DNA from: Methanobacteriota archaeon
GTDB lineage: Archaea > Thermoplasmatota > E2 > JACPAO01 > JAHWKR01
Direction of reading: 5' to 3'
NCBI GenBank assembly: GCA_019347805.1
Contig: JAHWKR010000006.1
Coordinates: 1-64,000, forward strand
DNA: 64,000 nucleotides
The position numbers and the translations under genes are program-made. The notes below the pieces were generated by a model. The model saw nothing but the letters and a program-made list of their open reading frames with translations. It made no database searches and was not told the origin of the DNA. Positions 1-64,000 of the stretch are shown piece by piece (within the stretch, counting starts at the first letter, position 1; each line of letters begins with the position of its first letter).

Positions 1-143
1 AACAATTTTCCAGCACCACTTCCTCCCACATCACGACGCCCGCCCCTTCCCCCCTCGGTCCCGCCTCCCCAGAGGCGTTCCCCCACAACCCTTAAACGAC
101 ACCCCTTGCTTGAACGGCCTTGGTCCCTGGAGGCTATTCCCTT

Positions 144-884
144 ATGGCTACGAGCGATACGGTCGTGGGCATCGTCGGTGCGGTCGTCTTGACGGCGGCC
201 ATGGTCGCTGTCTTCTATTACGAGAACGCGACGGTCGACAACGCGCCGGACGGCGCGATCGGCACGGGCGGCATCGCGTTCGTCTATGAATACGAGCGGG
301 CCACCGAGACCGTGACCGAGACCGGTCAGCTCGCGCCCGGCGGTGAGGACAGGATCACCTTCGAGGTGCCGGCCTATGCCTGGGCGGTGAACGCCACGCT
401 CACCTGGAGCGAGACGGACGACGAGACGAGCCCTGCAGCGCCCGCCTCCTCCGGACCGGACCAGTTCGAGCTCAAGGTGGTCAACGAACTGGATGCCGAG
501 GTCGGCACGAAGTCGGACCGCAGCGGGAAGCTCGACGTCATCCACTTCCACGCCGGCGGCTCGTCCAACGAGACCTCGAAGCCCGAACAGCTCACTGTGA
601 CGGTGATGGCGGACGATGAGGCCGAGGCCGACTCGACCTTGCGCAACGAGACGGCCGACGGCGGCAAGCACGGCCTTGGCACCTGGAACGCCACCGTCAA
701 GCTCATCGATGTCGGCACGGGCGCCCTCGCCGGGCAGCAGGATTCGGGCAACGCCTATTCGCTCGAGATCGTCATCGAGTACTGGAAGCCGGTCCTGCAG
801 CAGGATGACGCCACGAACGGCGCCACCGCGGCGTTCATCGCGGACCTCAGGGCGGTCCGGGCGTTCTTCTCGGGTCTGTTCTAG
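144..884 (+). CDS. Membrane-anchored extracytoplasmic protein, unknown function
   Basis: This 246-aa protein has one N-terminal hydrophobic segment (about residues 5-25) followed by an acidic, Thr-rich domain that should lie outside the cell. I do not recognise the family. The ATG at 144 is preferred over a TTG at 120 because GGAGG at 129-133 sits 10 nt upstream of it. A TATA-like cttaaac lies at 91-97. The gene is convergent with pelA and overlaps its 3' end by 4 nt. The final 20 residues are again mildly hydrophobic. The pattern (single signal-anchor, Thr/Glu-rich ectodomain, beta-rich look) suggests a pilin-like or small surface protein, but nothing proves that. Confidence 0.7.
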   Translation: MATSDTVVGIVGAVVLTAAMVAVFYYENATVDNAPDGAIGTGGIAFVYEYERATETVTETGQLAPGGEDRITFEVPAYAWAVNATLTWSETDDETSPAAPASSGPDQFELKVVNELDAEVGTKSDRSGKLDVIHFHAGGSSNETSKPEQLTVTVMADDEAEADSTLRNETADGGKHGLGTWNATVKLIDVGTGALAGQQDSGNAYSLEIVIEYWKPVLQQDDATNGATAAFIADLRAVRAFFSGLF

Positions 885-1933
885 GCCGCGACGGCGAACC
901 GGAGGTGGGCGGCGACGTCACCGAAGTGGTGCAGCCGTTCTCCCGCCTCGTGTTCGGTGGAGAGCACGTGGACGTGCGTGCGGGTCTCTTCGGCGCGTTC
1001 GAGCAGCTCGTCGAAGTCACCTGATTTGATGGCACGGTCGGTGATGAGGAGCGTCTCGACAGCGCCTAGCCCGAGCGCGTGGTGCACTTCTTCCACGCCG
1101 TAGGCGGCCAACCCTGAGCTTTTCGCGATCTCGGCCATGAGTCGTTCGAAGAGGTCGGTGTCCCGGGCGATGGCGTGGTCCTGGACCACCCGTTGCACGA
1201 GGCCGCGGCGGATCGCTTCGTGGACGCCGACCATGCCGGCCTGTCCGGTACCTTCGGTGATGACGCCGGACATGTGGTCGGGTTGCGTCTCACGCAGGCG
1301 TTCGACGAGCCGTTCGCGGGTCCAGCCGGGGCCGACGACGATGAGGGGGGCTGAGGGGTCGCGGCTCTGGGCGACGAGTTCGACCACTTCGGGCAAGTAG
1401 CCGTCCTTGCCTTTCTCTTCGTACATCTTGCCGCCGCCGCTTTTTCGCACCACGGCGACCTCGCGGGCCCCGTAGGCGCGCACCTCGGCGAGGGTCGCTT
1501 CGTCGTCCTCGATGGCGAGGATGTAGAGGCGGGGTTGGCGGGCCGATTCCTCGGCCTCCTTGATGCGGTCGCGGTGGTGTTGCCGCCAGCCGCCCGGTTT
1601 CTGGATGGCGAGGTCGTTGCGGCCGTCCGCGTCGATGTTGAACGTGTGGTGGGCGCCGAGGTCTTGTGGGCCTTCGACGATGACGCCATGGACGCGCAGC
1701 CGGTCGGAAAAGGGCTGGAACTCGACGTCCTCGACCTCGAGCGTGAGGTGCATGCGCTTCTTCTCGATCTTGCCGCGCCGTTCCACTTCGTCCTTGATCT
1801 CGGGGGTGCGCCAGGTCATGGCACGCACGCGGTCTCTCTTGTCGATGAGCTGCGCGAGGTGGTAGAGATCGTCGAGGACCTCGGGGATGAGCTTGATCAC
1901 ACCCGCCTTGCGGTCCTCGTTGACCTTCCTCAC
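881..1933 (-). CDS. pelA: Archaeal Pelota (mRNA surveillance / ribosome rescue factor)
   Basis: aPelota (350 aa, normal length) resembles the release factor aRF1. In archaea it works with aEF1A to release stalled ribosomes (no-go and non-stop surveillance). The N-terminal Sm-like domain is recognisable (residues about 5-125, with the conserved lysine-rich region and the HHTFNI motif), followed by the central (about 140-260) and C-terminal eL30-like domains (about 265-350). The GTG start at 1933 overlaps the stop of the upstream NFACT gene (GTGA) and is preceded by GAGGAGG, so translation is probably coupled. A much longer upstream frame exists but is an Arg/Pro-rich shadow of the NFACT gene. 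Confidence 0.93.
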   Translation of the reverse strand: MRKVNEDRKAGVIKLIPEVLDDLYHLAQLIDKRDRVRAMTWRTPEIKDEVERRGKIEKKRMHLTLEVEDVEFQPFSDRLRVHGVIVEGPQDLGAHHTFNIDADGRNDLAIQKPGGWRQHHRDRIKEAEESARQPRLYILAIEDDEATLAEVRAYGAREVAVVRKSGGGKMYEEKGKDGYLPEVVELVAQSRDPSAPLIVVGPGWTRERLVERLRETQPDHMSGVITEGTGQAGMVGVHEAIRRGLVQRVVQDHAIARDTDLFERLMAEIAKSSGLAAYGVEEVHHALGLGAVETLLITDRAIKSGDFDELLERAEETRTHVHVLSTEHEAGERLHHFGDVAAHLRFAVAA

Positions 1934-4110
1934 GTCTTTTCCTCCTCTGTGAGGTCGATGCCCTTGGAGCCGGTCATGCGCAACGCGCCGGGAGGCAGGG
2001 CCCGTTCGATCATGTCGGGGTGGGCGGAGAAGACGCGGGCGAAGCGTTTGGTCATCGCGCCGCGCGACGCGTCGCCGGGTTCGAGGTCGACCCATTTGTC
2101 GGTGTGCGCGTGGACGGCGTCCGGGGGCCCGGCCATGATCTTGGCACGGAGGGCGCCGGGGTCGGCCGGGTCGTCGGGCGGTGCCGTGGGGCGGCCTTCC
2201 TTGTCGAGCCAGACCAGGCCGAGCGAGGCGACGGCGGGCACCTTGCGCACCCATTTGCGTTCGCCGCGCACGATGAAGGCGCCCTTGGCGAGGAACTCGC
2301 CGCTTTGCGGGGTCTTGGAGACCTGCTCGGGTGTGACGCAGTAGGCGTCGGCGGCGGCGAAGCGGCCGAAGGCGCGCGACCAGGAGACGGCGAGTCCGGC
2401 GGCCTCTTCCATCGCTTGTTCGGGGATCTCTTCGTCGCCGCGGTGCTCGATGATGACGCTCGGAGCGCCATGGATCTCGCTGTGGACGTAGCGGTCGCCG
2501 CTTTCGAGGTGTTTCTTGACCAGGCGGTCGTTGGAGGCGGCGTCGCGTCCGCCGACGACGAGGTGCCCGGTGGAGGTGTAGAACCAGCGGTAGCCTTCGA
2601 ACCAGTTGTGGCGTCCCTGCGGGACGAGGAGGCTGGTGCGTTCCATGGCGGTGTCGACGGCGGCGGTGGCAGCGGCGTGGTCGCGTGCGGCGTCCTCCAT
2701 GCGGGCGGTGGTGTCGGCGAGCGCCCGTTCGGCGCCGGCGACCTTCTGTCTTGTCTTCTTGGCGCGTTCGTAGGCGGCGGTGGCGTTCTCGGTGATGCTC
2801 TTCGTGATGTCGACGGTGACCTCGCGTTCGACGCCGTCCGCGTCCGGTAGACGAAGTCGGAGACGACCGGTCGCCGGTTCCACGCGCACGATGCGTCGCG
2901 CTTCCGGGTTGCCGCTTTTTTTGCCTTCTTCGATGCGGGTCTGGATGTCTTTCCAGTCGTGGGCGTCGCGGGCGGCGAGGATGCTCTGGCGGATCTTTTC
3001 GACGAGCTGGTAGTGGGCGAAGAGGAGTTCGCCTTCGGCGGCCTTCTCGACCGATTCGGCCTGGAACCTCTTGACCGCTTTTTCCTGTTCATCGCGTTGG
3101 CGGGCGAGCTTCGTGGTGCGCTCGTCGACCTTGCCGATGCGTTCCTGGTGCACGGCGGTGTGGCGTCCGGCGAGGAAGAGGCGGTCGAGGGCGGCCGAGA
3201 GTGACGGCGCGGGGACCACTTCCTTGTCGGCCGAGGCGGCCGCTTCCTGGGTGAGGGCGAGGCTGTGGTGGGCGCTCCAGTCGACGGGGCGGCCGCTTTC
3301 GACGAGCACTTCGGCGTCGGGTGTGCCGGTGAGCGCTTCTTCGATGAGGTCGCGCCAGGTCGCGTAGGCCTTGGCGAGGTCTTCGTCCGGGGTCTCCTCG
3401 ATGAGGGTCTTCTTGTCGAGCCCGGCCCTCAGGATGACCTCTTCGGCGACGGGGCCGCCGAGTCCGGCTTCCATGGCGAGTGCGCGCACGAGGTCGCGGT
3501 TGCCGCGGCGGCACGCTTCACGGAAGGTCTCTTCATCGAAGGTGCGCGGGTCGGGCCGGGGCGGTGGCGGCACGTAGGGGGCGCCGCCGCGGATGGTCCG
3601 GTGGGCCCACGCCTCGGTGACGAGCGGGATGAGGATGCGGCCGTCGGGGCGCACGAGCATGACGTTGCCGTCGCCGAACAGTTCGGCGACGATGCGGAAC
3701 TCGCCCTCCTTGCGTTGCACGGTGATCGTGATGACGCGGTCGTATCCGTGTTGTTCGACGCTGAGCACCTTGCCGCCGCAGGCGTGCTTCCGGAGCGCCA
3801 TGGCGAAGCCGGGGGGGTGGGTCGGCATCTCGGGGGTGTTCTCGGTGATGCAGGCGATGCCGCCCTTGGCGATGTAAAGGTCGCGGCGCCCGACCGCCGG
3901 GGCGCGGAAGCGCAGCAGCACCTCTTGTCGGCTCGGCTGGTACGCCTTGTCGAGGTAGCCGCCGACAAGGGCGGAGAGTTCGTGCACCAGGACGGCGACC
4001 TCGAAAGCGGTGAGGGCCTCTCGGCGGGGCTTCGGCGCGAGCTCTTCGGGGCGGGTGAGGGCCGCCGTGGCCGTCGTGGGGTCTTCTGGACCGACCTCGG
4101 GGTCGCTCAC
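1930..4110 (-). CDS. rqcH: NFACT family protein (RqcH/Rqc2/NEMF homologue)
   Basis: This is a 726-aa NFACT protein. NFACT proteins bind the obstructed large ribosomal subunit together with tRNA and, in the Rqc2/RqcH group, add untemplated C-terminal tails. The NFACT-N domain covers about residues 35-200 and carries the RKH motif at 107-109 and the Asp-Arg pair at 124-125 that is needed for tailing in characterised members. A long charged coiled-coil region follows (about 310-480). The NFACT-R domain (about 515-570) has the typical HSEIHGAPS stretch. The start codon is GTG with no clear Shine-Dalgarno site. It overlaps pelA by 4 nt, placing two ribosome-rescue proteins in one operon. The N-terminal 30 residues are an acidic/Pro extension. 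Confidence 0.92.
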   Translation of the reverse strand: MSDPEVGPEDPTTATAALTRPEELAPKPRREALTAFEVAVLVHELSALVGGYLDKAYQPSRQEVLLRFRAPAVGRRDLYIAKGGIACITENTPEMPTHPPGFAMALRKHACGGKVLSVEQHGYDRVITITVQRKEGEFRIVAELFGDGNVMLVRPDGRILIPLVTEAWAHRTIRGGAPYVPPPPRPDPRTFDEETFREACRRGNRDLVRALAMEAGLGGPVAEEVILRAGLDKKTLIEETPDEDLAKAYATWRDLIEEALTGTPDAEVLVESGRPVDWSAHHSLALTQEAAASADKEVVPAPSLSAALDRLFLAGRHTAVHQERIGKVDERTTKLARQRDEQEKAVKRFQAESVEKAAEGELLFAHYQLVEKIRQSILAARDAHDWKDIQTRIEEGKKSGNPEARRIVRVEPATGRLRLRLPDADGVEREVTVDITKSITENATAAYERAKKTRQKVAGAERALADTTARMEDAARDHAAATAAVDTAMERTSLLVPQGRHNWFEGYRWFYTSTGHLVVGGRDAASNDRLVKKHLESGDRYVHSEIHGAPSVIIEHRGDEEIPEQAMEEAAGLAVSWSRAFGRFAAADAYCVTPEQVSKTPQSGEFLAKGAFIVRGERKWVRKVPAVASLGLVWLDKEGRPTAPPDDPADPGALRAKIMAGPPDAVHAHTDKWVDLEPGDASRGAMTKRFARVFSAHPDMIERALPPGALRMTGSKGIDLTEEEKT

Positions 4111-4238
4111 GTTCGCGTTGGAGGAGTGTCTTGTTCTTCATGGTTCGGATGATGGCGTCCCCCGTACAGTGACGCCTTTGCGGACAGGATGGGTCTTCTT
4201 GGTCCCTTATCAATCGTGGATTCCGCTTCATACCTGCC

Positions 4239-6380
4239 ATGGCACGCCCGGAGCGGGCGCCCGGTCGACCGTCCGCGGTCCTCATCGGGTGCCTTTTGGT
4301 CGTCGTGGGCCTCCTGACGGCCCCGACCAGCCTGGCCGCTCCGCTCTCTTCTTTTGCCGCCGATGACGACGGTGTTCTTCAGGCAGGTGTCGGCCTTTCG
4401 GCGCGCGACAAGGACGGCGACGGCATCGATGACGCCCTCCTGGAGGTCGAGCGTCTGGGTGCCGCGGCGGGTCGTTTCCCGGACGGCTTCCCGCGTCTCA
4501 TGTTCCGCGACTCGGGCGACGGGCTCGTCTACGATGTCTTCGTGCGTTTCGCGGGCACGGTCGACGCATCGGTCGCACATCGTGTCGCAGACGTCACGGG
4601 GAGCGAGGCGCGGGCGTTCCCGCTCGCCGAGGCGGTCTGGGTGCGCGATGTCCCGGCCGCGCTCTTCGACCCGCTTCTCGCCTTGCCTGGTGCCCTCGCG
4701 ATCGAGGCCGACCGCCCGGTCGTGCCGATGGTCGAGACGGCGTCGGCGACCCACATGGTGCGCGGCACCCCCGAGACCGGCAAGGGCGCCCGGGAGCGCT
4801 GGAAGGTGACGGGTCATGGGATCAACATCGCGGTGCTCGACACCGGCATCGACGACGAGCATCCGACCTTCGGCGTCGACAGACGGCTCGGTGGTTACGA
4901 TGCGACGTACTGGTTCCTGCGCGACAACGACACCAATCACGAGGATCCCGATTCGCGCGACACCTACACGCACGGGACCTATGTCGCGGGCGTGGCGCTC
5001 GGCGTGGGCAAACGTACGGACGATGTCGTGTTCGGGGGACCGGTGCCGCGCAACAAGACCGGCATCGCACCGGGGGCGAACTATCTCGATGTCAAGGTGA
5101 TGACGACCGACCTGGAGGGCAACGCCTTCGGTCTCGGCTCTGAAGAGCTCGTCGCCGGCACCGGTTCGATGGTCCTGGAGGGCCTTGAGTTCGTGCATCG
5201 CTACAACGCCAACGAGAGCCACCTCGGCAACGTGAGCCGCGACGAGGTCGACATCGTCCTCATGGCGCTCGGGGAGACATCACCGGACGAGGATGGCAAC
5301 AGCACGTTGTCGCGCGCGGTCGACAACCTCACCGCCACCGGTGTCATCGTCGTCGCCTCGGCCGGCAACTGCGGTGCCGGCGCGCGCACGTCGCAGTCGG
5401 TGTGGGACCTGGTCTATCGGCGCTGTGAACGGGTCGGTGCCAACACGGTCTCGGCTCCGGGCGCGGCGCGGAGCGCGATCACGGTCTCCGCCTTCGACGA
5501 CGTCGGGACGGTGGAATGGGACGACGACACGACGGCGCTTTTTTCGTCGGCCGGTCCGAACGGCGGCGAGCCGAAGCCGAACGTGGCGGCTTCCGGAGTG
5601 CACATCGAGGGTCCCATGGGCCAGGCCGCGACACGGGAGGGATTGTGGCAGTGGCAGCCGGCCGAGGACCGCTACCAGAACCTGTCCGGTACGTCTCCGT
5701 CCGCGGCGGTCGTGGCGGGGGTCGTCGCGCTCATGAAGGAGGCCGACAAGGGGCTCTCGCCGGAGCGCGCCAAGGAGATCCTCATGGTGACAGCGCGCGA
5801 CATCGATGATGATGATTGGGACCCGCGCACGGGGGCCGGCGCGGTCGACGCCTACGACGCGGTCGGCGTGGTCCTCGGCTACCTCGACGAGACGCTCTTC
5901 AACGGCACCAAGGAAGAGGGACCGCGCGAGGAGCCGGCCGAGGCCCCGGAGCCGCCGTCGCGGCCGGCCCGCGTTATCAACCGTGCCCCGCGTGTCGCCT
6001 TCTCGATCTCCGAGCCGGTCGCCGCGACAGGCCAGCCGGTGCTCTTTTCGGATGCGTCGTGGGACCCGGAGGGCGATGAGCTCGTCTCCTGGGTGTGGGA
6101 CTTCGGCGACGGAAAGACGGGAAGCGGCCGCAACATCACCCATGTCTACGACCGGCCAGGTGTCTTCAAGGTACGACTGACGGTGACCGACAAGAACGAG
6201 ACGGGGTCGGTGTCGAACGTCGGCCGGCAGGACATCATCGTCAAGGGGGAGCCCGTCGAGCGCGACGTGCCGGCGCCGGGGGCGGGGCTCATCCTGGTCG
6301 CGCTCCTGGTCCTCGTCCTCTCCGGGACGCTGCGACGTCTGAGGCCGACCGGTCCACCCAAGGTCGACAGGTCCCCGTAG
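4239..6380 (+). CDS. Secreted subtilisin-like (S8) protease with PKD domain
   Basis: This 713-aa exported serine protease has a signal peptide (about residues 10-34) and a propeptide-like region to about 190. The S8 catalytic domain shows Asp201 (AVLDTGID), His245 (THGTYVAG), oxyanion Asn377 (SAGN) and Ser486 (GTSPSAA). A PKD domain follows at about 580-670 (WDFGDG). The C-terminus has a Pro-Ala-Pro-Gly segment, one hydrophobic helix and an Arg-rich tail, which resembles archaeal surface-sorting (PGF-CTERM-like) signals. The protein is therefore probably held at the cell surface and degrades external proteins. It is transcribed divergently from rqcH. Confidence 0.9.
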   Translation: MARPERAPGRPSAVLIGCLLVVVGLLTAPTSLAAPLSSFAADDDGVLQAGVGLSARDKDGDGIDDALLEVERLGAAAGRFPDGFPRLMFRDSGDGLVYDVFVRFAGTVDASVAHRVADVTGSEARAFPLAEAVWVRDVPAALFDPLLALPGALAIEADRPVVPMVETASATHMVRGTPETGKGARERWKVTGHGINIAVLDTGIDDEHPTFGVDRRLGGYDATYWFLRDNDTNHEDPDSRDTYTHGTYVAGVALGVGKRTDDVVFGGPVPRNKTGIAPGANYLDVKVMTTDLEGNAFGLGSEELVAGTGSMVLEGLEFVHRYNANESHLGNVSRDEVDIVLMALGETSPDEDGNSTLSRAVDNLTATGVIVVASAGNCGAGARTSQSVWDLVYRRCERVGANTVSAPGAARSAITVSAFDDVGTVEWDDDTTALFSSAGPNGGEPKPNVAASGVHIEGPMGQAATREGLWQWQPAEDRYQNLSGTSPSAAVVAGVVALMKEADKGLSPERAKEILMVTARDIDDDDWDPRTGAGAVDAYDAVGVVLGYLDETLFNGTKEEGPREEPAEAPEPPSRPARVINRAPRVAFSISEPVAATGQPVLFSDASWDPEGDELVSWVWDFGDGKTGSGRNITHVYDRPGVFKVRLTVTDKNETGSVSNVGRQDIIVKGEPVERDVPAPGAGLILVALLVLVLSGTLRRLRPTGPPKVDRSP

Positions 6381-6490
6381 AGCCGAATCGGACCTTGGGC
6401 ACTGTTTAAGTAAGGTCCAGAGGAGAAGAACAGGTCGACCGGGACCGGTGCCATCGGGCGTCCGGCGCCTCGGTCACCAGGGGAGAACCA

Positions 6491-6712
6491 ATGGACGACT
6501 ACGCTTACCTCTTCGGCAAGAAGGGCGACGGACGCCTTGACGAGCGCAAGGAGGTCAAGGTGCGCCTGCCCATAGAACAGCTCATCCGACTGCACGGCAT
6601 CAAGCTGGTGCATGGACGCACGATCACCGACAGTGTGGTCGAGGCGCTCGACCTCTACTTCGCCCGCATCGAGACGGTTGAAGAGGAAGAGAGCGAAGAG
6701 ACGCCGCTCTAG
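6491..6712 (+). CDS. Small ribbon-helix-helix-like DNA-binding protein
   Basis: This 73-aa protein contains a beta strand (KEVKVRLP) followed by two predicted helices, the ribbon-helix-helix layout used by dimeric repressors and antitoxins. It starts at an ATG preceded by GGGGAG. A TATA-like tttaagta lies at 6404-6411. It has a close paralogue 200 bp downstream (6913-7116); both share the VKVRLP strand and the RLHG-K motif. The acidic tail (EEEESEE) is distinctive. No toxin gene is visible beside it, so a plain transcriptional regulator is more likely than an antitoxin. Confidence 0.6.
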   Translation: MDDYAYLFGKKGDGRLDERKEVKVRLPIEQLIRLHGIKLVHGRTITDSVVEALDLYFARIETVEEEESEETPL

Positions 6713-6912
6713 CCGCCAGCTCGTTCCTTACTGCCGGAAGACGTTCCTATTCGCGACCCGAGCGGACGCTCCGCCTTCCGCCCCTCCACCGATAGGGGTC
6801 GGCGGCCGCTTCTCCCGTTCGGCTCTTGCCCTGTCCGGTCCGTGTCCGTAGCCTTATCCGGTCCCACGCGGAGTGCTGCACAAGGTGGCGAAAGCCGCCT
6901 GGATGTGACAGG

Positions 6913-7116
6913 ATGCACGACTGGATCGATATCACCGATGTGGATATGGACGAGACGCGCGAAGTGAAGGTGCGTCTCCCCGTCCATCAGCTGATGCGCC
7001 TGCATGGTCTCAAGTTGATGCGTGGACAGAGCCTCTCTTCGACCGTGCAGAGCGCCCTGGATGCCTGGTTCGCGGCCGCCGAGGCGGCCGAAAAGGACGG
7101 CTCCCGCAGGGAGTAG
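6913..7116 (+). CDS. Second small ribbon-helix-helix-like protein (paralogue)
   Basis: This 67-aa protein is related to the one at 6491-6712: both carry the strand EVKVRLP, then the motif RLHG-K and a second helix ending near a Trp/Phe-Ala pair. The ATG at 6913 starts the conserved part; a longer frame upstream lacks similarity and is probably untranslated. A TATA-like ccttatc lies near 6852-6858. It probably binds DNA as a homodimer, or as a heterodimer with its neighbour. The tail is Ala/Glu/Lys-rich. Its target is unknown. Confidence 0.58.
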   Translation: MHDWIDITDVDMDETREVKVRLPVHQLMRLHGLKLMRGQSLSSTVQSALDAWFAAAEAAEKDGSRRE

Positions 7117-7160
7117 CGAACGATGGGTTCATACCCCTCCGCGGGTTCACGGGCGACCGT

Positions 7161-7823
7161 ATGAAGAAGGTCCCCGGCACAGCTGGTGACGGCAACGGCA
7201 GCGAGCGTGGCTCCGCCGAAGAGCCGGCACCCGAGCCGGACCTCGTCCTCGATTCTGATGATGTCGAGAACGGCGCGGACCAAGGGCCGCCCCAGGTCGA
7301 GGTCGACCCGGACCCGGACGCCGGACTGTCGCCCGCGTCGCGCGCGGAGCCGGTCGGCGAGCGTACGTTCACCGAGCGGTCGCCGGCGGAGGTCGCAGAG
7401 TTCCTCGAGCGGGCCAAGCAGGCGCTCAAGGCGGAGGGCTTCATCGAGACGCCTTTCCAGTACCGCAAGAAGCGCCAGGTGTTCGGGCTCATCAAGGACC
7501 ATGGCCATGACCTTCAGCTCCATGTGCGGGCCTTCGCCGACGGCATCATCGAGAGCGAGGTGGAGCTCTCCAATCGCTATGTCGAGCACCTGGTCTCGCC
7601 GCGGCGTTCCGCGCACGCCGAGATCAAGGCGGTGTTCGAGAAGCACGGCATCGAGACGGAGACGATCAACGAGGAGTTCCAGACACGCACCGGGTCGACC
7701 AAGACCCGCATGCCGCGTACGCGCACGAAGACGACCGACCTCGTGAAGGGCGGCATCGGTCTTGCCGGTGCGCTCGGTGCGGTGGCCGTGGCGCGTTTCG
7801 TGCAGCGCCGCAAGCGGCGGTGA
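7161..7823 (+). CDS. Unknown protein with C-terminal membrane-like segment
   Basis: This 220-aa protein is of unrecognised family. Residues 1-70 are acidic and Pro-rich, so probably disordered. Residues about 75-180 form a folded alpha/beta domain with a basic helix. The end is basic, then a Gly/Ala hydrophobic stretch (about 193-212), then an Arg/Lys tail, consistent with a C-terminal tail anchor facing the cytoplasm. Its stop codon overlaps the GTG start of dtdA (GTGA), so the two are co-translated. That link to a tRNA-editing enzyme is the only functional hint. Confidence 0.62.
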   Translation: MKKVPGTAGDGNGSERGSAEEPAPEPDLVLDSDDVENGADQGPPQVEVDPDPDAGLSPASRAEPVGERTFTERSPAEVAEFLERAKQALKAEGFIETPFQYRKKRQVFGLIKDHGHDLQLHVRAFADGIIESEVELSNRYVEHLVSPRRSAHAEIKAVFEKHGIETETINEEFQTRTGSTKTRMPRTRTKTTDLVKGGIGLAGALGAVAVARFVQRRKRR

Positions 7824-8758
7824 CCTTCTTGTCGGACGGTGGCAACGGGATGCGCACCGACGGGACGGGCCCGCGGGTCCTCGTCGAGTCGGCACCGGAC
7901 ACGGCGAGCGCGAACATCGTACGCCACGTGCGGGAGCGTCTGCGTTTCGAGCCGATGGGGGAGGAGTTGGACGGGCGTCCGATCGAGCGGGTGGTCGGGG
8001 GTCTTCCGGAGGGGTCGCCGCCGGTCTATCTGGCGCGCATCGAAGGGTGGCACATCGAGCGCGAGGGCCTCGGCGAGGCGGTCGTGGACGCCCTCGGTAT
8101 GCCGGTGGAGGCGCTTGTCGTGGCGTCGCGTCATCGTGCCGCTTCGGGTGTCGCGAGCTTCACGGCGCATCCGGTCGGCAATCCGGGCGCTTCAGCGGAC
8201 GCGGGTGGCGAGCCGGGTCGATGTGCCCCGGCGCATCCGCATCTCTTGTCGGCGGCGTATCGCAACCTGCGTGATTCCTGCCGTGGTTCTGGGCTTCCGC
8301 ACACGGTGACGCTCGAGGCGACCCATCACGGCCCGCTCACGTCGGTACCGGTGGTCTTCTTCGAGATCGGTTCTTCGGAGGAGCACTATGACGACCCGCG
8401 TGCGGGGGTCGTGGCGGCGGAGGCGGCGGTGCGGACGCTTGGGCATGTCGCGGAGCCTGACGTACCTGTGGTGATGGGCATCGGCGGGGGTCATTATGCG
8501 CCGCGCTTCGTGGCGCTTCTGGACGAGACGCGGGTCTCGGTGGGGCATGTCCTTGCGTCCTATCATTGGAACGGTGACGGTTCGGTCGCCGGGGAGGTAC
8601 TGGACCGTTTCCTTGCGGCGTCGGCGGCACCCGGTCGGGCGCTTCCGGACGGCGTTTACGTCGACCGCAAGAGCCTTAAAGGCCCGGACCGACGGGACGT
8701 CCTGGAGCATCTGGAGGCGCGGGGTGTACCGGTCGTGCGGACCGCTGACCTGGCTTGA
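7820..8758 (+). CDS. dtdA: D-aminoacyl-tRNA deacylase, archaeal type (DTD2)
   Basis: DTD2 hydrolyses D-aminoacyl-tRNA, so D-amino acids are not built into protein and the tRNA is recycled; it is a cytoplasmic enzyme of archaea and plants (GEK1). The family motifs are all visible: SRHRAASG (103-110), EATHHGP (166-172), FEIGSSEE (181-188) and GIGGGHYAPR (220-229). At 312 aa it is slightly longer than usual because of the N-terminal 18 residues; a Met at residue 11 is an alternative start. The GTG start overlaps the upstream stop, placing it in an operon with the unknown protein at 7161-7823. Confidence 0.9.
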   Translation: MTFLSDGGNGMRTDGTGPRVLVESAPDTASANIVRHVRERLRFEPMGEELDGRPIERVVGGLPEGSPPVYLARIEGWHIEREGLGEAVVDALGMPVEALVVASRHRAASGVASFTAHPVGNPGASADAGGEPGRCAPAHPHLLSAAYRNLRDSCRGSGLPHTVTLEATHHGPLTSVPVVFFEIGSSEEHYDDPRAGVVAAEAAVRTLGHVAEPDVPVVMGIGGGHYAPRFVALLDETRVSVGHVLASYHWNGDGSVAGEVLDRFLAASAAPGRALPDGVYVDRKSLKGPDRRDVLEHLEARGVPVVRTADLA

Positions 8759-8849
8759 CGGGTCTCCGGTGGGGTTGCGGGTGGAACTCGATCTCCACCT
8801 TCGTCCCAGCATGGTCATCTAGTCGTGCGTCCTCGACAGGTAGGCGGAT

Positions 8850-9500
8850 ATGGAGTTCCTCGACCCGCTCACCGATTTCCTGTTGTCCCAGGTCGGGACG
8901 TGGGGACTTGTGGGGATCTTCGTCCTCATGGCGATCGAGAGCAGTTTCGTTCCGTTCCCCTCCGAGGTCGTCATGATCCCCGCCGGGTTTCTGGCCAGCC
9001 AGGGCGAGTTGAACCTTTTCGCCGTCATCCTGGCGGGCACCGCGGGCAGTGTCGTGGGGGCTTACGTGAACTATTTCCTGGCGCTCAGGTTGGGCCGGCC
9101 GGCGATGCTCCGCATCGGCAAGCGGTTCCTGGTCTCCGAGCGCATGATGGGGCGCACTGAGGCCTATTTCGCCAAACATGGTGACATGACGACGTTCGTC
9201 GGTCGGCTCATCCCGGCGGTGCGTCAGCTCATCAGCATCCCGGCGGGTCTGGCGCGCATGCCGCTCGGCCGGTTCACGTTCTTCACCGGCGCCGGGGCGG
9301 GTCTGTGGGTGACGGTGCTCGCGCTCCTTGGTTATTTCCTGGGCGAGAGAGCCGCTTCGTCCGACGCCGTCCTGCGCGACACGATGCTCGGCGTGCTCGG
9401 CGTCGTGGTCATCCTCGTAGGGCTCTACGTCGCCGGCAAGCGCTACTTCGGCCGCACCATGAAGGAGCACGAGGTCGCCGAGCCGGTCGAAGCCGAGTGA
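8850..9500 (+). CDS. DedA-family membrane protein
   Basis: This 216-aa polytopic membrane protein is in the DedA/VTT (SNARE-associated Golgi) family, whose members are lipid scramblases or flippases linked to proton-motive force and envelope integrity. It shows the family signature near residues 30-43 (ESSFVPFPSE) and the GRLIPAVRQLISIPAG motif at about 121-136. Four to six hydrophobic segments are visible, ending in a basic-then-acidic cytoplasmic tail. It is monocistronic, and a weak GGTAGG lies upstream of the ATG. The lipid substrate cannot be told from sequence. Confidence 0.9.
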   Translation: MEFLDPLTDFLLSQVGTWGLVGIFVLMAIESSFVPFPSEVVMIPAGFLASQGELNLFAVILAGTAGSVVGAYVNYFLALRLGRPAMLRIGKRFLVSERMMGRTEAYFAKHGDMTTFVGRLIPAVRQLISIPAGLARMPLGRFTFFTGAGAGLWVTVLALLGYFLGERAASSDAVLRDTMLGVLGVVVILVGLYVAGKRYFGRTMKEHEVAEPVEAE

Positions 9501-9655
9501 GCGGTGCCGGCTTCGGCGGGAGGGGTCCTGGCCACCCGATCCGCCCCGTCCGTTGTTGTTGTTCTGTCCGTGGATCTCGGCCTCCTCTTCTGTCGGCTTT
9601 CAATCGGACCACCACTAACCTTAAATCGAGGTGAGCGCGGTCGGAGGGGTCGGAC

Positions 9656-11335
9656 ATGCGATCCAGGTGGTTCTCCGTGCTCGTTGTCTGTGCCCTCGTC
9701 GGGTCTCTCCCGAGCGTGGCTGCGGAGCCGGCGGAGATCTCTCTCGACCTGGCCCTTCCGGTCCGCATGGCCGGCGATACCGCCGTCACGCCGACCGATG
9801 CGGTGCTCCTGGCCCAGTCGTCCCGCGGCGCCCTCGATTGGTCCCTCGACGCGGGCCGTTTGACGCTCGTCGAGGTCGAGGTCTGGACGCAGGCCTCCGA
9901 CGACGGTGTGCCGACCGGTGCCGCCGCCTCCGGTGTGCGGACGACGGAGCACGCCTTGGCCGATGCCACCGTCACGATCGTCGAGCGTCGGGCCGGCTTC
10001 ACCGCGCTCGCCTGGAGCGAAGGCGCGACCGGTGCCACTTCTGTATCACGTTCGTCGGACGCGCCGATGGTCGCGGCGGAGGACCCGTCGTGGTGGACCG
10101 CTCCCGACCTGCGTGTCTTCCGTTTGGGGGATGCGCTTTCGGTCTCGTCGCGCATGACCGAGGACGGCGATGTCGCCGCGCGTGTCCTCGGCCGTCCGGT
10201 GCCGTTCGACTATTCCGTCCCTTCCGGTTCCTTGCATCTGCAGGCGTTCGACGCCGCGCATCGGCTCTCCGGTGCGCTTTCCTCCTATCTCGCTGAGGCC
10301 GAAGTCGTGGTGCGCCACGCCGACGGTTCCTTGTCGCTTTCGCTCACCGAACGCATCGAAGAGCGCGCCGGTTCGGTCTATGTGCCGGGTGAGGGTTGGA
10401 CCGGTCCAGGCAGTCACGAGGAGCGTGTCCTGCGTTATGTCCAGCTCGCGACGGCCGCCGGTCGACTCGCGGTCGACACGGTCGGCATGCCGGCCGCTCT
10501 TTTCGCCGAACGGCTCGACATGACCTTGTCCGGTCATCTTGGTGCGTCCGACGCGCTCGGTTCCCTCGTCTTGGAGGACGGGGAGACGGTCGCCGCATCG
10601 GGTGGCACCTTCGTCGTCTCGGGTGATGTCACCGGTGCGCTCGCGCCGTCCGAGGCGCCGGAGCGCGCGGTGTTCTCCGGTTCGGGCGATGTCGCCTATG
10701 TGCGCAGCGGTGCGACGGAATCGTCCTTCGCGGTCGCCGCAGCGGTCGCGGGCGCGGCCCTGGGCCTTGCGCTCCTTGCCGCCATCGGTGCGGCCGCCTG
10801 GAAGCTGAAAGGGGCGGGACTCGGTGGTCTGCTGCTGTTTTCCCGTGTGTCCCGGAGCAAGGCGCTCGAGCATGACGCACGCAGCGAGATCTACGAGCTC
10901 GTGAAGGGCAATCCCGGCATCTCGGCGCACGAGGTGGTGGAGCGGCTCGGGCTCGGCTGGAGCACGGTCACCTACCACATGGGCGTCCTGGAGCGCACGG
11001 AGCTGGTCGTCGCCCACAAGGAGGGACGCCATCGCCGCTATTTCGACCGCACGTCGGGGCTCTTCGCCAACGGCCGCAAGAAGGTCGTGTCGGTCCTGAA
11101 GAACGAGACGTCGGCGCGCATCGCCGAGGCGGTGCGAGATCGGCCGGGTCTGGTCCAGCGGCGCATCGCCGAGGAGTTCGGTCTCGCGCCGTCCTCGGTC
11201 AACTGGCACATCAAACGGCTCGTCGAGTCGGGTCTCGTCGTGAAAGAGCGGGCGGCGCGCGCGATGGCGCTCCGGCCGGGGCCGGCTTGGGACAAGCTCG
11301 AAGCGACGACGCCCGTCGGTGTCGAAGCGGTCTGA
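9656..11335 (+). CDS. Transmembrane transcription regulator with two winged-helix domains
   Basis: This 559-aa one-component regulator has a signal peptide (about 1-23), a beta-rich Thr/Ser/Val ectodomain (24-355), one transmembrane helix (356-383) and a cytoplasmic tail with two winged helix-turn-helix domains (about 405-465 and 484-545). The first wHTH has ISAHEVVERLG then WSTVTYHMGVLE; the second has QRRIAEEFG then SSVNWHIKRLVESG, both in the ArsR/MarR style. A TATA-like ccttaaatc lies at 9619-9627, giving a near-leaderless mRNA. The layout suggests direct coupling of an external signal to promoter control. Ligand and targets are unknown. Confidence 0.85.
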   Translation: MRSRWFSVLVVCALVGSLPSVAAEPAEISLDLALPVRMAGDTAVTPTDAVLLAQSSRGALDWSLDAGRLTLVEVEVWTQASDDGVPTGAAASGVRTTEHALADATVTIVERRAGFTALAWSEGATGATSVSRSSDAPMVAAEDPSWWTAPDLRVFRLGDALSVSSRMTEDGDVAARVLGRPVPFDYSVPSGSLHLQAFDAAHRLSGALSSYLAEAEVVVRHADGSLSLSLTERIEERAGSVYVPGEGWTGPGSHEERVLRYVQLATAAGRLAVDTVGMPAALFAERLDMTLSGHLGASDALGSLVLEDGETVAASGGTFVVSGDVTGALAPSEAPERAVFSGSGDVAYVRSGATESSFAVAAAVAGAALGLALLAAIGAAAWKLKGAGLGGLLLFSRVSRSKALEHDARSEIYELVKGNPGISAHEVVERLGLGWSTVTYHMGVLERTELVVAHKEGRHRRYFDRTSGLFANGRKKVVSVLKNETSARIAEAVRDRPGLVQRRIAEEFGLAPSSVNWHIKRLVESGLVVKERAARAMALRPGPAWDKLEATTPVGVEAV

Positions 11336-11346
11336 GCTTTTTCCGC

Positions 11347-11754
11347 CTAGGTCTCGATGCGCGGGTGTCCGGCACCACCGAGGGCGAGGTTGACCGCGAG
11401 CGCCTTGAGGAAGACGTAGACGCGTTGTGCGGTCGCCGGGTCGAGCTGGAACGGCCCGTTGCGGCCCAGAAGCGCCAGCGGGGCGATGGCGCGGTTGCCG
11501 GTCCAGGCGGGGGTCATGGCGACGTATTGCAGAAGATGAGTGGCGCCTTCGACCGCTTCGGCGGCGTCGGCGCGCGGGTCGGCGGCCATCATGCCGATGG
11601 CTTCCCCGAGGCCGGCAAGGAGCGAGAAGGGATCGCGGCCGGTGACGTCGCTGCAGAGGACGCAGCACGGGTCCTCACAATAGGTGTGACCGGTCGCTTC
11701 CGCGACGTGGTCCATGAGCTCGGCGACGACGTCCTGGAGCTCGGCCACGTCCAT
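11347..11754 (-). CDS. Unknown protein with Cys cluster
   Basis: This 135-aa protein has a Cys/His-rich patch near residues 24-35 (HTYCEDPCCVLC) that could bind zinc or an Fe-S cluster. The rest is Ala-rich and probably helical. The ATG at 11754 is chosen because a TATA-like agaaataccc (11774-11783 on the minus strand) lies 25 nt upstream, predicting a leaderless mRNA. The longer upstream frame is Arg/Pro-rich and overlaps the divergent gene. I do not recognise the family. It converges with the transmembrane regulator gene. Confidence 0.65.
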   Translation of the reverse strand: MDVAELQDVVAELMDHVAEATGHTYCEDPCCVLCSDVTGRDPFSLLAGLGEAIGMMAADPRADAAEAVEGATHLLQYVAMTPAWTGNRAIAPLALLGRNGPFQLDPATAQRVYVFLKALAVNLALGGAGHPRIET

Positions 11755-11888
11755 GGTCGGTGGGTAGGTCGGCGGGTATTTCTGTCCATCGGCGGCGGCG
11801 AGCAGACCTTCTGGAGCGGTCCTGTATACCGCTCGTGGGGCATGAGGGTCTCCGGGTGGGGAAAACCGTTTCTCCTCGCCGCGCGCTC

Positions 11889-12263
11889 GTGGGATCCGTG
11901 GAGCATCCCTGGCGTCTGGCGCGGGTCGTGGCGATTCTCCTCGCTGCGTGGCCGGTCGCGGTGGGAATCTTGTTTTGGCTATGGACCTTTGAGCATCGTT
12001 CAAGTGCAGGGATGGAATCTTCGCTGTTCGCGGACAACGTCGCGCTCGTTCTCTGTGGAGGGCCCCTGCTGCTGTTCGTAGGGGTCGCCCGGCAGGACCT
12101 GAGGCTCGCCACCGCCGGTCTCGTGACGTTCTTCGTTTTGACTTCCCTTTTCGGGTTGAGCCATGGTTTCCTGTTGTGGTTGTCGGGACCGTTCGTTTTG
12201 GCAGCTTACCTCGTCTTCCTCTTCTCGCACCACAGGAAGGAGGAGCCGGTGGCCGTGACCTGA
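11889..12263 (+). CDS. Small integral membrane protein
   Basis: This protein of about 124 aa has three to four hydrophobic helices and a short basic C-terminus (HHRKEE). The start is uncertain: GTG codons at 11889 and 11898 are both plausible, and no strong ribosome site or TATA box decides. There is no recognised family. It is divergent from the Cys-cluster gene and ends 1 nt before the stop of the PIN-domain gene. Confidence 0.55.
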   Translation: MGSVEHPWRLARVVAILLAAWPVAVGILFWLWTFEHRSSAGMESSLFADNVALVLCGGPLLLFVGVARQDLRLATAGLVTFFVLTSLFGLSHGFLLWLSGPFVLAAYLVFLFSHHRKEEPVAVT

Positions 12264-12264
12264 A

Positions 12265-12984
12265 CTAGACCCGCTTCTTCTTCGCGTACTTGATGAACGA
12301 GTCGACGCCGTAGACGGTGAGGCGGTCGGCGATGCCAAGGGTCCGGGCGAGGCCGGACCAGCGGTGGAAGCGGTCGTGGCTGACAAGGACGTGGTAACGG
12401 GGGTCGTCCTTGGCCAGTTGGAAGAGGCCGGCGTCGGCGTCGGTGGGGGGTGTGATGCCGGAGCCGTGGGTCTCCTGGATGATGGGGTCGATGCGGGGTG
12501 GGGCGGAGACGACGGTGATGTGGTCGAAGACGATGTTGCGGTCGACGTTGCGCAGGAAGCGCACTTCCTTCTCGACGATGTCGGTGGTGAAGTAGCGGAA
12601 GCCGGGGGGCGGTTCGAGGATGAGGTTGATGATCCCTTTGAACGTGCCTTTGGCACCTTCGATGAGGGCGTTGGCGTCGAGGAGGACGTTGGTCTCTTCG
12701 CGGCGGGCGTGGACGGGGGCCGGGGGCGGGGCGTGGTCCTCCTTGATGCGGCGCACGGTGATGGGGACCATGCGGACGGTGGGGTGGACGCGGCATTCGA
12801 CCGCTTTTTCGGCCTCGGCCGACAGCACCTGCCAGGGGCCTTGGGGTGGCGGGTCGGGGTCGCAGGTGCCGTGGAGGGGACAGCCGGGGCATTGGTGGCC
12901 GGTGTAGCGGCGCAGCCGGGGGAGGATGGCCCCGTCTTGGGCCTGGTCGATGGGGACCCCGGTCGTGCGTACCCGCTTGGCCAT
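12265..12984 (-). CDS. PIN-domain protein with N-terminal Cys motif
   Basis: This 239-aa putative nuclease has a C-terminal PIN-like domain (about 97-239) with the expected acidic residues: Asp103 (LLDANALIEG), Glu140 (IVEKE), Asp182/Asp184 (TDADAG) and Asp204 (SHDRF). PIN domains cut single-stranded RNA with Mg2+. The N-terminus carries H30, C32, C35 and C41 (HQCPGCPLHGTC), a possible zinc or Fe-S site not typical of VapC toxins, and there is no adjacent antitoxin. The ATG at 12984 has a strong TATA box (CTTTTATCT, 13014-13022) upstream, leaving a leader of only about 8 nt. An RNA-processing role is inferred. Confidence 0.75.
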   Translation of the reverse strand: MAKRVRTTGVPIDQAQDGAILPRLRRYTGHQCPGCPLHGTCDPDPPPQGPWQVLSAEAEKAVECRVHPTVRMVPITVRRIKEDHAPPPAPVHARREETNVLLDANALIEGAKGTFKGIINLILEPPPGFRYFTTDIVEKEVRFLRNVDRNIVFDHITVVSAPPRIDPIIQETHGSGITPPTDADAGLFQLAKDDPRYHVLVSHDRFHRWSGLARTLGIADRLTVYGVDSFIKYAKKKRV

Positions 12985-13142
12985 GCCTGCGGAGCGTTTC
13001 AGACATCGAGGGTAGATAAAAGGAGGGCCAGGGGTCTTCGGGGGGCGGGGCGGTCGGGCGCAGGGGGTCGCCTGCGTGGGCATGCACGTACCCGGCAAGG
13101 GTTCTTATCAGAACGGACACTTCCTTGCCACTGGTGGAAAAA

Positions 13143-13658
13143 ATGCGTGTCTTCCGTTTCTGGGTCGTGTGTCTCGTCCTGGGTCTCTTCGTTGTGCCGG
13201 TCGCGTCGGCGACGTCGTTCGAGCGCTCGTATGAGGCCTCGAGCACCTATATGTGGGGTGACCCGTCGATCGGTGGCGCGTTCTTCGGCACGGTCTTGTG
13301 CAACCGCAGCGTCGACGGCATCGCTGACACGGGCGCGTGCGTCCCGTACTATGTGGAGGGCCCGGAAGGGTATGACCACCGCGGAGGCGACTTCACGGTG
13401 ACGCTCACCGATTCCGTCTTCGGTTCCAGCACGCGTTATCTCATCGGCTTCGACCTGAACGGGGACCGCTTCTCGGATTGCAACGGCCAGCGCGGTGCGG
13501 TCGAGCCGTGCTATCTCGGTCAGGGCACCATCACGGGGACCATCCCGTCGGGTGGAGAGGTGATGTGGATCTATCCGGCGACCATCAAGTCGTCCGGGTT
13601 CACCTGCTGTCCGCAGTCGTTCGCGACCCGTGGACAGATCACGATCGACCTCGCCTGA
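13143..13658 (+). CDS. Secreted Cys-containing protein, unknown function
   Basis: This 171-aa protein has a clear signal peptide (about 1-24, cleavage near VASA). The mature part is beta-rich and carries six cysteines, enough for three disulfides, and a Ca2+-loop-like FDLNGDRFSDCNG stretch. The ATG at 13143 is chosen over an upstream in-frame codon at 13125 because GGTGG lies 7-8 nt before it. A TATA-like ttcttatca lies near 13102-13110. I do not recognise the family. It probably functions outside the cell. Confidence 0.68.
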   Translation: MRVFRFWVVCLVLGLFVVPVASATSFERSYEASSTYMWGDPSIGGAFFGTVLCNRSVDGIADTGACVPYYVEGPEGYDHRGGDFTVTLTDSVFGSSTRYLIGFDLNGDRFSDCNGQRGAVEPCYLGQGTITGTIPSGGEVMWIYPATIKSSGFTCCPQSFATRGQITIDLA

Positions 13659-13674
13659 GGGGACGACCGTTCCC

Positions 13675-13680
13675 CTTATC
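13675..13680 (+). promoter_or_regulatory. TATA-like box of the threonine dehydratase gene
   Basis: The sequence cttatc is centred 26 nt before the ATG at 13704, which places the predicted transcription start on the start codon (leaderless). Confidence 0.5.
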
Positions 13681-13703
13681 CGCCACCTCCCGATGCCCGC
13701 TCG

Positions 13704-14918
13704 ATGGTCGAGCTCGCGGACATCATCCAGGCGCGGGAGAACGTCAAGGGGTTCGTGCACCGTACGGCGCTCCGGAAGAGCACGACGTTCAGCCGTCTGA
13801 CCGACGGTGAGGTCCATCTCAAGCTGGAGAACCAGCAGCGCACCGGTTCGTTCAAGATCCGTGGCGCGCTCAACAAGATGAAGTCGCTTTCCAGGGAAGA
13901 GGCGGAGCGGGGGGTCATCGCGGCATCGGCGGGGAACCACGCGCAGGGGGTGGCGTTGGCGGCGACCTCGCTCGGCATCCGTTCGACCATCTGCATGCCG
14001 AAGAGCGCGCCGTTCGCCAAGGTCGAGGCGACGCGCGGTTATGGCGCCACCGTCGTGCAGCACGGGCGGGACTACAACGAGGCGTTCGAGCGTGCTTTGG
14101 AGTTGCAGGAGGACGAGGGGTTCACCTTTGTCCATGCCTTCGACGATGCCGCCATCATCGCGGGACAGGGGACGGTGGGTCTTGAGATCCATGAACAGCT
14201 GCCCGATGTCGACACGGTGGTGGTGGCGGTCGGTGGTGGCGGGCTCATCTCGGGTGTCGCCACGGCGCTCAAGGCGCTCAAGCCGGATGTGCGCGTGATC
14301 GGTGTCGAGACGGAGGGGGCGGCGTCGGCCCATGCCTCCCGCGCGGCGGGCAGGGTGGTGCGGTTGGAGTCGTTGGACACGATCGCGGACGGCATCGCGA
14401 CGAAGTCCATCGGCAAGCTCACCTTCGGCCTCATCGAACAATATGTCGACGACCTGGTCCTGGTGTCCGATTCGGCGGTCTCGCACGCCATCCTGATGCT
14501 GTTGGAGCGCAGCAAGACGGTCGTGGAGGGTGCGGGGGCGGTGGCGCTCGCGGCGCTTCTTTCCGGCAAGGTCGACGTCAAGGGCAAGAAGGCGGTGGCT
14601 GTGGTCTCGGGCGGCAACATCGACATGGACTTTTTGGGCCAGATCATCCGCCGCGGGCTCATGGAGGAGGGGCGCATCCTGCGTTTCACGTCGGTCATCC
14701 CGGACAAGCCGGGCGCGTTGAAGGGTCTCCTGGACGCCATCGCGGGCTTGAACGGCAACATCATCACGGTGCAGCACGACCGCGACATCGTCACCTTGCC
14801 GCTCAACAAGACGTTGGTCGACATCGAGATCGAGACCCGTGGTCAGAAGCATCTCGAGGAGCTCGTGCACGCCATCGAGGCGGCCGGCTATGCGGTCGAG
14901 ATCCAGGTGGGTGCTTAG
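13704..14918 (+). CDS. ilvA: Threonine dehydratase with C-terminal ACT domain
   Basis: This PLP enzyme converts L-threonine to 2-oxobutanoate and ammonia (EC 4.3.1.19), feeding isoleucine synthesis or threonine catabolism. It has 404 aa. The fold-type II PLP core covers about 1-320, with the Schiff-base Lys51 (GSFKIRGA), the substrate loop SAGNHAQG and the phosphate-binding loop VGGGGLISG. A single ACT domain (about 330-404) matches the TdcB/short-IlvA layout with regulatory input. A TATA box 26 nt upstream of the ATG indicates a leaderless mRNA. It converges with the S15 lipoprotein gene. Biosynthetic versus catabolic use cannot be settled here. Confidence 0.95.
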   Translation: MVELADIIQARENVKGFVHRTALRKSTTFSRLTDGEVHLKLENQQRTGSFKIRGALNKMKSLSREEAERGVIAASAGNHAQGVALAATSLGIRSTICMPKSAPFAKVEATRGYGATVVQHGRDYNEAFERALELQEDEGFTFVHAFDDAAIIAGQGTVGLEIHEQLPDVDTVVVAVGGGGLISGVATALKALKPDVRVIGVETEGAASAHASRAAGRVVRLESLDTIADGIATKSIGKLTFGLIEQYVDDLVLVSDSAVSHAILMLLERSKTVVEGAGAVALAALLSGKVDVKGKKAVAVVSGGNIDMDFLGQIIRRGLMEEGRILRFTSVIPDKPGALKGLLDAIAGLNGNIITVQHDRDIVTLPLNKTLVDIEIETRGQKHLEELVHAIEAAGYAVEIQVGA

Positions 14919-16645
14919 CTCCCCTCGCCGCTCACCGACTCCGGCGCCTTGTGGACGAAGGCTTCTGTGAGGATCGGCAACGTGATCGTGGAACCTTCGG
15001 GGCCGTAGTGGATCGTGTTGCGCGTCTCCACCCCGTCGGACGGGAACACCCCGGGATGGTGGGCGTTCACGCGCAGTTCGATGCGGTGGCCTTTTTCGAA
15101 CACATATTCGCGTGGTTCGAAGAGGTAGTCGAACGCGTAGGTCTCGCCCGGTGTGAGCGGGCTGCTCTTGTCGATGCCGTCGTGGAGGTGCGCGTTGAAC
15201 CAGCCTTCGGCGATCCAGGTGGTCGCTCCGTCGGGGGCGACGTCGAAGAGGTCCATGAGCCAGTAGGTGTTCTCGGCGTCGACGCTTCCCATGACGTGCA
15301 TCTGGGCCGGGCCGACGACGTGGAGCGGGGCGTCGAGCGCTTCGGTGCGGTAGGTGAGACGTTCGGGGGGCTCTGTGGCGAGGGGGTGGCCGGGGCCGTT
15401 CTTGTACAGCTCTGCGGTGTAGCTCTCTTCGCTTTCTTCGGGTGCGCTCTCGGCGAGCGTGCCGGGTGCGAGGTGGAACGTGCGTGTCGTGGTCCCCGGT
15501 TCGTCGATGGGGGGCCACTGGGTGCCGACGCGGATGTCGCCGCCGTTGAGTTGCACCTCGACGATGGGTGTGTCCATGATGCCCGTGTCGAGGCCCTTGA
15601 GCCAGTGGTCGAACCATGCCTGTTCGTGCAGCCGGTAGTCGTCGCGCGGCGGGAGCCGGTGGCCTTCCTGGTGGAAGAAGCCTTTCTTGGGGACGTCGAG
15701 GGCGTTGAACCAGTCGATCGCTTCCATGGGGTTCACCGCGCGGTCGTCGAAGCCCTGGTTATAGAACACAGAGGCGTTCACGCGCGCGACGTGGCGGGTC
15801 ATGTCGCGGCCGGCCCAATAGTCGGTGTAGACGCCTTTTTCGTACGTGCCGGGCGCCATGTGCGCAAGCGGTTCCTCTTGGTCGCAAGCGGCGTCGGCCG
15901 TGTTGAGGGCCCAGTCGGGGCCGGAGGTGACGTCGGTGGGGGGCGGGGCGCTGAAGGCGTTGTAGACGACCGGGTACGCGCGGCCTTCGTAGGGGACGCC
16001 GTTCTGGTAGGTGTTGCGCCATTGGTTGGTGACACCGGCGATGGTGACGACGGTGGTGAGGTGGGGCGGGTCCATGATGGCGGCGGCGTGGGGGGTGGTG
16101 CCGACGTACGAGACGCCGTGCATGCCGACCTTGCCGTCGGACCATTTCTGTCCGGCGATCCATTCGACGACGTCGTGGCCGTCCTGTTGTTCCTTGGGGC
16201 CCATCATGTCCATGCAGCCTTCCGAGTTGCCGGTGCCGCGCACGTGGGCGAGGACGACGGCGTAGCCGCGCGGGACGTAATGCGTCACAAGGTAGTGGGT
16301 CGGTCCGAGGAGTTCCTCGCGATGGCCGTTTCCGCGCATGAGGTTGTATGGGCTCATCTCGAGGATGGTCGGCCAGGGGCCGTCGCCGTCGGGCAGGTAG
16401 ACCTCGGCGTAGATGCGGATGCCGTCGATGCTGACCTGGATGCGCTGGATGAGGACGTCGAGGATGCCATGGACGGGTCCGGTCAGGTTGTCGGTCTTGA
16501 GGCCGACGCCGGGGAGTCGTGTGAGCGCTTCGTCGACCTCGTGGGCGGTGGGCTCGGCAGGGTCGTCCGAGGACCCGAGGCAGCCTGCCAGGATCGGCGA
16601 GAAGGCAAGGGCGGCAAGGAGGACGGTGAGGACACGGCTGCGCAT
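14915..16645 (-). CDS. S15/CocE-like alpha/beta hydrolase lipoprotein
   Basis: This 576-aa protein belongs to the X-Pro dipeptidyl-peptidase/CocE hydrolase group, which cleaves X-Pro peptides or esters. It has a lipoprotein signal (lipobox ILAGC, Cys21). The alpha/beta-hydrolase domain (about 65-330) has the nucleophile Ser179 in GVSYVG, with the acid in NQGFDDRAV and His in FHQEGH. The C-terminal jelly-roll domain (about 345-570) is typical of PepX_C. The ATG at 16645 has a TATA-like GGCTATCAA (16668-16676) 27 nt upstream, so the mRNA is probably leaderless. A surface-bound peptidase fits the protease-rich neighbourhood. Confidence 0.87.
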   Translation of the reverse strand: MRSRVLTVLLAALAFSPILAGCLGSSDDPAEPTAHEVDEALTRLPGVGLKTDNLTGPVHGILDVLIQRIQVSIDGIRIYAEVYLPDGDGPWPTILEMSPYNLMRGNGHREELLGPTHYLVTHYVPRGYAVVLAHVRGTGNSEGCMDMMGPKEQQDGHDVVEWIAGQKWSDGKVGMHGVSYVGTTPHAAAIMDPPHLTTVVTIAGVTNQWRNTYQNGVPYEGRAYPVVYNAFSAPPPTDVTSGPDWALNTADAACDQEEPLAHMAPGTYEKGVYTDYWAGRDMTRHVARVNASVFYNQGFDDRAVNPMEAIDWFNALDVPKKGFFHQEGHRLPPRDDYRLHEQAWFDHWLKGLDTGIMDTPIVEVQLNGGDIRVGTQWPPIDEPGTTTRTFHLAPGTLAESAPEESEESYTAELYKNGPGHPLATEPPERLTYRTEALDAPLHVVGPAQMHVMGSVDAENTYWLMDLFDVAPDGATTWIAEGWFNAHLHDGIDKSSPLTPGETYAFDYLFEPREYVFEKGHRIELRVNAHHPGVFPSDGVETRNTIHYGPEGSTITLPILTEAFVHKAPESVSGEGS

Positions 16646-16706
16646 CAGGGGGCGGTCGGCGAAGAGGTTGATAGCCTTTGCCGTGCCCGGCTCGCGCCGG
16701 TCCTTC

Positions 16707-17126
16707 CTATGTGGCGAAGAGCTGTCCGTCGACGTCTTGGAACCCTTTGAACTCCAGTGCGTTCCCGGACGGGTCGAGGAAGAACATGGTGGCTTGTTCG
16801 CCGGGCTCTCCTTGGAAGCGCACGTGCGGTTCGATGACGAAATCGACATGTCCGCGCAGGCGTTCGGCGAGGCGTTCCCATTCGGCCATCGCGAGGACGA
16901 CGCCGAAGTGGGGGATCGGGACGGCGTCCCCGTCGACGGGATTGTGCGCGTGTCGTCCTTGATATCCGTCGACGAGGTGGACGACGAGCTGGTGCCCGTA
17001 GAGGTCGAGGTCGACCCATCGTTCGGCGCTGCGTCCTTCGCGGCATCCGATGACATCACCGTAGAAGGCGCGCGCTTCCGGGATCGAACGCACGGGGATG
17101 GCGAGGTGGAACGGGGGTCGCATCAT
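16707..17126 (-). CDS. Glyoxalase/dioxygenase-superfamily (VOC) protein
   Basis: This protein of about 139 aa is a VOC-fold metalloprotein, with two beta-alpha-beta-beta-beta modules. The first module begins FHLAIPV and has a His ligand; the second ends in DPSGNALEFKGF with the typical Glu ligand. It resembles the extradiol-dioxygenase-like VOC members of unknown substrate. TATA (gataaaa on plus, 17146-17152) lies 23-26 nt from tandem ATGs at 17126 and 17123, so one of these is probably the leaderless start; the ATG at 17135 is less likely. Confidence 0.82.
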   Translation of the reverse strand: MMRPPFHLAIPVRSIPEARAFYGDVIGCREGRSAERWVDLDLYGHQLVVHLVDGYQGRHAHNPVDGDAVPIPHFGVVLAMAEWERLAERLRGHVDFVIEPHVRFQGEPGEQATMFFLDPSGNALEFKGFQDVDGQLFAT

Positions 17127-17177
17127 GCGCGGCATGACGGATGTTGATAAAACGGCCGGGACTCCGGCTGTGAGGTC

Positions 17178-17273
17178 CTATCCGGCGAACGCCTTGGGCA
17201 GGAGCACCGCGGCGGCGGAAAGGCAGGCGAGTGCCAACCAGAGGCGCCAGCGGTGCGCGGGGTCGCGGGGCAT
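17178..17273 (-). CDS. 31-aa membrane miniprotein (copy A)
   Basis: This short open frame encodes 31 residues: a charged N-terminus (M-PRD--HRWR), one hydrophobic helix and the C-terminal motif P-K-A-F-A-G. It lies on the opposite strand just upstream of the trypsin-like protease gene. A 31-codon frame on the other side of that gene (18358-18453) has the same length, layout and ending, with 11 of 31 ungapped identities. That paired conservation is the main support. No TATA box is obvious for this copy. Function unknown. Confidence 0.45.
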   Translation of the reverse strand: MPRDPAHRWRLWLALACLSAAAVLLPKAFAG

Positions 17274-17448
17274 CGGGATGCGAGCGTGCCACCGTGGGTT
17301 CTTGAGCTTTGTCTTTCGATACCGCGGAACACCCTCCGTCGGGTAGCACGCCCCTAGGCATCGTTGTACGCACAGCGTTGGACAGATCTGGACATCGGCC
17401 TCCCGGGGCGCCAAACGCTTTCAAGCATGGCGCCGTTGGGCCTTCTCG

Positions 17449-18348
17449 GTGCGCTGCATGCCCAGATCGTCCCGTGCGAGTAGACTCGTCCTGCCTGCGA
17501 TCGCTGTGGCGCTCTTCGTGGTGCCTCTATCCGAGCCTGGCGAGGCCGTCTATGGAGGGACGGAGGCGGCCGAGGGGGCGTATCCCTTCATGGTGCACGT
17601 CTTCATCGGCGAGCCCCATGACGGTATCGTGTGCGGTGGATCATTGGTCGCGCCGACGTTCGTTCTTACGGCGGGTCATTGCCTGCCGAGTTTTGCGGAC
17701 GACGCGTTGGGTCCGAACCTGTTCACCGGAGGGGAGGACCTTGAGGATTATCGGGTCGTGATCGGTCGCGTCGACCTGTCGGGCACCGGAGGCGAGGTCA
17801 TCGCTGTGAAGGCGGGCCATCTGCATCCCGAGTACAACATCGTCCCGTACAACCACGGCGCCGTCGCGGCGGCGAACGACATCGCCCTGCTCGAGCTGGC
17901 AGAGCCGTCTTCCTATGCACCGGCACGTCCGGCGACGAATGCCGATCTCGCTTTGTACGCCCCGGGGACCGAGGCACGCGTCCTCGGTTGGGGTTGCACG
18001 CCGGAGGTCTGCTTCCCCGAGCGCCTCATGGAGGTCGACGTACCGGTCTGGAGCGATGCCGAATGCGCGGCGGCGTCGAACTATGCCGTCATGTTCCACG
18101 CGGATTCGGAGCTGTGCGCCGGCTCGGATGGCAAGGACAGTTGTGGCGGCGACAGCGGAGGACCGCTCTTCGTGCGCGATGAAGCGGGGGATGCCGTCGT
18201 CTTCGGGGTGGTGTCCTATGGGGCCCTGTTCGAGGTGAACACGGACGACCCGTTCGCAGGGTTCGTCCCGTGCGGGAGCGATCAGCATCCCGGCGTGTAC
18301 ACCGAGGTGGCGGCGTTCGAGGACTTCCTGATGTCGTTCCTCGGCTGA
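17449..18348 (+). CDS. Secreted trypsin-like serine protease (chymotrypsin fold, S1)
   Basis: This 299-aa exported protease has a signal peptide (about 10-33) followed by the activation-site-like region EAVYGGTEAAEG. The catalytic triad is His77 (LTAGHC), Asp144 (NDIALLEL) and Ser236 (CGGDSGGP). Asp230, six residues before the Ser, occupies the S1-pocket position that gives trypsin its Lys/Arg preference. There are eight or nine cysteines, including the pair around the active His. The GTG start at 17449 is 26-27 nt from a TATA-like ctttcaag (about 17418-17425). S1 proteases of this eukaryote-like type are uncommon in archaea. It is flanked on both sides by a miniprotein gene on the other strand. 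Confidence 0.93.
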   Translation: MRCMPRSSRASRLVLPAIAVALFVVPLSEPGEAVYGGTEAAEGAYPFMVHVFIGEPHDGIVCGGSLVAPTFVLTAGHCLPSFADDALGPNLFTGGEDLEDYRVVIGRVDLSGTGGEVIAVKAGHLHPEYNIVPYNHGAVAAANDIALLELAEPSSYAPARPATNADLALYAPGTEARVLGWGCTPEVCFPERLMEVDVPVWSDAECAAASNYAVMFHADSELCAGSDGKDSCGGDSGGPLFVRDEAGDAVVFGVVSYGALFEVNTDDPFAGFVPCGSDQHPGVYTEVAAFEDFLMSFLG

Positions 18349-18357
18349 TGGTCGGGC

Positions 18358-18453
18358 TCACCCGGCAAGGACCTGCGGCATGAGCACCAGTGACACACCA
18401 AGGAGCAGGGTGGCGACGGCGAGCCGGACAAGGTCGTGGCGGTCGTGCGTCAT
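18358..18453 (-). CDS. 31-aa membrane miniprotein (copy B)
   Basis: This 31-residue open frame (M-THDRHDLVR, one hydrophobic helix, ending P-Q-V-L-A-G) starts at an ATG 27 nt downstream of a TATA-like ccttaacc (minus strand, about 18476-18484), predicting a leaderless mRNA. It lies 9 nt beyond the stop of the trypsin-like gene, convergent with it. It matches the miniprotein at 17178-17273 in length, polarity, helix position and the final P-[KQ]-x-[FL]-A-G. Possible roles are protease modulator or membrane micropeptide; none is shown. Confidence 0.5.
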   Translation of the reverse strand: MTHDRHDLVRLAVATLLLGVSLVLMPQVLAG

Positions 18454-18527
18454 CGGTCCCCCTCATGTCCGCATGCGGTTAAGGGGCGGGGGGATGGGGA
18501 CAGGTCCAGAGGTCCGTTACGGGTCCC

Positions 18528-19421
18528 TTATGCGTCCGGGGTCCACCCGTCGTCGACGAAGTCGACCGTGACGGAGCGCGGGATGTGACCGGCGTCGGCG
18601 GCCATGTCGAGGAGGAGCTGGACGGCCTTGCGTCCGTCCTCACCGTAATCGATGGTGCGGGGATTGACGTACATGCCGACGAACTCGTCCGCGAGGCCGG
18701 TGTCGAGGTCGCGTCCGAAGCCGAGCGCGTATTCGAGCGCCTCTTTGCGGTTGGCGTCGTCGAGGGCCCAGAGGATGCTGTCGCGCAGCACGCGCGAGAC
18801 GGTGGGGACGGCGTCGCCGAGGTCGCGCCGGATGGCGTTGCCGCCGAGGGGGAGCGGGAGTCCGTCGGTCTCCTTGGCCCACCACTGGTAGAGGTCGAGG
18901 GCGTTCTTCAGCCCGAGCTGCTGGAAGGTGAGCTGTCCTTCATGGATGAGGAGGCCGGCGCCGAACTCGCCGCCCGCGACGCGCTTGGGGATCTCGTCGA
19001 ACGGCACGACGACGTAGGGGAAGTCACCGATGGCGAGCTTCAGCTCGAGGAACGCGGAGGTCATCACGCCGGGGACGGCGATGATCGTGTCGCGGAGCGC
19101 TTTAGCATCGAGCTCTTCCTTGGCGACCACCATGGGCCCGTAGCCTTCGCCCATGGAGGCGCCGTGCGTAAGAAGCCGGTACTTGTCGTGGATGTGCGCA
19201 TAGGCGTGAATGGAGACCGCGGTCGCTTCCAGTCGCCCTTCGAGCGCCCATTCGTTGAGGGTCTCGATGTCGCGGTGCAGTTCCACGAACCGGTGGCCGC
19301 GCGTGTCGACCTTGCCCTTCGCGACGGCGTAATGCATGAACGCGTCGTCGGGGTCGGGGCTGTGGCCGAGCCGGATCGTCGTCTCGTCCTGGCGTTCCGG
19401 GACCTCGAGTGTCTGGGGCAC
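18528..19421 (-). CDS. mqnD: MqnD-like 1,4-dihydroxy-6-naphthoate synthase
   Basis: This 297-aa protein of the MqnA/MqnD periplasmic-binding-fold family is closest to MqnD, which converts cyclic de-hypoxanthinyl futalosine to 1,4-dihydroxy-6-naphthoate in the futalosine route to menaquinone. The N-terminus shows the family motif HSPDPDDAFMHYA (about 19-31), followed by the ligand-binding VSIHAYAH region and LPLGGNAIRR. The GTG at 19421 lies 25 nt from a TATA box (CTTTATAC, 19442-19449), so it is read as leaderless. No other mqn genes are in the window. A family paralogue with a different product is possible. Confidence 0.82.
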   Translation of the reverse strand: MPQTLEVPERQDETTIRLGHSPDPDDAFMHYAVAKGKVDTRGHRFVELHRDIETLNEWALEGRLEATAVSIHAYAHIHDKYRLLTHGASMGEGYGPMVVAKEELDAKALRDTIIAVPGVMTSAFLELKLAIGDFPYVVVPFDEIPKRVAGGEFGAGLLIHEGQLTFQQLGLKNALDLYQWWAKETDGLPLPLGGNAIRRDLGDAVPTVSRVLRDSILWALDDANRKEALEYALGFGRDLDTGLADEFVGMYVNPRTIDYGEDGRKAVQLLLDMAADAGHIPRSVTVDFVDDGWTPDA

Positions 19422-19441
19422 GGATGTGGGGATGGGGTGGC

Positions 19442-19449
19442 GTATAAAG
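19442..19449 (-). promoter_or_regulatory. TATA box of mqnD
   Basis: CTTTATAC on the minus strand is centred about 25 nt before the GTG start at 19421, predicting a leaderless transcript. Confidence 0.6.
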
Positions 19450-19486
19450 CGATTAGGGGTGGTGAAGGGTGATGGTTGCAAACCAC

Positions 19487-19511
19487 GGGGGTGGGGGTGT
19501 GGGGGAGGGGG
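19487..19511 (+). other. G-quadruplex motif (four runs of five G)
   Basis: Four G5 tracts are separated by loops of 1, 3 and 1 nt on the plus strand, in the gap between the mqnD promoter and the 3' end of the beta-helix gene. It overlaps the left arm of the hairpin at 19499-19529. Confidence 0.7.
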
Positions 19512-19529
19512 CCAAGCCCCCTCCCCCAC
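19499..19529. terminator. Perfect 14-bp GC-rich hairpin (3-nt loop)
   Basis: The arms gtgggggagggggc and gccccctcccccac pair perfectly around a caa loop. It lies 100 nt downstream of the beta-helix gene stop and 78 nt upstream of the mqnD start. No T-tract follows on either strand, so it could be a terminator-like structure, a transcript-end stabiliser, or the remains of a mobile palindrome. Confidence 0.5.
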
Positions 19530-19628
19530 GTGTGCTGAACTTGCGCGCAGTACCGATCGACACTGACCGGCTCTTGCTACCGTCGGCGCTAGGACTGTCG
19601 ATCGTGCATGCGCAGCGTCCGTCCCGTG

Positions 19629-20864
19629 TCAGGGACAGCTGACGCTCGGCGTCGGCGGTGCGCTCAGCCACGGCGAGTAGAGCGCGCCGAGACCGTGGTC
19701 GTCGAGGGCGTCGCCGCTTCCGGCGCCGATCCCGGACGGTCCGGAAGGGTCGCCCCACCAGTTGTCGACGGCGTCGGTGCCGGTCGCGGCGAGGATGTGG
19801 CCTTTGGCGTTGTCGTGGAGGTGGTTCTCTTTCACGCTCTGGGTGGCGACGCGCAGGTCGAGCCCATGGCCTGTGGAGCGGGTGACGCGGTTCTCGCTCA
19901 CGATGAGGGGACCGTCGACGCTCGCGGCGACGCGGACGCCGTCCTTGTTGCGGTCGAAGGTGTTGCCTGCGATGGTGACGGTGTCGCCGCGCGGGATCTC
20001 AAGGGCGGTGCGGTGGGCGGTGAAGGTGTTGCCGCAGACGTGGAGGCCAGGAAAGCTGGTTCCGGGATAGCCGCCGCTTCCGAGGCCGACCGTGCCGCCG
20101 TTGAACGTGTTGTCTACGATGAGAAGGTCGTCCTGGATGCCGAACGCCCAGACCGGTGTCGAGGTGAAGGTGTTGCCGCGGAGCGTGGTGCGTGTGGTGT
20201 GGTCGCCGACGCCGAGCGCGACCTGCCCGCGGGTGAAGGTGGAGTCTTCGAGCGTGGTGTCGGCCGCTTCGGCCATCGCGAGCGGCCAGTTCGTCGACGT
20301 GGCGGTGACGCGGCGCATGGTGACATTGGTCGTCGCTTCCAGGTGGACGCCGATGCGCAGGCCGCCGGCGACAAGACCACCCGGTCCGAGACGGAGGTCC
20401 TCGATGGTGATCCGTTCGGCGCCTGAGAGGAAGAGGCCCCAGTCGTCGAGGACGATGTGGACGTCGCGGACGGTGACGTTCTTGGCGCGGTCGAGCCAGA
20501 TGGCGGACGACAGGTCGCAGTTGATGACCGGTGGGAAGCAGTCGTTGTAGCGCGTGATGGTCCCCGCGGCGCCGTGGAAGAAGAGGTCTTGGAGGAGGAC
20601 GTGCGCTTCGGTGTCGATGAGCCGGATGCCCCATGGGCGGGTCTTGTGGATGTGCCAGTCGCTGATTACGTAGGGGTCGGCCGCTGTACCGCTGCCCGTC
20701 CGGACGCCGCTGAAGAGGTCGCCGAAGGCGAGGTCGCCGGTGATGGTGATGCTGGGGTGGGGGTCGGCGGTGAACGAGGGAGCGGCCTCGGCGCTTTGGG
20801 GGCCGGGCGTGAGGCTCGACAGCGATAGGAGTACGATGAGGAGCAGGGGGGCCGGGGGCTTCAC
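19629..20864 (-). CDS. Secreted right-handed beta-helix protein (NosD-like)
   Basis: This 411-aa exported protein has a signal peptide (about 1-27) and then at least a dozen short parallel beta-helix turns containing repeating N-T-F, G-N-T-F and V-x-x-N patterns, typical of the NosD/CASH carbohydrate-binding and sugar-hydrolase superfamily. A start at GTG 20864, or GTG 20870 two codons upstream, is suggested by a TATA-like GGTATCAC (minus strand, about 20893-20901). The upstream frame extension is unlikely. No nos or copper genes are nearby, so a role in nitrous-oxide reductase assembly is not supported. Surface polysaccharide binding is a reasonable guess. Confidence 0.82.
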   Translation of the reverse strand: MKPPAPLLLIVLLSLSSLTPGPQSAEAAPSFTADPHPSITITGDLAFGDLFSGVRTGSGTAADPYVISDWHIHKTRPWGIRLIDTEAHVLLQDLFFHGAAGTITRYNDCFPPVINCDLSSAIWLDRAKNVTVRDVHIVLDDWGLFLSGAERITIEDLRLGPGGLVAGGLRIGVHLEATTNVTMRRVTATSTNWPLAMAEAADTTLEDSTFTRGQVALGVGDHTTRTTLRGNTFTSTPVWAFGIQDDLLIVDNTFNGGTVGLGSGGYPGTSFPGLHVCGNTFTAHRTALEIPRGDTVTIAGNTFDRNKDGVRVAASVDGPLIVSENRVTRSTGHGLDLRVATQSVKENHLHDNAKGHILAATGTDAVDNWWGDPSGPSGIGAGSGDALDDHGLGALYSPWLSAPPTPSVSCP

Positions 20865-21045
20865 ACGCACCGGGTGGCAAGGCGGGAGGGGGGTGATACC
20901 TGTTTCGCGCAAGCTTCCTCCTCCAGTAGGGCGGAGGCTGCGTCCCTCCTGTTCAACAGAAGGCTCGAAACATCTATCTACCACATGTAAGTTCTTTCTG
21001 ACAGGGGTAAGCTGGACGTGACAGCGGCCCCTGGGGAGTGAACGC

Positions 21046-21450
21046 TTGGAACACCTGCAACAGCATCGGACCGAGAACGAGCAAATCGAGACCATCGCCG
21101 CCGCCCGCACGGCCTATTCTGCATTGGGCACCCTGTTGGTGGGCGCGCTCCTGGTCCAGGTCTTCCTGGCCGGGGCGGGGATCTTCTCGAACCCGGCATG
21201 GCTCCGCCACCATTCCTGGTTCGTCCACCTCATCGAGCCGATCCCGCTCCTCCTCGTCCTGGTCGCCGCCATCGGTCGTCTCGGTCGTTTCCAGATCGTC
21301 GCCCCGCTCCTGATGACCGTGGGCATCGGCCTCCAGTATGTCTTCGCGCATGCCGTCGAGAACGTCCTCACCGGTCTTCATACCGTGAACGCCTTCTTCG
21401 TCCTCTGGCTCGCCATCGAGGCGGTCCGCCGCACCGGGAGGTCCTCTTGA
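21046..21450 (+). CDS. Four-helix membrane protein (DUF6220-like)
   Basis: This 134-aa protein has four evenly spaced hydrophobic segments and resembles small DUF6220-type membrane proteins. The start is TTG at 21046 with GGGGAG 7-8 nt before it. Its stop overlaps the ATG of the next gene (TGATG), so it forms an operon with the lipoprotein at 21450. Helix 2-3 contains His residues (HHSW, HL, FAH). Function unknown. Confidence 0.65.
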   Translation: MEHLQQHRTENEQIETIAAARTAYSALGTLLVGALLVQVFLAGAGIFSNPAWLRHHSWFVHLIEPIPLLLVLVAAIGRLGRFQIVAPLLMTVGIGLQYVFAHAVENVLTGLHTVNAFFVLWLAIEAVRRTGRSS

Positions 21451-22553
21451 TGGTCCCCCGTGCTGCCCTCCTGGCCGTCGTTCTGGTGATCACGCTCTTC
21501 GCAGGTTGCGCCACCGACGACGCCCCCGACGTCGACGTGCCCGCGGACAAGACCGAAGACCAGCGGCCCGACCCGGGCCTCATCGTCGGCAAGCGTGACC
21601 TGCGCTTCGACCTTGAAGCCACCGACTCGCTGCCCGCACCGGTATGGCAGGTCGGCGACCATTTCGGCCTGCACGTCTTCTTCGGCTCCGGGGACACAGA
21701 AGGGAACCACTTCGAGACCATCGTCATCGAGTCCGGTCCCGATGGTTACACGCTCGCCACCGACTCGAGACAGGTCGCCAAGGAGCACGCTGTGGTCGAC
21801 CTTCCCATACTGGGTTCGGTCGGCACCGATCTCGCGCTGACAGGGCTCGGCGGTGCCTGGGACCTCTACGAGTTCCCCCTCACGGACGGCAAGGTCTGGC
21901 AGGGTGAGATCCCGAACATCGCCTTCGATGTCATCGACAGCGACACGGTCCCGCTCACACTCACCGCCACCTACACCGCCGACATCGAGACCCGCGACGG
22001 GAAGCTGCCGGGGTTCCATGTGGTCGGGACCACCGCGGACGGCACCAAGATCGTCGAATACGACTACGCCCCCGCCATCGGTTGGTTCGCTTCGCTCGTC
22101 GTCTACGACATCGACCCGGAACAGGACCCGATCGAGTTCACGGCGGTCTCCATGGGCCATGGCGCCGGCTGGACCGGGACCGTCTACGTGGACGAGGCGA
22201 CCGTCGTCCTCCAGAACAGGGACGGCTCCGGCCTGGACGACCCGCCACCGCAGGGAAAGCCCTTCGTCGCCGTCTCGCCCTACACCACGTTCACGGTCCC
22301 GGACGCGGCCGACTACCTGTTCGGTCTACGTTTCGACGCCGCCGTCTTCGGGGCCCGCGCCACGTTCCTCGTCACACCTTCGGGCGAGGTGCGCGAGACG
22401 AGCGCCGTCGGCGCCCCCGAAAGGTTCGGCACCATCATGGTCGACGAGGTGGCCGAGCCGGGCGAATGGCGGCTCCTCACCACCGGCGCCGGCGGCATGT
22501 CGATGTCTCTCGTGCTTCTCTATGCGGTCACGGAGACCGCCATCGAACTCTGA
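21450..22553 (+). CDS. Lipoprotein of unknown function
   Basis: This 367-aa protein has a lipoprotein signal (hydrophobic stretch then LFAGC, Cys20), an acidic Pro/Asp linker to about residue 45, and a beta-rich mature domain without a recognised fold. The ATG at 21450 overlaps the preceding stop and is preceded by GGGAGG, so translation is coupled to the membrane protein upstream. The long N-terminal extension in the same frame is a shadow of that upstream gene. The pair may form a membrane-bound binding unit. Confidence 0.75.
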   Translation: MVPRAALLAVVLVITLFAGCATDDAPDVDVPADKTEDQRPDPGLIVGKRDLRFDLEATDSLPAPVWQVGDHFGLHVFFGSGDTEGNHFETIVIESGPDGYTLATDSRQVAKEHAVVDLPILGSVGTDLALTGLGGAWDLYEFPLTDGKVWQGEIPNIAFDVIDSDTVPLTLTATYTADIETRDGKLPGFHVVGTTADGTKIVEYDYAPAIGWFASLVVYDIDPEQDPIEFTAVSMGHGAGWTGTVYVDEATVVLQNRDGSGLDDPPPQGKPFVAVSPYTTFTVPDAADYLFGLRFDAAVFGARATFLVTPSGEVRETSAVGAPERFGTIMVDEVAEPGEWRLLTTGAGGMSMSLVLLYAVTETAIEL

Positions 22554-22601
22554 CGCAGAACGCACCCTACTTCATCCCCTTCACGCTCCCCGCATACGCC
22601 C

Positions 22602-22913
22602 ATGGAACCGGACCTGGAACGTCTCCTCGCGGCCGCCAACGCGCTCGCGAACCCCCACCGCCTCCGCATCGTCGCGGCCCTGAGCGATGGCCGGGTCCAT
22701 GTCAGCGAACTGGCACGCCGCCTGGGTGTCAGTCGCCCGCTCCTCTACATGCACCTCGAGAAACTCGAGGCGGCGGGCATCGTGCGGGGCGAACTCGAAC
22801 TCTCGGAGGACGGCAAGGCCATGAAATACTACACTCTGGACAAGGTGGACATCCGTTTTGATGCGGAGACCATACGCAAGGCTGTCGAACGCGACCTGAA
22901 AGGAGGACGCTGA
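22602..22913 (+). CDS. ArsR/MarR-type winged-helix regulator
   Basis: This 103-aa winged helix-turn-helix protein has ALANPHRLRIVAALSDG followed by the recognition region LARRLGVSRPLLYMHLEKLEAAGIV and a wing (ELSEDGKAMKYYTL). No Cys metal site is present, so it is not a classical metal sensor. It is the first gene of a tight operon with two small membrane proteins and a DUF4097 protein (1-4 nt gaps), and probably controls that operon. Confidence 0.85.
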   Translation: MEPDLERLLAAANALANPHRLRIVAALSDGRVHVSELARRLGVSRPLLYMHLEKLEAAGIVRGELELSEDGKAMKYYTLDKVDIRFDAETIRKAVERDLKGGR

Positions 22914-22914
22914 G

Positions 22915-23148
22915 ATGGTGTTCGACCTGGCGCTCATGATCCCGATCATCGCCATCCTGACCACCGGCTTCGTCATCGTCGCGGTCATCCATTACCGCAC
23001 GGAGCGGGCGAAGGCGGAGGCCCAAGCGGGTGGTGATTATCGTCGCTTGGCCGAAGAGGCGGTGCGCAGCCAGCGCATCGTCCTCGAAGAGGTGCAACGT
23101 ATGAACGCGACGCTCAAGGAGATCGAGCGGCTCCTCAGGGAAGTGTAG
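22915..23148 (+). CDS. Small membrane protein with coiled coil (operon member 2)
   Basis: This 77-aa protein has one N-terminal transmembrane helix (about 5-25) followed by a charged heptad-rich helix (about 30-77). It starts 1 nt after the regulator's stop with AAAGGAGG just before it. The next gene (23151) has the same layout, suggesting that the two form a coiled-coil pair at the membrane. Such TM-plus-coiled-coil proteins also occur in phage-shock and Lia-type envelope-stress loci; that parallel is an inference. Confidence 0.72.
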   Translation: MVFDLALMIPIIAILTTGFVIVAVIHYRTERAKAEAQAGGDYRRLAEEAVRSQRIVLEEVQRMNATLKEIERLLREV

Positions 23149-23150
23149 CG

Positions 23151-23417
23151 ATGGAACACGCGGGCCTCTGGGTGCTCTATTGGGTGGTCGGCATGCTGCC
23201 GTTCGTCCTTGTCGCGTTCGCGGTCCTCTGGATCGCCTATTTGCGCTACAAGGCCCGGCTTGCGCGCGAGCGGGTCGTCGCCGAGGCGCCCGCACCCGGT
23301 GCCGAGGACCCGGTCTGGGAACTTGCGCGTGTCAACAACGAGATCGCCATCGAGCTGGAAAAGAGCCGGGCCGTGCTGGAGTCGACCCGCGAATCGGTCG
23401 CCAAAGGGACGAGGTGA
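23151..23417 (+). CDS. Small membrane protein with coiled coil (operon member 3)
   Basis: This 88-aa protein has one long hydrophobic helix (about 5-30), a basic stop-transfer (RYKARLARER), a Pro/Ala linker and a C-terminal amphipathic helix. It begins 2 nt after the preceding stop. Topology and size mirror its upstream neighbour. Function is unknown; its position between a wHTH regulator and a DUF4097 protein suggests membrane signalling. Confidence 0.7.
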   Translation: MEHAGLWVLYWVVGMLPFVLVAFAVLWIAYLRYKARLARERVVAEAPAPGAEDPVWELARVNNEIAIELEKSRAVLESTRESVAKGTR

Positions 23418-23421
23418 GAAG

Positions 23422-24360
23422 ATGGACAGACGGTTCTTCAAGAGCAAGGAGTTCAAGGTCGGCATCATCGTCTTCTTGTTGGTGCTCGCCGGTGGCGTGG
23501 CCGCCGTCGCCTCCGGGGCGACGGTATCGGCGAACGGTTGCCTTGTGCGCCTTCCGGCCGGCGGACCTGCCGCCGCTTCCTCCTTTGATGAGGGGGCGAC
23601 GGCGCGGACCCGCACCACCACTTTCGCGTTCCCCGCCGGTGGCGGCAACGTCACCGTGCGCGCCTGCACCGATGTCGGTTCCATCGACATCGGTCCGTCG
23701 GTGGACGAGGAGGTTCACGTCTCCGCCGTCGTGCGGGCCCAGTACGGCTTCCCGGACGGCAGCGAAGACCGCATCGTCCGCGTCCATATGGCCCCCGGTC
23801 CGGAGCGTTCAGAGTTGTCCGTGTGGGTCGATGGCTCAGAGGAGGCCGCTGTTCCCTGGTGGTTCGGCGGCCCGGCGTTCGAGGTCGACATCGACATCCG
23901 GTTGCCCGACAACGGCACGCACAAGGTCGACCTATCGACGGATGTCGGCAACATAGGCCTGCACGACCTCAGGCTGCATGGCATCGAGGCGCGGACGGAC
24001 GTCGGAAACGTGCGGGGCGAGGGATTGCGCGCCTCGGGCGAGATCAAGGTGCTCACCGATGTCGGCGATGTCGGTCTGCGCTTCGACCCGGCAGGGGATG
24101 CCGAGATGCGCGTCTCCTCCGATGTCGGGAACGTCGACCTGGAGTTCGTCGAGGGTGACGCCACGGGCTACTGGGTCACCGTCTCCTCGGATGTGGCCGA
24201 CATCGCCGTGCGGCTTGGCGACATGGAACGCTACCAGCGGGACATGCGCGGGGCCGGGGGGAGTGTCGAGGCACGCACCGAGGGATACGATCAGGCGGCC
24301 ATGCAATGGCGGGTGCGCGTGTCGACCGATGTGGGGGACGTCTCGGTCGACAAGCGATAG
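23422..24360 (+). CDS. DUF4097-type adhesin-like membrane protein
   Basis: This 312-aa protein has one N-terminal transmembrane helix (about 13-33) and an ectodomain built of repeating beta-strand units with the motif T/S-D-V-G-[ND]-[VI], seen about seven times from residue 85 to the end. This matches the DUF4097/LiaG-like beta-solenoid family. It starts at ATG 23422 with GAGG upstream, 4 nt after the preceding gene, and is the last gene of the four-gene operon. Family members are often encoded beside envelope-stress regulators. The ligand is unknown. Confidence 0.82.
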   Translation: MDRRFFKSKEFKVGIIVFLLVLAGGVAAVASGATVSANGCLVRLPAGGPAAASSFDEGATARTRTTTFAFPAGGGNVTVRACTDVGSIDIGPSVDEEVHVSAVVRAQYGFPDGSEDRIVRVHMAPGPERSELSVWVDGSEEAAVPWWFGGPAFEVDIDIRLPDNGTHKVDLSTDVGNIGLHDLRLHGIEARTDVGNVRGEGLRASGEIKVLTDVGDVGLRFDPAGDAEMRVSSDVGNVDLEFVEGDATGYWVTVSSDVADIAVRLGDMERYQRDMRGAGGSVEARTEGYDQAAMQWRVRVSTDVGDVSVDKR

Positions 24361-24408
24361 GGCCTGCCGGAGGCCTTAGGAACCACCACCGGTTGCCGTC
24401 GCCGGTCC

Positions 24409-25557
24409 GTGGCCTCCGCGCCTTTCGTCCGTCTCATCAACCTGCAGGCCCAATACGGCTTCTTCGCGACGATGCATTGGAGCCTGGCCTATCTGTTCCT
24501 CTTCCGGGAGGGCTTCTCGGTCTACGAGATCCTCGCGGTGGCGGGCTTGCTCTATGCCGCGGCCTTCGTGACGCTCGCCGTCGTGCGGCGTTTCCGCTAC
24601 ATCACCGCCCTGCGTTGGGGCATCCTGTTCCGGGTGCTCGCGATCGCCCCGTATGCCTGGTTGCCGGACATCCATGCCATCTGGGTGGGGTCGGTGCTCT
24701 TCGGCGTCGGCATCGTCTATTTCTGGGTGCCCTACAATGTGCTCTATTATTCCCATCGGCGGCCGGACAACAAGGCGGCGCTCTCGGCGGTGTCGTTCGC
24801 GGTCATGCCGTTCGTCGATGTGGCGGTGACGCTCGTGGCGGGGGTCATCGTGGTGGCCTACGGCTTCCCGGCGCTCTTTTCGCTGGCAGTGCTTCTCGGG
24901 GTCGTGCCGCTCGTCTACACGTTGCGCCTGCGCATGCCCGCCGAGCCCCCTGAGCCTTCGCCTGATTTCATGGGGGCGACCGACGGTCTGCGCACGTTGA
25001 TGTTCATGGACGGCATCAAGCAGGGGGTGATGTGGCCCGCCGTCCCCCTGGTGACGTTGTTCTTCCTGACCGGGACGTTCCATTTCGCCTGGTTCTTCGC
25101 GGCGCTCGGCCTTGGGGGCGCGGTCGGGTCGATCCTCATCGCCAAGGTGTCCGACAAGGGCAAGCGCAAGTTGACCTATCTGCAGCCGTTCTCCTATTTC
25201 TTCGGGGTGATGAACGTCCTGTCGGCGTTCGCCGGCAACATCTTCGCCTGGGGGATGACGCGCGGGCTGGCCACCTTCGCGCACACGATGTACCAACCGT
25301 TCTCCAACGCGGTCTATCTCGACAAGGCGCCGTCGGTGGAGGCGTTGTACTACACGCGCGAGGTGCTCCTGAACGCGGGGCGGACGCTCGGCGTGTTCAT
25401 CCTGGTCGGTTTCGTCATGGTCGACCGTTTGCAATGGGCGCTCGTCATCCCGGGGCTCGTCGGCCTCGCTTATCCGGTCGTGGTGGAGCTCAAGGACCTA
25501 TACCCCGAGGAGCGGTTCATCCTGAAGCCGTTCCGGAACGTGTTGCGGCAGGGTTAG
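24409..25557 (+). CDS. Major facilitator superfamily transporter
   Basis: This 382-aa protein has 11-12 predicted membrane helices arranged in two halves, with a basic loop between helices 2 and 3 (VRRFRY) and a charged central loop (about 182-197), as in MFS permeases. The start is GTG at 24409. The substrate cannot be inferred. It ends inside the 3' end of the convergent secreted-protein gene (60-nt overlap). Confidence 0.8.
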   Translation: MASAPFVRLINLQAQYGFFATMHWSLAYLFLFREGFSVYEILAVAGLLYAAAFVTLAVVRRFRYITALRWGILFRVLAIAPYAWLPDIHAIWVGSVLFGVGIVYFWVPYNVLYYSHRRPDNKAALSAVSFAVMPFVDVAVTLVAGVIVVAYGFPALFSLAVLLGVVPLVYTLRLRMPAEPPEPSPDFMGATDGLRTLMFMDGIKQGVMWPAVPLVTLFFLTGTFHFAWFFAALGLGGAVGSILIAKVSDKGKRKLTYLQPFSYFFGVMNVLSAFAGNIFAWGMTRGLATFAHTMYQPFSNAVYLDKAPSVEALYYTREVLLNAGRTLGVFILVGFVMVDRLQWALVIPGLVGLAYPVVVELKDLYPEERFILKPFRNVLRQG

Positions 25558-26028
25558 GGGGTCGGCGTCGGTCCGTTGCGGACCGACATGGCTTTCCGCC
25601 ACCTGGAACGTGAGCCGGATGTCGTTCGTGTCATAGCGGAAGACGAGCGTATACGTCCCGCCCGGGACGAGGTGGCGTTCGCTGTCGCGCTGGAACCAGC
25701 AGCTGGCGTGGCTGTAGCCGGGCGGAGCGTCGACGATGACATCGGCCGCGATGGGTCCGTAGACGTGGTCGCCGTCCTTGTCCTCGATGTGCCACGGGTC
25801 TGTGCTCGGCAGGTAGTGCCATTCGTGGTCGGTGTTGGTCCAGTCGAAGCAGACCGGTTCGATGACGGTGATCTTGTCGCTGTGCACTTGGCCGTAGAGG
25901 TTTTTGGCCATGACGAGCACCGAGTGGTCGTCCTTTGTGTAGTGGGGCACCACGGGGTCGGGGGTCGCTAGGGCGGGCGTGGCGAGAAGCACGATGGTCA
26001 GCAGCGTCAAGATACGCACGGGTTCCAC
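25498..26028 (-). CDS. Secreted protein, unknown (plastocyanin-like size)
   Basis: This protein of about 176 aa has a signal peptide (about 1-24) and a beta-rich domain with YTLVFRYDT near the end and two cysteines. The general layout (about 130-aa mature beta domain, His/Trp-rich patch DHEWHYL, DPWH) is cupredoxin-like, but a His-Cys-His-Met copper site is not evident. GTG at 26028 or 26019 can serve as start. It overlaps the MFS gene 3' end by 60 nt. Confidence 0.62.
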   Translation of the reverse strand: MEPVRILTLLTIVLLATPALATPDPVVPHYTKDDHSVLVMAKNLYGQVHSDKITVIEPVCFDWTNTDHEWHYLPSTDPWHIEDKDGDHVYGPIAADVIVDAPPGYSHASCWFQRDSERHLVPGGTYTLVFRYDTNDIRLTFQVAESHVGPQRTDADPLTLPQHVPERLQDEPLLGV

Positions 26029-26112
26029 CGCTGGGACGGAACGGCGGCCATGGCGATGAGTGTTTCGGTGGCCGGTCGGCGGGGGCTGGTGACCGGCGCG
26101 TCTCACTGCGTG

Positions 26113-26265
26113 ATGGACGATCGGGATGCCCGCCGCAATCGCGTCGGTATTCAGACGATCGCATCAGGGCGCGCTCGAGCGCTGCTGTACCTTGGGGGAG
26201 CGTTCGCTGCATATCTCACTGCTTTTGCTTATATACTTGGAGGTGCCATTCTCTATGCGGTCTAA
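26113..26265 (+). CDS. Possible 50-aa single-span membrane protein
   Basis: This open frame of 50 codons has a basic N-terminus (DARRN, GRAR) and a C-terminal hydrophobic helix (LLYLGGAFAAYLTAFAYI). Its stop lies 4 nt before the next small gene, inside that gene's ribosome-site region. The helix quality and spacing are the only support. It may instead be a shadow. Confidence 0.32.
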   Translation: MDDRDARRNRVGIQTIASGRARALLYLGGAFAAYLTAFAYILGGAILYAV

Positions 26266-26269
26266 GGTC

Positions 26270-26404
26270 ATGTCCGAGAAGAAGCGAGTCCGGCTCAAGA
26301 TCAAGGATCTGGGGACGACGTACATCCCTTTGAACGCGGCGAGGATGCCCGAGTTCGTACGTCTGAACAAGACGCCGCCGCTTGTCGACGACGAAGAGTC
26401 CTGA
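26270..26404 (+). CDS. Small basic protein, unknown function
   Basis: This 44-aa protein has a strongly basic N-terminus (SEKKRVRLKIKD) and an acidic end (VDDEES). An in-frame ATG at 26255 (5 codons earlier) has GGAGGTG 9 nt upstream and is an alternative start. A TATA box (ttatata, 26229-26235) lies 35-40 nt before 26270. Good promoter and ribosome-site signals for such a short frame argue that it is real. It could be a nucleic-acid-binding or ribosome-associated protein; no family is recognised. Confidence 0.55.
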   Translation: MSEKKRVRLKIKDLGTTYIPLNAARMPEFVRLNKTPPLVDDEES

Positions 26405-26446
26405 TCTTCCTCCGCCAGCGACGCAGATGATCCTGCCGACGCCGTC

Positions 26447-28072
26447 TCACTCGCGCCGTCTTGTCCCGATGACCGCCGCGCCGATGAGTCCGAGGAGCGC
26501 GAAGACCGTCGGGGCGGGGATGGCGTTGATCTCCGGTCCGACCCGTTCCACGGCGATGAGGTGATCGTCGACAGGCCACTCTTTGTCGGCGCTCGGGGTG
26601 AAGCCGAGGGCACGCCCGCTCATGAGGTCCTTGCCGTAGTAGACGGGGGTGGGGGAGCCGTGGATGTCGAAGGGGTCGACGCGGAGGATGTGTTTCCCCT
26701 CGGTGTGCATGGCGGCCTGGAAGGCGAACGTGCCGGTCGCGTGCGTGTGGAGCTTGTGGCGAAGGAGCGGCATGCCCTCCTCGTCCTGCACTTCGAAGGC
26801 GACCTCGCTGTGCATAAAGGGCACATCGCCGGGGCCGTGGACGAAGAACTCGACGCTGCGCGGTGCGGCGACGGTCAGCTGTTCCGTGCCTGTGACGTCG
26901 ATGAACTGGGGACCCGCTTGGAGCGGGAGGTTGGCGGGGGCGACGTGGTAGGTGTAGCTCTTGGCGTCGGTCCAATCACCTTGCTGTCCGCTGAATTCCC
27001 AGGTGTAGTCGCCGAGCGCCTGGTTGGCGGACATGAGGGTCAGCACGCCGTCGTATTCGTGCAGGCTGCTGCTTTCGAAGACGGTGCCGTAGGGGCCGGT
27101 GAGCTTGGCGACGTGGTTCGTGTGCTGGACAAGCGTCATGTTCGGTGTCTCGTAGACGACGTAGGAGGCGCGCACCTGCGAGAAAGGTCCGGCGGTCGGC
27201 TTCATGGCGACGCGGTCTTTGGTGCCTTGGACGGGGTCGGCGGTGATGTGGGTGACGTATCCCTTTCCGCCGTGGGCATGGCTCTCGTTGCTGTTCCCTG
27301 AGATGGGGCGCTCCGTCCGCTGTGCAAGGTCCAGTGGCGTTCCGTAGGTCGCTTCTGTGACATCGATGACCTTCTTCACCACGACGGGGTCGAAGACGGT
27401 GGCGCTCTTGTCCGGGAACGCGGTGTAGCCGACGATGCGCACTTCGTGCTTGCCGGTCTTCTCGAACGCGTAGTCGAACGACATGGCGTCGTCATGGGTG
27501 TGCGTGTGGGCTTCGAGGACGAGGAAATCGTCGGCGATGCGGCGCACCTGGACGAGGGCGTCGGTGTGGGGGATGATGGTGCCGTCCGCGTCGACCACCG
27601 AGTAGGTGAACGTGGCGGGGGTCTTGGCACTGACGCCGCTCGGCCATGCGGCGTCGATCGTCGCCTCTTCTTTGCCGTGTGCAGGGACGACATAGCCTTC
27701 GTAGGTGGCGACCAGTTCGCCGTCGGTGATGGGGACGGCCACGGTGACGGTGTATTCACCGGCGACGGGGAAGACGATGTCGATGTCGCCGACGCCGTCG
27801 TAGTCGTGACCGGATTCCGTGGCGTAGAGCGAGATGCCGTTCAGGACGACGTCGACGTGGAAGTCGTGGTGCACGAACGGGACACCGTCGGGGTCGAGGA
27901 GCACGTACTGGAAGTGGCTGAGGTCGCCCACGACGGTGCGGCCGTCCGCAGGCAGGTCGGCCATGATGAGGAGCATGCCTTCGGACATGTCGTGTTCGTG
28001 GTCCTGCGCGCTGGTGGGGAGGCTCACGGCGACAAGGGCGAGAAGGAGGCAGACGGCGGTCGGGACACGCAT
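26447..28072 (-). CDS. His-rich secreted surface protein with Ig-like repeats
   Basis: This 541-aa exported protein has a signal peptide (1-22), His/Met/Asp-rich patches (DHEHDMSEGM, HHDFHVD, HTHTHDD, HKLHTHATG) and repeated Ig-like beta domains of about 110-120 aa. The C-terminus is Pro-Ala-Pro-Thr, one hydrophobic helix, then RRR, a PGF-CTERM-like anchor. The His clusters suggest metal (copper or zinc) binding or sensing. TATA (CCTTTAATAC, minus, 28101-28110) lies about 33 nt upstream, for a leader of about 7 nt. It is divergent from the TSP3-repeat protein. Confidence 0.75.
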   Translation of the reverse strand: MRVPTAVCLLLALVAVSLPTSAQDHEHDMSEGMLLIMADLPADGRTVVGDLSHFQYVLLDPDGVPFVHHDFHVDVVLNGISLYATESGHDYDGVGDIDIVFPVAGEYTVTVAVPITDGELVATYEGYVVPAHGKEEATIDAAWPSGVSAKTPATFTYSVVDADGTIIPHTDALVQVRRIADDFLVLEAHTHTHDDAMSFDYAFEKTGKHEVRIVGYTAFPDKSATVFDPVVVKKVIDVTEATYGTPLDLAQRTERPISGNSNESHAHGGKGYVTHITADPVQGTKDRVAMKPTAGPFSQVRASYVVYETPNMTLVQHTNHVAKLTGPYGTVFESSSLHEYDGVLTLMSANQALGDYTWEFSGQQGDWTDAKSYTYHVAPANLPLQAGPQFIDVTGTEQLTVAAPRSVEFFVHGPGDVPFMHSEVAFEVQDEEGMPLLRHKLHTHATGTFAFQAAMHTEGKHILRVDPFDIHGSPTPVYYGKDLMSGRALGFTPSADKEWPVDDHLIAVERVGPEINAIPAPTVFALLGLIGAAVIGTRRRE

Positions 28073-28235
28073 GGGGACCAGGTCCGTGGGAGTCTTCAGC
28101 GTATTAAAGGGTTAGCGTGGTTTGGTGGACATCCGGGAAACCGGTCAGGAGGCCGAGGCCGGTCAGAAGGGGGGGTGTTCTTCCCTTGATGGCGCCCGCG
28201 GAACCATTAAATGAACAGGAGGGTCTCTCGTCCCG

Positions 28236-31043
28236 GTGGCGAGCGGCGTATCGGGTTCTCGACGTGCAGTCGTGCTGATCCTGGTCCTTGGGATGACCAT
28301 GGTCGCTTCGCCTTGGCCGTCCGCGGAAGGAGCGGTGCAACGTCAGACGTTCACGGTTTCTGACGAGGCGATCGGGTGGTCTGTCGCCATGGAAGGTGGA
28401 TGGTTGGCCGCTGGCACTCTGTGGCGTGTGCATCTTTACAACTATACTGATGGTGCATGGGTCGAGGACGTCAAGCTTCGGCCTCCACAACCTCCCGCCA
28501 ACACTAATGATGGTTTCGGTGCTTCGGTCGATTTCGACGGTGACAGATTGGCGGTGGGCGCCACGAGCGACCACGAAGTGGCGGATTTTGCCGGCGCGGC
28601 GTATGTCTTCGAACGGACAGCCTCGGGGTGGACCGAAGAGGCTCGTTTGCTCACGGACGATGGTGAAGAAGGTGATCGATTCGGTGCGGCCGTCTCCCTC
28701 GACGGTGACACTTTGGCGACCGCCGCCGTGCCGGGTTATCCCGATAGCGATCGGCCAGGTGCGGTCTACATTTTCGAGAAAGGGCTCTTGGGCTGGCGCC
28801 AGACGGCCAAGCTCAGGTCGCCGGAGCCGGCCAACAGGGACGGGTTCGGGACTTCACTCGCTCTTGATGGCGACAGCCTTTTCGTAGGCGCTCCGGGGCC
28901 GGGTGCGGTCTATGTGTTCCATCGTCAGCAGGATTTGTCCTGGAATGTGGAGAGCCGGCTCGCCATGGCAGAAGGTGTGGCACCCGACCTCGGATATTCT
29001 CTCTCACTTTCGGGTGATCGTCTGGTCGCAGGTGACCGATCAGGGGGTGGCTCCGCCTATGTGTTCGAGTTCGCCCCCAATGGTGGTTGGTTCCACAGTG
29101 CGAAGCTGACACCTTCCGACGGTGGACCGGATGATCTTTTCGGGTCCTCTGTCGCGGTGGATGGTCCGACCATCGTGGTGGGGGCGCCCGTCGAGCATCA
29201 CGCCACCAGTGTGGACGCCCCGGGTACAGCGCATGTTTTCGAACTCGTCGACGGGGTATGGCAGGAGAATTATCGCTTCAATGCACCGGGTGGGGGCGAG
29301 GTGGATGACTATTTCGGCCATGCCGTGGCGTTGGTCCGGGACAAGGTCGCGGTGAGCGATCCGTTGGGGGACCCGAACACCTTGACGACCCTCGACCTCG
29401 ACCAGGACGACGATGGCCTGTTCGAGACACGTGATCCTGACCGTGACGGCGACGGCCACCTTAATGGATCCGACAACTGTCCGGATGTCGTGAACACGGG
29501 TCAGGCTGACCTGGATGGGGACGGTCTTGGTGATGCCTGTGATCCCGACCGGGACGGCGACGGCGTGTCGGATTCGGTCGATAACTGCCTGGAGACCGCG
29601 AACATGGACCAGGCGGACCTGGATGGCGACGGCATCGGCGACGTCTGCGACGATGACCGTGACGGCGACGGCCTCCTGAACGTCGAGGACAACTGTCCCG
29701 GCGTGTCGAATCCGGACCAGTCGGACGCCGACGGAGACGGCCTTGGGGACGTGTGCGATGACGATCGTGATGGGGACGGGGTCGGGAACACTGTCGACAA
29801 TTGTCCGGATGTCGGGAACCCGGGCCAGTCGGACGCCGATGGTGACGGGATCGGTGATCCTTGTGATGAGGACGTGGACGGGGACGGTCACCTGAACGTA
29901 GTGGACAATTGCCCCACGATGCCCAATGCGTTACAGGAGGACCAGGACGGAGACGGGATCGGCGACGCATGCGACCCTGACATCGACGGTGACGGTGTGT
30001 TGAACGGTGCGGACAACTGCGAGCGCGTGGCGAATCCGGACCAGGGCGATCTGGACGGCGACGGGATCGGTGACCATTGTGATGAGGACAAGGACGGAGA
30101 TGGACTCCTGAACACGGCCGACAACTGCCCCGGAACGGTCAATCCTGGTCAGGAGGACCAGGATGGTGATGGTATAGGGGACTTGTGCGATCCTGATCGT
30201 GATGGCGACGGAGTGGCGAACACGGTCGACAATTGCCCAGGGACGGCGAACGCGGACCAGGAGGATCTGGACGGGGATGGTGTAGGCGATACCTGCGATG
30301 ATGATCGTGATGGGGACGGGGTGTCTGACGTGTCGGACAACTGTCCCGCCCTCGCCAACGCGGACCAGGCGGATAGTGATGGGGACGGCATCGGTGATGT
30401 CTGTGAGGACGACGATGGGGACGGGGTGCTGAACGGCGTCGACAATTGCGTGCAGACACAGAACCCGGGGCAGGAAGATCTGGATCTCGATGGTCTGGGG
30501 GACGCCTGTGACGACGATCTCGACGGAGATGGGCTCGGCAACAGCGATGAGACGGCCCGAGGCACGGATCCGTATGACGCCGACACCGATGATGATGGCT
30601 TGTCAGATGGTTCCGAAGTGCTCGATCTCGGTACAGATCCATTGAAGAAGGACACCGATGCCGACTTGCTCGACGATCGCCTCGAGATCTTCACGTACCG
30701 GACGGACCCGCTCGTTCCCGATACGGATGCGGACAGGATCGGCGACGGCCGTGAGATCATCACCTACAAGACGGATCCGCGTGCTCCAGATTCGGACTAC
30801 GACGGACTGGACGATGGACAAGAGATCTTGTGGCACCGCACAGACCCCAATGATCCGGATACGGATGATGACACGTTGCTAGATGGAGACGAGGTCCATC
30901 AATATGGGACGGATCCGAGGAAGGTCGACACGGACGGCGATCTCTACGGAGACGAGACCGAGGTGCGGTGCTCATCGGACCCCACCGACAGGTCTTCGGT
31001 GCCCCTGCCGTTCTGTTCGATGCCAGACCGCCTGCCGGTCTAG
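28236..31043 (+). CDS. Large secreted FG-GAP / thrombospondin type 3 repeat protein
   Basis: This 935-aa exported protein starts at GTG with a signal peptide (about 8-32). Residues about 40-390 hold six or so FG-GAP-like repeats (FGASVDFDGDRLAVGA and variants), as in integrin-alpha-type beta-propellers. Residues about 400-758 are ten TSP3 repeats of 36 (last one 35) residues with D-x-D-x-D-G Ca2+ loops and a Cys pair per unit. Residues about 760-920 are six further Ca2+ loops of the TDPxxxDTDxDGLxDGxE type. No C-terminal anchor is seen. The protein is very acidic and probably a Ca2+-stabilised adhesin or matrix protein. Its 3' end abuts a broken SRPBCC gene. Confidence 0.88.
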   Translation: MASGVSGSRRAVVLILVLGMTMVASPWPSAEGAVQRQTFTVSDEAIGWSVAMEGGWLAAGTLWRVHLYNYTDGAWVEDVKLRPPQPPANTNDGFGASVDFDGDRLAVGATSDHEVADFAGAAYVFERTASGWTEEARLLTDDGEEGDRFGAAVSLDGDTLATAAVPGYPDSDRPGAVYIFEKGLLGWRQTAKLRSPEPANRDGFGTSLALDGDSLFVGAPGPGAVYVFHRQQDLSWNVESRLAMAEGVAPDLGYSLSLSGDRLVAGDRSGGGSAYVFEFAPNGGWFHSAKLTPSDGGPDDLFGSSVAVDGPTIVVGAPVEHHATSVDAPGTAHVFELVDGVWQENYRFNAPGGGEVDDYFGHAVALVRDKVAVSDPLGDPNTLTTLDLDQDDDGLFETRDPDRDGDGHLNGSDNCPDVVNTGQADLDGDGLGDACDPDRDGDGVSDSVDNCLETANMDQADLDGDGIGDVCDDDRDGDGLLNVEDNCPGVSNPDQSDADGDGLGDVCDDDRDGDGVGNTVDNCPDVGNPGQSDADGDGIGDPCDEDVDGDGHLNVVDNCPTMPNALQEDQDGDGIGDACDPDIDGDGVLNGADNCERVANPDQGDLDGDGIGDHCDEDKDGDGLLNTADNCPGTVNPGQEDQDGDGIGDLCDPDRDGDGVANTVDNCPGTANADQEDLDGDGVGDTCDDDRDGDGVSDVSDNCPALANADQADSDGDGIGDVCEDDDGDGVLNGVDNCVQTQNPGQEDLDLDGLGDACDDDLDGDGLGNSDETARGTDPYDADTDDDGLSDGSEVLDLGTDPLKKDTDADLLDDRLEIFTYRTDPLVPDTDADRIGDGREIITYKTDPRAPDSDYDGLDDGQEILWHRTDPNDPDTDDDTLLDGDEVHQYGTDPRKVDTDGDLYGDETEVRCSSDPTDRSSVPLPFCSMPDRLPV
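29433..30509 (+). repeat. Ten tandem 108-bp TSP3-coding repeats
   Basis: There are nine units of 108 bp and one of 105 bp, each encoding one TSP3 Ca2+-binding repeat with one Cys near the middle and one at the end. The repeated gacggcgacgg-like DNA makes the tract prone to copy-number change. Confidence 0.85.
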
Positions 31044-31055
31044 TGGAGAAGCATG

Positions 31056-31217
31056 GGAAGAGGGTTCGAAGGTGCGGACGTCGGCTTTCAGGTCGGGGGC
31101 ATACCAGCGGGCGACGAGGTCTTTCTGGGTGAGGGCGTCGTAGACCTTATTGGGCGTTGTGTCGTAGGTCTTGCGGATGGTGGGTCGTGCGTCGGTGGTC
31201 TGCAGTTCGGGGGTCAT
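31056..31217 (-). pseudogene. Truncated AHSA1/SRPBCC-family gene remnant
   Basis: The first 52 or so codons encode a normal N-terminus of an AHSA1/START-type SRPBCC protein (RKTYDTTPNKVYDALT, then VARWYAP-L). The frame then leaves the family before the expected glycine-rich second strand and runs out in unrelated Arg-rich sequence up to 30972. It lies 56 nt downstream of an ArsR gene, the usual two-gene arrangement for this family. The lost C-terminal two-thirds are replaced by the 3' end of the TSP3-repeat gene, which points to deletion or insertion at about 31050-31065. Confidence 0.65.
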
Positions 31218-31273
31218 GTTCGGTCAGCCTCCTTGCGTCGGGTAGAGCGGGCAGGTGAGCGTGTCTGGCCGCT

Positions 31274-31597
31274 CTAGCCACGCAGGAGGTCGTCGCGGGC
31301 GTCGAGCCGTTCGGTCCAGAAGCGTCGGTGCTGTTCGATCCAGTCCTCGGCGGCGGCGAGTGGGCCGGGGTCGAGGCGGACGTGGCGTTCGCGGCCGTGG
31401 GGTTCGACCTGGACGAGGCCGGCGGATTGCAGGACGCGCAGGTGTTTCGAGATGCCGGCGAGCGACATCTCGAACGGTTCGGCGAGGGCGGTCACCGTGG
31501 CATCACGTTCCTCGGTGAGCCGGCTGAGGATGGCGCGCCGGACGGGGTGGGCGAGCGCTTGGAAGGTGGCGTCGAGGTCGAGGGCTTGGTCAACCAA
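31274..31597 (-). CDS. ArsR-family winged-helix regulator
   Basis: This 107-aa ArsR-type regulator begins LDATFQALAHPVRRAILSRLTE and has the recognition helix SLAGISKHLRVLQSAGLV and a wing (PHGRERHVRLD). The C-terminus has WIEQHRRFWTERLD, typical of the ArsR group paired with SRPBCC proteins. It lacks metal-site cysteines. The TTG start at 31597 is 29 nt from TATA (minus, 31624-31630), giving a leaderless mRNA. Two AACC-N4-GGTT sites flank the promoter. Its partner SRPBCC gene is truncated (31056-31217). Confidence 0.87.
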   Translation of the reverse strand: MVDQALDLDATFQALAHPVRRAILSRLTEERDATVTALAEPFEMSLAGISKHLRVLQSAGLVQVEPHGRERHVRLDPGPLAAAEDWIEQHRRFWTERLDARDDLLRG

Positions 31598-31603
31598 TCG
31601 GTT
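31592..31603. promoter_or_regulatory. AACC-N4-GGTT inverted repeat, proximal site
   Basis: aaccaatcggtt lies across the TTG start and predicted transcription start of the ArsR gene. It is one of two such sites, 36 bp apart, at this promoter; it is probably an autoregulatory operator. Confidence 0.5.
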
Positions 31604-31627
31604 GAGTGTTACCCATGGGACTCATTT

Positions 31628-31639
31628 AACCTTTTGGTT
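31628..31639. promoter_or_regulatory. AACC-N4-GGTT inverted repeat, distal site
   Basis: aaccttttggtt overlaps the upstream side of the TATA box (31624-31630). Symmetry extends to ttaacc / ggttcaa. It is the second candidate operator of the ArsR gene. Confidence 0.5.
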
Positions 31640-31759
31640 CAATATTTCGGGGCCGGGCGCCCCCCATGAGGGAAAACATCTCCGCCCGCGCCATAGCTTT
31701 AAGTGCCCCTTGCGCGGTCTCCCGTTTTGCGGTGGAAGTGGCTGCCGCGGAGAATCGAC

Positions 31760-32365
31760 ATGCAACAAAAGATCGTGGCGTTGGTGACCCTCTGGATGCT
31801 TACAATGGGAACCGTCCCGGGCTCGGCCGCGGACGAGGCCCAGCCCCAGGCGATGCCGGAGCCTTGTATGCCCATCTATGGGGTCTATGAGGTGAATCAA
31901 GCCTGCGAGAAGACGCAGTTCCTCAGGGATTGTCTGGCCCAGGAGGACCACAAGGAAAATGACAACTGCGACGGGACCGCCATCGGCTGGGTCTGGCTCG
32001 GATGCGTCCAGAACTGCATCACCACGACGCACCAAATGGTCAAGATCGGTCCGAGTCTCGTCCAGGTCGACCCGCCAGGGGTCTACCTGCAGACCTGTGA
32101 TTATGATGGCATCTCGGTGCCGATGCTCTTGACCGGACCATACGACTGCCCGCTTGACGGCCAGCCCAAGAACCCGACACCGATCGTGGTCGTCCCTGAT
32201 GACTGGACGGACCCGCAGAGATGTTGTGGCGTCGATCCGCACGATCTGCTCATTCCCATCCAGATCACGACCGGCACGTGCCGCGTCTACGTCTACGCGA
32301 CCTATCTCGGCGCGGGCGTGGAGGGCAGGACGCAGAACTACCCGTGCGCGATCGTCCAAGCCTAG
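31760..32365 (+). CDS. Secreted Cys-rich protein upstream of subtilase
   Basis: This 201-aa protein has a signal peptide (about 1-22) and twelve cysteines spread through the mature part, suggesting six disulfides. I know no matching family. TATA (gctttaag, about 31695-31702) drives it, and the subtilase gene follows 37 nt downstream with a strong ribosome site, so the two form an operon. A cognate inhibitor, foldase or substrate of the protease is possible; the subtilase itself has only an acidic linker where a propeptide would be. Confidence 0.7.
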   Translation: MQQKIVALVTLWMLTMGTVPGSAADEAQPQAMPEPCMPIYGVYEVNQACEKTQFLRDCLAQEDHKENDNCDGTAIGWVWLGCVQNCITTTHQMVKIGPSLVQVDPPGVYLQTCDYDGISVPMLLTGPYDCPLDGQPKNPTPIVVVPDDWTDPQRCCGVDPHDLLIPIQITTGTCRVYVYATYLGAGVEGRTQNYPCAIVQA

Positions 32366-32402
32366 GAAGGACCATGAAGGAAGGCGATGAGGAGGGGACC
32401 GG

Positions 32403-34007
32403 ATGAACAAGGCGGCCGCAGCGGTCGTGGTCACCCTCATCGTCGTCGCTTCCCTCGCCTTCGCGCTCATCGCGACCGATGACGCGGAACCGGCCAACGG
32501 TCGCTCGTCCGACGGGGCCCGTGGGACCGACGACAGCCCGGATGCGACAGGAGCCGGCGTCATCCCAGGTGACACCACCGCCGAGGAGGAAGGACCCGGT
32601 CAAGGAGACGCCGAGCCGTCGTCCGCGGACGATACGAGCGGCGGCGACCAAGACCCGGGGCCGAAGGCGGCACCGAGGCCGCGCGATGACGACCGTCCCA
32701 TCTCGTTCCCGGCCCCCCGCCCCCTGAAAGGCCCGGTCATCGCCTACATCGACACCGGGATCAACCCGTATCACGCGGCGTTCCGCGATTCCGCGCGTCA
32801 AGCCCATCCTGCGACCTACCTCGACGGCTATCCCGCCTCGGCCGAGCCGCTCGTTCTCAGCCTGGACGCGCCCGACATGCGCACCGCGCTCCATCAGGAC
32901 GAGGAGACGTGGGCGGCGATGGAGCACGGTGTGCTCTACTATGTCCCCGGCACGAAGATCGTCGGCATGGTGAAGTTCGGCGACAATCCCTGGAGCGGCG
33001 GTTTCATCGACGCCAACGGGCACGGGACGCTCGTGGCGGACGCCGGGTCGGGCAACACCGCAGGCGTGGCATCGGAGAGCCTCATCGTGAGCATCCAGTT
33101 CACGTCCGACTCGGACGCGATCTATGACTGGATCATCGCTTCGCCCTGGATCGATGTCGTCACGACGAGCGTCGGGATCGGCCATCACGGCGCCGCTTTC
33201 TTCGTCAAGACGGGCGTCGGACCCGACCTCTCCTCCGACCGCTCGTCCGTGCCGGGCACATACCGCCTCGTCGACCAGGGCCGGTTGATGGTCGCCGCGG
33301 CGGGCAACGATCCCACCCCGTCCTGGCGCTACGAGGGCGGCACGCCATGGATCTTCTCGGTCGGTGGCGCGCGGGCGCAACTGATCGATGGACAACAGGT
33401 ATGGGAGGTCTGCAAGTCCTGCACGCGTCAGACCGATGTCGTCGCCGTGATGAACGGCACGTTCGCCACGCATGGCTCCATGACGGCGACCGTGTCGGCG
33501 TCCGGAACGAGCGTCTCCGGCCCGCGCGTCGCGGCCTACAGCGTCCGTCTCATCGAGGCGGCGCGGGAGCGGCTCGGCGACACCAAGGGCTTCCATGACG
33601 GCGCCTATGCCACCGCTCCCCCGGGTGTGCCGGCACCGGTGCGCGGGCCGCTTTCGGACGGCCGCTTCACGGTCGAGGACCTCGACCGCCTGGTGCGTGT
33701 CGCGGCCGTGCCGTTCGACGTGGCCGAGAACCTTTCTCAGGTGCGTTGGCCGACGCAGGGTTACGGCCTCTTCAACGATACGGCGCTCGAGACCGCGCTT
33801 GCCATCCTGCATGGCGTCGTCGATGAACCGGAGCGGGCTTGGGACGATGCGTGGCATACGCTCTATGAAGAGGTCTCGGTGCGCTATTGGGAGCCATGGG
33901 TGTGCCGGTTCGAGAAACCGGTGACCGAATGGTCGACCTGCCCGACCGGTACCGAGGACCCTGAAGGGCTCGCCGAGGCGGTGCGGTTCCCGTTGCCGAA
34001 GCCGTGA
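32403..34007 (+). CDS. Subtilisin-like (S8) protease with acidic linker
   Basis: This 534-aa exported or membrane-anchored serine protease has an N-terminal hydrophobic segment (about 4-24), a disordered Asp/Glu/Gly/Pro linker (about 26-105), and an S8 domain with Asp117 (AYIDTGIN), His207 (NGHGTLVAD), Asn302 (AAAGN) and Ser370 (SGTSVSGP). The C-terminal 100 residues are a helical extension with a Cys pair. It has no standard inhibitor_I9 propeptide. GAGGAGGGG precedes the ATG. It is co-transcribed with the Cys-rich protein upstream. Confidence 0.9.
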   Translation: MNKAAAAVVVTLIVVASLAFALIATDDAEPANGRSSDGARGTDDSPDATGAGVIPGDTTAEEEGPGQGDAEPSSADDTSGGDQDPGPKAAPRPRDDDRPISFPAPRPLKGPVIAYIDTGINPYHAAFRDSARQAHPATYLDGYPASAEPLVLSLDAPDMRTALHQDEETWAAMEHGVLYYVPGTKIVGMVKFGDNPWSGGFIDANGHGTLVADAGSGNTAGVASESLIVSIQFTSDSDAIYDWIIASPWIDVVTTSVGIGHHGAAFFVKTGVGPDLSSDRSSVPGTYRLVDQGRLMVAAAGNDPTPSWRYEGGTPWIFSVGGARAQLIDGQQVWEVCKSCTRQTDVVAVMNGTFATHGSMTATVSASGTSVSGPRVAAYSVRLIEAARERLGDTKGFHDGAYATAPPGVPAPVRGPLSDGRFTVEDLDRLVRVAAVPFDVAENLSQVRWPTQGYGLFNDTALETALAILHGVVDEPERAWDDAWHTLYEEVSVRYWEPWVCRFEKPVTEWSTCPTGTEDPEGLAEAVRFPLPKP

Positions 34008-34038
34008 TGGGCCGCAGGGTGGCCTCGCTGCTCCTGCC

Positions 34039-34530
34039 TCACGTCCCGTGTCGGCCGCGCACACTGACGAGCGGCTGCGTCGGGGGCAGTTCACCCGTGA
34101 GCCGGTCGAGCCGGAGTTGCCATGCCGCGGCGGCCGTCTCGATCGCTTCGGCGTCGACGAGTCCGTGGTGTTGCAGGCGCAGGAGGGCGAGGTCGCCGCG
34201 TTCGGCGAGGGTCACCACGATGCGTTGTCCTTCGTCATCGCTTCCGTCCGCGCGCAGGACCGCTTCGATGCGGCGCGGCGGGTCGAGGACGGTGAGGTCG
34301 CCGTGGACGCGCGTCCCCTTGCCGGTCGCGGCCTCGTCGAGGACGAGCGTGAACGTTCCGCCTTCGGCGGGTTCCCAGCGTTCGATGCGGCAGGTCTGCC
34401 CGGGGAGGGCGCACCAGTTGACGAGGTGTGGAGGCTGAAGAAGGGTGGCGTAGAGCGTGTCGGGGTCGGTGGGGTAGCTCTGTTCGAGGGCGATGCTCTG
34501 GGGGTCGGTCTGGAGGATGTGGACGGTCAT
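34039..34530 (-). CDS. SRPBCC (AHSA1/START-like) protein
   Basis: This 163-aa helix-grip protein has YPTDPDTLYATLLQPPHLVNW at the start, then two Cys (CALPGQTC) and a long C-terminal helix. It is paralogous to the protein at 35862-36347: both begin MTV, share W/C-CALPG-TCRI-RW-P, and end with a helix followed by P-T---L-V. The family binds hydrophobic ligands. The ATG at 34530 is chosen because it aligns with the paralogue's start. Confidence 0.82.
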   Translation of the reverse strand: MTVHILQTDPQSIALEQSYPTDPDTLYATLLQPPHLVNWCALPGQTCRIERWEPAEGGTFTLVLDEAATGKGTRVHGDLTVLDPPRRIEAVLRADGSDDEGQRIVVTLAERGDLALLRLQHHGLVDAEAIETAAAAWQLRLDRLTGELPPTQPLVSVRGRHGT

Positions 34531-34772
34531 GGGGTTCACGACGGCGGGACGCTGGGCAGCGGGGACGATGGGCTTCTTCCGTTCGCTTCCGGGCAAGTCG
34601 ACCTGTCTTCTGGTGGGAGACGGGTCAGCGGTAGAGGCCTCCTCGCAGCGGGCGCAGGGTCGTCTGTTCGCTCCGGGTCGGGTCGACCCGTTGACGTCGC
34701 CCTCCGTCGGGGCTCATCCGGCTCCCAGCCGGGAGCAAAAGCGGCAAGGGGTCCGGGAGGTTCGCGCGCAGC

Positions 34773-35855
34773 ATGGCGACCGCCGCGATCTTGCCGTTGG
34801 TCTTCGGCCTCGCGCTCCTTGTCGTCGGGGCGGAACTGCTCGTGCGCGGCGCGACGCGACTGGCGATGGCGCTCGGCATGTCACGGCTTGTCATCGGGTT
34901 GGTCGTGGTGGCGTTGGGGACGAGCGCGCCGGAGATCGCCGTCTCGACGGGTGCGGCGCTGCAGGGGAAGGCCGCTTTGGCGTTGGGGAACGTCGTCGGC
35001 AGCAATGTGTTCAACGTGCTTTTCATCCTGGGGGCGACTGCGGTCATCGCGCCGCTCGCGGTGCGTCACCGGTTGGTGCGCATCGATATTCCGCTCATGG
35101 TGGTGGCGGGGATGGTCCTTGCCGCCATGGCCCTGGACGGGGGTCTTTCGCGTCTCGATGGGGTATTGTTGTTGGTCTTGGCGGTGGCTTACATGCTCAT
35201 GAACCTGCGGCTCGGTCGCAAGGAATCGCTCGAGGAGGCGCCCGCGACGGATAAGACGACGAGGGGCGCGCGGATCCTGGTCGTGGCGGCGGCCCTGGTG
35301 CTCGTCGGGTTGGTCGGCCTGGTCATCGGTGCGCGGCTCTCGGTGACAGCAGCGAGCGACATCGCACGCGCTTTCGGTGCGAGCGACCTGGTCATCGGTT
35401 TGACGATCGTCGCCGCGGGCACCAGCCTACCCGAGGTGGTGACGTCGGTCCTGGCGGCGGTGCGGGGTGAGCGTGATATCGCCATCGGCAACGTGGTCGG
35501 GAGCAACATCCTCAACATCACGGTCGTCCTGGGTCTCGCCTCGGTCGTCTCGGCGGGCGCCTTGGACGTGGTGCGGGGGGCGCTCACGGTGGACATCCCG
35601 GTCATGATCGCGGTCTCCTTGGCGCTCTTGCCCATCGCCTTCACCGGGCAGACAATCACCCGGTGGGAGGGGGCGCTCTTCCTGGCTTACTATGTGGGCT
35701 ATGTGGTCTACCTGTTCCTCACCGCCTCGGTCCATCCGCGTGTCGATGAACTGGCGTTCGCGTTGCTCTGGTTCGTCATGCCTTTGACGGTCATCGTGCT
35801 TGTGGCGGCGGTCTGGCAGGAGGTCAGGCGGCGGCGTAGGCGGCCGGCCCCTTGA
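34773..35855 (+). CDS. Ca2+/Na+ (CaCA-family) antiporter
   Basis: This 360-aa YrbG-type cation exchanger has ten or so membrane helices and two inverted alpha repeats: GTSAPEIAVS with GNVVGSNVFN (about 50-85) and GTSLPEVVTS with GNVVGSNILN (about 212-250). Both Glu residues of the ion site are present. A basic-acidic loop (about 148-165) separates the halves. It probably exports Ca2+ (or Na+), which fits a cell that secretes Ca2+-binding TSP3 proteins. It sits between two SRPBCC genes. Confidence 0.92.
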   Translation: MATAAILPLVFGLALLVVGAELLVRGATRLAMALGMSRLVIGLVVVALGTSAPEIAVSTGAALQGKAALALGNVVGSNVFNVLFILGATAVIAPLAVRHRLVRIDIPLMVVAGMVLAAMALDGGLSRLDGVLLLVLAVAYMLMNLRLGRKESLEEAPATDKTTRGARILVVAAALVLVGLVGLVIGARLSVTAASDIARAFGASDLVIGLTIVAAGTSLPEVVTSVLAAVRGERDIAIGNVVGSNILNITVVLGLASVVSAGALDVVRGALTVDIPVMIAVSLALLPIAFTGQTITRWEGALFLAYYVGYVVYLFLTASVHPRVDELAFALLWFVMPLTVIVLVAAVWQEVRRRRRRPAP

Positions 35856-35861
35856 GCGGGC

Positions 35862-36347
35862 TCAGGTGGGTGCCACAGGGAGCCGTTCTCTCGTCGGGAT
35901 GGTCTCCTCGATCCGTTCGAGCCTTGTCTGCCATTCTTCGGCGGCGGTCTCGACCTCCTCGGGTCCGGCGAGGCGCGCATGCATGAGCCGCAGACGGGTC
36001 TGGATCTCTTCGGGGGTGAGCTCCACGACGAGGCGTGGCGTGTCGGGATGCCGTTCAGGTGTTTCGGGTTGGAATGTGGCGATGATGCGGCGGGGGGGCT
36101 CGAGCGCCACGAAGTCGCCTTCGATGCTTCGTATGTCTCCTGTGGTGCGTTGCCGCACGAGGATCCGGAACTCGACGCCTTCTTCGGGATCCCAGCGCAG
36201 GATGCGGCAGGTCTCTCCAGGCAGCGCGCACCATTGGCACACCCGCTCCGGGTCGAGCAGGGTCGAATAGAGGATGTCCGGCGCGGCGGGGTAGGTCCGT
36301 ACCAGGACGATGCATTGGGTCGTCGTCTCGAGTGTCCGGACGGTCAC
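35862..36347 (-). CDS. SRPBCC (AHSA1/START-like) protein, paralogue
   Basis: This 161-aa helix-grip protein has YPAAPDILYSTLLDPERVCQW, CALPGETCRI and a C-terminal helix (EEVETAAEEWQTRL). It is closely related to 34039-34530. The GTG start at 36347 is in the same place as its paralogue's. An inverted repeat ccatcg/cgatgg (36355-36380) lies just upstream. It converges with the exchanger gene (6-nt gap). Confidence 0.82.
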   Translation of the reverse strand: MTVRTLETTTQCIVLVRTYPAAPDILYSTLLDPERVCQWCALPGETCRILRWDPEEGVEFRILVRQRTTGDIRSIEGDFVALEPPRRIIATFQPETPERHPDTPRLVVELTPEEIQTRLRLMHARLAGPEEVETAAEEWQTRLERIEETIPTRERLPVAPT

Positions 36348-36425
36348 GGGCTATCCATCGTAGGAGTGACAATCCGATGGACACATTCCACCGTTACTTT
36401 CCCGGCAAGGGGACATGTGCATGCT

Positions 36426-36842
36426 TCAGCCCATCTTTTTCACGGTTGGCCAGCCGGGGGCGCGGTTGCGGGTGATGCGGGCCACAAGCTTGCCGATGAC
36501 GCCGGGTTCGAGCAAGGGGCGGGGGACGAGCACTTCGACGATGCCTTCCCGTTCGGCGAGGGAGAGGCGCCCAAGGCGTTCCTTGGCGGGACCGGCGAGG
36601 ACACGGCCGTCGGTGGCGTCGAAGCGGGCGTGGTGCAGGGGGCAGGTGAGGATGCCGTCCTTGAGGCATTCCGCGTTGAATGTGCCGTAGGCATGGGTGC
36701 AGAGGTTGAGGTAGGCGCGTAGCTCCCCGTCGTGCCGCAACAGGGCGACCGGCGTCCGGCCGACCCGGTAGGCATCGAGTCGGCCCTCCTCGGGGGCGTC
36801 GGGGATGTCGCATAGACGGACCCACGGCACACACTCGGTCAC
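36426..36842 (-). CDS. Rieske-type [2Fe-2S] ferredoxin
   Basis: This 138-aa protein has a Rieske domain (about 1-105) with the cluster ligands Cys48-x-His50 and Cys67-x2-His70 (CTH and CPLHH). It resembles small Rieske ferredoxins (BphF/NirD type) that pass electrons to oxygenases or reductases, with an extra basic C-terminal 30 residues. The GTG at 36842 begins the domain; the frame upstream is not family-like. It is divergent from the SUF operon that could load its cluster. No oxygenase partner is visible. Confidence 0.87.
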   Translation of the reverse strand: MTECVPWVRLCDIPDAPEEGRLDAYRVGRTPVALLRHDGELRAYLNLCTHAYGTFNAECLKDGILTCPLHHARFDATDGRVLAGPAKERLGRLSLAEREGIVEVLVPRPLLEPGVIGKLVARITRNRAPGWPTVKKMG

Positions 36843-36860
36843 CCTTCGGACGGTTGTCAA

Positions 36861-36872
36861 GGTTGCGCAACC
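36861..36872. promoter_or_regulatory. 12-bp perfect palindrome GGTTGCGCAACC
   Basis: It lies 19-30 nt upstream of the Rieske GTG start in the divergent Rieske-sufB region. An outer repeat cggttg/caaccg (36851-36874) adds symmetry. It is a candidate binding site for a regulator of one or both units. Confidence 0.4.
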
Positions 36873-37053
36873 GAGGGGGTGCGCGACAAGGCACAGTTTA
36901 TATTGCCGCGACCCCGGAACGTTAATATGCCTCCCTGGCTCCCGCCTTCTGTAGCGCCTGACCTTCACAGGGACCGTCTTGCCGCAAGACATAGCGGCTT
37001 GACCTGTCATGGGTCAGGAGATACACGCGGATGGACCTCCGCTGAGGAATCCC

Positions 37054-38499
37054 ATGGGTGAGACCGAAGCGATCCGGGAGATGACACGTCAGGACTACAA
37101 GCACGGCTGGAGTTCCGAGCTTGAGACCGATGCGGTCCCTCCAGGTCTCGATGAGGATGTCATCCGCGTCATCTCCGCCAAGAAGGAGGAGCCCGAGTGG
37201 TTGCTCGAGTGGCGCCTCAAGGCGTACCGCCACTGGCTCAAGATGGAGGAGCCGACCTGGGCGCGCGTGCGCTACGAGCCGATCGATTACCAGAAGATCA
37301 CTTACTACTCGGCCCCCAAGCAGAAGAAGAAGCCGAAGAGCCTTGACGAGGTCGACCCCGAGCTTTTGGAGATCTACGCCAAGCTCGGCATCCCGCTCCA
37401 GGAACAGGAGCGCCTGCAGGGCATCGCCGTCGACGCCGTCCTCGATTCGGTCTCGGTGGCGACCACCTTCAAGGCGAAGCTCAACGAGATGGGCATCATC
37501 TTCTGCAGTTTCAGCGAGGCGGTGCAGGAGCACCCCGAGCTCGTCAAGAAGTACCTCGGAACCGTGGTGCCGACCTCCGACAATTTCTATGCCGCCCTGA
37601 ACTCGGCGGTCTTCACCGACGGGTCGTTCTGCTACATCCCGAAGGGCGTCAAGTGCCCGATGGAGCTGTCGACCTATTTCCGCATCAACGCCGCCGGTAC
37701 CGGCCAGTTCGAACGGACGCTGCTCATCGCCGAGGAAGGCTCCTACGTGTCCTACCTCGAGGGGTGCACGGCGCCGCAGCGCGACGAGAACCAGTTGCAC
37801 GCGGCGGTCGTCGAGCTCATCGCCATGGACGACGCGGAGATCAAGTACAGCACGGTGCAGAACTGGTATCCGGGCGACCGCAAGACCGGCAAGGGCGGCA
37901 TCTTCAATTTCGTCACCAAGCGCGGCAAATGCCAGGGCAAGCGCTCGAAGATCAGCTGGACCCAGGTGGAGACCGGGTCCGCCATCACCTGGAAGTATCC
38001 CTCCTGCATCCTCCTCGGCGACGATTCGGTCGGCGAGTTCTACTCGGTCGCGCTCACCAACGGCAAGCAGCAGGCCGACACCGGGACGAAGATGATCCAC
38101 ATCGGCAAGAACACGCGCTCGACCATCGTGTCGAAGGGCATCTCGGCCGACCAGGGTCAGAACACCTATCGGGGCATGGTCAAGATCCTGCCCGGTGCGA
38201 CCGGCGCGCGCAACTATTCCCAATGCGACAGCCTTCTCATCGGTGACGAGTGCGGCGCGCACACCTTCCCCTACATCGACGTGCAGAACCCGACCGCCCA
38301 GATGGAGCACGAGGCCACCACCTCGAAGGTGGGCGAGGACCAGGTGTTCTATCTGCGCCAGCGCGGGATGACGGAGCAGGAGGCGATCCAGCTCATCGTC
38401 AACGGTTTCTGCAAGAGCGTCTTCCGGAAGCTCCCGATGGAGTTCACCGTGGAGGCGCAGAACCTCCTCGACCTCAAGCTCGAGGACAGCATCGGATAG
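37054..38499 (+). CDS. sufB: SufB, Fe-S cluster scaffold
   Basis: SufB is the scaffold subunit of the SufBC2D complex on which [Fe-S] clusters are built. This 481-aa protein shows the characteristic beta-helix core and family stretches ([22 protein letters not shown]-type region, [21 protein letters not shown]). It is the first gene of sufBCDSU-sufT. The ATG at 37054 has GAGGA 8 nt upstream; an in-frame ATG at 37009 is possible. TATA-like gtttatat (about 36897-36905) and gttaatatg (about 36920-36928) lie upstream. Confidence 0.96.
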
Positions 38500-38508
38500 T
38501 GAGATTCA

Positions 38509-39269
<761 letters not shown>

Positions 39270-39270
<1 letters not shown>

Positions 39271-40616
39271 TGATGGCCAAGGCGGTGATCGAGACGGCGG
39301 AAGTGTCCCCGTTCCTCGGTGTCCTCGAGGCGTTCCAGAAGGAGCGCGGACAAGGGGACCCGGAATGGCTCGCGGCGCGGCGCCGGTCCGCTTTCGAGGC
39401 GTTCAAGGCCAATGGTGTGCCGACGCCGAAGCGCGAGGCGTGGCGGACGACCGACCTGAGGCCGCTCAACAAGCTGAAGTTCTCTTTGCCGGACGGTCCG
39501 TCCAAGGTGGCGCCCGCCGCATTGGACCCGTACCGGCTCGGCATGGTGGACACGCATCTCGCGGTCTTCGTCGACGGCCGGTTCGCGCCCGAGTTGTCGC
39601 GGCTCGATGCGCTGCCCGAGGGCGTCGAGGTGACCTCTTTGGCCACTGCGCTGGTCGAGCGCCCGGAGCTCTTGGAACCGTATCTGGCGTCCCATGCCGA
39701 GTCCTCCGACCCGGACGACGCCATGGTCGCGCTGAACACGGCGTTCCTCTCCGACGGCGCATTCGTGCGGCTCGCGAAGGGCGCGGTGCTCGATGTCCCC
39801 ATCCATCTCCTGTGGCTCACCACCGGCCGACCGGTCATGGTCTATCCGCGCACGTTGGTCGTCGCCGACCCGCTCGCCGAGGCGACCGTCGTCGAATCGT
39901 TCGTGGGACGTGACGGTGGCTACCTCGTCGACGCGGTGACCGAACTGGTCGCCAAGGACGATGCCAAGATCGACCACTTCACCATCCAACGCGAATCGCC
40001 CGAGGCGTGGCATGTCCACCATGTCCGCGGCAAGGCGCACCGCAATGCCCGCATCGCCACGTTCTCCCATTCTGAGGGGGCGAAGGTGGCGCGCAACGAG
40101 GCGGACATCCACCTCGTCGAGGAGGGCGCGGAGTGCGGCATGGACGGCATCTTCCTCGGCGGCGCGGAGCAGCATGTCGACAACCACACCCGCATCGTCC
40201 ACGCGGCGCCGCACACCGATTCCGTGGAGAACTACCGCGGCATCATGACCGGTTGCGCCCACGGCGTCTTCACCGGGAGCGTCCTCGTCGAGAAGGGCGC
40301 CCAGAAGACCAACTCCGACCAGGAGAACAAGAACCTCCTCCTTTCCGACAAGGCCCACGTCGACACGACGCCGCAGCTTGAGATCCATGCCGACGACGTC
40401 AAGTGCGCCCACGGCTCGACCATCGGACAGCTCGACGAGACGTCGCTGTTCTATCTTCGGGCGCGCGGCATCCCTTCTGATGAGGCGCGTCTCCTGTTGA
40501 CGCAGGCCTTCGCCGGGGTCGTCCTGGGACCGGTGCGCCACGACGGCCTCCGGGAGCATCTCGAGGGCCGCATCGCGGCGTGGTTCGAGACCCATCGGAA
40601 GGAGGGTGTCCGGTAG
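39270..40616 (+). CDS. sufD: SufD, Fe-S assembly complex subunit
   Basis: SufD is the SufB paralogue in the SufBC2D complex. This 448-aa protein has an N-terminal helical region, the beta-helix core and the conserved C-terminal part (DNHTRIVHAAPHTDS region, KTNSDQENKNLLLS, ADDVKCAHGSTIGQLD, LLTQAFAG). The ATGATG at 39270 overlaps the sufC stop (TGATGATG), so translation is coupled. A longer frame at 39240 is only the sufC overlap. Confidence 0.95.
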
Positions 40617-40630
40617 TGGAGCGGACCGTC

Positions 40631-41857
40631 ATGACGACCCCGTACGATGTCGAGAAGGTGCGTGCCGGGTTCCCGGTCCTGCACCAGGAGGTCCACGGCA
40701 AGCCGCTGGCCTACCTGGACAACGCGGCGACGAGCCAGAAGCCCGAGGTCGTCATCGAGGCGATGAAGCATTACTACGAGGCGGACAACGCCAACGTCCA
40801 CCGTGGGGTGCACCAGCTCTCGGAGCGCGCGACGCGCGACTACGAGGACGCCCGCGCCAAGGTGCAGCGCTTCATGAACGCCGCTTCTTCGAAAGAAGTG
40901 GTCTTTGTCCGGGGTACGACCGAGGCCATCAACCTTGTCGCCTACAGTTTCGTCCGTCCCCTTGTCGGGAAGGGCGACGAGGTCCTCATCACCGCCATGG
41001 AGCACCATTCCAACATCGTGCCCTGGCAGATCCTGTGCGAAGAAACCGGTGCCACGTTGCGGGTCGCGCCCATCAATGACGACGGTGCGCTCGACATGGA
41101 GGCTTTTTCGGTCCTGTTGTCGGACAAGACCAGGTTCGTCTCGGTGACGCATGTCTCGAACGCGCTCGGCACGGTCAATCCGGTCCGCGAGATCGTTCGT
41201 CTTTCGCATGAGAAGGGGGTGCCTGTGATGGTGGACGGCGCCCAGGCGGCACCGCACATCCCCATCGACGTGCGCGCCATCGACGCCGATTTCTACGCCA
41301 TCAGTTCGCACAAGATGTACGGCCCGACCGGGGTCGGCGCTCTCTACGGCAAGGAGTCCTTGCTGGAGACGATGCGGCCCTACCAGGGCGGCGGCGACAT
41401 GATCAAGTCGGTCACCTTCGAGAAGACCGTCTACAACGACCTGCCCTACCGGTTCGAGGCCGGCACGCCCAACATCTCGGGCGCCATCGGTTTCGGCGCC
41501 GCCGTCGATTATCTCGAGGGGTTGGGATTGGAGGCGGTTGCGGCGCACGAGGACGCGCTTGTTTCATACTGTACGGAACGGTTGCTCACGGTTCCGGGGG
41601 TCCGCATCATCGGAACGGCGCCGGATAAGGCGAGCGTCGTCTCCTTCACTCTTGAAGGCGTGCATCCGCACGACATCGGGACGCTTCTGGACCTCGAAGG
41701 CGTGGCTGTCCGGACGGGGCATCATTGCGCGCAACCGGTCATGGAACGGTTCGGCGTCCCCGCCACCTGCCGCGCCTCCTTCGGCGTCTACAACACCACG
41801 GCGGAGATCGACCGGCTCGTCGAGGCGGTCAAGAAGGTCAAGGAGGTCTTCGGATGA
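40631..41857 (+). CDS. sufS: SufS, cysteine desulfurase
   Basis: This PLP enzyme removes sulfur from L-cysteine as a persulfide (EC 2.8.1.7) and passes it to SufU. The 408-aa sequence has the PLP Lys228 (SSHKMYG) and catalytic Cys366 (RTGHHCAQP), as in group II (SufS) desulfurases. A GTG at 40616, overlapping the sufD stop and preceded by GGAGG, is an alternative start. Its stop overlaps the sufU ATG. Confidence 0.96.
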   Translation: MTTPYDVEKVRAGFPVLHQEVHGKPLAYLDNAATSQKPEVVIEAMKHYYEADNANVHRGVHQLSERATRDYEDARAKVQRFMNAASSKEVVFVRGTTEAINLVAYSFVRPLVGKGDEVLITAMEHHSNIVPWQILCEETGATLRVAPINDDGALDMEAFSVLLSDKTRFVSVTHVSNALGTVNPVREIVRLSHEKGVPVMVDGAQAAPHIPIDVRAIDADFYAISSHKMYGPTGVGALYGKESLLETMRPYQGGGDMIKSVTFEKTVYNDLPYRFEAGTPNISGAIGFGAAVDYLEGLGLEAVAAHEDALVSYCTERLLTVPGVRIIGTAPDKASVVSFTLEGVHPHDIGTLLDLEGVAVRTGHHCAQPVMERFGVPATCRASFGVYNTTAEIDRLVEAVKKVKEVFG

Positions 41858-42297
41858 GCGACATGCGGGAACTCTACCAGGAAATGATCCTGGACCACAA
41901 CCGCAAGCCGCGCAATTTCCGTGTCATCGAAGGCGCGGACCATCACGCCGAAGGCCAGAACCCCTTGTGCGGCGACCAGGTGCAGGTCTGGGTCAAGCTC
42001 GAGGATGGCCGCATCTCCGATGTCGCCTTCCAGGGCCAGGGTTGCGCCATCTCCAAGTCGAGCGCCTCCATGATGACCGACCTCGTAAAAGGGAAGACCC
42101 GCGAGGAGGCCGAAGAACTGTTCCTGCGCTTCCAGGAACTGGTGACGGTCGGTTCCGAGGACATCGAGTCGTTGGGCCGCCTGGCGGTCTTCGCCGGTGT
42201 CCACGCGTTCCCTTCCCGTGTCAAATGCGCCTCGCTGGGCTGGCACACCCTGCACGCGGCGTTGAAGGGCGAGGAAGCGCCCATCAGTACGGAGTGA
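41854..42297 (+). CDS. sufU: SufU, zinc-dependent sulfurtransferase / scaffold
   Basis: SufU accepts sulfur from SufS for Fe-S assembly. This 147-aa protein has three conserved cysteines, Cys39 (NPLCGDQ), Cys64 (GQGCAIS) and Cys125 (RVKCAS). The 60-residue gap between Cys64 and Cys125 reflects the insertion that distinguishes SufU from IscU. The ATG overlaps the sufS stop (ATGA) and has AAGGAGG upstream. A second U-type protein without the insertion is encoded at 58362-58751. Confidence 0.94.
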   Translation: MSDMRELYQEMILDHNRKPRNFRVIEGADHHAEGQNPLCGDQVQVWVKLEDGRISDVAFQGQGCAISKSSASMMTDLVKGKTREEAEELFLRFQELVTVGSEDIESLGRLAVFAGVHAFPSRVKCASLGWHTLHAALKGEEAPISTE

Positions 42298-42301
42298 GAC
42301 C

Positions 42302-42856
42302 ATGAGTATCGCAGGACTCGTCGACGTCAAACGCGATGTATCCGCCCTCACCGTCCCCGACGGCGACAAGGTGACCCTTCCCGAGGGCCACCTGGTGCGC
42401 GTCATGCAGGAACTGGGTGGCAACTTCACGGTCCAGGACCACATGGGGATGCGCTACCGCATCGAAGGCCGCGATGCGGATGCCATCGGGAAGCCCGTGC
42501 CCAAAGCCTCCTCCGAGAAGATCGAGGTCGACGTCTTCGACAAGTCCTCCGTCGAGAACGCCGTCTGGCGACAACTGCGGAAGATCCACGACCCGGAGAT
42601 CCCCTTCAACATCGTCGATGTCGGCTTGATCTACGAGATGAAGCTCGAGAAGGTCGAGGAAGGCACCTGGCAGGCCAAGGTCGTGATGACCTTGACGGCT
42701 CCGGGTTGCGGGATGGGCGAAGTGCTGGTGAACGACGTCTACGAACAGCTCAAGAAAGTGCCTGGCGTCGAAGGCGTGGACGTCGACCTGGTGTTCGACC
42801 CGCCGTGGTCCTTGGACATGTTGTCCGAGGACGCGAAGATGTCGTTGAATCTCTGA
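42302..42856 (+). CDS. sufT: SufT, MIP18/DUF59-family Fe-S maturation factor
   Basis: SufT helps deliver Fe-S clusters. This 184-aa protein has an N-terminal SufT extension (1-80) and a DUF59 domain (about 85-184) with the motifs DPEIPFNIVDVGLIYE, TAPGCGMGEVL and FDPPWSLDMLS. The active Cys is in APGCGMG. It starts 4 nt after sufU and closes the operon. Confidence 0.93.
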   Translation: MSIAGLVDVKRDVSALTVPDGDKVTLPEGHLVRVMQELGGNFTVQDHMGMRYRIEGRDADAIGKPVPKASSEKIEVDVFDKSSVENAVWRQLRKIHDPEIPFNIVDVGLIYEMKLEKVEEGTWQAKVVMTLTAPGCGMGEVLVNDVYEQLKKVPGVEGVDVDLVFDPPWSLDMLSEDAKMSLNL

Positions 42857-43025
42857 TTCTGAGGGGTCGCACCGCTTCGGGCCAGGGAGCGCCTCTTCCA
42901 GATCAGCCGCGGTGGCTCTCTGCACTTCTGGGCCCGGTCGGTTTTTGCGATGGTCTGGCAAGAGGTCGAAACACATCCAGGTCCACCTGGATCATCGCGG
43001 CTTCCTCGCCCCCACCCTCGAAACC

Positions 43026-43033
43026 GTTATATG
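43026..43033 (+). promoter_or_regulatory. TATA box of the wHTH operon
   Basis: gttatatg is centred 27 nt before the GTG at 43057, so the mRNA is predicted to be leaderless. The palindrome at 43039-43054 lies between the TATA box and the start. Confidence 0.6.
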
Positions 43034-43038
43034 TCCAA

Positions 43039-43054
43039 GATACCCATGGGTATC
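43039..43054. promoter_or_regulatory. 16-bp perfect palindromic operator candidate
   Basis: GATACCCATGGGTATC is a perfect palindrome placed exactly between the TATA box and the start codon of a winged-helix gene, where a bound dimer would block transcription. It is probably an autoregulatory site of the 43057 protein. Confidence 0.6.
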
Positions 43055-43056
43055 CA

Positions 43057-43404
43057 GTGACCTGGGAGCTTCCTGAGCCGGATACGGAATACGCCCTCGC
43101 GGTGCAGCTGGTGGCCCAGCCGGCGCGGACCCAATTGGACATCCTCGAAGCCCTCATGGGCGAACCCAAGACCTTCAGCGAGATCGCTCCCTTGCTGAAG
43201 GGTCGGAACAACAACGTGCTCACGAAGGCGCTGCGTGCCCTCAGGAACAAGGGCTTGATCCAGACCGGCCTCCGCGACGACCTCAAGACCAAGACCTATC
43301 GACTCACGTCGCTCGGCAAGCTCGTCATCCTCCGGAGCCACGAGATGATCCCCCATCAGGAGAGCATCGAGGCGTACCGGCGCGGTGTCGGTGCCTCGGC
43401 ATGA
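43057..43404 (+). CDS. HxlR/PadR-like winged-helix regulator
   Basis: This 115-aa wHTH protein (domain about 20-100) has ILEALMGEPKTFSEIAPLLKGRNNNVLTKALRALRNKGLIQTG, the HxlR-style helix-turn-helix, and a wing ending in YRLTSLGK. The start is GTG at 43057, 27 nt after a TATA box, with a 16-bp palindrome in between. Its stop overlaps the next gene (ATGA), so the two form an operon. Confidence 0.83.
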   Translation: MTWELPEPDTEYALAVQLVAQPARTQLDILEALMGEPKTFSEIAPLLKGRNNNVLTKALRALRNKGLIQTGLRDDLKTKTYRLTSLGKLVILRSHEMIPHQESIEAYRRGVGASA

Positions 43405-43826
43405 ACCACGATTTTGCTGCCGTCGTGCGCCGTCATTGGAAGGACACGGCGGGTTACCTGGTCGCCGGCCGGGAACCTTGCATCAAGATCGCCCGTGACG
43501 AAGTGCGTCTCGTGAAAAGGCGGCTGACCTTCGTCGGTCACGAAGGGCTGTCAGACCTGCGACCGGAGGGGTCCTGGTTCATGGCGGTCGTCGTCTGCAC
43601 GGATGACGGGCTGGATCGCATAGCGGAATGGGCCCATGACAACGATGCGAAACGGATCCACTTCTATCTCCACGCCGACGCTGATGCTGCACAGTTGATG
43701 CCTTGGCGGGATGCGGGTCTGCCGCTGGACCACATCACAGAAGGCATCACGTCATGGCGAGGACTCCACAAGCTCTTGGGGATGGACCTGAACATGCAGG
43801 TCTACGACGACCACCGACCGGGGTGA
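43401..43826 (+). CDS. Unknown 141-aa protein in wHTH operon
   Basis: This cytoplasmic alpha/beta protein (141 aa) is of unrecognised family, with FVGHEGLSD, WFMAVVVCTDDGLDRI and a His-Trp-rich end. It overlaps the regulator by 4 nt and so is presumably controlled by it. No membrane or signal segment is seen. The operon partner, not the sequence, is the lead for function. Confidence 0.7.
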   Translation: MNHDFAAVVRRHWKDTAGYLVAGREPCIKIARDEVRLVKRRLTFVGHEGLSDLRPEGSWFMAVVVCTDDGLDRIAEWAHDNDAKRIHFYLHADADAAQLMPWRDAGLPLDHITEGITSWRGLHKLLGMDLNMQVYDDHRPG

Positions 43827-43838
43827 CCGGGCCCTCCC

Positions 43839-46800
43839 TCACCCATCCAACAATCCGACCGCCGGCGCCTCGCCTTCGAGGCTGAACCCGAACCGGTAGA
43901 CGGAGGGAGCGAGATGCGAGATCCGGAGGTAGTAGTCCCCGGTGTAGGGCAGGTCCAGGACGATCGGTCCGCTGTTGAACGGTAGGTGCGCGTAAGAGCA
44001 CGCGCTTTCCAGGCTGGCACCGTCGGCGTCCATGACATAGTAGCAGCCGAGGTTCCCCTCGCTCATGCCTTGGAAGGTCTGGCCGGCCGCCCCGGTGAAG
44101 AGGTAGGTGTCGAAGGTGTCGACCAGGAATCCGTGCGAGGTGCCGTTGTACGCGATGTCCGGTCGTATTGTCGGGGACGCGGAGCCGCCGTTCGGTGCGT
44201 CACGGCCGCTCCCAGCGTCGTCTTGCGGTACGGGTACGAGGTCGTAGTCGGGCTGGGGGCAATCCTCGGGCGCTCCGGTGGGCGAGGCGTACCAGTGGTC
44301 GTCCGGGTGCTGCACGTGGAACGGGTAATCGTTGGCTCCATAGGGGGTGTCGAGGAGGAACCGGCTCATGGTGATGGCGAAGCTCTCGACGTCGAGCGTC
44401 GAGACGCACTTGTCGTGCGTTTGATCGGTGTAGGCCATGATGTCATGGACCGGGACGTTGGGCGTGGTGTGGTCGAGGGCGTCGCCGACATGGCCGATCG
44501 TGAGGCAGTGGCCGAACTCATGCGCGACGAGGTCGTAGAGCCCGAAGATGTCGAACGTGCCGGGCGCGGGGTCGATGGCGCCGTTCACGGCGAAGCAGAT
44601 CGGACCGCCCCCTTCGCAGTCTGTCCTGTACGTGCCGCTCCGGTCGTCGTGGTGGCTGTCGAAGCCGGGGATGGCGGACCAGTGCTCGAACGAGGCGAGC
44701 GGGTTGGGTTGTCCATGGCAAGGGCCTTTCCTGCCGAAGACGAACTCGACGGGATCGACACCGATGCCAATGCCTCCCACGGGGTTCGAGGCGACGACGA
44801 CGATCTCGGGGTCCCACAGGGGATTGCTGCTGATGTTGTCGCGCGGGAAGATGTCGAAGTCGACGCCGTCGCTGAGCCAGTCAAGGCCCATCTGGGGGGC
44901 CAGGGTGTCGATGCCTTCGGCCCACATCTCGACAGCTTGGCGCATGACGCGTAGGTCGCGTTCCGCGGACGGGCTCGCAGGGGGAAGGATGAGCACGTCG
45001 ATGTCGGGTGTGTCCAGGACGTTGAGGTCGGTCCGCATGTAGTAGCAGACCGGGTCGTAGCCTTCGTCGCGGTGGCTCGTGCAGCCTTCAGGGAGCGGCG
45101 TCGCGTCGCCATGTTGTGGCTTGGCGTCCGTCGCGGCCGGGTAGAGCCGGACCTCCGGCAGGGTGTGATTCAGCGTGAAGGCGAAGCGGTAGGCGGAGGC
45201 CACGGTGCTCTCGACCATGAGGTAATAGTCACCGCTGTAGGGCAGCTCGAGGAAGAGGGACTCCGGGCCGAGTGCTGTTCGGGTGAAGCCACAATCGGAT
45301 CGTAGCGGGGTGCCGTCGGTGTCGAGGAGCCTGTAGCAGCCCTCATGTCCGTCGGACCGGCTTTCGAAGACCTCGCCGGCCGTCCCGTTCAGGTGGTAGA
45401 CGTCGAGGAGGTCCAACGGGTAGCCCGCCGCCGAACCCTCGTAGACCACGTCCGGTTCGACCGTGATCTCCTTGTTGATCCGGCCGGGGGCATCGCGGCC
45501 GCTACCCGCGTCGTTCTGCATGGGGTCGCCCAACTGGTCCCACGGAAGGAGCCCCAACTCGGGCTCCGGTCCGTCGAGGGAGAACCCGAACCGGTAGTAC
45601 GAGGGCGCCACGTGTTCGACGCGGAAGAAGTAGTCCCCGGTGTGGGGCAGCACGACGTGGATCGGTCCTGAGTTGAACCGAGTGTGGGCGTAGGAGCAGC
45701 CGAAGGCATCGATCGAGTCGTTCTGCGCATCGATGAGTTCGTAGCATCCGACGTTCCCGTCCGCCCAACCGCGGAAGATCTGGCCGGCGCTGCCGTTCAG
45801 GTAATAGGTGTCGTGGCCGTCGATGATAGGGCCTGTCGAGTTGCCTTCGTAGACGACATCGGGATGGATCCGGATGCCTTTGATCAGGTCGTCCGGCGCG
45901 TCACGGCCGCTGCCAGCGTCGTCCTGCACACTGTCTTGCACGTCGTTCCACGGGACGAGGCGTACTTCCGGCTCCGCCCCGTCGAGGGAGAAACCGAACC
46001 GGTAGTAGGCGGGCGCCGAGTGTTGCACACGGAAGAAGTAGTCCCCGGTATGGGGCAGCACGACGTGGATCGGTCCCGTGTTGGACGGGGCGTGCACATA
46101 GGAGCAGGCGTAGGCGTCGATCGAGTCGTTCTGGGCATCGATGAGTTCGTAGCATCCGACGTTCCCGTCGGCCCAGCCGCGGAAGACCTGTCCGGCGCTG
46201 CCGTTCAGGTAGTAGGTGTCGTACGCATCCGTGTGACGGCCTGTCGAGGTGCCTTCATAGACGATGTCCGGTCGGATCCGGATGTCTCTGGTCAGGTCGT
46301 CCGGCGCGTCGCGGCCGCTGCCGGCGTCGTCCTGCGGCACCGGGTCGCCGTCGACCGATACGGTCCGCACGTCGGGCGGGGGACCGTCGAAGGCGAAGGC
46401 GAAGCGGTAGTCGGCGGGCGCCAGGTGTTCGACGCGGAAATAGTAGTCGCCCGTGTATGGGAGGTCGTAGACGATCGGCCCTGAGTTGGCCGGGGCGTCC
46501 AGGTAGGAACAAGCGCCCATGAGCAGTCGCCCTGTTGCGTTGAAGAGTCGGTAACATCCAGCGTTCCCGTCCGCCCAACCTTCGAACGTCTGGCCTGCGG
46601 TCCCGTTGAGGTGGTACACGTCCGCGTGGTCCCACGTCGGACCCGGCGAGGAGCCGGCGTAGACGATGCCCGGCAGGATCGAGATCTCTTGGCGGAAACC
46701 GTCCGGGGCGTCCTTTCCGCTCCCGGCATCGTCCTGCGGAAGCGGACCCTCTTCGGCGCTCGCGGGGGTGATCGACGCGAAGAGGAAAAGGAGCACGAGG

Positions 46801-46844
46801 GCTATTGTCGAGGTACGGTCTCGAAGGGTCACCAGCACAGCCAC
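43839..46844 (-). CDS. Secreted modular metzincin-like metalloprotease
   Basis: This 1001-aa exported protein has a signal peptide (about 10-30), four tandem PPC-like beta-sandwich modules of about 135 aa (each opened by DAGSG[RK]DAPD; about 35-575), a metalloprotease-like core (about 590-870), and a fifth module (about 875-1001). The core has HEFGHCLTIGH (His775, Glu776, His779, His785), the metzincin HExxH-x5-H spacing, followed by a Met-turn-like DIMAY. TATA (CCTATAAC, 46868-46875 minus) is 27-28 nt from the GTG start. Its paralogue at 53316-54743 has one module only. The G in the x5 stretch is out of the usual metzincin place. Confidence 0.83.
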   Translation of the reverse strand: MAVLVTLRDRTSTIALVLLFLFASITPASAEEGPLPQDDAGSGKDAPDGFRQEISILPGIVYAGSSPGPTWDHADVYHLNGTAGQTFEGWADGNAGCYRLFNATGRLLMGACSYLDAPANSGPIVYDLPYTGDYYFRVEHLAPADYRFAFAFDGPPPDVRTVSVDGDPVPQDDAGSGRDAPDDLTRDIRIRPDIVYEGTSTGRHTDAYDTYYLNGSAGQVFRGWADGNVGCYELIDAQNDSIDAYACSYVHAPSNTGPIHVVLPHTGDYFFRVQHSAPAYYRFGFSLDGAEPEVRLVPWNDVQDSVQDDAGSGRDAPDDLIKGIRIHPDVVYEGNSTGPIIDGHDTYYLNGSAGQIFRGWADGNVGCYELIDAQNDSIDAFGCSYAHTRFNSGPIHVVLPHTGDYFFRVEHVAPSYYRFGFSLDGPEPELGLLPWDQLGDPMQNDAGSGRDAPGRINKEITVEPDVVYEGSAAGYPLDLLDVYHLNGTAGEVFESRSDGHEGCYRLLDTDGTPLRSDCGFTRTALGPESLFLELPYSGDYYLMVESTVASAYRFAFTLNHTLPEVRLYPAATDAKPQHGDATPLPEGCTSHRDEGYDPVCYYMRTDLNVLDTPDIDVLILPPASPSAERDLRVMRQAVEMWAEGIDTLAPQMGLDWLSDGVDFDIFPRDNISSNPLWDPEIVVVASNPVGGIGIGVDPVEFVFGRKGPCHGQPNPLASFEHWSAIPGFDSHHDDRSGTYRTDCEGGGPICFAVNGAIDPAPGTFDIFGLYDLVAHEFGHCLTIGHVGDALDHTTPNVPVHDIMAYTDQTHDKCVSTLDVESFAITMSRFLLDTPYGANDYPFHVQHPDDHWYASPTGAPEDCPQPDYDLVPVPQDDAGSGRDAPNGGSASPTIRPDIAYNGTSHGFLVDTFDTYLFTGAAGQTFQGMSEGNLGCYYVMDADGASLESACSYAHLPFNSGPIVLDLPYTGDYYLRISHLAPSVYRFGFSLEGEAPAVGLLDG
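45480..46740 (-). repeat. Tandem modules of about 402-408 bp coding PPC-like domains
   Basis: Four direct repeats inside the metzincin-like gene have DAGSG motifs near 46722, 46320, 45912 and 45504. Spacings are 402, 408 and 408 bp. Modules 2 and 3 are nearly identical over long stretches (for example around 45711 and 46119), indicating recent duplication. A fifth, diverged module is at 43839-44230. Confidence 0.8.
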
Positions 46845-46988
46845 CGGGGGCAGGAATGATAAGGGGGGTTATAGGGTTTGGCCGGTTTTTCTGTGGCCTT
46901 CGTCACATGGGCGGGAGGCGTGCCCCCGGGGGACACGAAGACCCCCCAAGACGACACACGTAAGTTGGACCACTTGCTCCCCATCTGC

Positions 46989-47198
46989 GTGACCGACTGG
47001 CTTCCGATCGTCGGCGTGGCGATGGCGGGCGTCTTCACCACGATGGCCTTGGCAGGTCGAGCGCTTCAGGCGACGACGACGGGTGCGTCTTTGGATCTGA
47101 GGACGACGCGTCTCGCTTTTTGGATCACGGTCGCACTCACGGCGGGGCTCTACGGGCTCTACCTCGTTTTCGACGAGTCGTGGCTCTGGTACGCCTAG
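46989..47198 (+). CDS. Small two-helix membrane protein
   Basis: This 69-aa protein has two hydrophobic segments separated by an Arg/Thr-rich loop (LDLRTTR). The GTG start at 46989 lies 25 nt from a weak TATA-like cgtaagt (about 46961-46967). Frame extension upstream to 46878 is possible. No family is recognised. It converges with the M20 peptidase gene. Confidence 0.5.
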   Translation: MTDWLPIVGVAMAGVFTTMALAGRALQATTTGASLDLRTTRLAFWITVALTAGLYGLYLVFDESWLWYA

Positions 47199-47207
47199 GG
47201 CGCCGAT

Positions 47208-48380
47208 TCAGCGGGTTCCTTCATCCGCGCGCCCACAATAGGCGAGGACCGAAGCGAACAGGATCTTGGCGAGTCTTACCACGGATTCTCCATCGACCCA
47301 TTCCCCGTCCGTGTGCATCCCGCCACCCGTGGGGCCGATGATGACCGATTCTATTCCTGCCGCGCCGAGGATGGCCGAGTCTTCCCACCAGGGATGGGCG
47401 ATCGTTTTCGCTGGTTCGTTGCGGACTTCTGTCGCTGCTTTGAGGACCGTCTGGACGAGGTCCGCTTCGGGGTCGATGGAATAGGGCGCGCGCCATTGGA
47501 CCGCTTCGACCGTGGCCTGGAAGTCCGGGACCTTGTTCCTGAATCTCTCGAGGATCGCTTCCAGTTCGGCCAGGATGCTCTCCATCGTCTGTCCCGGGAC
47601 CGTGCGGCACTCCAGGTTCAAGGTGCAATGGTCCGCATAGACGAAAAGCTGCCGCCCACCCGACAGGAGGGGGACATGCAGGGTGGCCGAGTCGAGAAGG
47701 GGGTGCTTCTTTCTCTGGCGCCACTCTTGTTGTAGCTCGTGCAAGGCCATGAGGACGTGGCCCATGTGCAAGTTGGCGTCGATGCCGATGTCGGAGCGGC
47801 CGCCGTGGGCGGCTTGGCCTTTTGTCTCGATCTGGAAGGCACCGAAACCGCGGTGGGCGATGACGACATCCAGGTCGCTCGGCTCGAGAACGATCGCGGC
47901 GTCGGTCTTGACCTGTTCGATGAGTCGTTCTGTGCCGATGCTTTCATGTTCCTCGTCGGCGACGAACGCCAAGACGAGGTCGCCCTTTAGCTGGACTTGT
48001 GCGTCCGCGATGAGTTTGGCTACTGCGATGGCCGCTGCCACGCCGCCCTTCGTGTCCTGGGTGCCGCGTCCGTGCACCTTTCCGTCGCGGATCTTGGCGC
48101 CGTAGGGGTCCGGCATACCCTCCGTCCCGACCGTATCCAGGTGGACGTTGATCATCAGGGATTTTCCTCCGCCTGTGCCTGGCCATCTGGCTACCACGTT
48201 CGCGCGTGGCTTGCCCAGGTCCTGGACGTCCGCCTGCCAGCCGAAGCCCCTCAGGACACCGGTGATGTGGTGCGCCAGTTCCCACTCCCCCGGGCCACCC
48301 TCCTCCAGCCCAGGATTGCGGGAATCGATGCCGACGACCTCCTGGAGGGTCTTCAGAGTGAAAGCCGGGTCGATCTGCAT
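47208..48380 (-). CDS. M20-family metallopeptidase (ArgE/DapE/carboxypeptidase type)
   Basis: This 390-aa zinc hydrolase of the M20/DapE/ArgE group has ligands in NVHLDTVG (His80), GRGTQDTKGG (Asp109) and ADEEHES (Glu143/Glu144), and GGMHTDGEW near the end. It has the usual dimerisation domain (about 180-290). It probably releases amino acids from peptides or N-acyl amino acids in the cytoplasm; exact substrate unknown. AGGAGCC precedes the ATG. It is convergent with the small membrane protein and borders the AT-rich island. Confidence 0.87.
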   Translation of the reverse strand: MQIDPAFTLKTLQEVVGIDSRNPGLEEGGPGEWELAHHITGVLRGFGWQADVQDLGKPRANVVARWPGTGGGKSLMINVHLDTVGTEGMPDPYGAKIRDGKVHGRGTQDTKGGVAAAIAVAKLIADAQVQLKGDLVLAFVADEEHESIGTERLIEQVKTDAAIVLEPSDLDVVIAHRGFGAFQIETKGQAAHGGRSDIGIDANLHMGHVLMALHELQQEWRQRKKHPLLDSATLHVPLLSGGRQLFVYADHCTLNLECRTVPGQTMESILAELEAILERFRNKVPDFQATVEAVQWRAPYSIDPEADLVQTVLKAATEVRNEPAKTIAHPWWEDSAILGAAGIESVIIGPTGGGMHTDGEWVDGESVVRLAKILFASVLAYCGRADEGTR

Positions 48381-48632
48381 GGGAGAGGCTCCTGGGTGGG
48401 ACCTGTTGTCCCGGTGCGGGAGACCGGGTGGGTTCAAGAGGGTATCTTGGAAAAGGGGTCTGTTTTGCTGTTCACGCCTCAATCTCTTCTTAGGTCGCGT
48501 CCACCAATCCGGGTCGCTCAGCGGCGCTCGCTGTTCCTCTTGATAGATTCGAAGCCGATTTTTCTCTGCGGGAGTGAATAGCCATTCAGTCTGATTCGAC
48601 AAGATTATGCACATTGGTCTGGTGGCTTCTAT

Positions 48633-50294
48633 GTGCCATCCCTCCCGGAGAGGCCGGCCGAGCATCAGCTAGCAGCCGAAGCTGAGCTGAAACTTCGGAG
48701 CGTCTTACCCTATGACTGGACTCTTCAAAAAATCGAGGATGATTACGGCATCGATTTCCTACTTGAGGTATTCGAGGATGGGCAAACCACCGGACGAATT
48801 CTCCTTATACAACTGAAGGGGATCTCACAGGTTCGGACGGATTCACCTTCTGTTTCCGTACGGCTCAAATCGAGCACTTTGCAATACTTCACTCAATTGC
48901 CATTGCCCTGCATCCTTGTGGTGTGGGATGCACGTAATGAGCGCCTTTTGTGGTCGCATGTTCAGGACCAGATCCTTGAGCAGGTAAAGAGTGACGGTCC
49001 TGAATGGTTCAATGCCAAGACACGGGTCGTTCGGATGAAGGGAGAAGACCGTATTACGGGTCAAGAGGATTTTCGGAAAGTAGCTGCTCGTCTTCCCTTT
49101 CCTGGATCGAGGTATCAATCGGAAATACAGGCTTTGATCAGCCAGCGGCAGCGAACTGTGACTGCGCAGTTGGTTCGCCTCCTGTCGCAAAATGCAGCAC
49201 CACTTTCTCTTAAGGAAGCCTCAGAGCAACTTCGTAAGAACGGGGTCGCCAACTGCTCAGTTGAAGAGATCGCGATGACTGTGGAGACATATGGATGCGC
49301 CCTCCTTCGCTGTACTGGTGGTTCATTGTCACTGTGTCCGATGAATGTCGCTGGATTGGTCGCAGGCATCGATTGTCTGGGGGACCAAGCTCTGGAATTA
49401 CCCGGACTAAAGGAATCCGGGGGATTCGATTCGTACTATATGGGGAACATAGTGGCGATCAATGTAGTGACAGGTCGATTAACGTATCGCTTCATGAATC
49501 GACTCAGGATTCTCAATCCACGTCTTTTTATGGAATCTGTGCGTGCTATGATGATTCTGGCCCCGTCAAATTGCCAGCAATTGGAAGGGGTTCGGGTTGA
49601 TACGCGGGTTGGTCCGAATGACGAAGGTCGCTTCGTATCTCATCATGAAGTCAGGTTCGTGGACCCTGCTATTGCGGCACTCCTTGAAGGAGTAGACCGA
49701 ACAGCGGATGCATGGTTCGAATTTGTTGGAACTGATGAATTCGGCTACCTTGTAGAGATGGAAGCCCTGGAACGACCGTCTTCAGAGGGCGCCGCACTAA
49801 TCACGAATGAGGCACGGGATGAAAAAGGAGGCATGCGCTTCACATTGGTACAACGGACTCAAGCCAAGCGAGTGCGTGCAATCCGTGTCGCTCATGTCTT
49901 GCGCAAGGATCAGGTCTTATGGAAAGTATGGATGCCTGCATCCGAGCCTACCCGACCTGAAATTACCATTGGCAAAAAGAAATTCGCTATAGTGGGTGGG
50001 CCACCTGGATATGGTAATTCTTTGTCTGGTCAAATTCGGCCCGATGGCAAAGGAGAACGCATGATCATAGATGGTTATGTCCTGCTTGAGACCCATTTCG
50101 GTATTGACCTCGATGACTCACACATGCCGCCTGAGGTAAGGGAGTTCCTCTTGGTCAACGATCAAGATCCTGCAAGTTTAAAAATATTATTCTTGTACCC
50201 ATCCTTGATCAGAAAACCTTTACCCGATCCAGTTTTGACCGTCCTTCGTGGCCGCTACGAGGAGGTTATAGTTGAACCGATACTACAGGATTAG
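48633..50294 (+). CDS. DUF4365-domain protein (nuclease-like, defence-associated)
   Basis: This 553-aa protein has an N-terminal DUF4365 domain (about 8-150) with DYGIDFLLEVFEDG (Asp41, Glu45) and the QLK motif at 60-62, a PD-(D/E)XK-like nuclease signature. The C-terminal 400 residues are of unknown family. Base composition is clearly more AT-rich than the surrounding genes. TATA (gattatgc, 48603-48610) is 26-27 nt from the GTG start. It is convergent with the endonuclease of the R-M pair (4-nt overlap of the 3' ends). DUF4365 proteins often occur in defence islands. Confidence 0.72.
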   Translation: MPSLPERPAEHQLAAEAELKLRSVLPYDWTLQKIEDDYGIDFLLEVFEDGQTTGRILLIQLKGISQVRTDSPSVSVRLKSSTLQYFTQLPLPCILVVWDARNERLLWSHVQDQILEQVKSDGPEWFNAKTRVVRMKGEDRITGQEDFRKVAARLPFPGSRYQSEIQALISQRQRTVTAQLVRLLSQNAAPLSLKEASEQLRKNGVANCSVEEIAMTVETYGCALLRCTGGSLSLCPMNVAGLVAGIDCLGDQALELPGLKESGGFDSYYMGNIVAINVVTGRLTYRFMNRLRILNPRLFMESVRAMMILAPSNCQQLEGVRVDTRVGPNDEGRFVSHHEVRFVDPAIAALLEGVDRTADAWFEFVGTDEFGYLVEMEALERPSSEGAALITNEARDEKGGMRFTLVQRTQAKRVRAIRVAHVLRKDQVLWKVWMPASEPTRPEITIGKKKFAIVGGPPGYGNSLSGQIRPDGKGERMIIDGYVLLETHFGIDLDDSHMPPEVREFLLVNDQDPASLKILFLYPSLIRKPLPDPVLTVLRGRYEEVIVEPILQD

Positions 50295-51112
50295 TTCTTT
50301 CCGTCATCAGTCCTAAGTCGCTTGTATTGTTCAAGGTCCTCGTCCGAGATATCATCATGCGCAACAAGCCTATAGTGGCACTCTTTGATGATGACCACTT
50401 TTCCCGCTTGCTCGCCGAATTGGAACAATGCGACCACTCCATCTGACATAAATTGCGCTGCGACTGGTACGCATATAGCTTCCGATAAGTGCTTCTTGTC
50501 ACGGCAAACTGCCAGATCCTGTTCAATTTGAACCACACTTAATCGGTCATTCCCTCCTTTTGCCTGAACGGGTATAGCGTAATTGATACCTCGACCGTCG
50601 ACTCCCACATATAACTCGTCAGTTTCGACCTGACCGATTCCAGATGCTGTCGTTCGTAAGTGATTCTGAAGCGAGTAGCACGTAATCCCGGTAAAAATAT
50701 CGATTAATCTGTTATAGCGGACAATTGCCAATAGCGCCTGTTCGTCTGACATTGCATACCGTTTCACGATTTCGGGAGTAGAATCGGGAATCTTTGTGAC
50801 CATCAAGTTGGGGTTAGGAGATAGGTCAATATCGTCGACTAAAGCAAAGCAATATTTCCCGCGGCCAATTAATCGGATAATCCAGCGTTTCCCCTTTGGC
50901 CGTGTTGATTGAATTTTTTGAGGCATATCTTTGCGAAAGCGGTAAGCGCTGACAACATCCCCTAAGTTTGCTGGGATCTTTAATCCCAAGGACTGCGCAG
51001 CAGCCGGGATATCATCGCGATCAAAAAGAATTTCTGTTTGGCCAGCTTTATATCGATCTGTAAAAATCTTTTCAATAATTGCTTCGTAGACATTGGTATT
51101 TTGTTTGGGCAT
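50291..51112 (-). CDS. Putative restriction endonuclease
   Basis: This 273-aa protein is encoded directly after a DNA methyltransferase gene (5-nt gap). It has a likely PD-(D/E)XK core: acidic residues in QVETDELYVGVDGRG (about Glu166, Asp172) and the VQAKGG strand (Gln183, Lys185), a Q-x-K variant of E-x-K. AT-rich composition matches its neighbours. The ATG at 51112 is preferred over a TTG at 51127 inside the methyltransferase end. It would form a type II R-M pair; the recognition site cannot be read from sequence. Confidence 0.72.
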   Translation of the reverse strand: MPKQNTNVYEAIIEKIFTDRYKAGQTEILFDRDDIPAAAQSLGLKIPANLGDVVSAYRFRKDMPQKIQSTRPKGKRWIIRLIGRGKYCFALVDDIDLSPNPNLMVTKIPDSTPEIVKRYAMSDEQALLAIVRYNRLIDIFTGITCYSLQNHLRTTASGIGQVETDELYVGVDGRGINYAIPVQAKGGNDRLSVVQIEQDLAVCRDKKHLSEAICVPVAAQFMSDGVVALFQFGEQAGKVVIIKECHYRLVAHDDISDEDLEQYKRLRTDDGKN

Positions 51113-51117
51113 ACGCG

Positions 51118-52443
51118 CTACTTCCAAGAGAGGATAACTGCTTCTTCGTTTAGTCGTTCTCTTGTCACAGTCGAAAATCTCGTCCTAAACAAGTCTATCC
51201 CCTCAACATTGTAACCTAGATCTTTAGCAACTATCGCCAAGAGCTGACCTGTTGGAATTTTGATCCGGAAATATGAGGCTTGATCACCTACTACGTAAGC
51301 AAGTCTCCCACCTGGACGCATTTTCTGTGATAACTCTAGGAGATGTTTAGCCATTCCTCCAAAATATAATCGGGTGACTCGGGGGTACATCTTTTCGAAT
51401 CCCGACGTTTTTCCGAGCTCGACCCGCTTTGATTCAATTTTATCTGCTAAGTCACAAATTTCTGGGATGTGAGATATTAATCGGTCGTGTTGGTCGCTCT
51501 TGTAGACGTTGCGTGTATTTGATGCAAGGAGGCCCTGCTTTAATGCCCGAAGATCTGCTCGATTGCTCATGAAGCCAAGAAACACAGATTCCAGCCGCGT
51601 TGTCCGAGTATAATCCTTTTCATTCGGATACGGAGGCGACGTGATAACTGCGTCAACCGATGCGTCATCCAAAACGTCTAGTGTTCGCGCGTCACTCGGG
51701 AAGCATTCCGACACCGCTGTACTCCCACTCTTGACGGCCCTCAAGTCGGAGGTCATGGCTTGAATGGCAGCCTGCCAGTGCTTTGTCACTGGACTGTCAT
51801 CCTTTTGACCCCGCACTCCAACTTCAGGACCGAAGTGAAGGTTGCTCGCGTGGTTCACAACCGCGGAAGCGAAGGCTAGGCGTTCATGTTCATAGTACTG
51901 GTCGTTGCGCAAGTCTTCGATAGTTTCGATGAGCCGCATCGCTCTGTGTAAGGGAACTGGAGAGATTGAATTCGTGAGAATCAATTTTTCCGCATCGGGA
52001 GGTAATTTTAACAGTTTTTCAGTCTTTACGCTGGTCGCCCTAAATTCCCCTTCTGGCACCAGGCCATCTTCAATCAGCGCATCTGTCGTCATCCTAGCGA
52101 CAACATTGGCATGCCTTTGAAGGCCTTTTGGACTAACCTCCCACGAAGTCTTTACACGCGATGCAAAGTGAGCTACCGGATTAGCTTCCGTGCCTACGCT
52201 CCGGATGCCATTCTTCTTGCATTCTACAAGAGTTGTACCGGTTCCACAAAAAGGGTCGTACACGAGGTCGCCCGGACGCACCTTGAATTTTTCGAGGTAA
52301 AGCCGGACTAGATGAGGAGGGTATGAAAGTACAAACCGATACCACCGATGAACGGGTAGATCCTCCGGGCGAATTTTGTTATCTTCGGCAATAGCGTTAT
52401 GATCCGTCGGCCTGCTGTATTGTAGAGTCTGCTGCCTTCCCAT
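51118..52443 (-). CDS. DNA methyltransferase (type II R-M)
   Basis: This 441-aa SAM-dependent DNA methylase has motif I DPFCGTGT (63-70) and the catalytic motif IV SPPY (269-272), the N4-cytosine/N6-adenine type. Motif I precedes IV, a permuted order. The first 40 residues may recognise DNA. TATA (CATAAATACC, minus, 52466-52475) lies 27-28 nt from the ATG, so it is leaderless. It is AT-rich like its partner and is transcribed before the endonuclease, the order that protects the host. Confidence 0.85.
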   Translation of the reverse strand: MGRQQTLQYSRPTDHNAIAEDNKIRPEDLPVHRWYRFVLSYPPHLVRLYLEKFKVRPGDLVYDPFCGTGTTLVECKKNGIRSVGTEANPVAHFASRVKTSWEVSPKGLQRHANVVARMTTDALIEDGLVPEGEFRATSVKTEKLLKLPPDAEKLILTNSISPVPLHRAMRLIETIEDLRNDQYYEHERLAFASAVVNHASNLHFGPEVGVRGQKDDSPVTKHWQAAIQAMTSDLRAVKSGSTAVSECFPSDARTLDVLDDASVDAVITSPPYPNEKDYTRTTRLESVFLGFMSNRADLRALKQGLLASNTRNVYKSDQHDRLISHIPEICDLADKIESKRVELGKTSGFEKMYPRVTRLYFGGMAKHLLELSQKMRPGGRLAYVVGDQASYFRIKIPTGQLLAIVAKDLGYNVEGIDLFRTRFSTVTRERLNEEAVILSWK

Positions 52444-52604
52444 CGTTGACTTCCAAAGCCTGTCTGGTATTTATGGGTGCAGAGGAGAGGTGACTGGGAG
52501 TACTCCTCAACTGGCTCCACGCGAAAACGACCTCACCGACCTGCTACGCTGAAGCATACTTTGCGAGCGTTGTCCGCCACTCTTTTCTGAAGGCGCTATA
52601 CGAC

Positions 52605-53258
52605 CTACGGATCCTCCCCCACCCCACAAACCGGAAGATCCACCCACAAACAAAGTGGCCCTTCGGCACAATCCGCCGAAGCCTCCCCGATCCCGACCGC
52701 CACATCATCCAGGTAGTAGGTCCGCGGCGTCTCCCAGGTGACCGAGATGCCGAACGCGGCCCACACTTTGCCGTCTGCGTCAGGCGTGACGACCGCGGCA
52801 TGACAGAACGTCCGCCATCCCGCACCCTGATCGGTCTGCCCGACGACAGTGAAATCGTCTTCCCGCTCAGGGTCTTCCTCACCCAAATAAGCCACGACGC
52901 CCCAGTTGTTGACGTCGCTGTGTACCTCGGAGAGGACGTGGAACGTGATGGAAACAGGGACCGGTGTCCCGGGTGTCGCCAGTAATGGGGCTTCGGCCCA
53001 GACGACGCCATCGTCCAGGATGCCGTTGATGTGGTTCTCTAGGCTCCAGGTGCCGCTCCTGGCGACGCCTTGGAAGCGTTCCAGGGACCAGTCGAGGGTG
53101 CAGGTGCCGTCGTCTTCGCATTGGACTTGGTGGTCGGCCGCCCAGGGGCCCCACCCGGTCTCGAAGGATTCGGAGTGGGTGGCCACCGGGAGCGGAAGGG
53201 CGGTCGTGGGCAGGGCGAGCCCCAGGAGGGCGACGAGGAGGAGGGACCAGGCACGCAT
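52605..53258 (-). CDS. Secreted beta-sandwich protein, unknown function
   Basis: This 217-aa exported protein has a signal peptide (1-20) and a jelly-roll/MAM-like beta domain starting SFETGWGPWAADH, with YYLDDVAVGIG near the end and Cys residues. It lies downstream of the metzincin-like paralogue on the same strand (57-nt gap) and may be co-expressed with it. Carbohydrate or protein binding is likely. Confidence 0.7.
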   Translation of the reverse strand: MRAWSLLLVALLGLALPTTALPLPVATHSESFETGWGPWAADHQVQCEDDGTCTLDWSLERFQGVARSGTWSLENHINGILDDGVVWAEAPLLATPGTPVPVSITFHVLSEVHSDVNNWGVVAYLGEEDPEREDDFTVVGQTDQGAGWRTFCHAAVVTPDADGKVWAAFGISVTWETPRTYYLDDVAVGIGEASADCAEGPLCLWVDLPVCGVGEDP

Positions 53259-53315
53259 GACGTGGCGAAGAGGCGCGCCGGTTCGTAATGGTTTTGGTGG
53301 TGTCTTCGCCGCTCC

Positions 53316-54743
53316 TCAATCCAACGGCCCGACCCCCGGCGGTGCCCCATCGAGGCTGTAGGCGAACTTATACTGGGGCGGTGGCCCCCAGTTGACCACT
53401 TTGAAGTAGTAATCTCCGGTGTATGGGAGTTCGATGACGAGGGGTCCTGTGTTGAGCGAGGGCACACCTGCGTACGAGCAGCCCCTGTCGTCGAATTCGT
53501 CCCCGGCGGCGTCGAGGAGATGATAGCAGCCTGTGTGGCCGTCCGCCCAGCCTTGGAACACTTGTCCTGCAGTACCGTTGATGTGGTAGACGTCCGAGGG
53601 GTCGAAGAAGGAGAAAGGCGACGAGCCTGTGTAGACGGTGTCGGGATGGATCGGAAGCGCGCCCTTGGTGCCGCTGGGGGCGTCTCGGCCGCTCCCGGCG
53701 TCATGGGAGGGGTCGTAACCAGGCACGATGCCGGTGTCGGGTTGCGGACAGTCCTCGGCGCGCCCCGTGGGTGAGGCGTAGAAGTGGTTGTCTGGATGCT
53801 GGATCTGGAACGAGCCCCGTGCTGTGCTGTTCGCGTCGTTGGCGACGATCGGCTCAGGCAGCAGGTATTTGCTCATGGTGAGCGCGAAGCCCTCGACGTC
53901 CAGGGTGGAGACGCATTTCCGGAACGACTGGTCCCTGTATGCCATGATGTCGGTCTCGGGGACCGCGTTGGCCTTGTGGTCGCCCGCGTCACCGACGTGG
54001 CCGATCGTGAGGCAGTGGCCCACCTCGTGCGCGACGAGGTCAAAGAGGCCGAAGAAGTCGAAGATGCCGGGGGCAGGGTCGATCGCGCCGTTGACCGCGA
54101 AACAGATCGGGCCGCCGCCTTCGCACTCGGCGCTGTAGGTGCCGCTCTTGCCGTCGTGATGACTGTCGTAGCCAGGGATCTCGTTCCATGCCTCGAGGCT
54201 CGCGAGCGGGTTCGGCTGGCCGTGGCAGGGGCCGTCCTTGCCGAAGATGTCGAGGGGGTCGATGCCGATGCCGATGCCGCCGGCCGGGTTGGTGGCCACG
54301 ACGACGATCTCGGGGTCCCAGAGCGGGTCCGTGCTGATCACATCGTCGTCGATGAAGATGTCGAACGTCACGTTCTCGCTCAGCCAGTCCAGCCCCATCT
54401 GCGGTGCCAACTGGTGGATGCCTTCTGCCCACATCTCGACGGCTTGACGCATGACGCGCAGGTCGCGCTCGGGGTACATGCTGGCGGGCGGGACGATGAG
54501 CACGTCGATGTGGGGCGTGTCGAGACGGTTCAGGTCGGTGCGCATGTGGTAGCAGTCATCGGTGAAGAACGGGATCTCGCGGAGGCCCTCCGTCGCCGGG
54601 ACAAGGACATAATCGCCGTTGCAATCTTCGGGGATGGCCGTCGAGGCGGTCCCTGCTGTGTGTGGGCCCAGCGGGACGACAACGAGAAGGAGCGCAAGGC
54701 CCACGATGGACAGACGTCGAGTGGGGAAGGGCAGAAGAGCCAC
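53316..54743 (-). CDS. Secreted metzincin-like metalloprotease (short paralogue)
   Basis: This 475-aa exported protein is paralogous to the core plus last module of the 1001-aa protein at 43839-46844. It has a signal peptide (about 8-33), a core (about 50-320) with HEVGHCLTIGH (His239, Glu240, His243, His249) and Met-turn-like DIMAY, and one PPC-like module (about 345-475) opened by DAGSGRDAPS. It lacks the four N-terminal modules. The GTG start is 28-29 nt from a TATA box (minus, 54768-54775). Confidence 0.83.
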   Translation of the reverse strand: MALLPFPTRRLSIVGLALLLVVVPLGPHTAGTASTAIPEDCNGDYVLVPATEGLREIPFFTDDCYHMRTDLNRLDTPHIDVLIVPPASMYPERDLRVMRQAVEMWAEGIHQLAPQMGLDWLSENVTFDIFIDDDVISTDPLWDPEIVVVATNPAGGIGIGIDPLDIFGKDGPCHGQPNPLASLEAWNEIPGYDSHHDGKSGTYSAECEGGGPICFAVNGAIDPAPGIFDFFGLFDLVAHEVGHCLTIGHVGDAGDHKANAVPETDIMAYRDQSFRKCVSTLDVEGFALTMSKYLLPEPIVANDANSTARGSFQIQHPDNHFYASPTGRAEDCPQPDTGIVPGYDPSHDAGSGRDAPSGTKGALPIHPDTVYTGSSPFSFFDPSDVYHINGTAGQVFQGWADGHTGCYHLLDAAGDEFDDRGCSYAGVPSLNTGPLVIELPYTGDYYFKVVNWGPPPQYKFAYSLDGAPPGVGPLD

Positions 54744-54767
54744 GGCGTTGAAAGAATCTGGGATCTC

Positions 54768-54775
54768 CTTTAACC
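54768..54775 (-). promoter_or_regulatory. TATA box of the short metzincin-like gene
   Basis: GGTTAAAG on the minus strand is centred about 28 nt before the GTG at 54743; a leaderless mRNA is predicted. Confidence 0.5.
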
Positions 54776-54864
54776 CTTGTGTGCATGATGGCGAACCTCA
54801 GGCTCGGAACCGCTTCGGTGATGTCGATGGCCCGGTCCCGAGAAGAAACGCCTCCATCGCAAAA

Positions 54865-54870
54865 CTTTAT
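54865..54870 (+). promoter_or_regulatory. TATA box of the MarR operon
   Basis: ctttat lies immediately upstream of the inverted repeat at 54871-54896; predicted transcription start about 54894. Confidence 0.5.
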
Positions 54871-54896
54871 CAGATAGTTTGACCTCAAACCATCTG
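54871..54896. promoter_or_regulatory. MarR-type operator (12-2-12 inverted repeat)
   Basis: Arms cagatagtttga and tcaaaccatctg match at 11 of 12 positions around a 2-bp spacer. The repeat sits between the TATA box and the GTG start of a MarR gene, where binding would block transcription. Confidence 0.65.
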
Positions 54897-54900
54897 TCCC

Positions 54901-55380
54901 GTGACACCCCAAAAAAGCCGCCACCATACCCACGGCCCCGACTTCGACCCTGCCCTGATGCTGCGCGCCATCTCCCTCCTCCGGCGCCTCTCCACCGCCA
55001 CGAACGGCTGGCAACGCGGCGCCACACCCGGTGGCTACACGGTGAACCAGGCCCTCGTCCTGCACCGTCTCGTCGTCCACGGCGACGCCACCCCCAGCGA
55101 GCTCGCCACTTGGATGCACGTCACGCGGGGCAGCATCACGCCGACGATCAAGCGCCTCGAGGACCTCGGTCTTTTGGCGCGCCGCATCGACGAGACCGAC
55201 GGCCGCAAGCAATGGCTGAGCGCGACGCAGGAGGCGCACGAGATCGCCGATGAGGTCAAGGGCGAGGTGCTGGAGCCGATCGTCGACACCTTTGCCGACT
55301 GGAAGGCCGAAGCGCTGAAGCGTTTCTGCGACGACCTCGACCGCGTGCTCGCCACACCCGCTTTCGGAGGCACAGAATGA
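54901..55380 (+). CDS. MarR-family transcription regulator
   Basis: This 159-aa MarR protein (winged helix about 45-115) has VNQALVLHRLVVHGDATPSELATWMHVTRGSITPTIKRLEDLGLL and the wing motif DETDGRKQWLSAT. It has the helical dimer ends typical of the family. The start is GTG at 54901, just after a strong inverted repeat. Its stop overlaps the ATG of a methyltransferase gene, so it probably represses that operon. Such pairs often respond to small phenolic or toxic compounds. Confidence 0.9.
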   Translation: MTPQKSRHHTHGPDFDPALMLRAISLLRRLSTATNGWQRGATPGGYTVNQALVLHRLVVHGDATPSELATWMHVTRGSITPTIKRLEDLGLLARRIDETDGRKQWLSATQEAHEIADEVKGEVLEPIVDTFADWKAEALKRFCDDLDRVLATPAFGGTE

Positions 55381-56012
55381 CGCACAAGGGGCACCCCGGT
55401 CACCGCGACTGGGACGATGAAACCACCTGGGCCAAGGAACGCCTGCTGGAGCCCGCGCTCGTCCCGGTCACCGAGGCGCTCCTCGACGCCGTCCGGATTC
55501 GGCCCGGGGAACGCCTTCTCGATCTCGCTTGCGGACTTGGGCAGACGGCGGCTGCCGCCACGGCCCGCGGCGCGGACGCACTCGGGATCGATCTCAGCAG
55601 GAACAGGACCGCCGCCGCGCGCGAACGATTCCCCGGAACGCGGTTCGAGGCGGCAGACGCCTCCACGCCGCCGGCGGGTCCATGGGACGCCGTCGTCTGC
55701 CGCTTCGGCGCCCACCACCTACCCGAGGGATGGGCGCAGGCCATCCACGCTGTGCTGGCATCAGGAGGACGCCTCGCGATCGCGGAGTGGCCTCCGAAGG
55801 ACGAGCGGGATGAGCAGAACGGTATGCGGCCTGCCGGCCACTGGCAGACGAAGTTGGGAGAGACAGGTTACCAGGAGGTGCGGGTCGACCGGGTCCCCAC
55901 GCGTCTCGCAGGACCGGCGAGGCAAGATCCTGAGATCAAGGAGAAACTCACGGATTTCGGGCCAGGACTGGAAGATCGAGAGTGCCTCATCATCTCGGCT
56001 TGGAAGCGTTGA
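55377..56012 (+). CDS. Class I SAM-dependent methyltransferase
   Basis: This 211-aa methyltransferase has the SAM-binding motif LLDLACGLGQTAAA (about 47-60), the acidic GIDLS at strand 2 end, and DAVVCRFGAHHL (motif for strand 4). It is close to UbiE-like small-molecule methyltransferases, but the substrate is unknown. The ATG overlaps the MarR stop (ATGA). Control by MarR suggests modification of a xenobiotic or signal molecule. Confidence 0.85.
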   Translation: MTHKGHPGHRDWDDETTWAKERLLEPALVPVTEALLDAVRIRPGERLLDLACGLGQTAAAATARGADALGIDLSRNRTAAARERFPGTRFEAADASTPPAGPWDAVVCRFGAHHLPEGWAQAIHAVLASGGRLAIAEWPPKDERDEQNGMRPAGHWQTKLGETGYQEVRVDRVPTRLAGPARQDPEIKEKLTDFGPGLEDRECLIISAWKR

Positions 56013-56137
56013 GCCGCACGACCCCGAGCACGGACCCTTGTCCGGAATGTCCTCATCGAGCCTCGGAGCACCCAGAAGCGTCCCGTGGACAGATTCGGAG
56101 ACGTAGAGAACAAATACCGTCCGTCCGATGGCTTTCC

Positions 56138-56602
56138 GTGGTCCCGAGCCCGCATGGTCGTCATCACACGAGCTTGTCGGTCCTGGTGATCGCGGTCACT
56201 GCGCTCGCTGGCTGCATCACCGGGCCAGAGGTCTCGAGTGCCACTTCTTGCGGGACCGGCGAGCCGGGCCCTGGAGATCTGCAGGTCCAGGTGGCCAGTG
56301 ATCACGAGCATTCCGATTGGGACGCCGCGACGGACAAGCATGCGACGATCACGCCCATGGTCGACAACGGGAGCGCCATGCGCATCGAGGACAAGGAGCG
56401 CCTACCCGCTCTCACGGGGCCGCTCGACGAGAACGATTGCATCGTCTTCCAGGACATCGAACCGGGATGGTGGGAGGTGCGGGCGACCGCTCGGGCGGAT
56501 ATGTCTGGTTGCAGTTGGTATGGGGGGAGTGGGAAAATGGTCTTCGTCGATCCTGATCAAGCCGTTTCGTCACGGTTCGAGCCGACGCTTGCGTGTTCGT
56601 GA
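56138..56602 (+). CDS. Small lipoprotein, unknown function
   Basis: This protein of about 154 aa has a lipoprotein signal (hydrophobic run then ALAGC) and a Cys-containing mature domain with WWEVRATA near the end. The GTG at 56138 lies 23-24 nt from a TATA-like aaatacc (56112-56118). A TTG a few codons later is an alternative. The family is not recognised. It is not in the MarR operon. Confidence 0.6.
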   Translation: MVPSPHGRHHTSLSVLVIAVTALAGCITGPEVSSATSCGTGEPGPGDLQVQVASDHEHSDWDAATDKHATITPMVDNGSAMRIEDKERLPALTGPLDENDCIVFQDIEPGWWEVRATARADMSGCSWYGGSGKMVFVDPDQAVSSRFEPTLACS

Positions 56603-56621
56603 CCGCGCGGTCTCTCGGCGT

Positions 56622-57197
56622 CTAATCGTTCATCCCTTTCCCTTCAAGGATGCGCGGGACGTTCTTCTCGATCCGGGCGGTGCGCGTCTTGGCCTGCTTG
56701 GCGCTCGAAAAATGGAGGATGTAGGCGCGCTGCCTACCAGGCGTCAGTTTCTCGAACGCCTTCTTGAGACCGGAGACATGTCGGAACATCTCGACGAGTT
56801 CGTCGGGGACCGGCTCCGATCTCTTCGTCCCTTCCACGGTCATCCCGGCCTTCTCCACTTCGATCGCCTGGGCGATGAACGCGCGCAGTCGTGGCTCTCC
56901 CTCGACGACCTCTTCAAGGCTCGAGAACATCATCCGGCGCGCGGCATGCGAGTTGGGGCCGGGCCGTTCGAGGAGACTGTCCGGGTCGGTGAGCAGGGCG
57001 CCTTTGAAGAACAGGAACGCGCAGTGCTCCTTGAAGGGCTGGATGATGGCCACGTTCCCCTCTTCCACGGTGTAGCAGGGCTTGCCCCATTTCAGCTCCT
57101 CGCTCAGACCCGAATCGAGCGCGATCGACCGGAGCCGCGCCATCTCGTCCCGCCAGCTTGTGGCGCGTTTCAGGAACGCGTCGACCTTTGGTTCCAT
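56622..57197 (-). CDS. YdeI/OmpD-associated-like protein
   Basis: This 191-aa protein belongs to the YdeI family (DUF1801 fold plus YdeI C-terminus), with FFKGALLTDPDSLLERPG, PGRQRAYILHFSSAKQAKTRTARIEK and GKGMND at the end. Bacterial members are linked to stress and antimicrobial-peptide tolerance; the molecular role is unclear. GGTGAGGAG precedes the ATG. Confidence 0.85.
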   Translation of the reverse strand: MEPKVDAFLKRATSWRDEMARLRSIALDSGLSEELKWGKPCYTVEEGNVAIIQPFKEHCAFLFFKGALLTDPDSLLERPGPNSHAARRMMFSSLEEVVEGEPRLRAFIAQAIEVEKAGMTVEGTKRSEPVPDELVEMFRHVSGLKKAFEKLTPGRQRAYILHFSSAKQAKTRTARIEKNVPRILEGKGMND

Positions 57198-57337
57198 CGC
57201 TTCTCCTCACCGGCTGTGGTGACGATCCACAGGGACGGTGCGCTATGTATGTCTGCCGATGGTCGTTGGCAGTGGACTGGGGGTGACCGGCGTCAAGGGG
57301 TCCGGCCGGTCGTACCCGTCGATGTACGGCCCTTTGA

Positions 57338-57730
57338 TCAATGCTCGATGGTGGCGGGTTGGAGCTGTGCGATCCGGGAAAATCCTGCGTACTGTTCGTA
57401 GTACTTCGCGCCGAACTGGTCCAGGATCTCCTTGGCGGCCGGTTCGGGCTTGCCGACGACGGTGACACCCGTGATGTCCACGCACGCCATGAGGTCATCA
57501 AGGGTGCCGTTCCCTTTGGCGTTTTTGAAGTGCTCGACGAACGCGTTCGAGTCGCTGTAGAGGTCGAAGAAACAGACGTTCGGCGTGCCGCTCTCGCGGA
57601 CCCAGCGATAGTCGAGGGTGCCTTTCTCCTTCTCGACGAGGGGGACCAGATTTTGAGCCACCTTGTCGAGTGTGTTCTCTTGACCGGGCTTGATCTTGGC
57701 GTCGAGGACGAGTTGTATGGGTACGGACAT
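57338..57730 (-). CDS. Antibiotic biosynthesis monooxygenase-like (ABM/YgiN) protein
   Basis: This 130-aa ABM-fold protein has IQLVLDAKIKPGQENTLDKV, EKEKGTLDYRW and FFDLYSDSNAFVEHF, the usual ferredoxin-like strands. Relatives oxidise quinols or bind aromatic compounds without cofactors. The C-terminal 40 residues extend beyond the core. It is upstream of and on the same strand as the YdeI-like gene but has a 140-nt gap from it. Confidence 0.85.
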   Translation of the reverse strand: MSVPIQLVLDAKIKPGQENTLDKVAQNLVPLVEKEKGTLDYRWVRESGTPNVCFFDLYSDSNAFVEHFKNAKGNGTLDDLMACVDITGVTVVGKPEPAAKEILDQFGAKYYEQYAGFSRIAQLQPATIEH

Positions 57731-57960
57731 GGTCTCACCTGCGTGTCATCGCGCAGGATGGCACGAGAACGGGGGGAACGGTGGGTCCGTCTTAGGACTG
57801 TCGTAAACGGGTGGCCGGGTGGGTTGACGTATGACACCTGTCTGATACGAGCGCGGACTCAAAAACACCGGGCACGGCGATCTGGTGGCGGCGCCGGGTC
57901 CATGATCGGGTCGTGGGAGTGGCGGCAGCCAGAAGACGTAAGGGGCCTGCTGGCCGAGGC

Positions 57961-58365
57961 CTAACGCCCCTCTCCTATCCCGTACTCCAACACATACCCA
58001 TGCCCGACCTCGTCGATCTCGATGGTCATGGTCCCGGAGATGCCCCGCAACGCCCTCGTCCCTGACGCGGGGACGACGACGATCGCCAAGCGTTGGTCCC
58101 CGCCGTCCATCACGCCGTTGTGTTGCAACACGAAGGACCCTTCCTTGCCGTGCAGCGCACCGGTGACACGTTCCATGGCGACGTAGCCGGCGGAGCCTTC
58201 GGTGGCGGTGGTCGTGGTGAGCATCTCGCCTTGGCCGGTCGCCTCGAGGTCGCCCGTGTACCGCTTCTTCAGCATCATGCGGCCGAACGACACCTCATCG
58301 GTGACGTCGTAGGGTCGGTCGGGGAGCATCTCGACCTCGAACCGGCCTTCGGCGCGCCGGCTCAC
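57961..58365 (-). CDS. DUF3224-family protein
   Basis: This 134-aa beta-barrel-like protein has the DUF3224 pattern: GRFEVEML start, RYTGDLEATGQGEML, SAGYVAMERVTGALHGKEGSFVLQH and VVPASGTRALRGISGTM. Function is unknown; the fold is allene-oxide-cyclase-like. The GTG start overlaps the stop of the U-type scaffold gene upstream (GTGA), so translation is coupled. Confidence 0.88.
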   Translation of the reverse strand: MSRRAEGRFEVEMLPDRPYDVTDEVSFGRMMLKKRYTGDLEATGQGEMLTTTTATEGSAGYVAMERVTGALHGKEGSFVLQHNGVMDGGDQRLAIVVVPASGTRALRGISGTMTIEIDEVGHGYVLEYGIGEGR

Positions 58366-58751
58366 GGCCGTCCACCCGTCTCGTGCACCTTGATGCCGCC
58401 TTGGATGACGACGAGGGACAGGAGGGCGCACTTGAGGCGCACGGGGGAGATGGGGATGCCGAGGAGTTTCATGACGGTCTCGTTGTCCATGGCCTTGATC
58501 TCGTCCAGGGACTTGCCTTTGACCGCGTCGGTGAGGAGGGAGGCCGAGGCTTGGGAGATGGCGCAGCCTTGGCCGTGGAAGCGGATGTCGGCGATGCGGT
58601 CGTCTTCGAGCCGGATGTGGATCTCGATGTCGTCGCCGCAGAGGGGGTTGTCTTCGCGGTACTGGATGTCGGGCGTGTCGAGGGTCCCGTAGTTCTGGGG
58701 GGACTTGTAATGTTCCAGGATGTGCTCGCGGTACATCTCGATGCCCGTCAT
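58362..58751 (-). CDS. IscU/NifU-N-type Fe-S scaffold (second copy)
   Basis: This 129-aa U-type protein has Cys38 (NPLCGD), Cys63 (GQGCAIS) and Cys108 (RLKCAL). The 44-residue gap between the last two lacks the insertion seen in the SUF-operon SufU, so it is more IscU/NifU-like. It may be a scaffold or a zinc-bound sulfur acceptor. Its promoter has TATA (TCTTATAGG, minus, 58809-58817). A perfect hairpin (58769-58787) lies in the predicted leader start. It is coupled to a DUF3224 gene. Confidence 0.88.
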   Translation of the reverse strand: MTGIEMYREHILEHYKSPQNYGTLDTPDIQYREDNPLCGDDIEIHIRLEDDRIADIRFHGQGCAISQASASLLTDAVKGKSLDEIKAMDNETVMKLLGIPISPVRLKCALLSLVVIQGGIKVHETGGRP

Positions 58752-59106
58752 GTTCAGCCCCGTCTGATGCGCCGAGGTTCTCGGCGCGCAGGCTTCCATG
58801 ACCTCCGGCCTATAAGATTGCCGCTTTCCCGGTCCGGTCTGGATGCGGGAAGAGAGGAGACCACGGCGGGTCGGCCGGATCGGAGACGCGACGGACAGGT
58901 CCCGGCAGGGGAAGCCGTCACGCGGTTTGGTTCGTATGGGGAGACGGTCGGCCACGCCGTGGCCTCCTTGACCACTTCAGGGTGGGGGGTCTTGAGTGTG
59001 TGCCTGGGCGCGGTGGTCGCTCTTGAAGAGGTTGAAAGGGAGTGACCACCAGGGCCGTCACGTGCGGGGGCCGCGTCGGCCTTTTGGGCCGAGGAACAAT
59101 CAAGTA
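58752..59106. other. Divergent intergenic region (355 nt)
   Basis: This gap between the IscU-like gene (minus) and the secreted protein (plus) holds the TATA box and leader hairpin of the former. I see no gene. A second small stem (tcggcc/ggccga, 59076-59092) precedes the plus-strand gene. The rest is GC-rich without recognised features. Confidence 0.5.
58769..58787 (-). promoter_or_regulatory. Perfect 8-bp hairpin in leader of IscU-like gene
   Basis: Arms gcgccgag and ctcggcgc with loop gtt lie at the predicted 5' end of the mRNA (TATA 58809-58817, start codon 58751). It could stabilise the transcript or act as an operator. Confidence 0.4.
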
Positions 59107-60033
59107 GTGACGGGAGACAGATGTCGCTGCGTGCGCAGCCTGGTCGGAGCCTCGTCGGCCGTCCTGTTGGTCCTCCTCGTCGCTTCGGGTGCGGGGGCCT
59201 CGACGACAGCGGAGGGCATGGCGCGGCCGGAGTCCCAGCCGGGCGATTCGTGGACCTATCGTGGCGAATGGTCGCGTGGGGACTCCACCTACGAGGTCGA
59301 GGAGGTGCGGACGGTGCGGCATGGCACCGATGGCGCCCACGACCGCTTGCGCTTCCTGCGGGTCGTCTCCGATGAGGACGGGCCGTTCTCGTGGCACAAC
59401 GAGACGCGCTGGCACGACACCGCCGGCGATGTCGTGCGCACGAACATGACGATCATCACCCATGAGCCGGAAGGCTGGCGCCGCATCGGCATCGAGGTGG
59501 ACTACGCCGAGCCGTGCCGTCATGTCGTCTGGCCCATCACGACCGGCGCAAGCTGGACGACGTCCTGCGAAGGCGAACGCACCATCCTCGGGGTCGCGCA
59601 GCCCCACCAGGAATCCACCACCTACACGGTCATGGAGCGTGAGGAGGTGGACGCCTTCTACGCCTGGCCCGTCGTCTCCAAGACGCCGCAGGGTGTCGTC
59701 CGGTCGTGGTACGCCTCGGAGGCGTGCGGGGCCGTCCAGGAGGAGGTGCAGGGCGAGGACGTGCATGTCTTCCTTCGTCTCGTCTCCTATTCCTGCCGCG
59801 GTGCCTCGTTCGAGGTGATGGACCACGCGGACGACGACGATCGGCTCGGGTCGCAGACCACCGATTCACCGGTGGCGAACCGTGCCACCTCCGATGTGGC
59901 GAACGGCACCGGCACGGCGGGCGACAACAAGAGCGCGTCCCCTGTCCCCGCCGACACCGCCCAGGAAGCGACTTCCTTCGCTCCACTCATCCTGGTCCTT
60001 GCCGTCTTCGCGCTCGCGCGTCGTCGCCTATGA
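59107..60033 (+). CDS. Secreted surface protein with C-terminal anchor
   Basis: This 308-aa exported protein has a signal peptide (about 10-32), a beta-rich domain (about 40-245) with four Cys, a Ser/Thr/Asp linker (about 246-285), and a C-terminal hydrophobic helix (FAPLILVLAVFALA) ending RRRL, like PGF-CTERM-type sorting tails. The GTG at 59107 is the chosen start; a second GTG at 59131 is possible. It is convergent with the alcohol dehydrogenase gene (6-nt overlap). Confidence 0.72.
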   Translation: MTGDRCRCVRSLVGASSAVLLVLLVASGAGASTTAEGMARPESQPGDSWTYRGEWSRGDSTYEVEEVRTVRHGTDGAHDRLRFLRVVSDEDGPFSWHNETRWHDTAGDVVRTNMTIITHEPEGWRRIGIEVDYAEPCRHVVWPITTGASWTTSCEGERTILGVAQPHQESTTYTVMEREEVDAFYAWPVVSKTPQGVVRSWYASEACGAVQEEVQGEDVHVFLRLVSYSCRGASFEVMDHADDDDRLGSQTTDSPVANRATSDVANGTGTAGDNKSASPVPADTAQEATSFAPLILVLAVFALARRRL

Positions 60034-61083
60034 GTCCGGTTCGCCGGCGACCCGGATGACGATCTTGCCGAACTGTTCCGCTTCCTCCATGCGCCGATGG
60101 GCGTCGGGAAGGTCGGCGAAGCCGAACTCGGTGTCGATGACCGGTTCGAGCTTCCCGGCGTAGACGAGGCCCATCACTTCACGCCATTCCTGGTCGTTCG
60201 CCATCGTGCTGCCCATCACCGTATGGCCTTTCCAGAAGAGGTGCCGCACGTCGAGCTGGAGTTTCGGCCCGGTGGTGCCGCCGCAGGTGACGATGCGGCC
60301 GCCTTTTCCGAGCGTGCGCATCGATTTGACCCAAGTGGCTTCGCCGACATGGTCGACGACGACGTCCATGCCGCGCTTGCCGGAGAGCTTGTAGAGGGTC
60401 TTCTCCCACTCGGTGTCCTTCGTGTAGTCCACCACGTGGTCGGCGCCGATGGCCTTGGCGAGCCGCATCTTCTCGTCCGAAGACGTGATGGTGTATACGG
60501 TCGCGCCGAGCATCTTGCCGATCTGGATGCAGGCCGTCGAGACGCCCGAGCCGGCACCCAACACGAGCAGGTTCTCACGCGGCCGCAGCTTTGCGCGGCC
60601 CACCACCATGCGGTAGGCGGTCTGGTAGGCGAGCGAGGCGGCGGCCGCGGTCTTGAGCGGCACGCCTTCAGGGACGCTCATGAGGCTGCGCACCGGGACG
60701 ACGGCATATTCGGCGTAACCGCCGCGGGTGTGTTCGCCGAGGATGTGGTAGGTGTCGCAGAGCGGGTCCTCGCCCATGCGGCAGAAACGGCAATGGCCGC
60801 ACGAGACGCCGGGATTGACGACGACGCGGTCACCCGGTTGGAAGCCGTAGCGCTCCGTGCCGGCGCCGAGCGTGTCGACGGTGCCGGAGATGTCGGAGCC
60901 GCCGATGTGGGGCATCTCGAGTTTGAGGCCGGGGAGTCCGTCGCGGGTCCAGAGGTCGAGGTGGTTGAGCGCGCAATAGGCCACCTTGATGCGCACGTCG
61001 CCCGCGCCCGGTTCCGGAACGGGTACCGATTCCAGGCTGAGGTTCTCGACGGGTCCATGTTCATGGAAGACGACCGCTTTCAT
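60028..61083 (-). CDS. Zinc-containing alcohol dehydrogenase-family protein (MDR)
   Basis: This 351-aa medium-chain dehydrogenase/reductase oxidises alcohols or reduces carbonyls with NAD(P)H. The GroES-like domain (1-150) has Cys37 (AYCALNH) and the structural-zinc four-Cys lobe (CGHCRFCRMGEDPLC, about 94-108). The Rossmann domain has VLGAGSGVS (about 172-180) and AIGADHVVDY. The ATG at 61083 fits the family; an ATG at 61119 is an alternative. Substrate unknown. Confidence 0.9.
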   Translation of the reverse strand: MKAVVFHEHGPVENLSLESVPVPEPGAGDVRIKVAYCALNHLDLWTRDGLPGLKLEMPHIGGSDISGTVDTLGAGTERYGFQPGDRVVVNPGVSCGHCRFCRMGEDPLCDTYHILGEHTRGGYAEYAVVPVRSLMSVPEGVPLKTAAAASLAYQTAYRMVVGRAKLRPRENLLVLGAGSGVSTACIQIGKMLGATVYTITSSDEKMRLAKAIGADHVVDYTKDTEWEKTLYKLSGKRGMDVVVDHVGEATWVKSMRTLGKGGRIVTCGGTTGPKLQLDVRHLFWKGHTVMGSTMANDQEWREVMGLVYAGKLEPVIDTEFGFADLPDAHRRMEEAEQFGKIVIRVAGEPDS

Positions 61084-61192
61084 GGTCCGGGCCTCTTGGG
61101 TCTGGACGGCGTCGGGCATGACGGGGGTGCGGAAGAGGGGGAGGGGGATGATGTTTTCGCACCCTCGGGATGTGAATCCCGTGTCGAGAACG

Positions 61193-61200
61193 GCTATATC
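61193..61200 (+). promoter_or_regulatory. TATA box of the rhodanese gene
   Basis: gctatatc is centred 25 nt before the ATG at 61222; a leaderless mRNA is predicted. Confidence 0.6.
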
Positions 61201-61221
61201 GGGCCCCAGGATTTGCGGCCC

Positions 61222-61632
61222 ATGGAGTCCCATGCTGTGACACGGCTAGTGGAGGACGCGGCCGAGCCGGCGCGCTGCGAGGCCCATTTCGCCGACCGCT
61301 TGGCGTTCTACACCGACCCGTTCGACCTGCATGCGGAGCTGGAGCGTGGGGAGGATGGCGTCGTGGTGCTGTTCTGTGCCGACCGGGATTTCTATGAGGC
61401 GCACCACGTGCCGGGTGCGCATTGGTTGCATTATCGTGACATCACGCCCGGGACTGTGGATTGGCCCAAGGACACGCTTATCGTGGTCTATGGCAAGGGC
61501 GGTGCCTGCAATGTCGGTCCGAAGGCGGCGCTCCGGTTGGCGCGGCTCGGTTATCGGGTCAAGGAGTTGGACGGCGGCATGACGCAATGGATGGCGGACG
61601 GCTTCCCGGTCAGCAAGGGGGTGGAGCCGTGA
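61222..61632 (+). CDS. Rhodanese-like sulfurtransferase
   Basis: This 136-aa single-domain rhodanese is a family of thiosulfate/persulfide sulfurtransferases. The active-site loop GGACNVG (about 94-100) holds the catalytic Cys, preceded by LIVVYGKG, and FYEAHHVPGAHWL marks the CH2A region. A TATA box 25 nt upstream indicates a leaderless start. Its stop overlaps the next gene's GTG start (GTGA), so the two form an operon. Confidence 0.9.
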   Translation: MESHAVTRLVEDAAEPARCEAHFADRLAFYTDPFDLHAELERGEDGVVVLFCADRDFYEAHHVPGAHWLHYRDITPGTVDWPKDTLIVVYGKGGACNVGPKAALRLARLGYRVKELDGGMTQWMADGFPVSKGVEP

Positions 61633-62426
61633 GGCTGCCGGTCTTCTTCGTGATCGGTGCTCTGCTGCTTAGCGGCTGTGTCACCGAGGAGTCCGATGAT
61701 GAGGCGCGTGATGAGGGGGTTGTACCGCCGGGCCCCGTCGTCCTGCCGTGGGACCTGCTGGATTGCGCGTACGTCGTCTGGGGTGTCCCGGTCGCGGGGG
61801 ACGCGCTCGAACCACACCTGCCGGAAGGGTTCACCCTTGGCCGTTCGGACGGCCCGCTCGCACCTGTCGTCGGTGACGCTTTTCTCGGCTTCGAATCGTT
61901 CGTCTGCGATTCGGGCATGGGCCTCGACGGGCGCGTGGAGGGGATGACCTATGGCAGTCTGTTCACGAGCGTCGAGCCGCCGGAGGATCTTGCCATCGAC
62001 GGGATCGACCAGTACTATTACAAGTGGGACCCGCTCGTTCCCGACGAACCACGCCGCCTCTTCCTGCAGGAAGCGGGCATGATGGCCCGTACTGGTACGG
62101 CCACGATCGATCGTCCCGTGGAAGGGCTCAAGCGTGCTGCTTACACGTTGGAGGGCGTGGGATCGTTCAGCCTGGAAGCGCCGGGCACGGCTCCGACTCC
62201 GGCGGACGGTGGGGGGCCCTTCGCCGAGTTCACGCCACTCGCTGATGGGGGTCATGCCGTGTGGCGTGCCGACTACACCACCGAGACCAGGGGGAGCGGC
62301 GACGGGGTCTTCCGGGTCGATCCAGGTTCGTGGGCCGCCGAGGTCCTGGGGGTCACCGAGGGACGGGCCAACTTCAATCACGGCACCTGGTCGTTCCAGA
62401 ACGGGAACTTGACGTTGCCGTCATGA
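61629..62426 (+). CDS. Lipoprotein of acetoacetate-decarboxylase-like type (tentative)
   Basis: This 265-aa protein has a lipoprotein signal (LLLSGC, about 12-17) and a mature beta domain whose start (VVWGVPVAGDALEPHLPEGFTLG) recalls acetoacetate decarboxylase/DUF2071-fold proteins. The catalytic Lys is not evident. It overlaps the rhodanese gene by 4 nt and is preceded by GGGGTGGAG. The functional link to the rhodanese is unknown. Confidence 0.6.
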   Translation: MRLPVFFVIGALLLSGCVTEESDDEARDEGVVPPGPVVLPWDLLDCAYVVWGVPVAGDALEPHLPEGFTLGRSDGPLAPVVGDAFLGFESFVCDSGMGLDGRVEGMTYGSLFTSVEPPEDLAIDGIDQYYYKWDPLVPDEPRRLFLQEAGMMARTGTATIDRPVEGLKRAAYTLEGVGSFSLEAPGTAPTPADGGGPFAEFTPLADGGHAVWRADYTTETRGSGDGVFRVDPGSWAAEVLGVTEGRANFNHGTWSFQNGNLTLPS

Positions 62427-62457
62427 CAGGATCTCGTCACGCGCAGGGTGCGACCAC

Positions 62458-63678
62458 ATGTCAAGCGCGCCCTTCATGCCTCTCCTCCTCTTCGGGGATG
62501 CGATGGCGTCCGACGACCCGGCACGTGCGATCCAAGCGGGCATCATGCTCGCGGCCGCCCAGGATGTCGAGGCGTTGGAGAAGTTCGCCGAGCGGCTGGC
62601 CGACGATGTGCGACCGGTCTTGGAGAAGGCGACGAAGCGGCCGTGGGCGTTCGACCCGCTCGACCCGACGCATCTTCGCTCCCGGGACACCTATCGGCCG
62701 AGCGATTTCCTGGACGAGGCGGCCATGCGGCTCGTCGAGGGTCCCTATGATCTCATCATCGTAGTGACCGATGTGCCGCTCTTGGGGCGTCGTTTGACGG
62801 CGGGGAGCCTGTCGGCGGCGGCGCGCATCGTCATCCTGTCGACGTGGCGGTTGCGCACGAGCGAGCGGGGGGAGCCGAGACGTCCGCTCGACGGCCCGGC
62901 GGTGCATTGGAACGCCGCCCATCTGCTCTTGCATCTCGTGTGGGGCCTTTTGGTGTTGAAGCGTCGGAAGCGGCGGGCGCGTCGTTGGCACTTCGACCCG
63001 GAGCGTGTCGACGCGTCATGTCTTCCCGAGCCGCCGCCGGGGGTGACGGAAGCGGCGGCGAAGCTCCCGGAGCAGGTCATCGAGACGGACAGTCCATTGC
63101 GTCATTTCTGGTTCCATGTCACGAACGCCTCGCAGAACATGGGGCAAGTGGTGCGTCCGCTCGTACGCAGCCGGGCGCCGTTTCTGGCCCTGACCTTGCC
63201 ACGGCTTTCGACGGCGGCGGTGGTGCCGTCCTTGGTGCTCATCATCTCGGCCGAGATCTGGGACGTCGGCGTCAATGTCGAGGCGGTGCGGCTCTTAGCG
63301 GCGGCCGTCGTGGTGCTGTTCGCGTCGACCGTGTATGTCGTGTTCTCGAACCGGTTGCTCTTTCCGCGTGGGGAGCGCAGGCGCATGACCGAGCACCTGG
63401 CGGTGGTCAACACCACGGTCTTGGCGACGATGTTCTTCGTCATGCTGGGCTTGATGGTGATGCTCTGGCTCCTCATCCTGGCCATCGTGGTGCTGGTCTT
63501 TCCGCAGGACCTCATCCACACCTGGCCGACCCTGGGGAACGCACCGGTCGGGTTGCGGGGCGAGATGCGCATCGCGCTCCTGGTCAGTGTCATCGGGACG
63601 GTGACGGGGGCGCTCGCGGGTGGGTTGGAGAGCCGGTCCGTTTTGCGGGAGCTGGCGTTGTTCCGGGACGAGGTGTAG
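62458..63678 (+). CDS. Membrane protein with N-terminal soluble domain, unknown
   Basis: This 406-aa protein has a soluble N-terminal half (1-150), including YDLIIVVTDVPLLGRR and a VHWNAAHLLLHL helix, then four C-terminal membrane helices (about 235-395). The TDVPLL motif resembles an actinobacterial membrane family with no assigned function. The ATG at 62458 follows the previous stop by 31 nt. It could be a processing or transport component. Confidence 0.65.
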   Translation: MSSAPFMPLLLFGDAMASDDPARAIQAGIMLAAAQDVEALEKFAERLADDVRPVLEKATKRPWAFDPLDPTHLRSRDTYRPSDFLDEAAMRLVEGPYDLIIVVTDVPLLGRRLTAGSLSAAARIVILSTWRLRTSERGEPRRPLDGPAVHWNAAHLLLHLVWGLLVLKRRKRRARRWHFDPERVDASCLPEPPPGVTEAAAKLPEQVIETDSPLRHFWFHVTNASQNMGQVVRPLVRSRAPFLALTLPRLSTAAVVPSLVLIISAEIWDVGVNVEAVRLLAAAVVVLFASTVYVVFSNRLLFPRGERRRMTEHLAVVNTTVLATMFFVMLGLMVMLWLLILAIVVLVFPQDLIHTWPTLGNAPVGLRGEMRIALLVSVIGTVTGALAGGLESRSVLRELALFRDEV

Positions 63679-63690
63679 GGGAGTCCCCGC

Positions 63691-64000
63691 TCATCCGCTG
63701 CCATCGCCAGGGGAGGTCGAAGCCAACCGTTCGCGGTTGTGCAGGAAGAAGACGGCGGGGTGGACCAGTTGGGCGAGCCGGGTGCCGTCCTCAGTGAGCG
63801 CATAACGCTGCACTTCCCCTTCCTGCACACGCGTCACGAACCCTTCCTCTTCCAGGTGGCGTAGTTTGTCGGTCAGCACGCGGCTCGTGATCGCTTCGAG
63901 GGCGGTCTTCAGTTCGTTGAACCGCCGGGGGCCGTGCACGTGGAGGTGGAAGAGGAGGGCGGGGTTCCAGGCCGAAAAAAGCGGGTCCAATACAGAGACG
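63691..64000 (-). CDS. HxlR-like winged-helix regulator (partial, cut by window end)
   Basis: The frame is open to the window edge, so the N-terminus is missing. The visible 103 residues show the HxlR wHTH: FHLHVHGPRRFNELKTALEAITSRVLTDKLRHLEEEGFV and wing EGEVQRYALTEDGTRL. HxlR proteins usually autoregulate and sense aldehydes, disulfide stress or quinones. It converges with the membrane-protein gene (13-nt gap). Confidence 0.78.
   Translation of the reverse strand, partial: VSVLDPLFSAWNPALLFHLHVHGPRRFNELKTALEAITSRVLTDKLRHLEEEGFVTRVQEGEVQRYALTEDGTRLAQLVHPAVFFLHNRERLASTSPGDGSG

Follow-up and report, generated by a model that had tools for sequence, protein, structure and literature searches.

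Two frames of 31 codons, A and B, flank the gene for a secreted S1 protease in the window (the whole 64,000-nucleotide stretch of DNA that was analysed), and each appears to encode a full signal peptide of the Sec type and one Gly before the stop codon (Table 1). The frames had been seen correctly in the original prediction, and they are probably real genes, as judged from their composition and the boxes upstream of them. However, the ending P-[KQ]-x-[FL]-A-G, which had been proposed as the signature of an undescribed family, is the usual cleavage motif for Sec signal peptidase in this genome. We consider A and B most likely to be free-standing genes for membrane miniproteins comparable to MntS and TimP, with a probability of roughly one half.

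Table 1. Frames A and B, their promoter-like boxes and the neighbouring genes (positions in the window).
Feature	Position	Strand	Description
Frame A	17178..17273	minus	31 codons, TAG stop; translation MPRDPAHRWRLWLALACLSAAAVLLPKAFAG; n-region MPRDPAHRWR, 15-residue h-region LWLALACLSAAAVLL, c-region PKAFA, Gly at +1
Frame B	18358..18453	minus	31 codons, TGA stop; translation MTHDRHDLVRLAVATLLLGVSLVLMPQVLAG; n-region MTHDRHDLVR, 15-residue h-region LAVATLLLGVSLVLM, c-region PQVLA, Gly at +1
Promoter-like box of A	17300..17309	minus	AAGCTCAAGA; 36 nt before ATG; 6.9 bits
Promoter-like box of B	18477..18486	minus	CCCCTTAACC; 33 nt before ATG; 1.0 bit
Secreted S1 (trypsin) protease gene	17449..18348	plus	PF00089, E = 2.7e-38; between A and B; box AACGCTTTCA at -35
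Glyoxalase-domain gene	16707..17135	minus	follows A at a distance of 42 nt; start probably at 17123
Box of the glyoxalase-domain gene	17147..17156		GCCGTTTTAT; between A and the glyoxalase-domain gene
MqnD-like menaquinone biosynthesis gene	18528..19454	minus	PF02621; ends 74 nt upstream of B

Both minus-strand frames translate as originally described, and the 11 ungapped identities over 31 positions were found again (BLOSUM score 40). The frames are equal in length, share the strand and are separated by 1.2 kb. The h-region comprises residues 11-25 in A and in B and is uncharged and hydrophobic, with a Kyte-Doolittle maximum of 1.94 in A and 2.39 in B. The n-region carries three Arg and one Asp in A, and two Arg and two Asp in B, the latter balance being weak for a signal peptide. 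In each frame the stop codon directly follows the Gly at +1, and no mature protein lies behind it. Note that the reading frame of A stays open 5' of its ATG (78 amino acid residues from a TTG), which calls for caution.

Sec signal peptides have a short n-region containing basic residues and an uncharged core of about 7-15 residues, with small residues at -3 and -1 after a helix breaker and a small residue at +1. A hydrophobic core of 15 residues is in the typical range for a signal peptide, whereas membrane-spanning helices are usually longer. When the ends of A and B are read as a signal-peptidase I site, the Pro falls at -5, with Ala (A) or Val (B) at -3, a further Ala at -1 and Gly at +1; among 25 signal peptides from this genome, 21 have a Pro between -6 and -4. 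Using a cleavage-site matrix built from the 25 signal peptides of predicted secreted proteins from the same genome, the C-terminal octamers (PKAFA/G and PQVLA/G, with the cleavage point marked by a slash) scored 7.2 bits in A and 6.3 bits in B against a leave-one-out median of 6.7 bits for the 25 signal peptides, which had been picked by rule and by hand with the A-x-A rule among the criteria, so that the matrix is tilted towards the A-x-A motif. The score of A was reached by none of 565 other intergenic micro-ORF ends, and that of B by 0.35%. A similar signal peptide, ending in SFVLLLPGALA/GG, is encoded at C35:12793 in the same genome. The match in the h-region and at the cleavage site, with the stop codon one residue further on, indicates that each frame is a bare signal peptide with one Gly. 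As the shared ending is an ordinary cutting site of export signals, it does not mark a new protein family.

As the background for the likeness between A and B, we aligned the genome's signal peptides on their cleavage points and scored 300 pairs (mean 13.8). A and B came out on top with 40, the best pairs of unrelated signal peptides scored 39, 36 and 36, and one unrelated pair likewise had 11 identities over 31 positions. Since A and B are still the top pair, an old duplication is possible, but with unrelated signal peptides reaching 39, common descent is unproven. It is doubtful, in our estimation, that A and B are paralogues which arose by duplication around the protease, belong to an undescribed family of single-span membrane miniproteins and act together with the protease, for example in its export or in membrane quality control. 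In a 432-kb genome sample (368 kb of stretches plus the window, with the nested ORFs of one array excluded), the two frames do rank first among the 231 pairs of hydrophobic intergenic micro-ORFs, their BLOSUM score has P = 0.00025 when the regions are shuffled separately, and their equal length, common strand and close spacing fit a duplication. However, the edge over unrelated signal peptides amounts to one point in a pair that was chosen post hoc, equal length occurs in 5% of the signal-peptide pairs of this genome, and the flanks have no DNA similarity. Whether or not an old duplication took place, the signal-peptide character of the two frames seems to be the main source of their likeness. 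Segmental duplication was rejected: the DNA similarity ends at the frame ends, and no repeat pair links the two frames.

The family reading is further weakened by the homologue searches. No third copy was detected in the genome itself, either by homology searches or with the C-terminal pattern, which gave seven matches in the whole genome compared with five for the reversed control; among the seven, A and B alone are hydrophobic frames. Searches with A, B and a two-row profile detected no relatives in 59 genomes of relatives or in 80 genomes of the class, and none were found in 390 genomes of the phylum, where three weak matches correspond to the chance level for that many genomes; there were no same-genus genomes among those searched. 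Two of these three matches, and ten further matches that we inspected, lie inside unrelated or broken frames, the ten being fragments at chance level. Homology searches of viral contigs and plasmids also yielded no relatives, and Pfam and NCBIfam gave nothing credible for A or B.

Another group of micro-ORFs (IDTRP), which at first looked like a stronger family, turned out to consist of nested starts within genes for proteins of about 313 amino acid residues. These are five paralogous proteins in a tandem array (L118 19283; L119 286, 1297, 2497 and 3433; C63:78.4-83.6 kb), each of which carries the motif I(I/D)DTRP-x-G, a hydrophobic helix at the C-terminus and a basic tail. Three of the five were overlooked by the codon model.

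For the codon model, 49 genes from the window served as the training set. Among the 53 intergenic ATG micro-ORFs of 22-45 amino acid residues in the window, B has the top codon score and A the seventh; the score of A alone is modest, being matched by 15% of shadow ORFs. Under a first-order Markov null of the spacer DNA, the number expected per window is 0.73 for hydrophobic micro-ORFs and 0.017 for those that also look coding, whereas two of the latter were found. The 432-kb sample contains only 11 hydrophobic micro-ORFs with positive codon scores, and A and B are the sole pair among them within 1.2 kb. The identity between A and B exceeds that of region-wise codon shuffles at codon positions 1 (P = 0.04) and 2 (P = 0.003), and there is no excess at codon position 3 (P = 0.36).

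A promoter model learned from 198 gene starts, from which A and B had been left out, places the box about 33-36 nt 5' of the start codon, a distance suiting leaderless transcripts. The score of the box of A was reached by 0.36% of 560 intergenic micro-ORFs, and that of the box of B belongs to the top 8.75% of the 560. The TATA box reported upstream of B was recovered as CTTAA at -30 to -26, and A has a promoter-like box too. From composition and promoter position, we infer that A and B are transcribed and translated, translation being likely for B and plausible for A. That they are chance open frames in GC-rich spacer DNA and are not translated is very unlikely in our view: the codon score of A is within the reach of shadow ORFs, A has no Shine-Dalgarno-like motif on direct reading, and the searched genomes hold no homologues, but the Markov expectation, the first rank of B, the promoter boxes and the agreement of the C-termini with cleavage sites all stand against it. 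As an observation apart, two adjoining short frames lie on the plus strand at 26113-26404, one of 50 amino acid residues with a hydrophobic helix and one of 44-49 residues that is basic and has a high codon score and a promoter-like box; they are probably a pair of unannotated small genes.

The protease on the strand opposite to A and B was confirmed. Its nearest solved relatives are trypsins, the box in front of it supports a GTG start, and it has no relative in the 79 other class genomes searched. The glyoxalase-domain gene has its own promoter-like box and is therefore probably not in an operon with A. Between 17123 and 17273, A and this gene share one frame, split by one TAG and 14 otherwise open codons. 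A secreted glyoxalase produced by read-through of this TAG was considered and rejected, since TAG is in regular use as a stop here, ending 94 of the 310 predicted genes, and the promoter-like box lies in between; for the same reasons, we take the shared frame to be a coincidence. The nearest relatives of the MqnD-like gene in GTDB contigs are distant (52-62% identity), and almost all of them are bacterial loci. The glyoxalase-domain and MqnD-like genes were not found in any of the order's three other genomes. The block 16707-19529 has probably been acquired laterally, as far as gene content and relatives indicate, and the stretch around A and B looks lineage-specific. Just upstream of the MqnD-like gene, at 19499-19529, there is a perfect 14-nt inverted repeat (GTGGGGGAGGGGGC / GCCCCCTCCCCCAC) with a 3-nt loop. 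Elsewhere in the window, 3.9 kb at 48666-52604 with a GC content of about 51%, in a window of 65% GC, contains no gene with typical codon use and looks like a foreign insertion.

This setting bears on the possibility that A and B are leftover signal-peptide ends of two genes for secreted proteins, the mature parts of which were lost during assembly of the laterally acquired stretch. The stop one residue past the cleavage site in each frame fits such remnants, none of the protease, glyoxalase-domain and MqnD-like genes occurs in the order's three other genomes, which suggests a rearranged region, and orphan start fragments require no function. Nevertheless, we regard this explanation as unlikely: two independent truncations would have to fall, by coincidence, one residue beyond the cleavage site, and A and B keep promoter-like boxes and typical codon use. 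Moreover, no remnant of a mature domain is visible; only 42 nt separate A from the glyoxalase start, and B runs into the end of the convergent protease gene. The position of the frames around the protease also raises the idea that they are co-inherited free-standing signal-peptide genes serving it, for example through an adjustment of the Sec translocon or the membrane during its export, to which we assign a low probability.

In the preferred reading, as genes for free-standing signal peptides, A and B would be short and probably leaderless. From what is generally known of signal peptides, the product would insert N-in, via Sec or spontaneously, and having no mature domain to release would remain in the membrane as a single span of about 30 residues, from which the terminal Gly may be lost. 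The likeliest role would be that of a membrane miniprotein derived from a signal peptide, comparable to MntS or TimP, that acts on a membrane partner or on the state of the membrane. It counts against this reading that the searched genomes offer no homologue in which purifying selection would be visible.

A and B share with the Sec signal peptides processed by signal peptidase I a short polar n-region, the 15-residue h-region, Pro at -5, the A/V-x-A motif and the small +1 residue; however, those signal peptides carry a mature protein, whereas A and B stop one residue past the cleavage point. MntS of E. coli is reported to be a small protein evolved from a signal peptide (title cited in PMC11539335), and its likeness to A and B is in being short, free-standing and of signal-peptide character. 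In TimP of Salmonella, which has 38 amino acid residues, the Sec signal sequence is not cleaved and remains in the inner membrane (PMC7667032). A Sec signal sequence thus forms the basis of this small membrane protein, as is predicted for A and B, but TimP extends 18 residues past the predicted site and has Leu at -3, whereas A and B extend one residue and have a favourable -3 residue. The short single-span regulators MgtS (31 amino acid residues), KdpF and Prli42 (PMC11539335, PMC7667032) resemble A and B in size and in the single hydrophobic helix, whereas in A and B the 15-residue core is rather short to span a membrane and runs into a cleavage motif. In Methanosarcina mazei, hundreds of unannotated short frames are translated, and one product is membrane-associated (PMC11456600). 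Such genes are thus to be expected in archaea. The organism analysed here is archaeal: its genome encodes ribosomal protein S28e, which gave a signal in the archaeal controls only.

The view that frames of this size are too short for ordinary annotation held good, with two hydrophobic 31-codon genes that are probably real. Very short genes are known to elude annotation. The practical lesson is that a 'P-x-x-[FL]-A-G' end behind a hydrophobic core is a signal-peptidase site, and that the likeness between such frames should be judged against other signal peptides, random sequence being the wrong background. Some small regulators are thought to have begun as signal peptides that stood alone. Provided that A and B are translated, they would give two archaeal examples of that stage.
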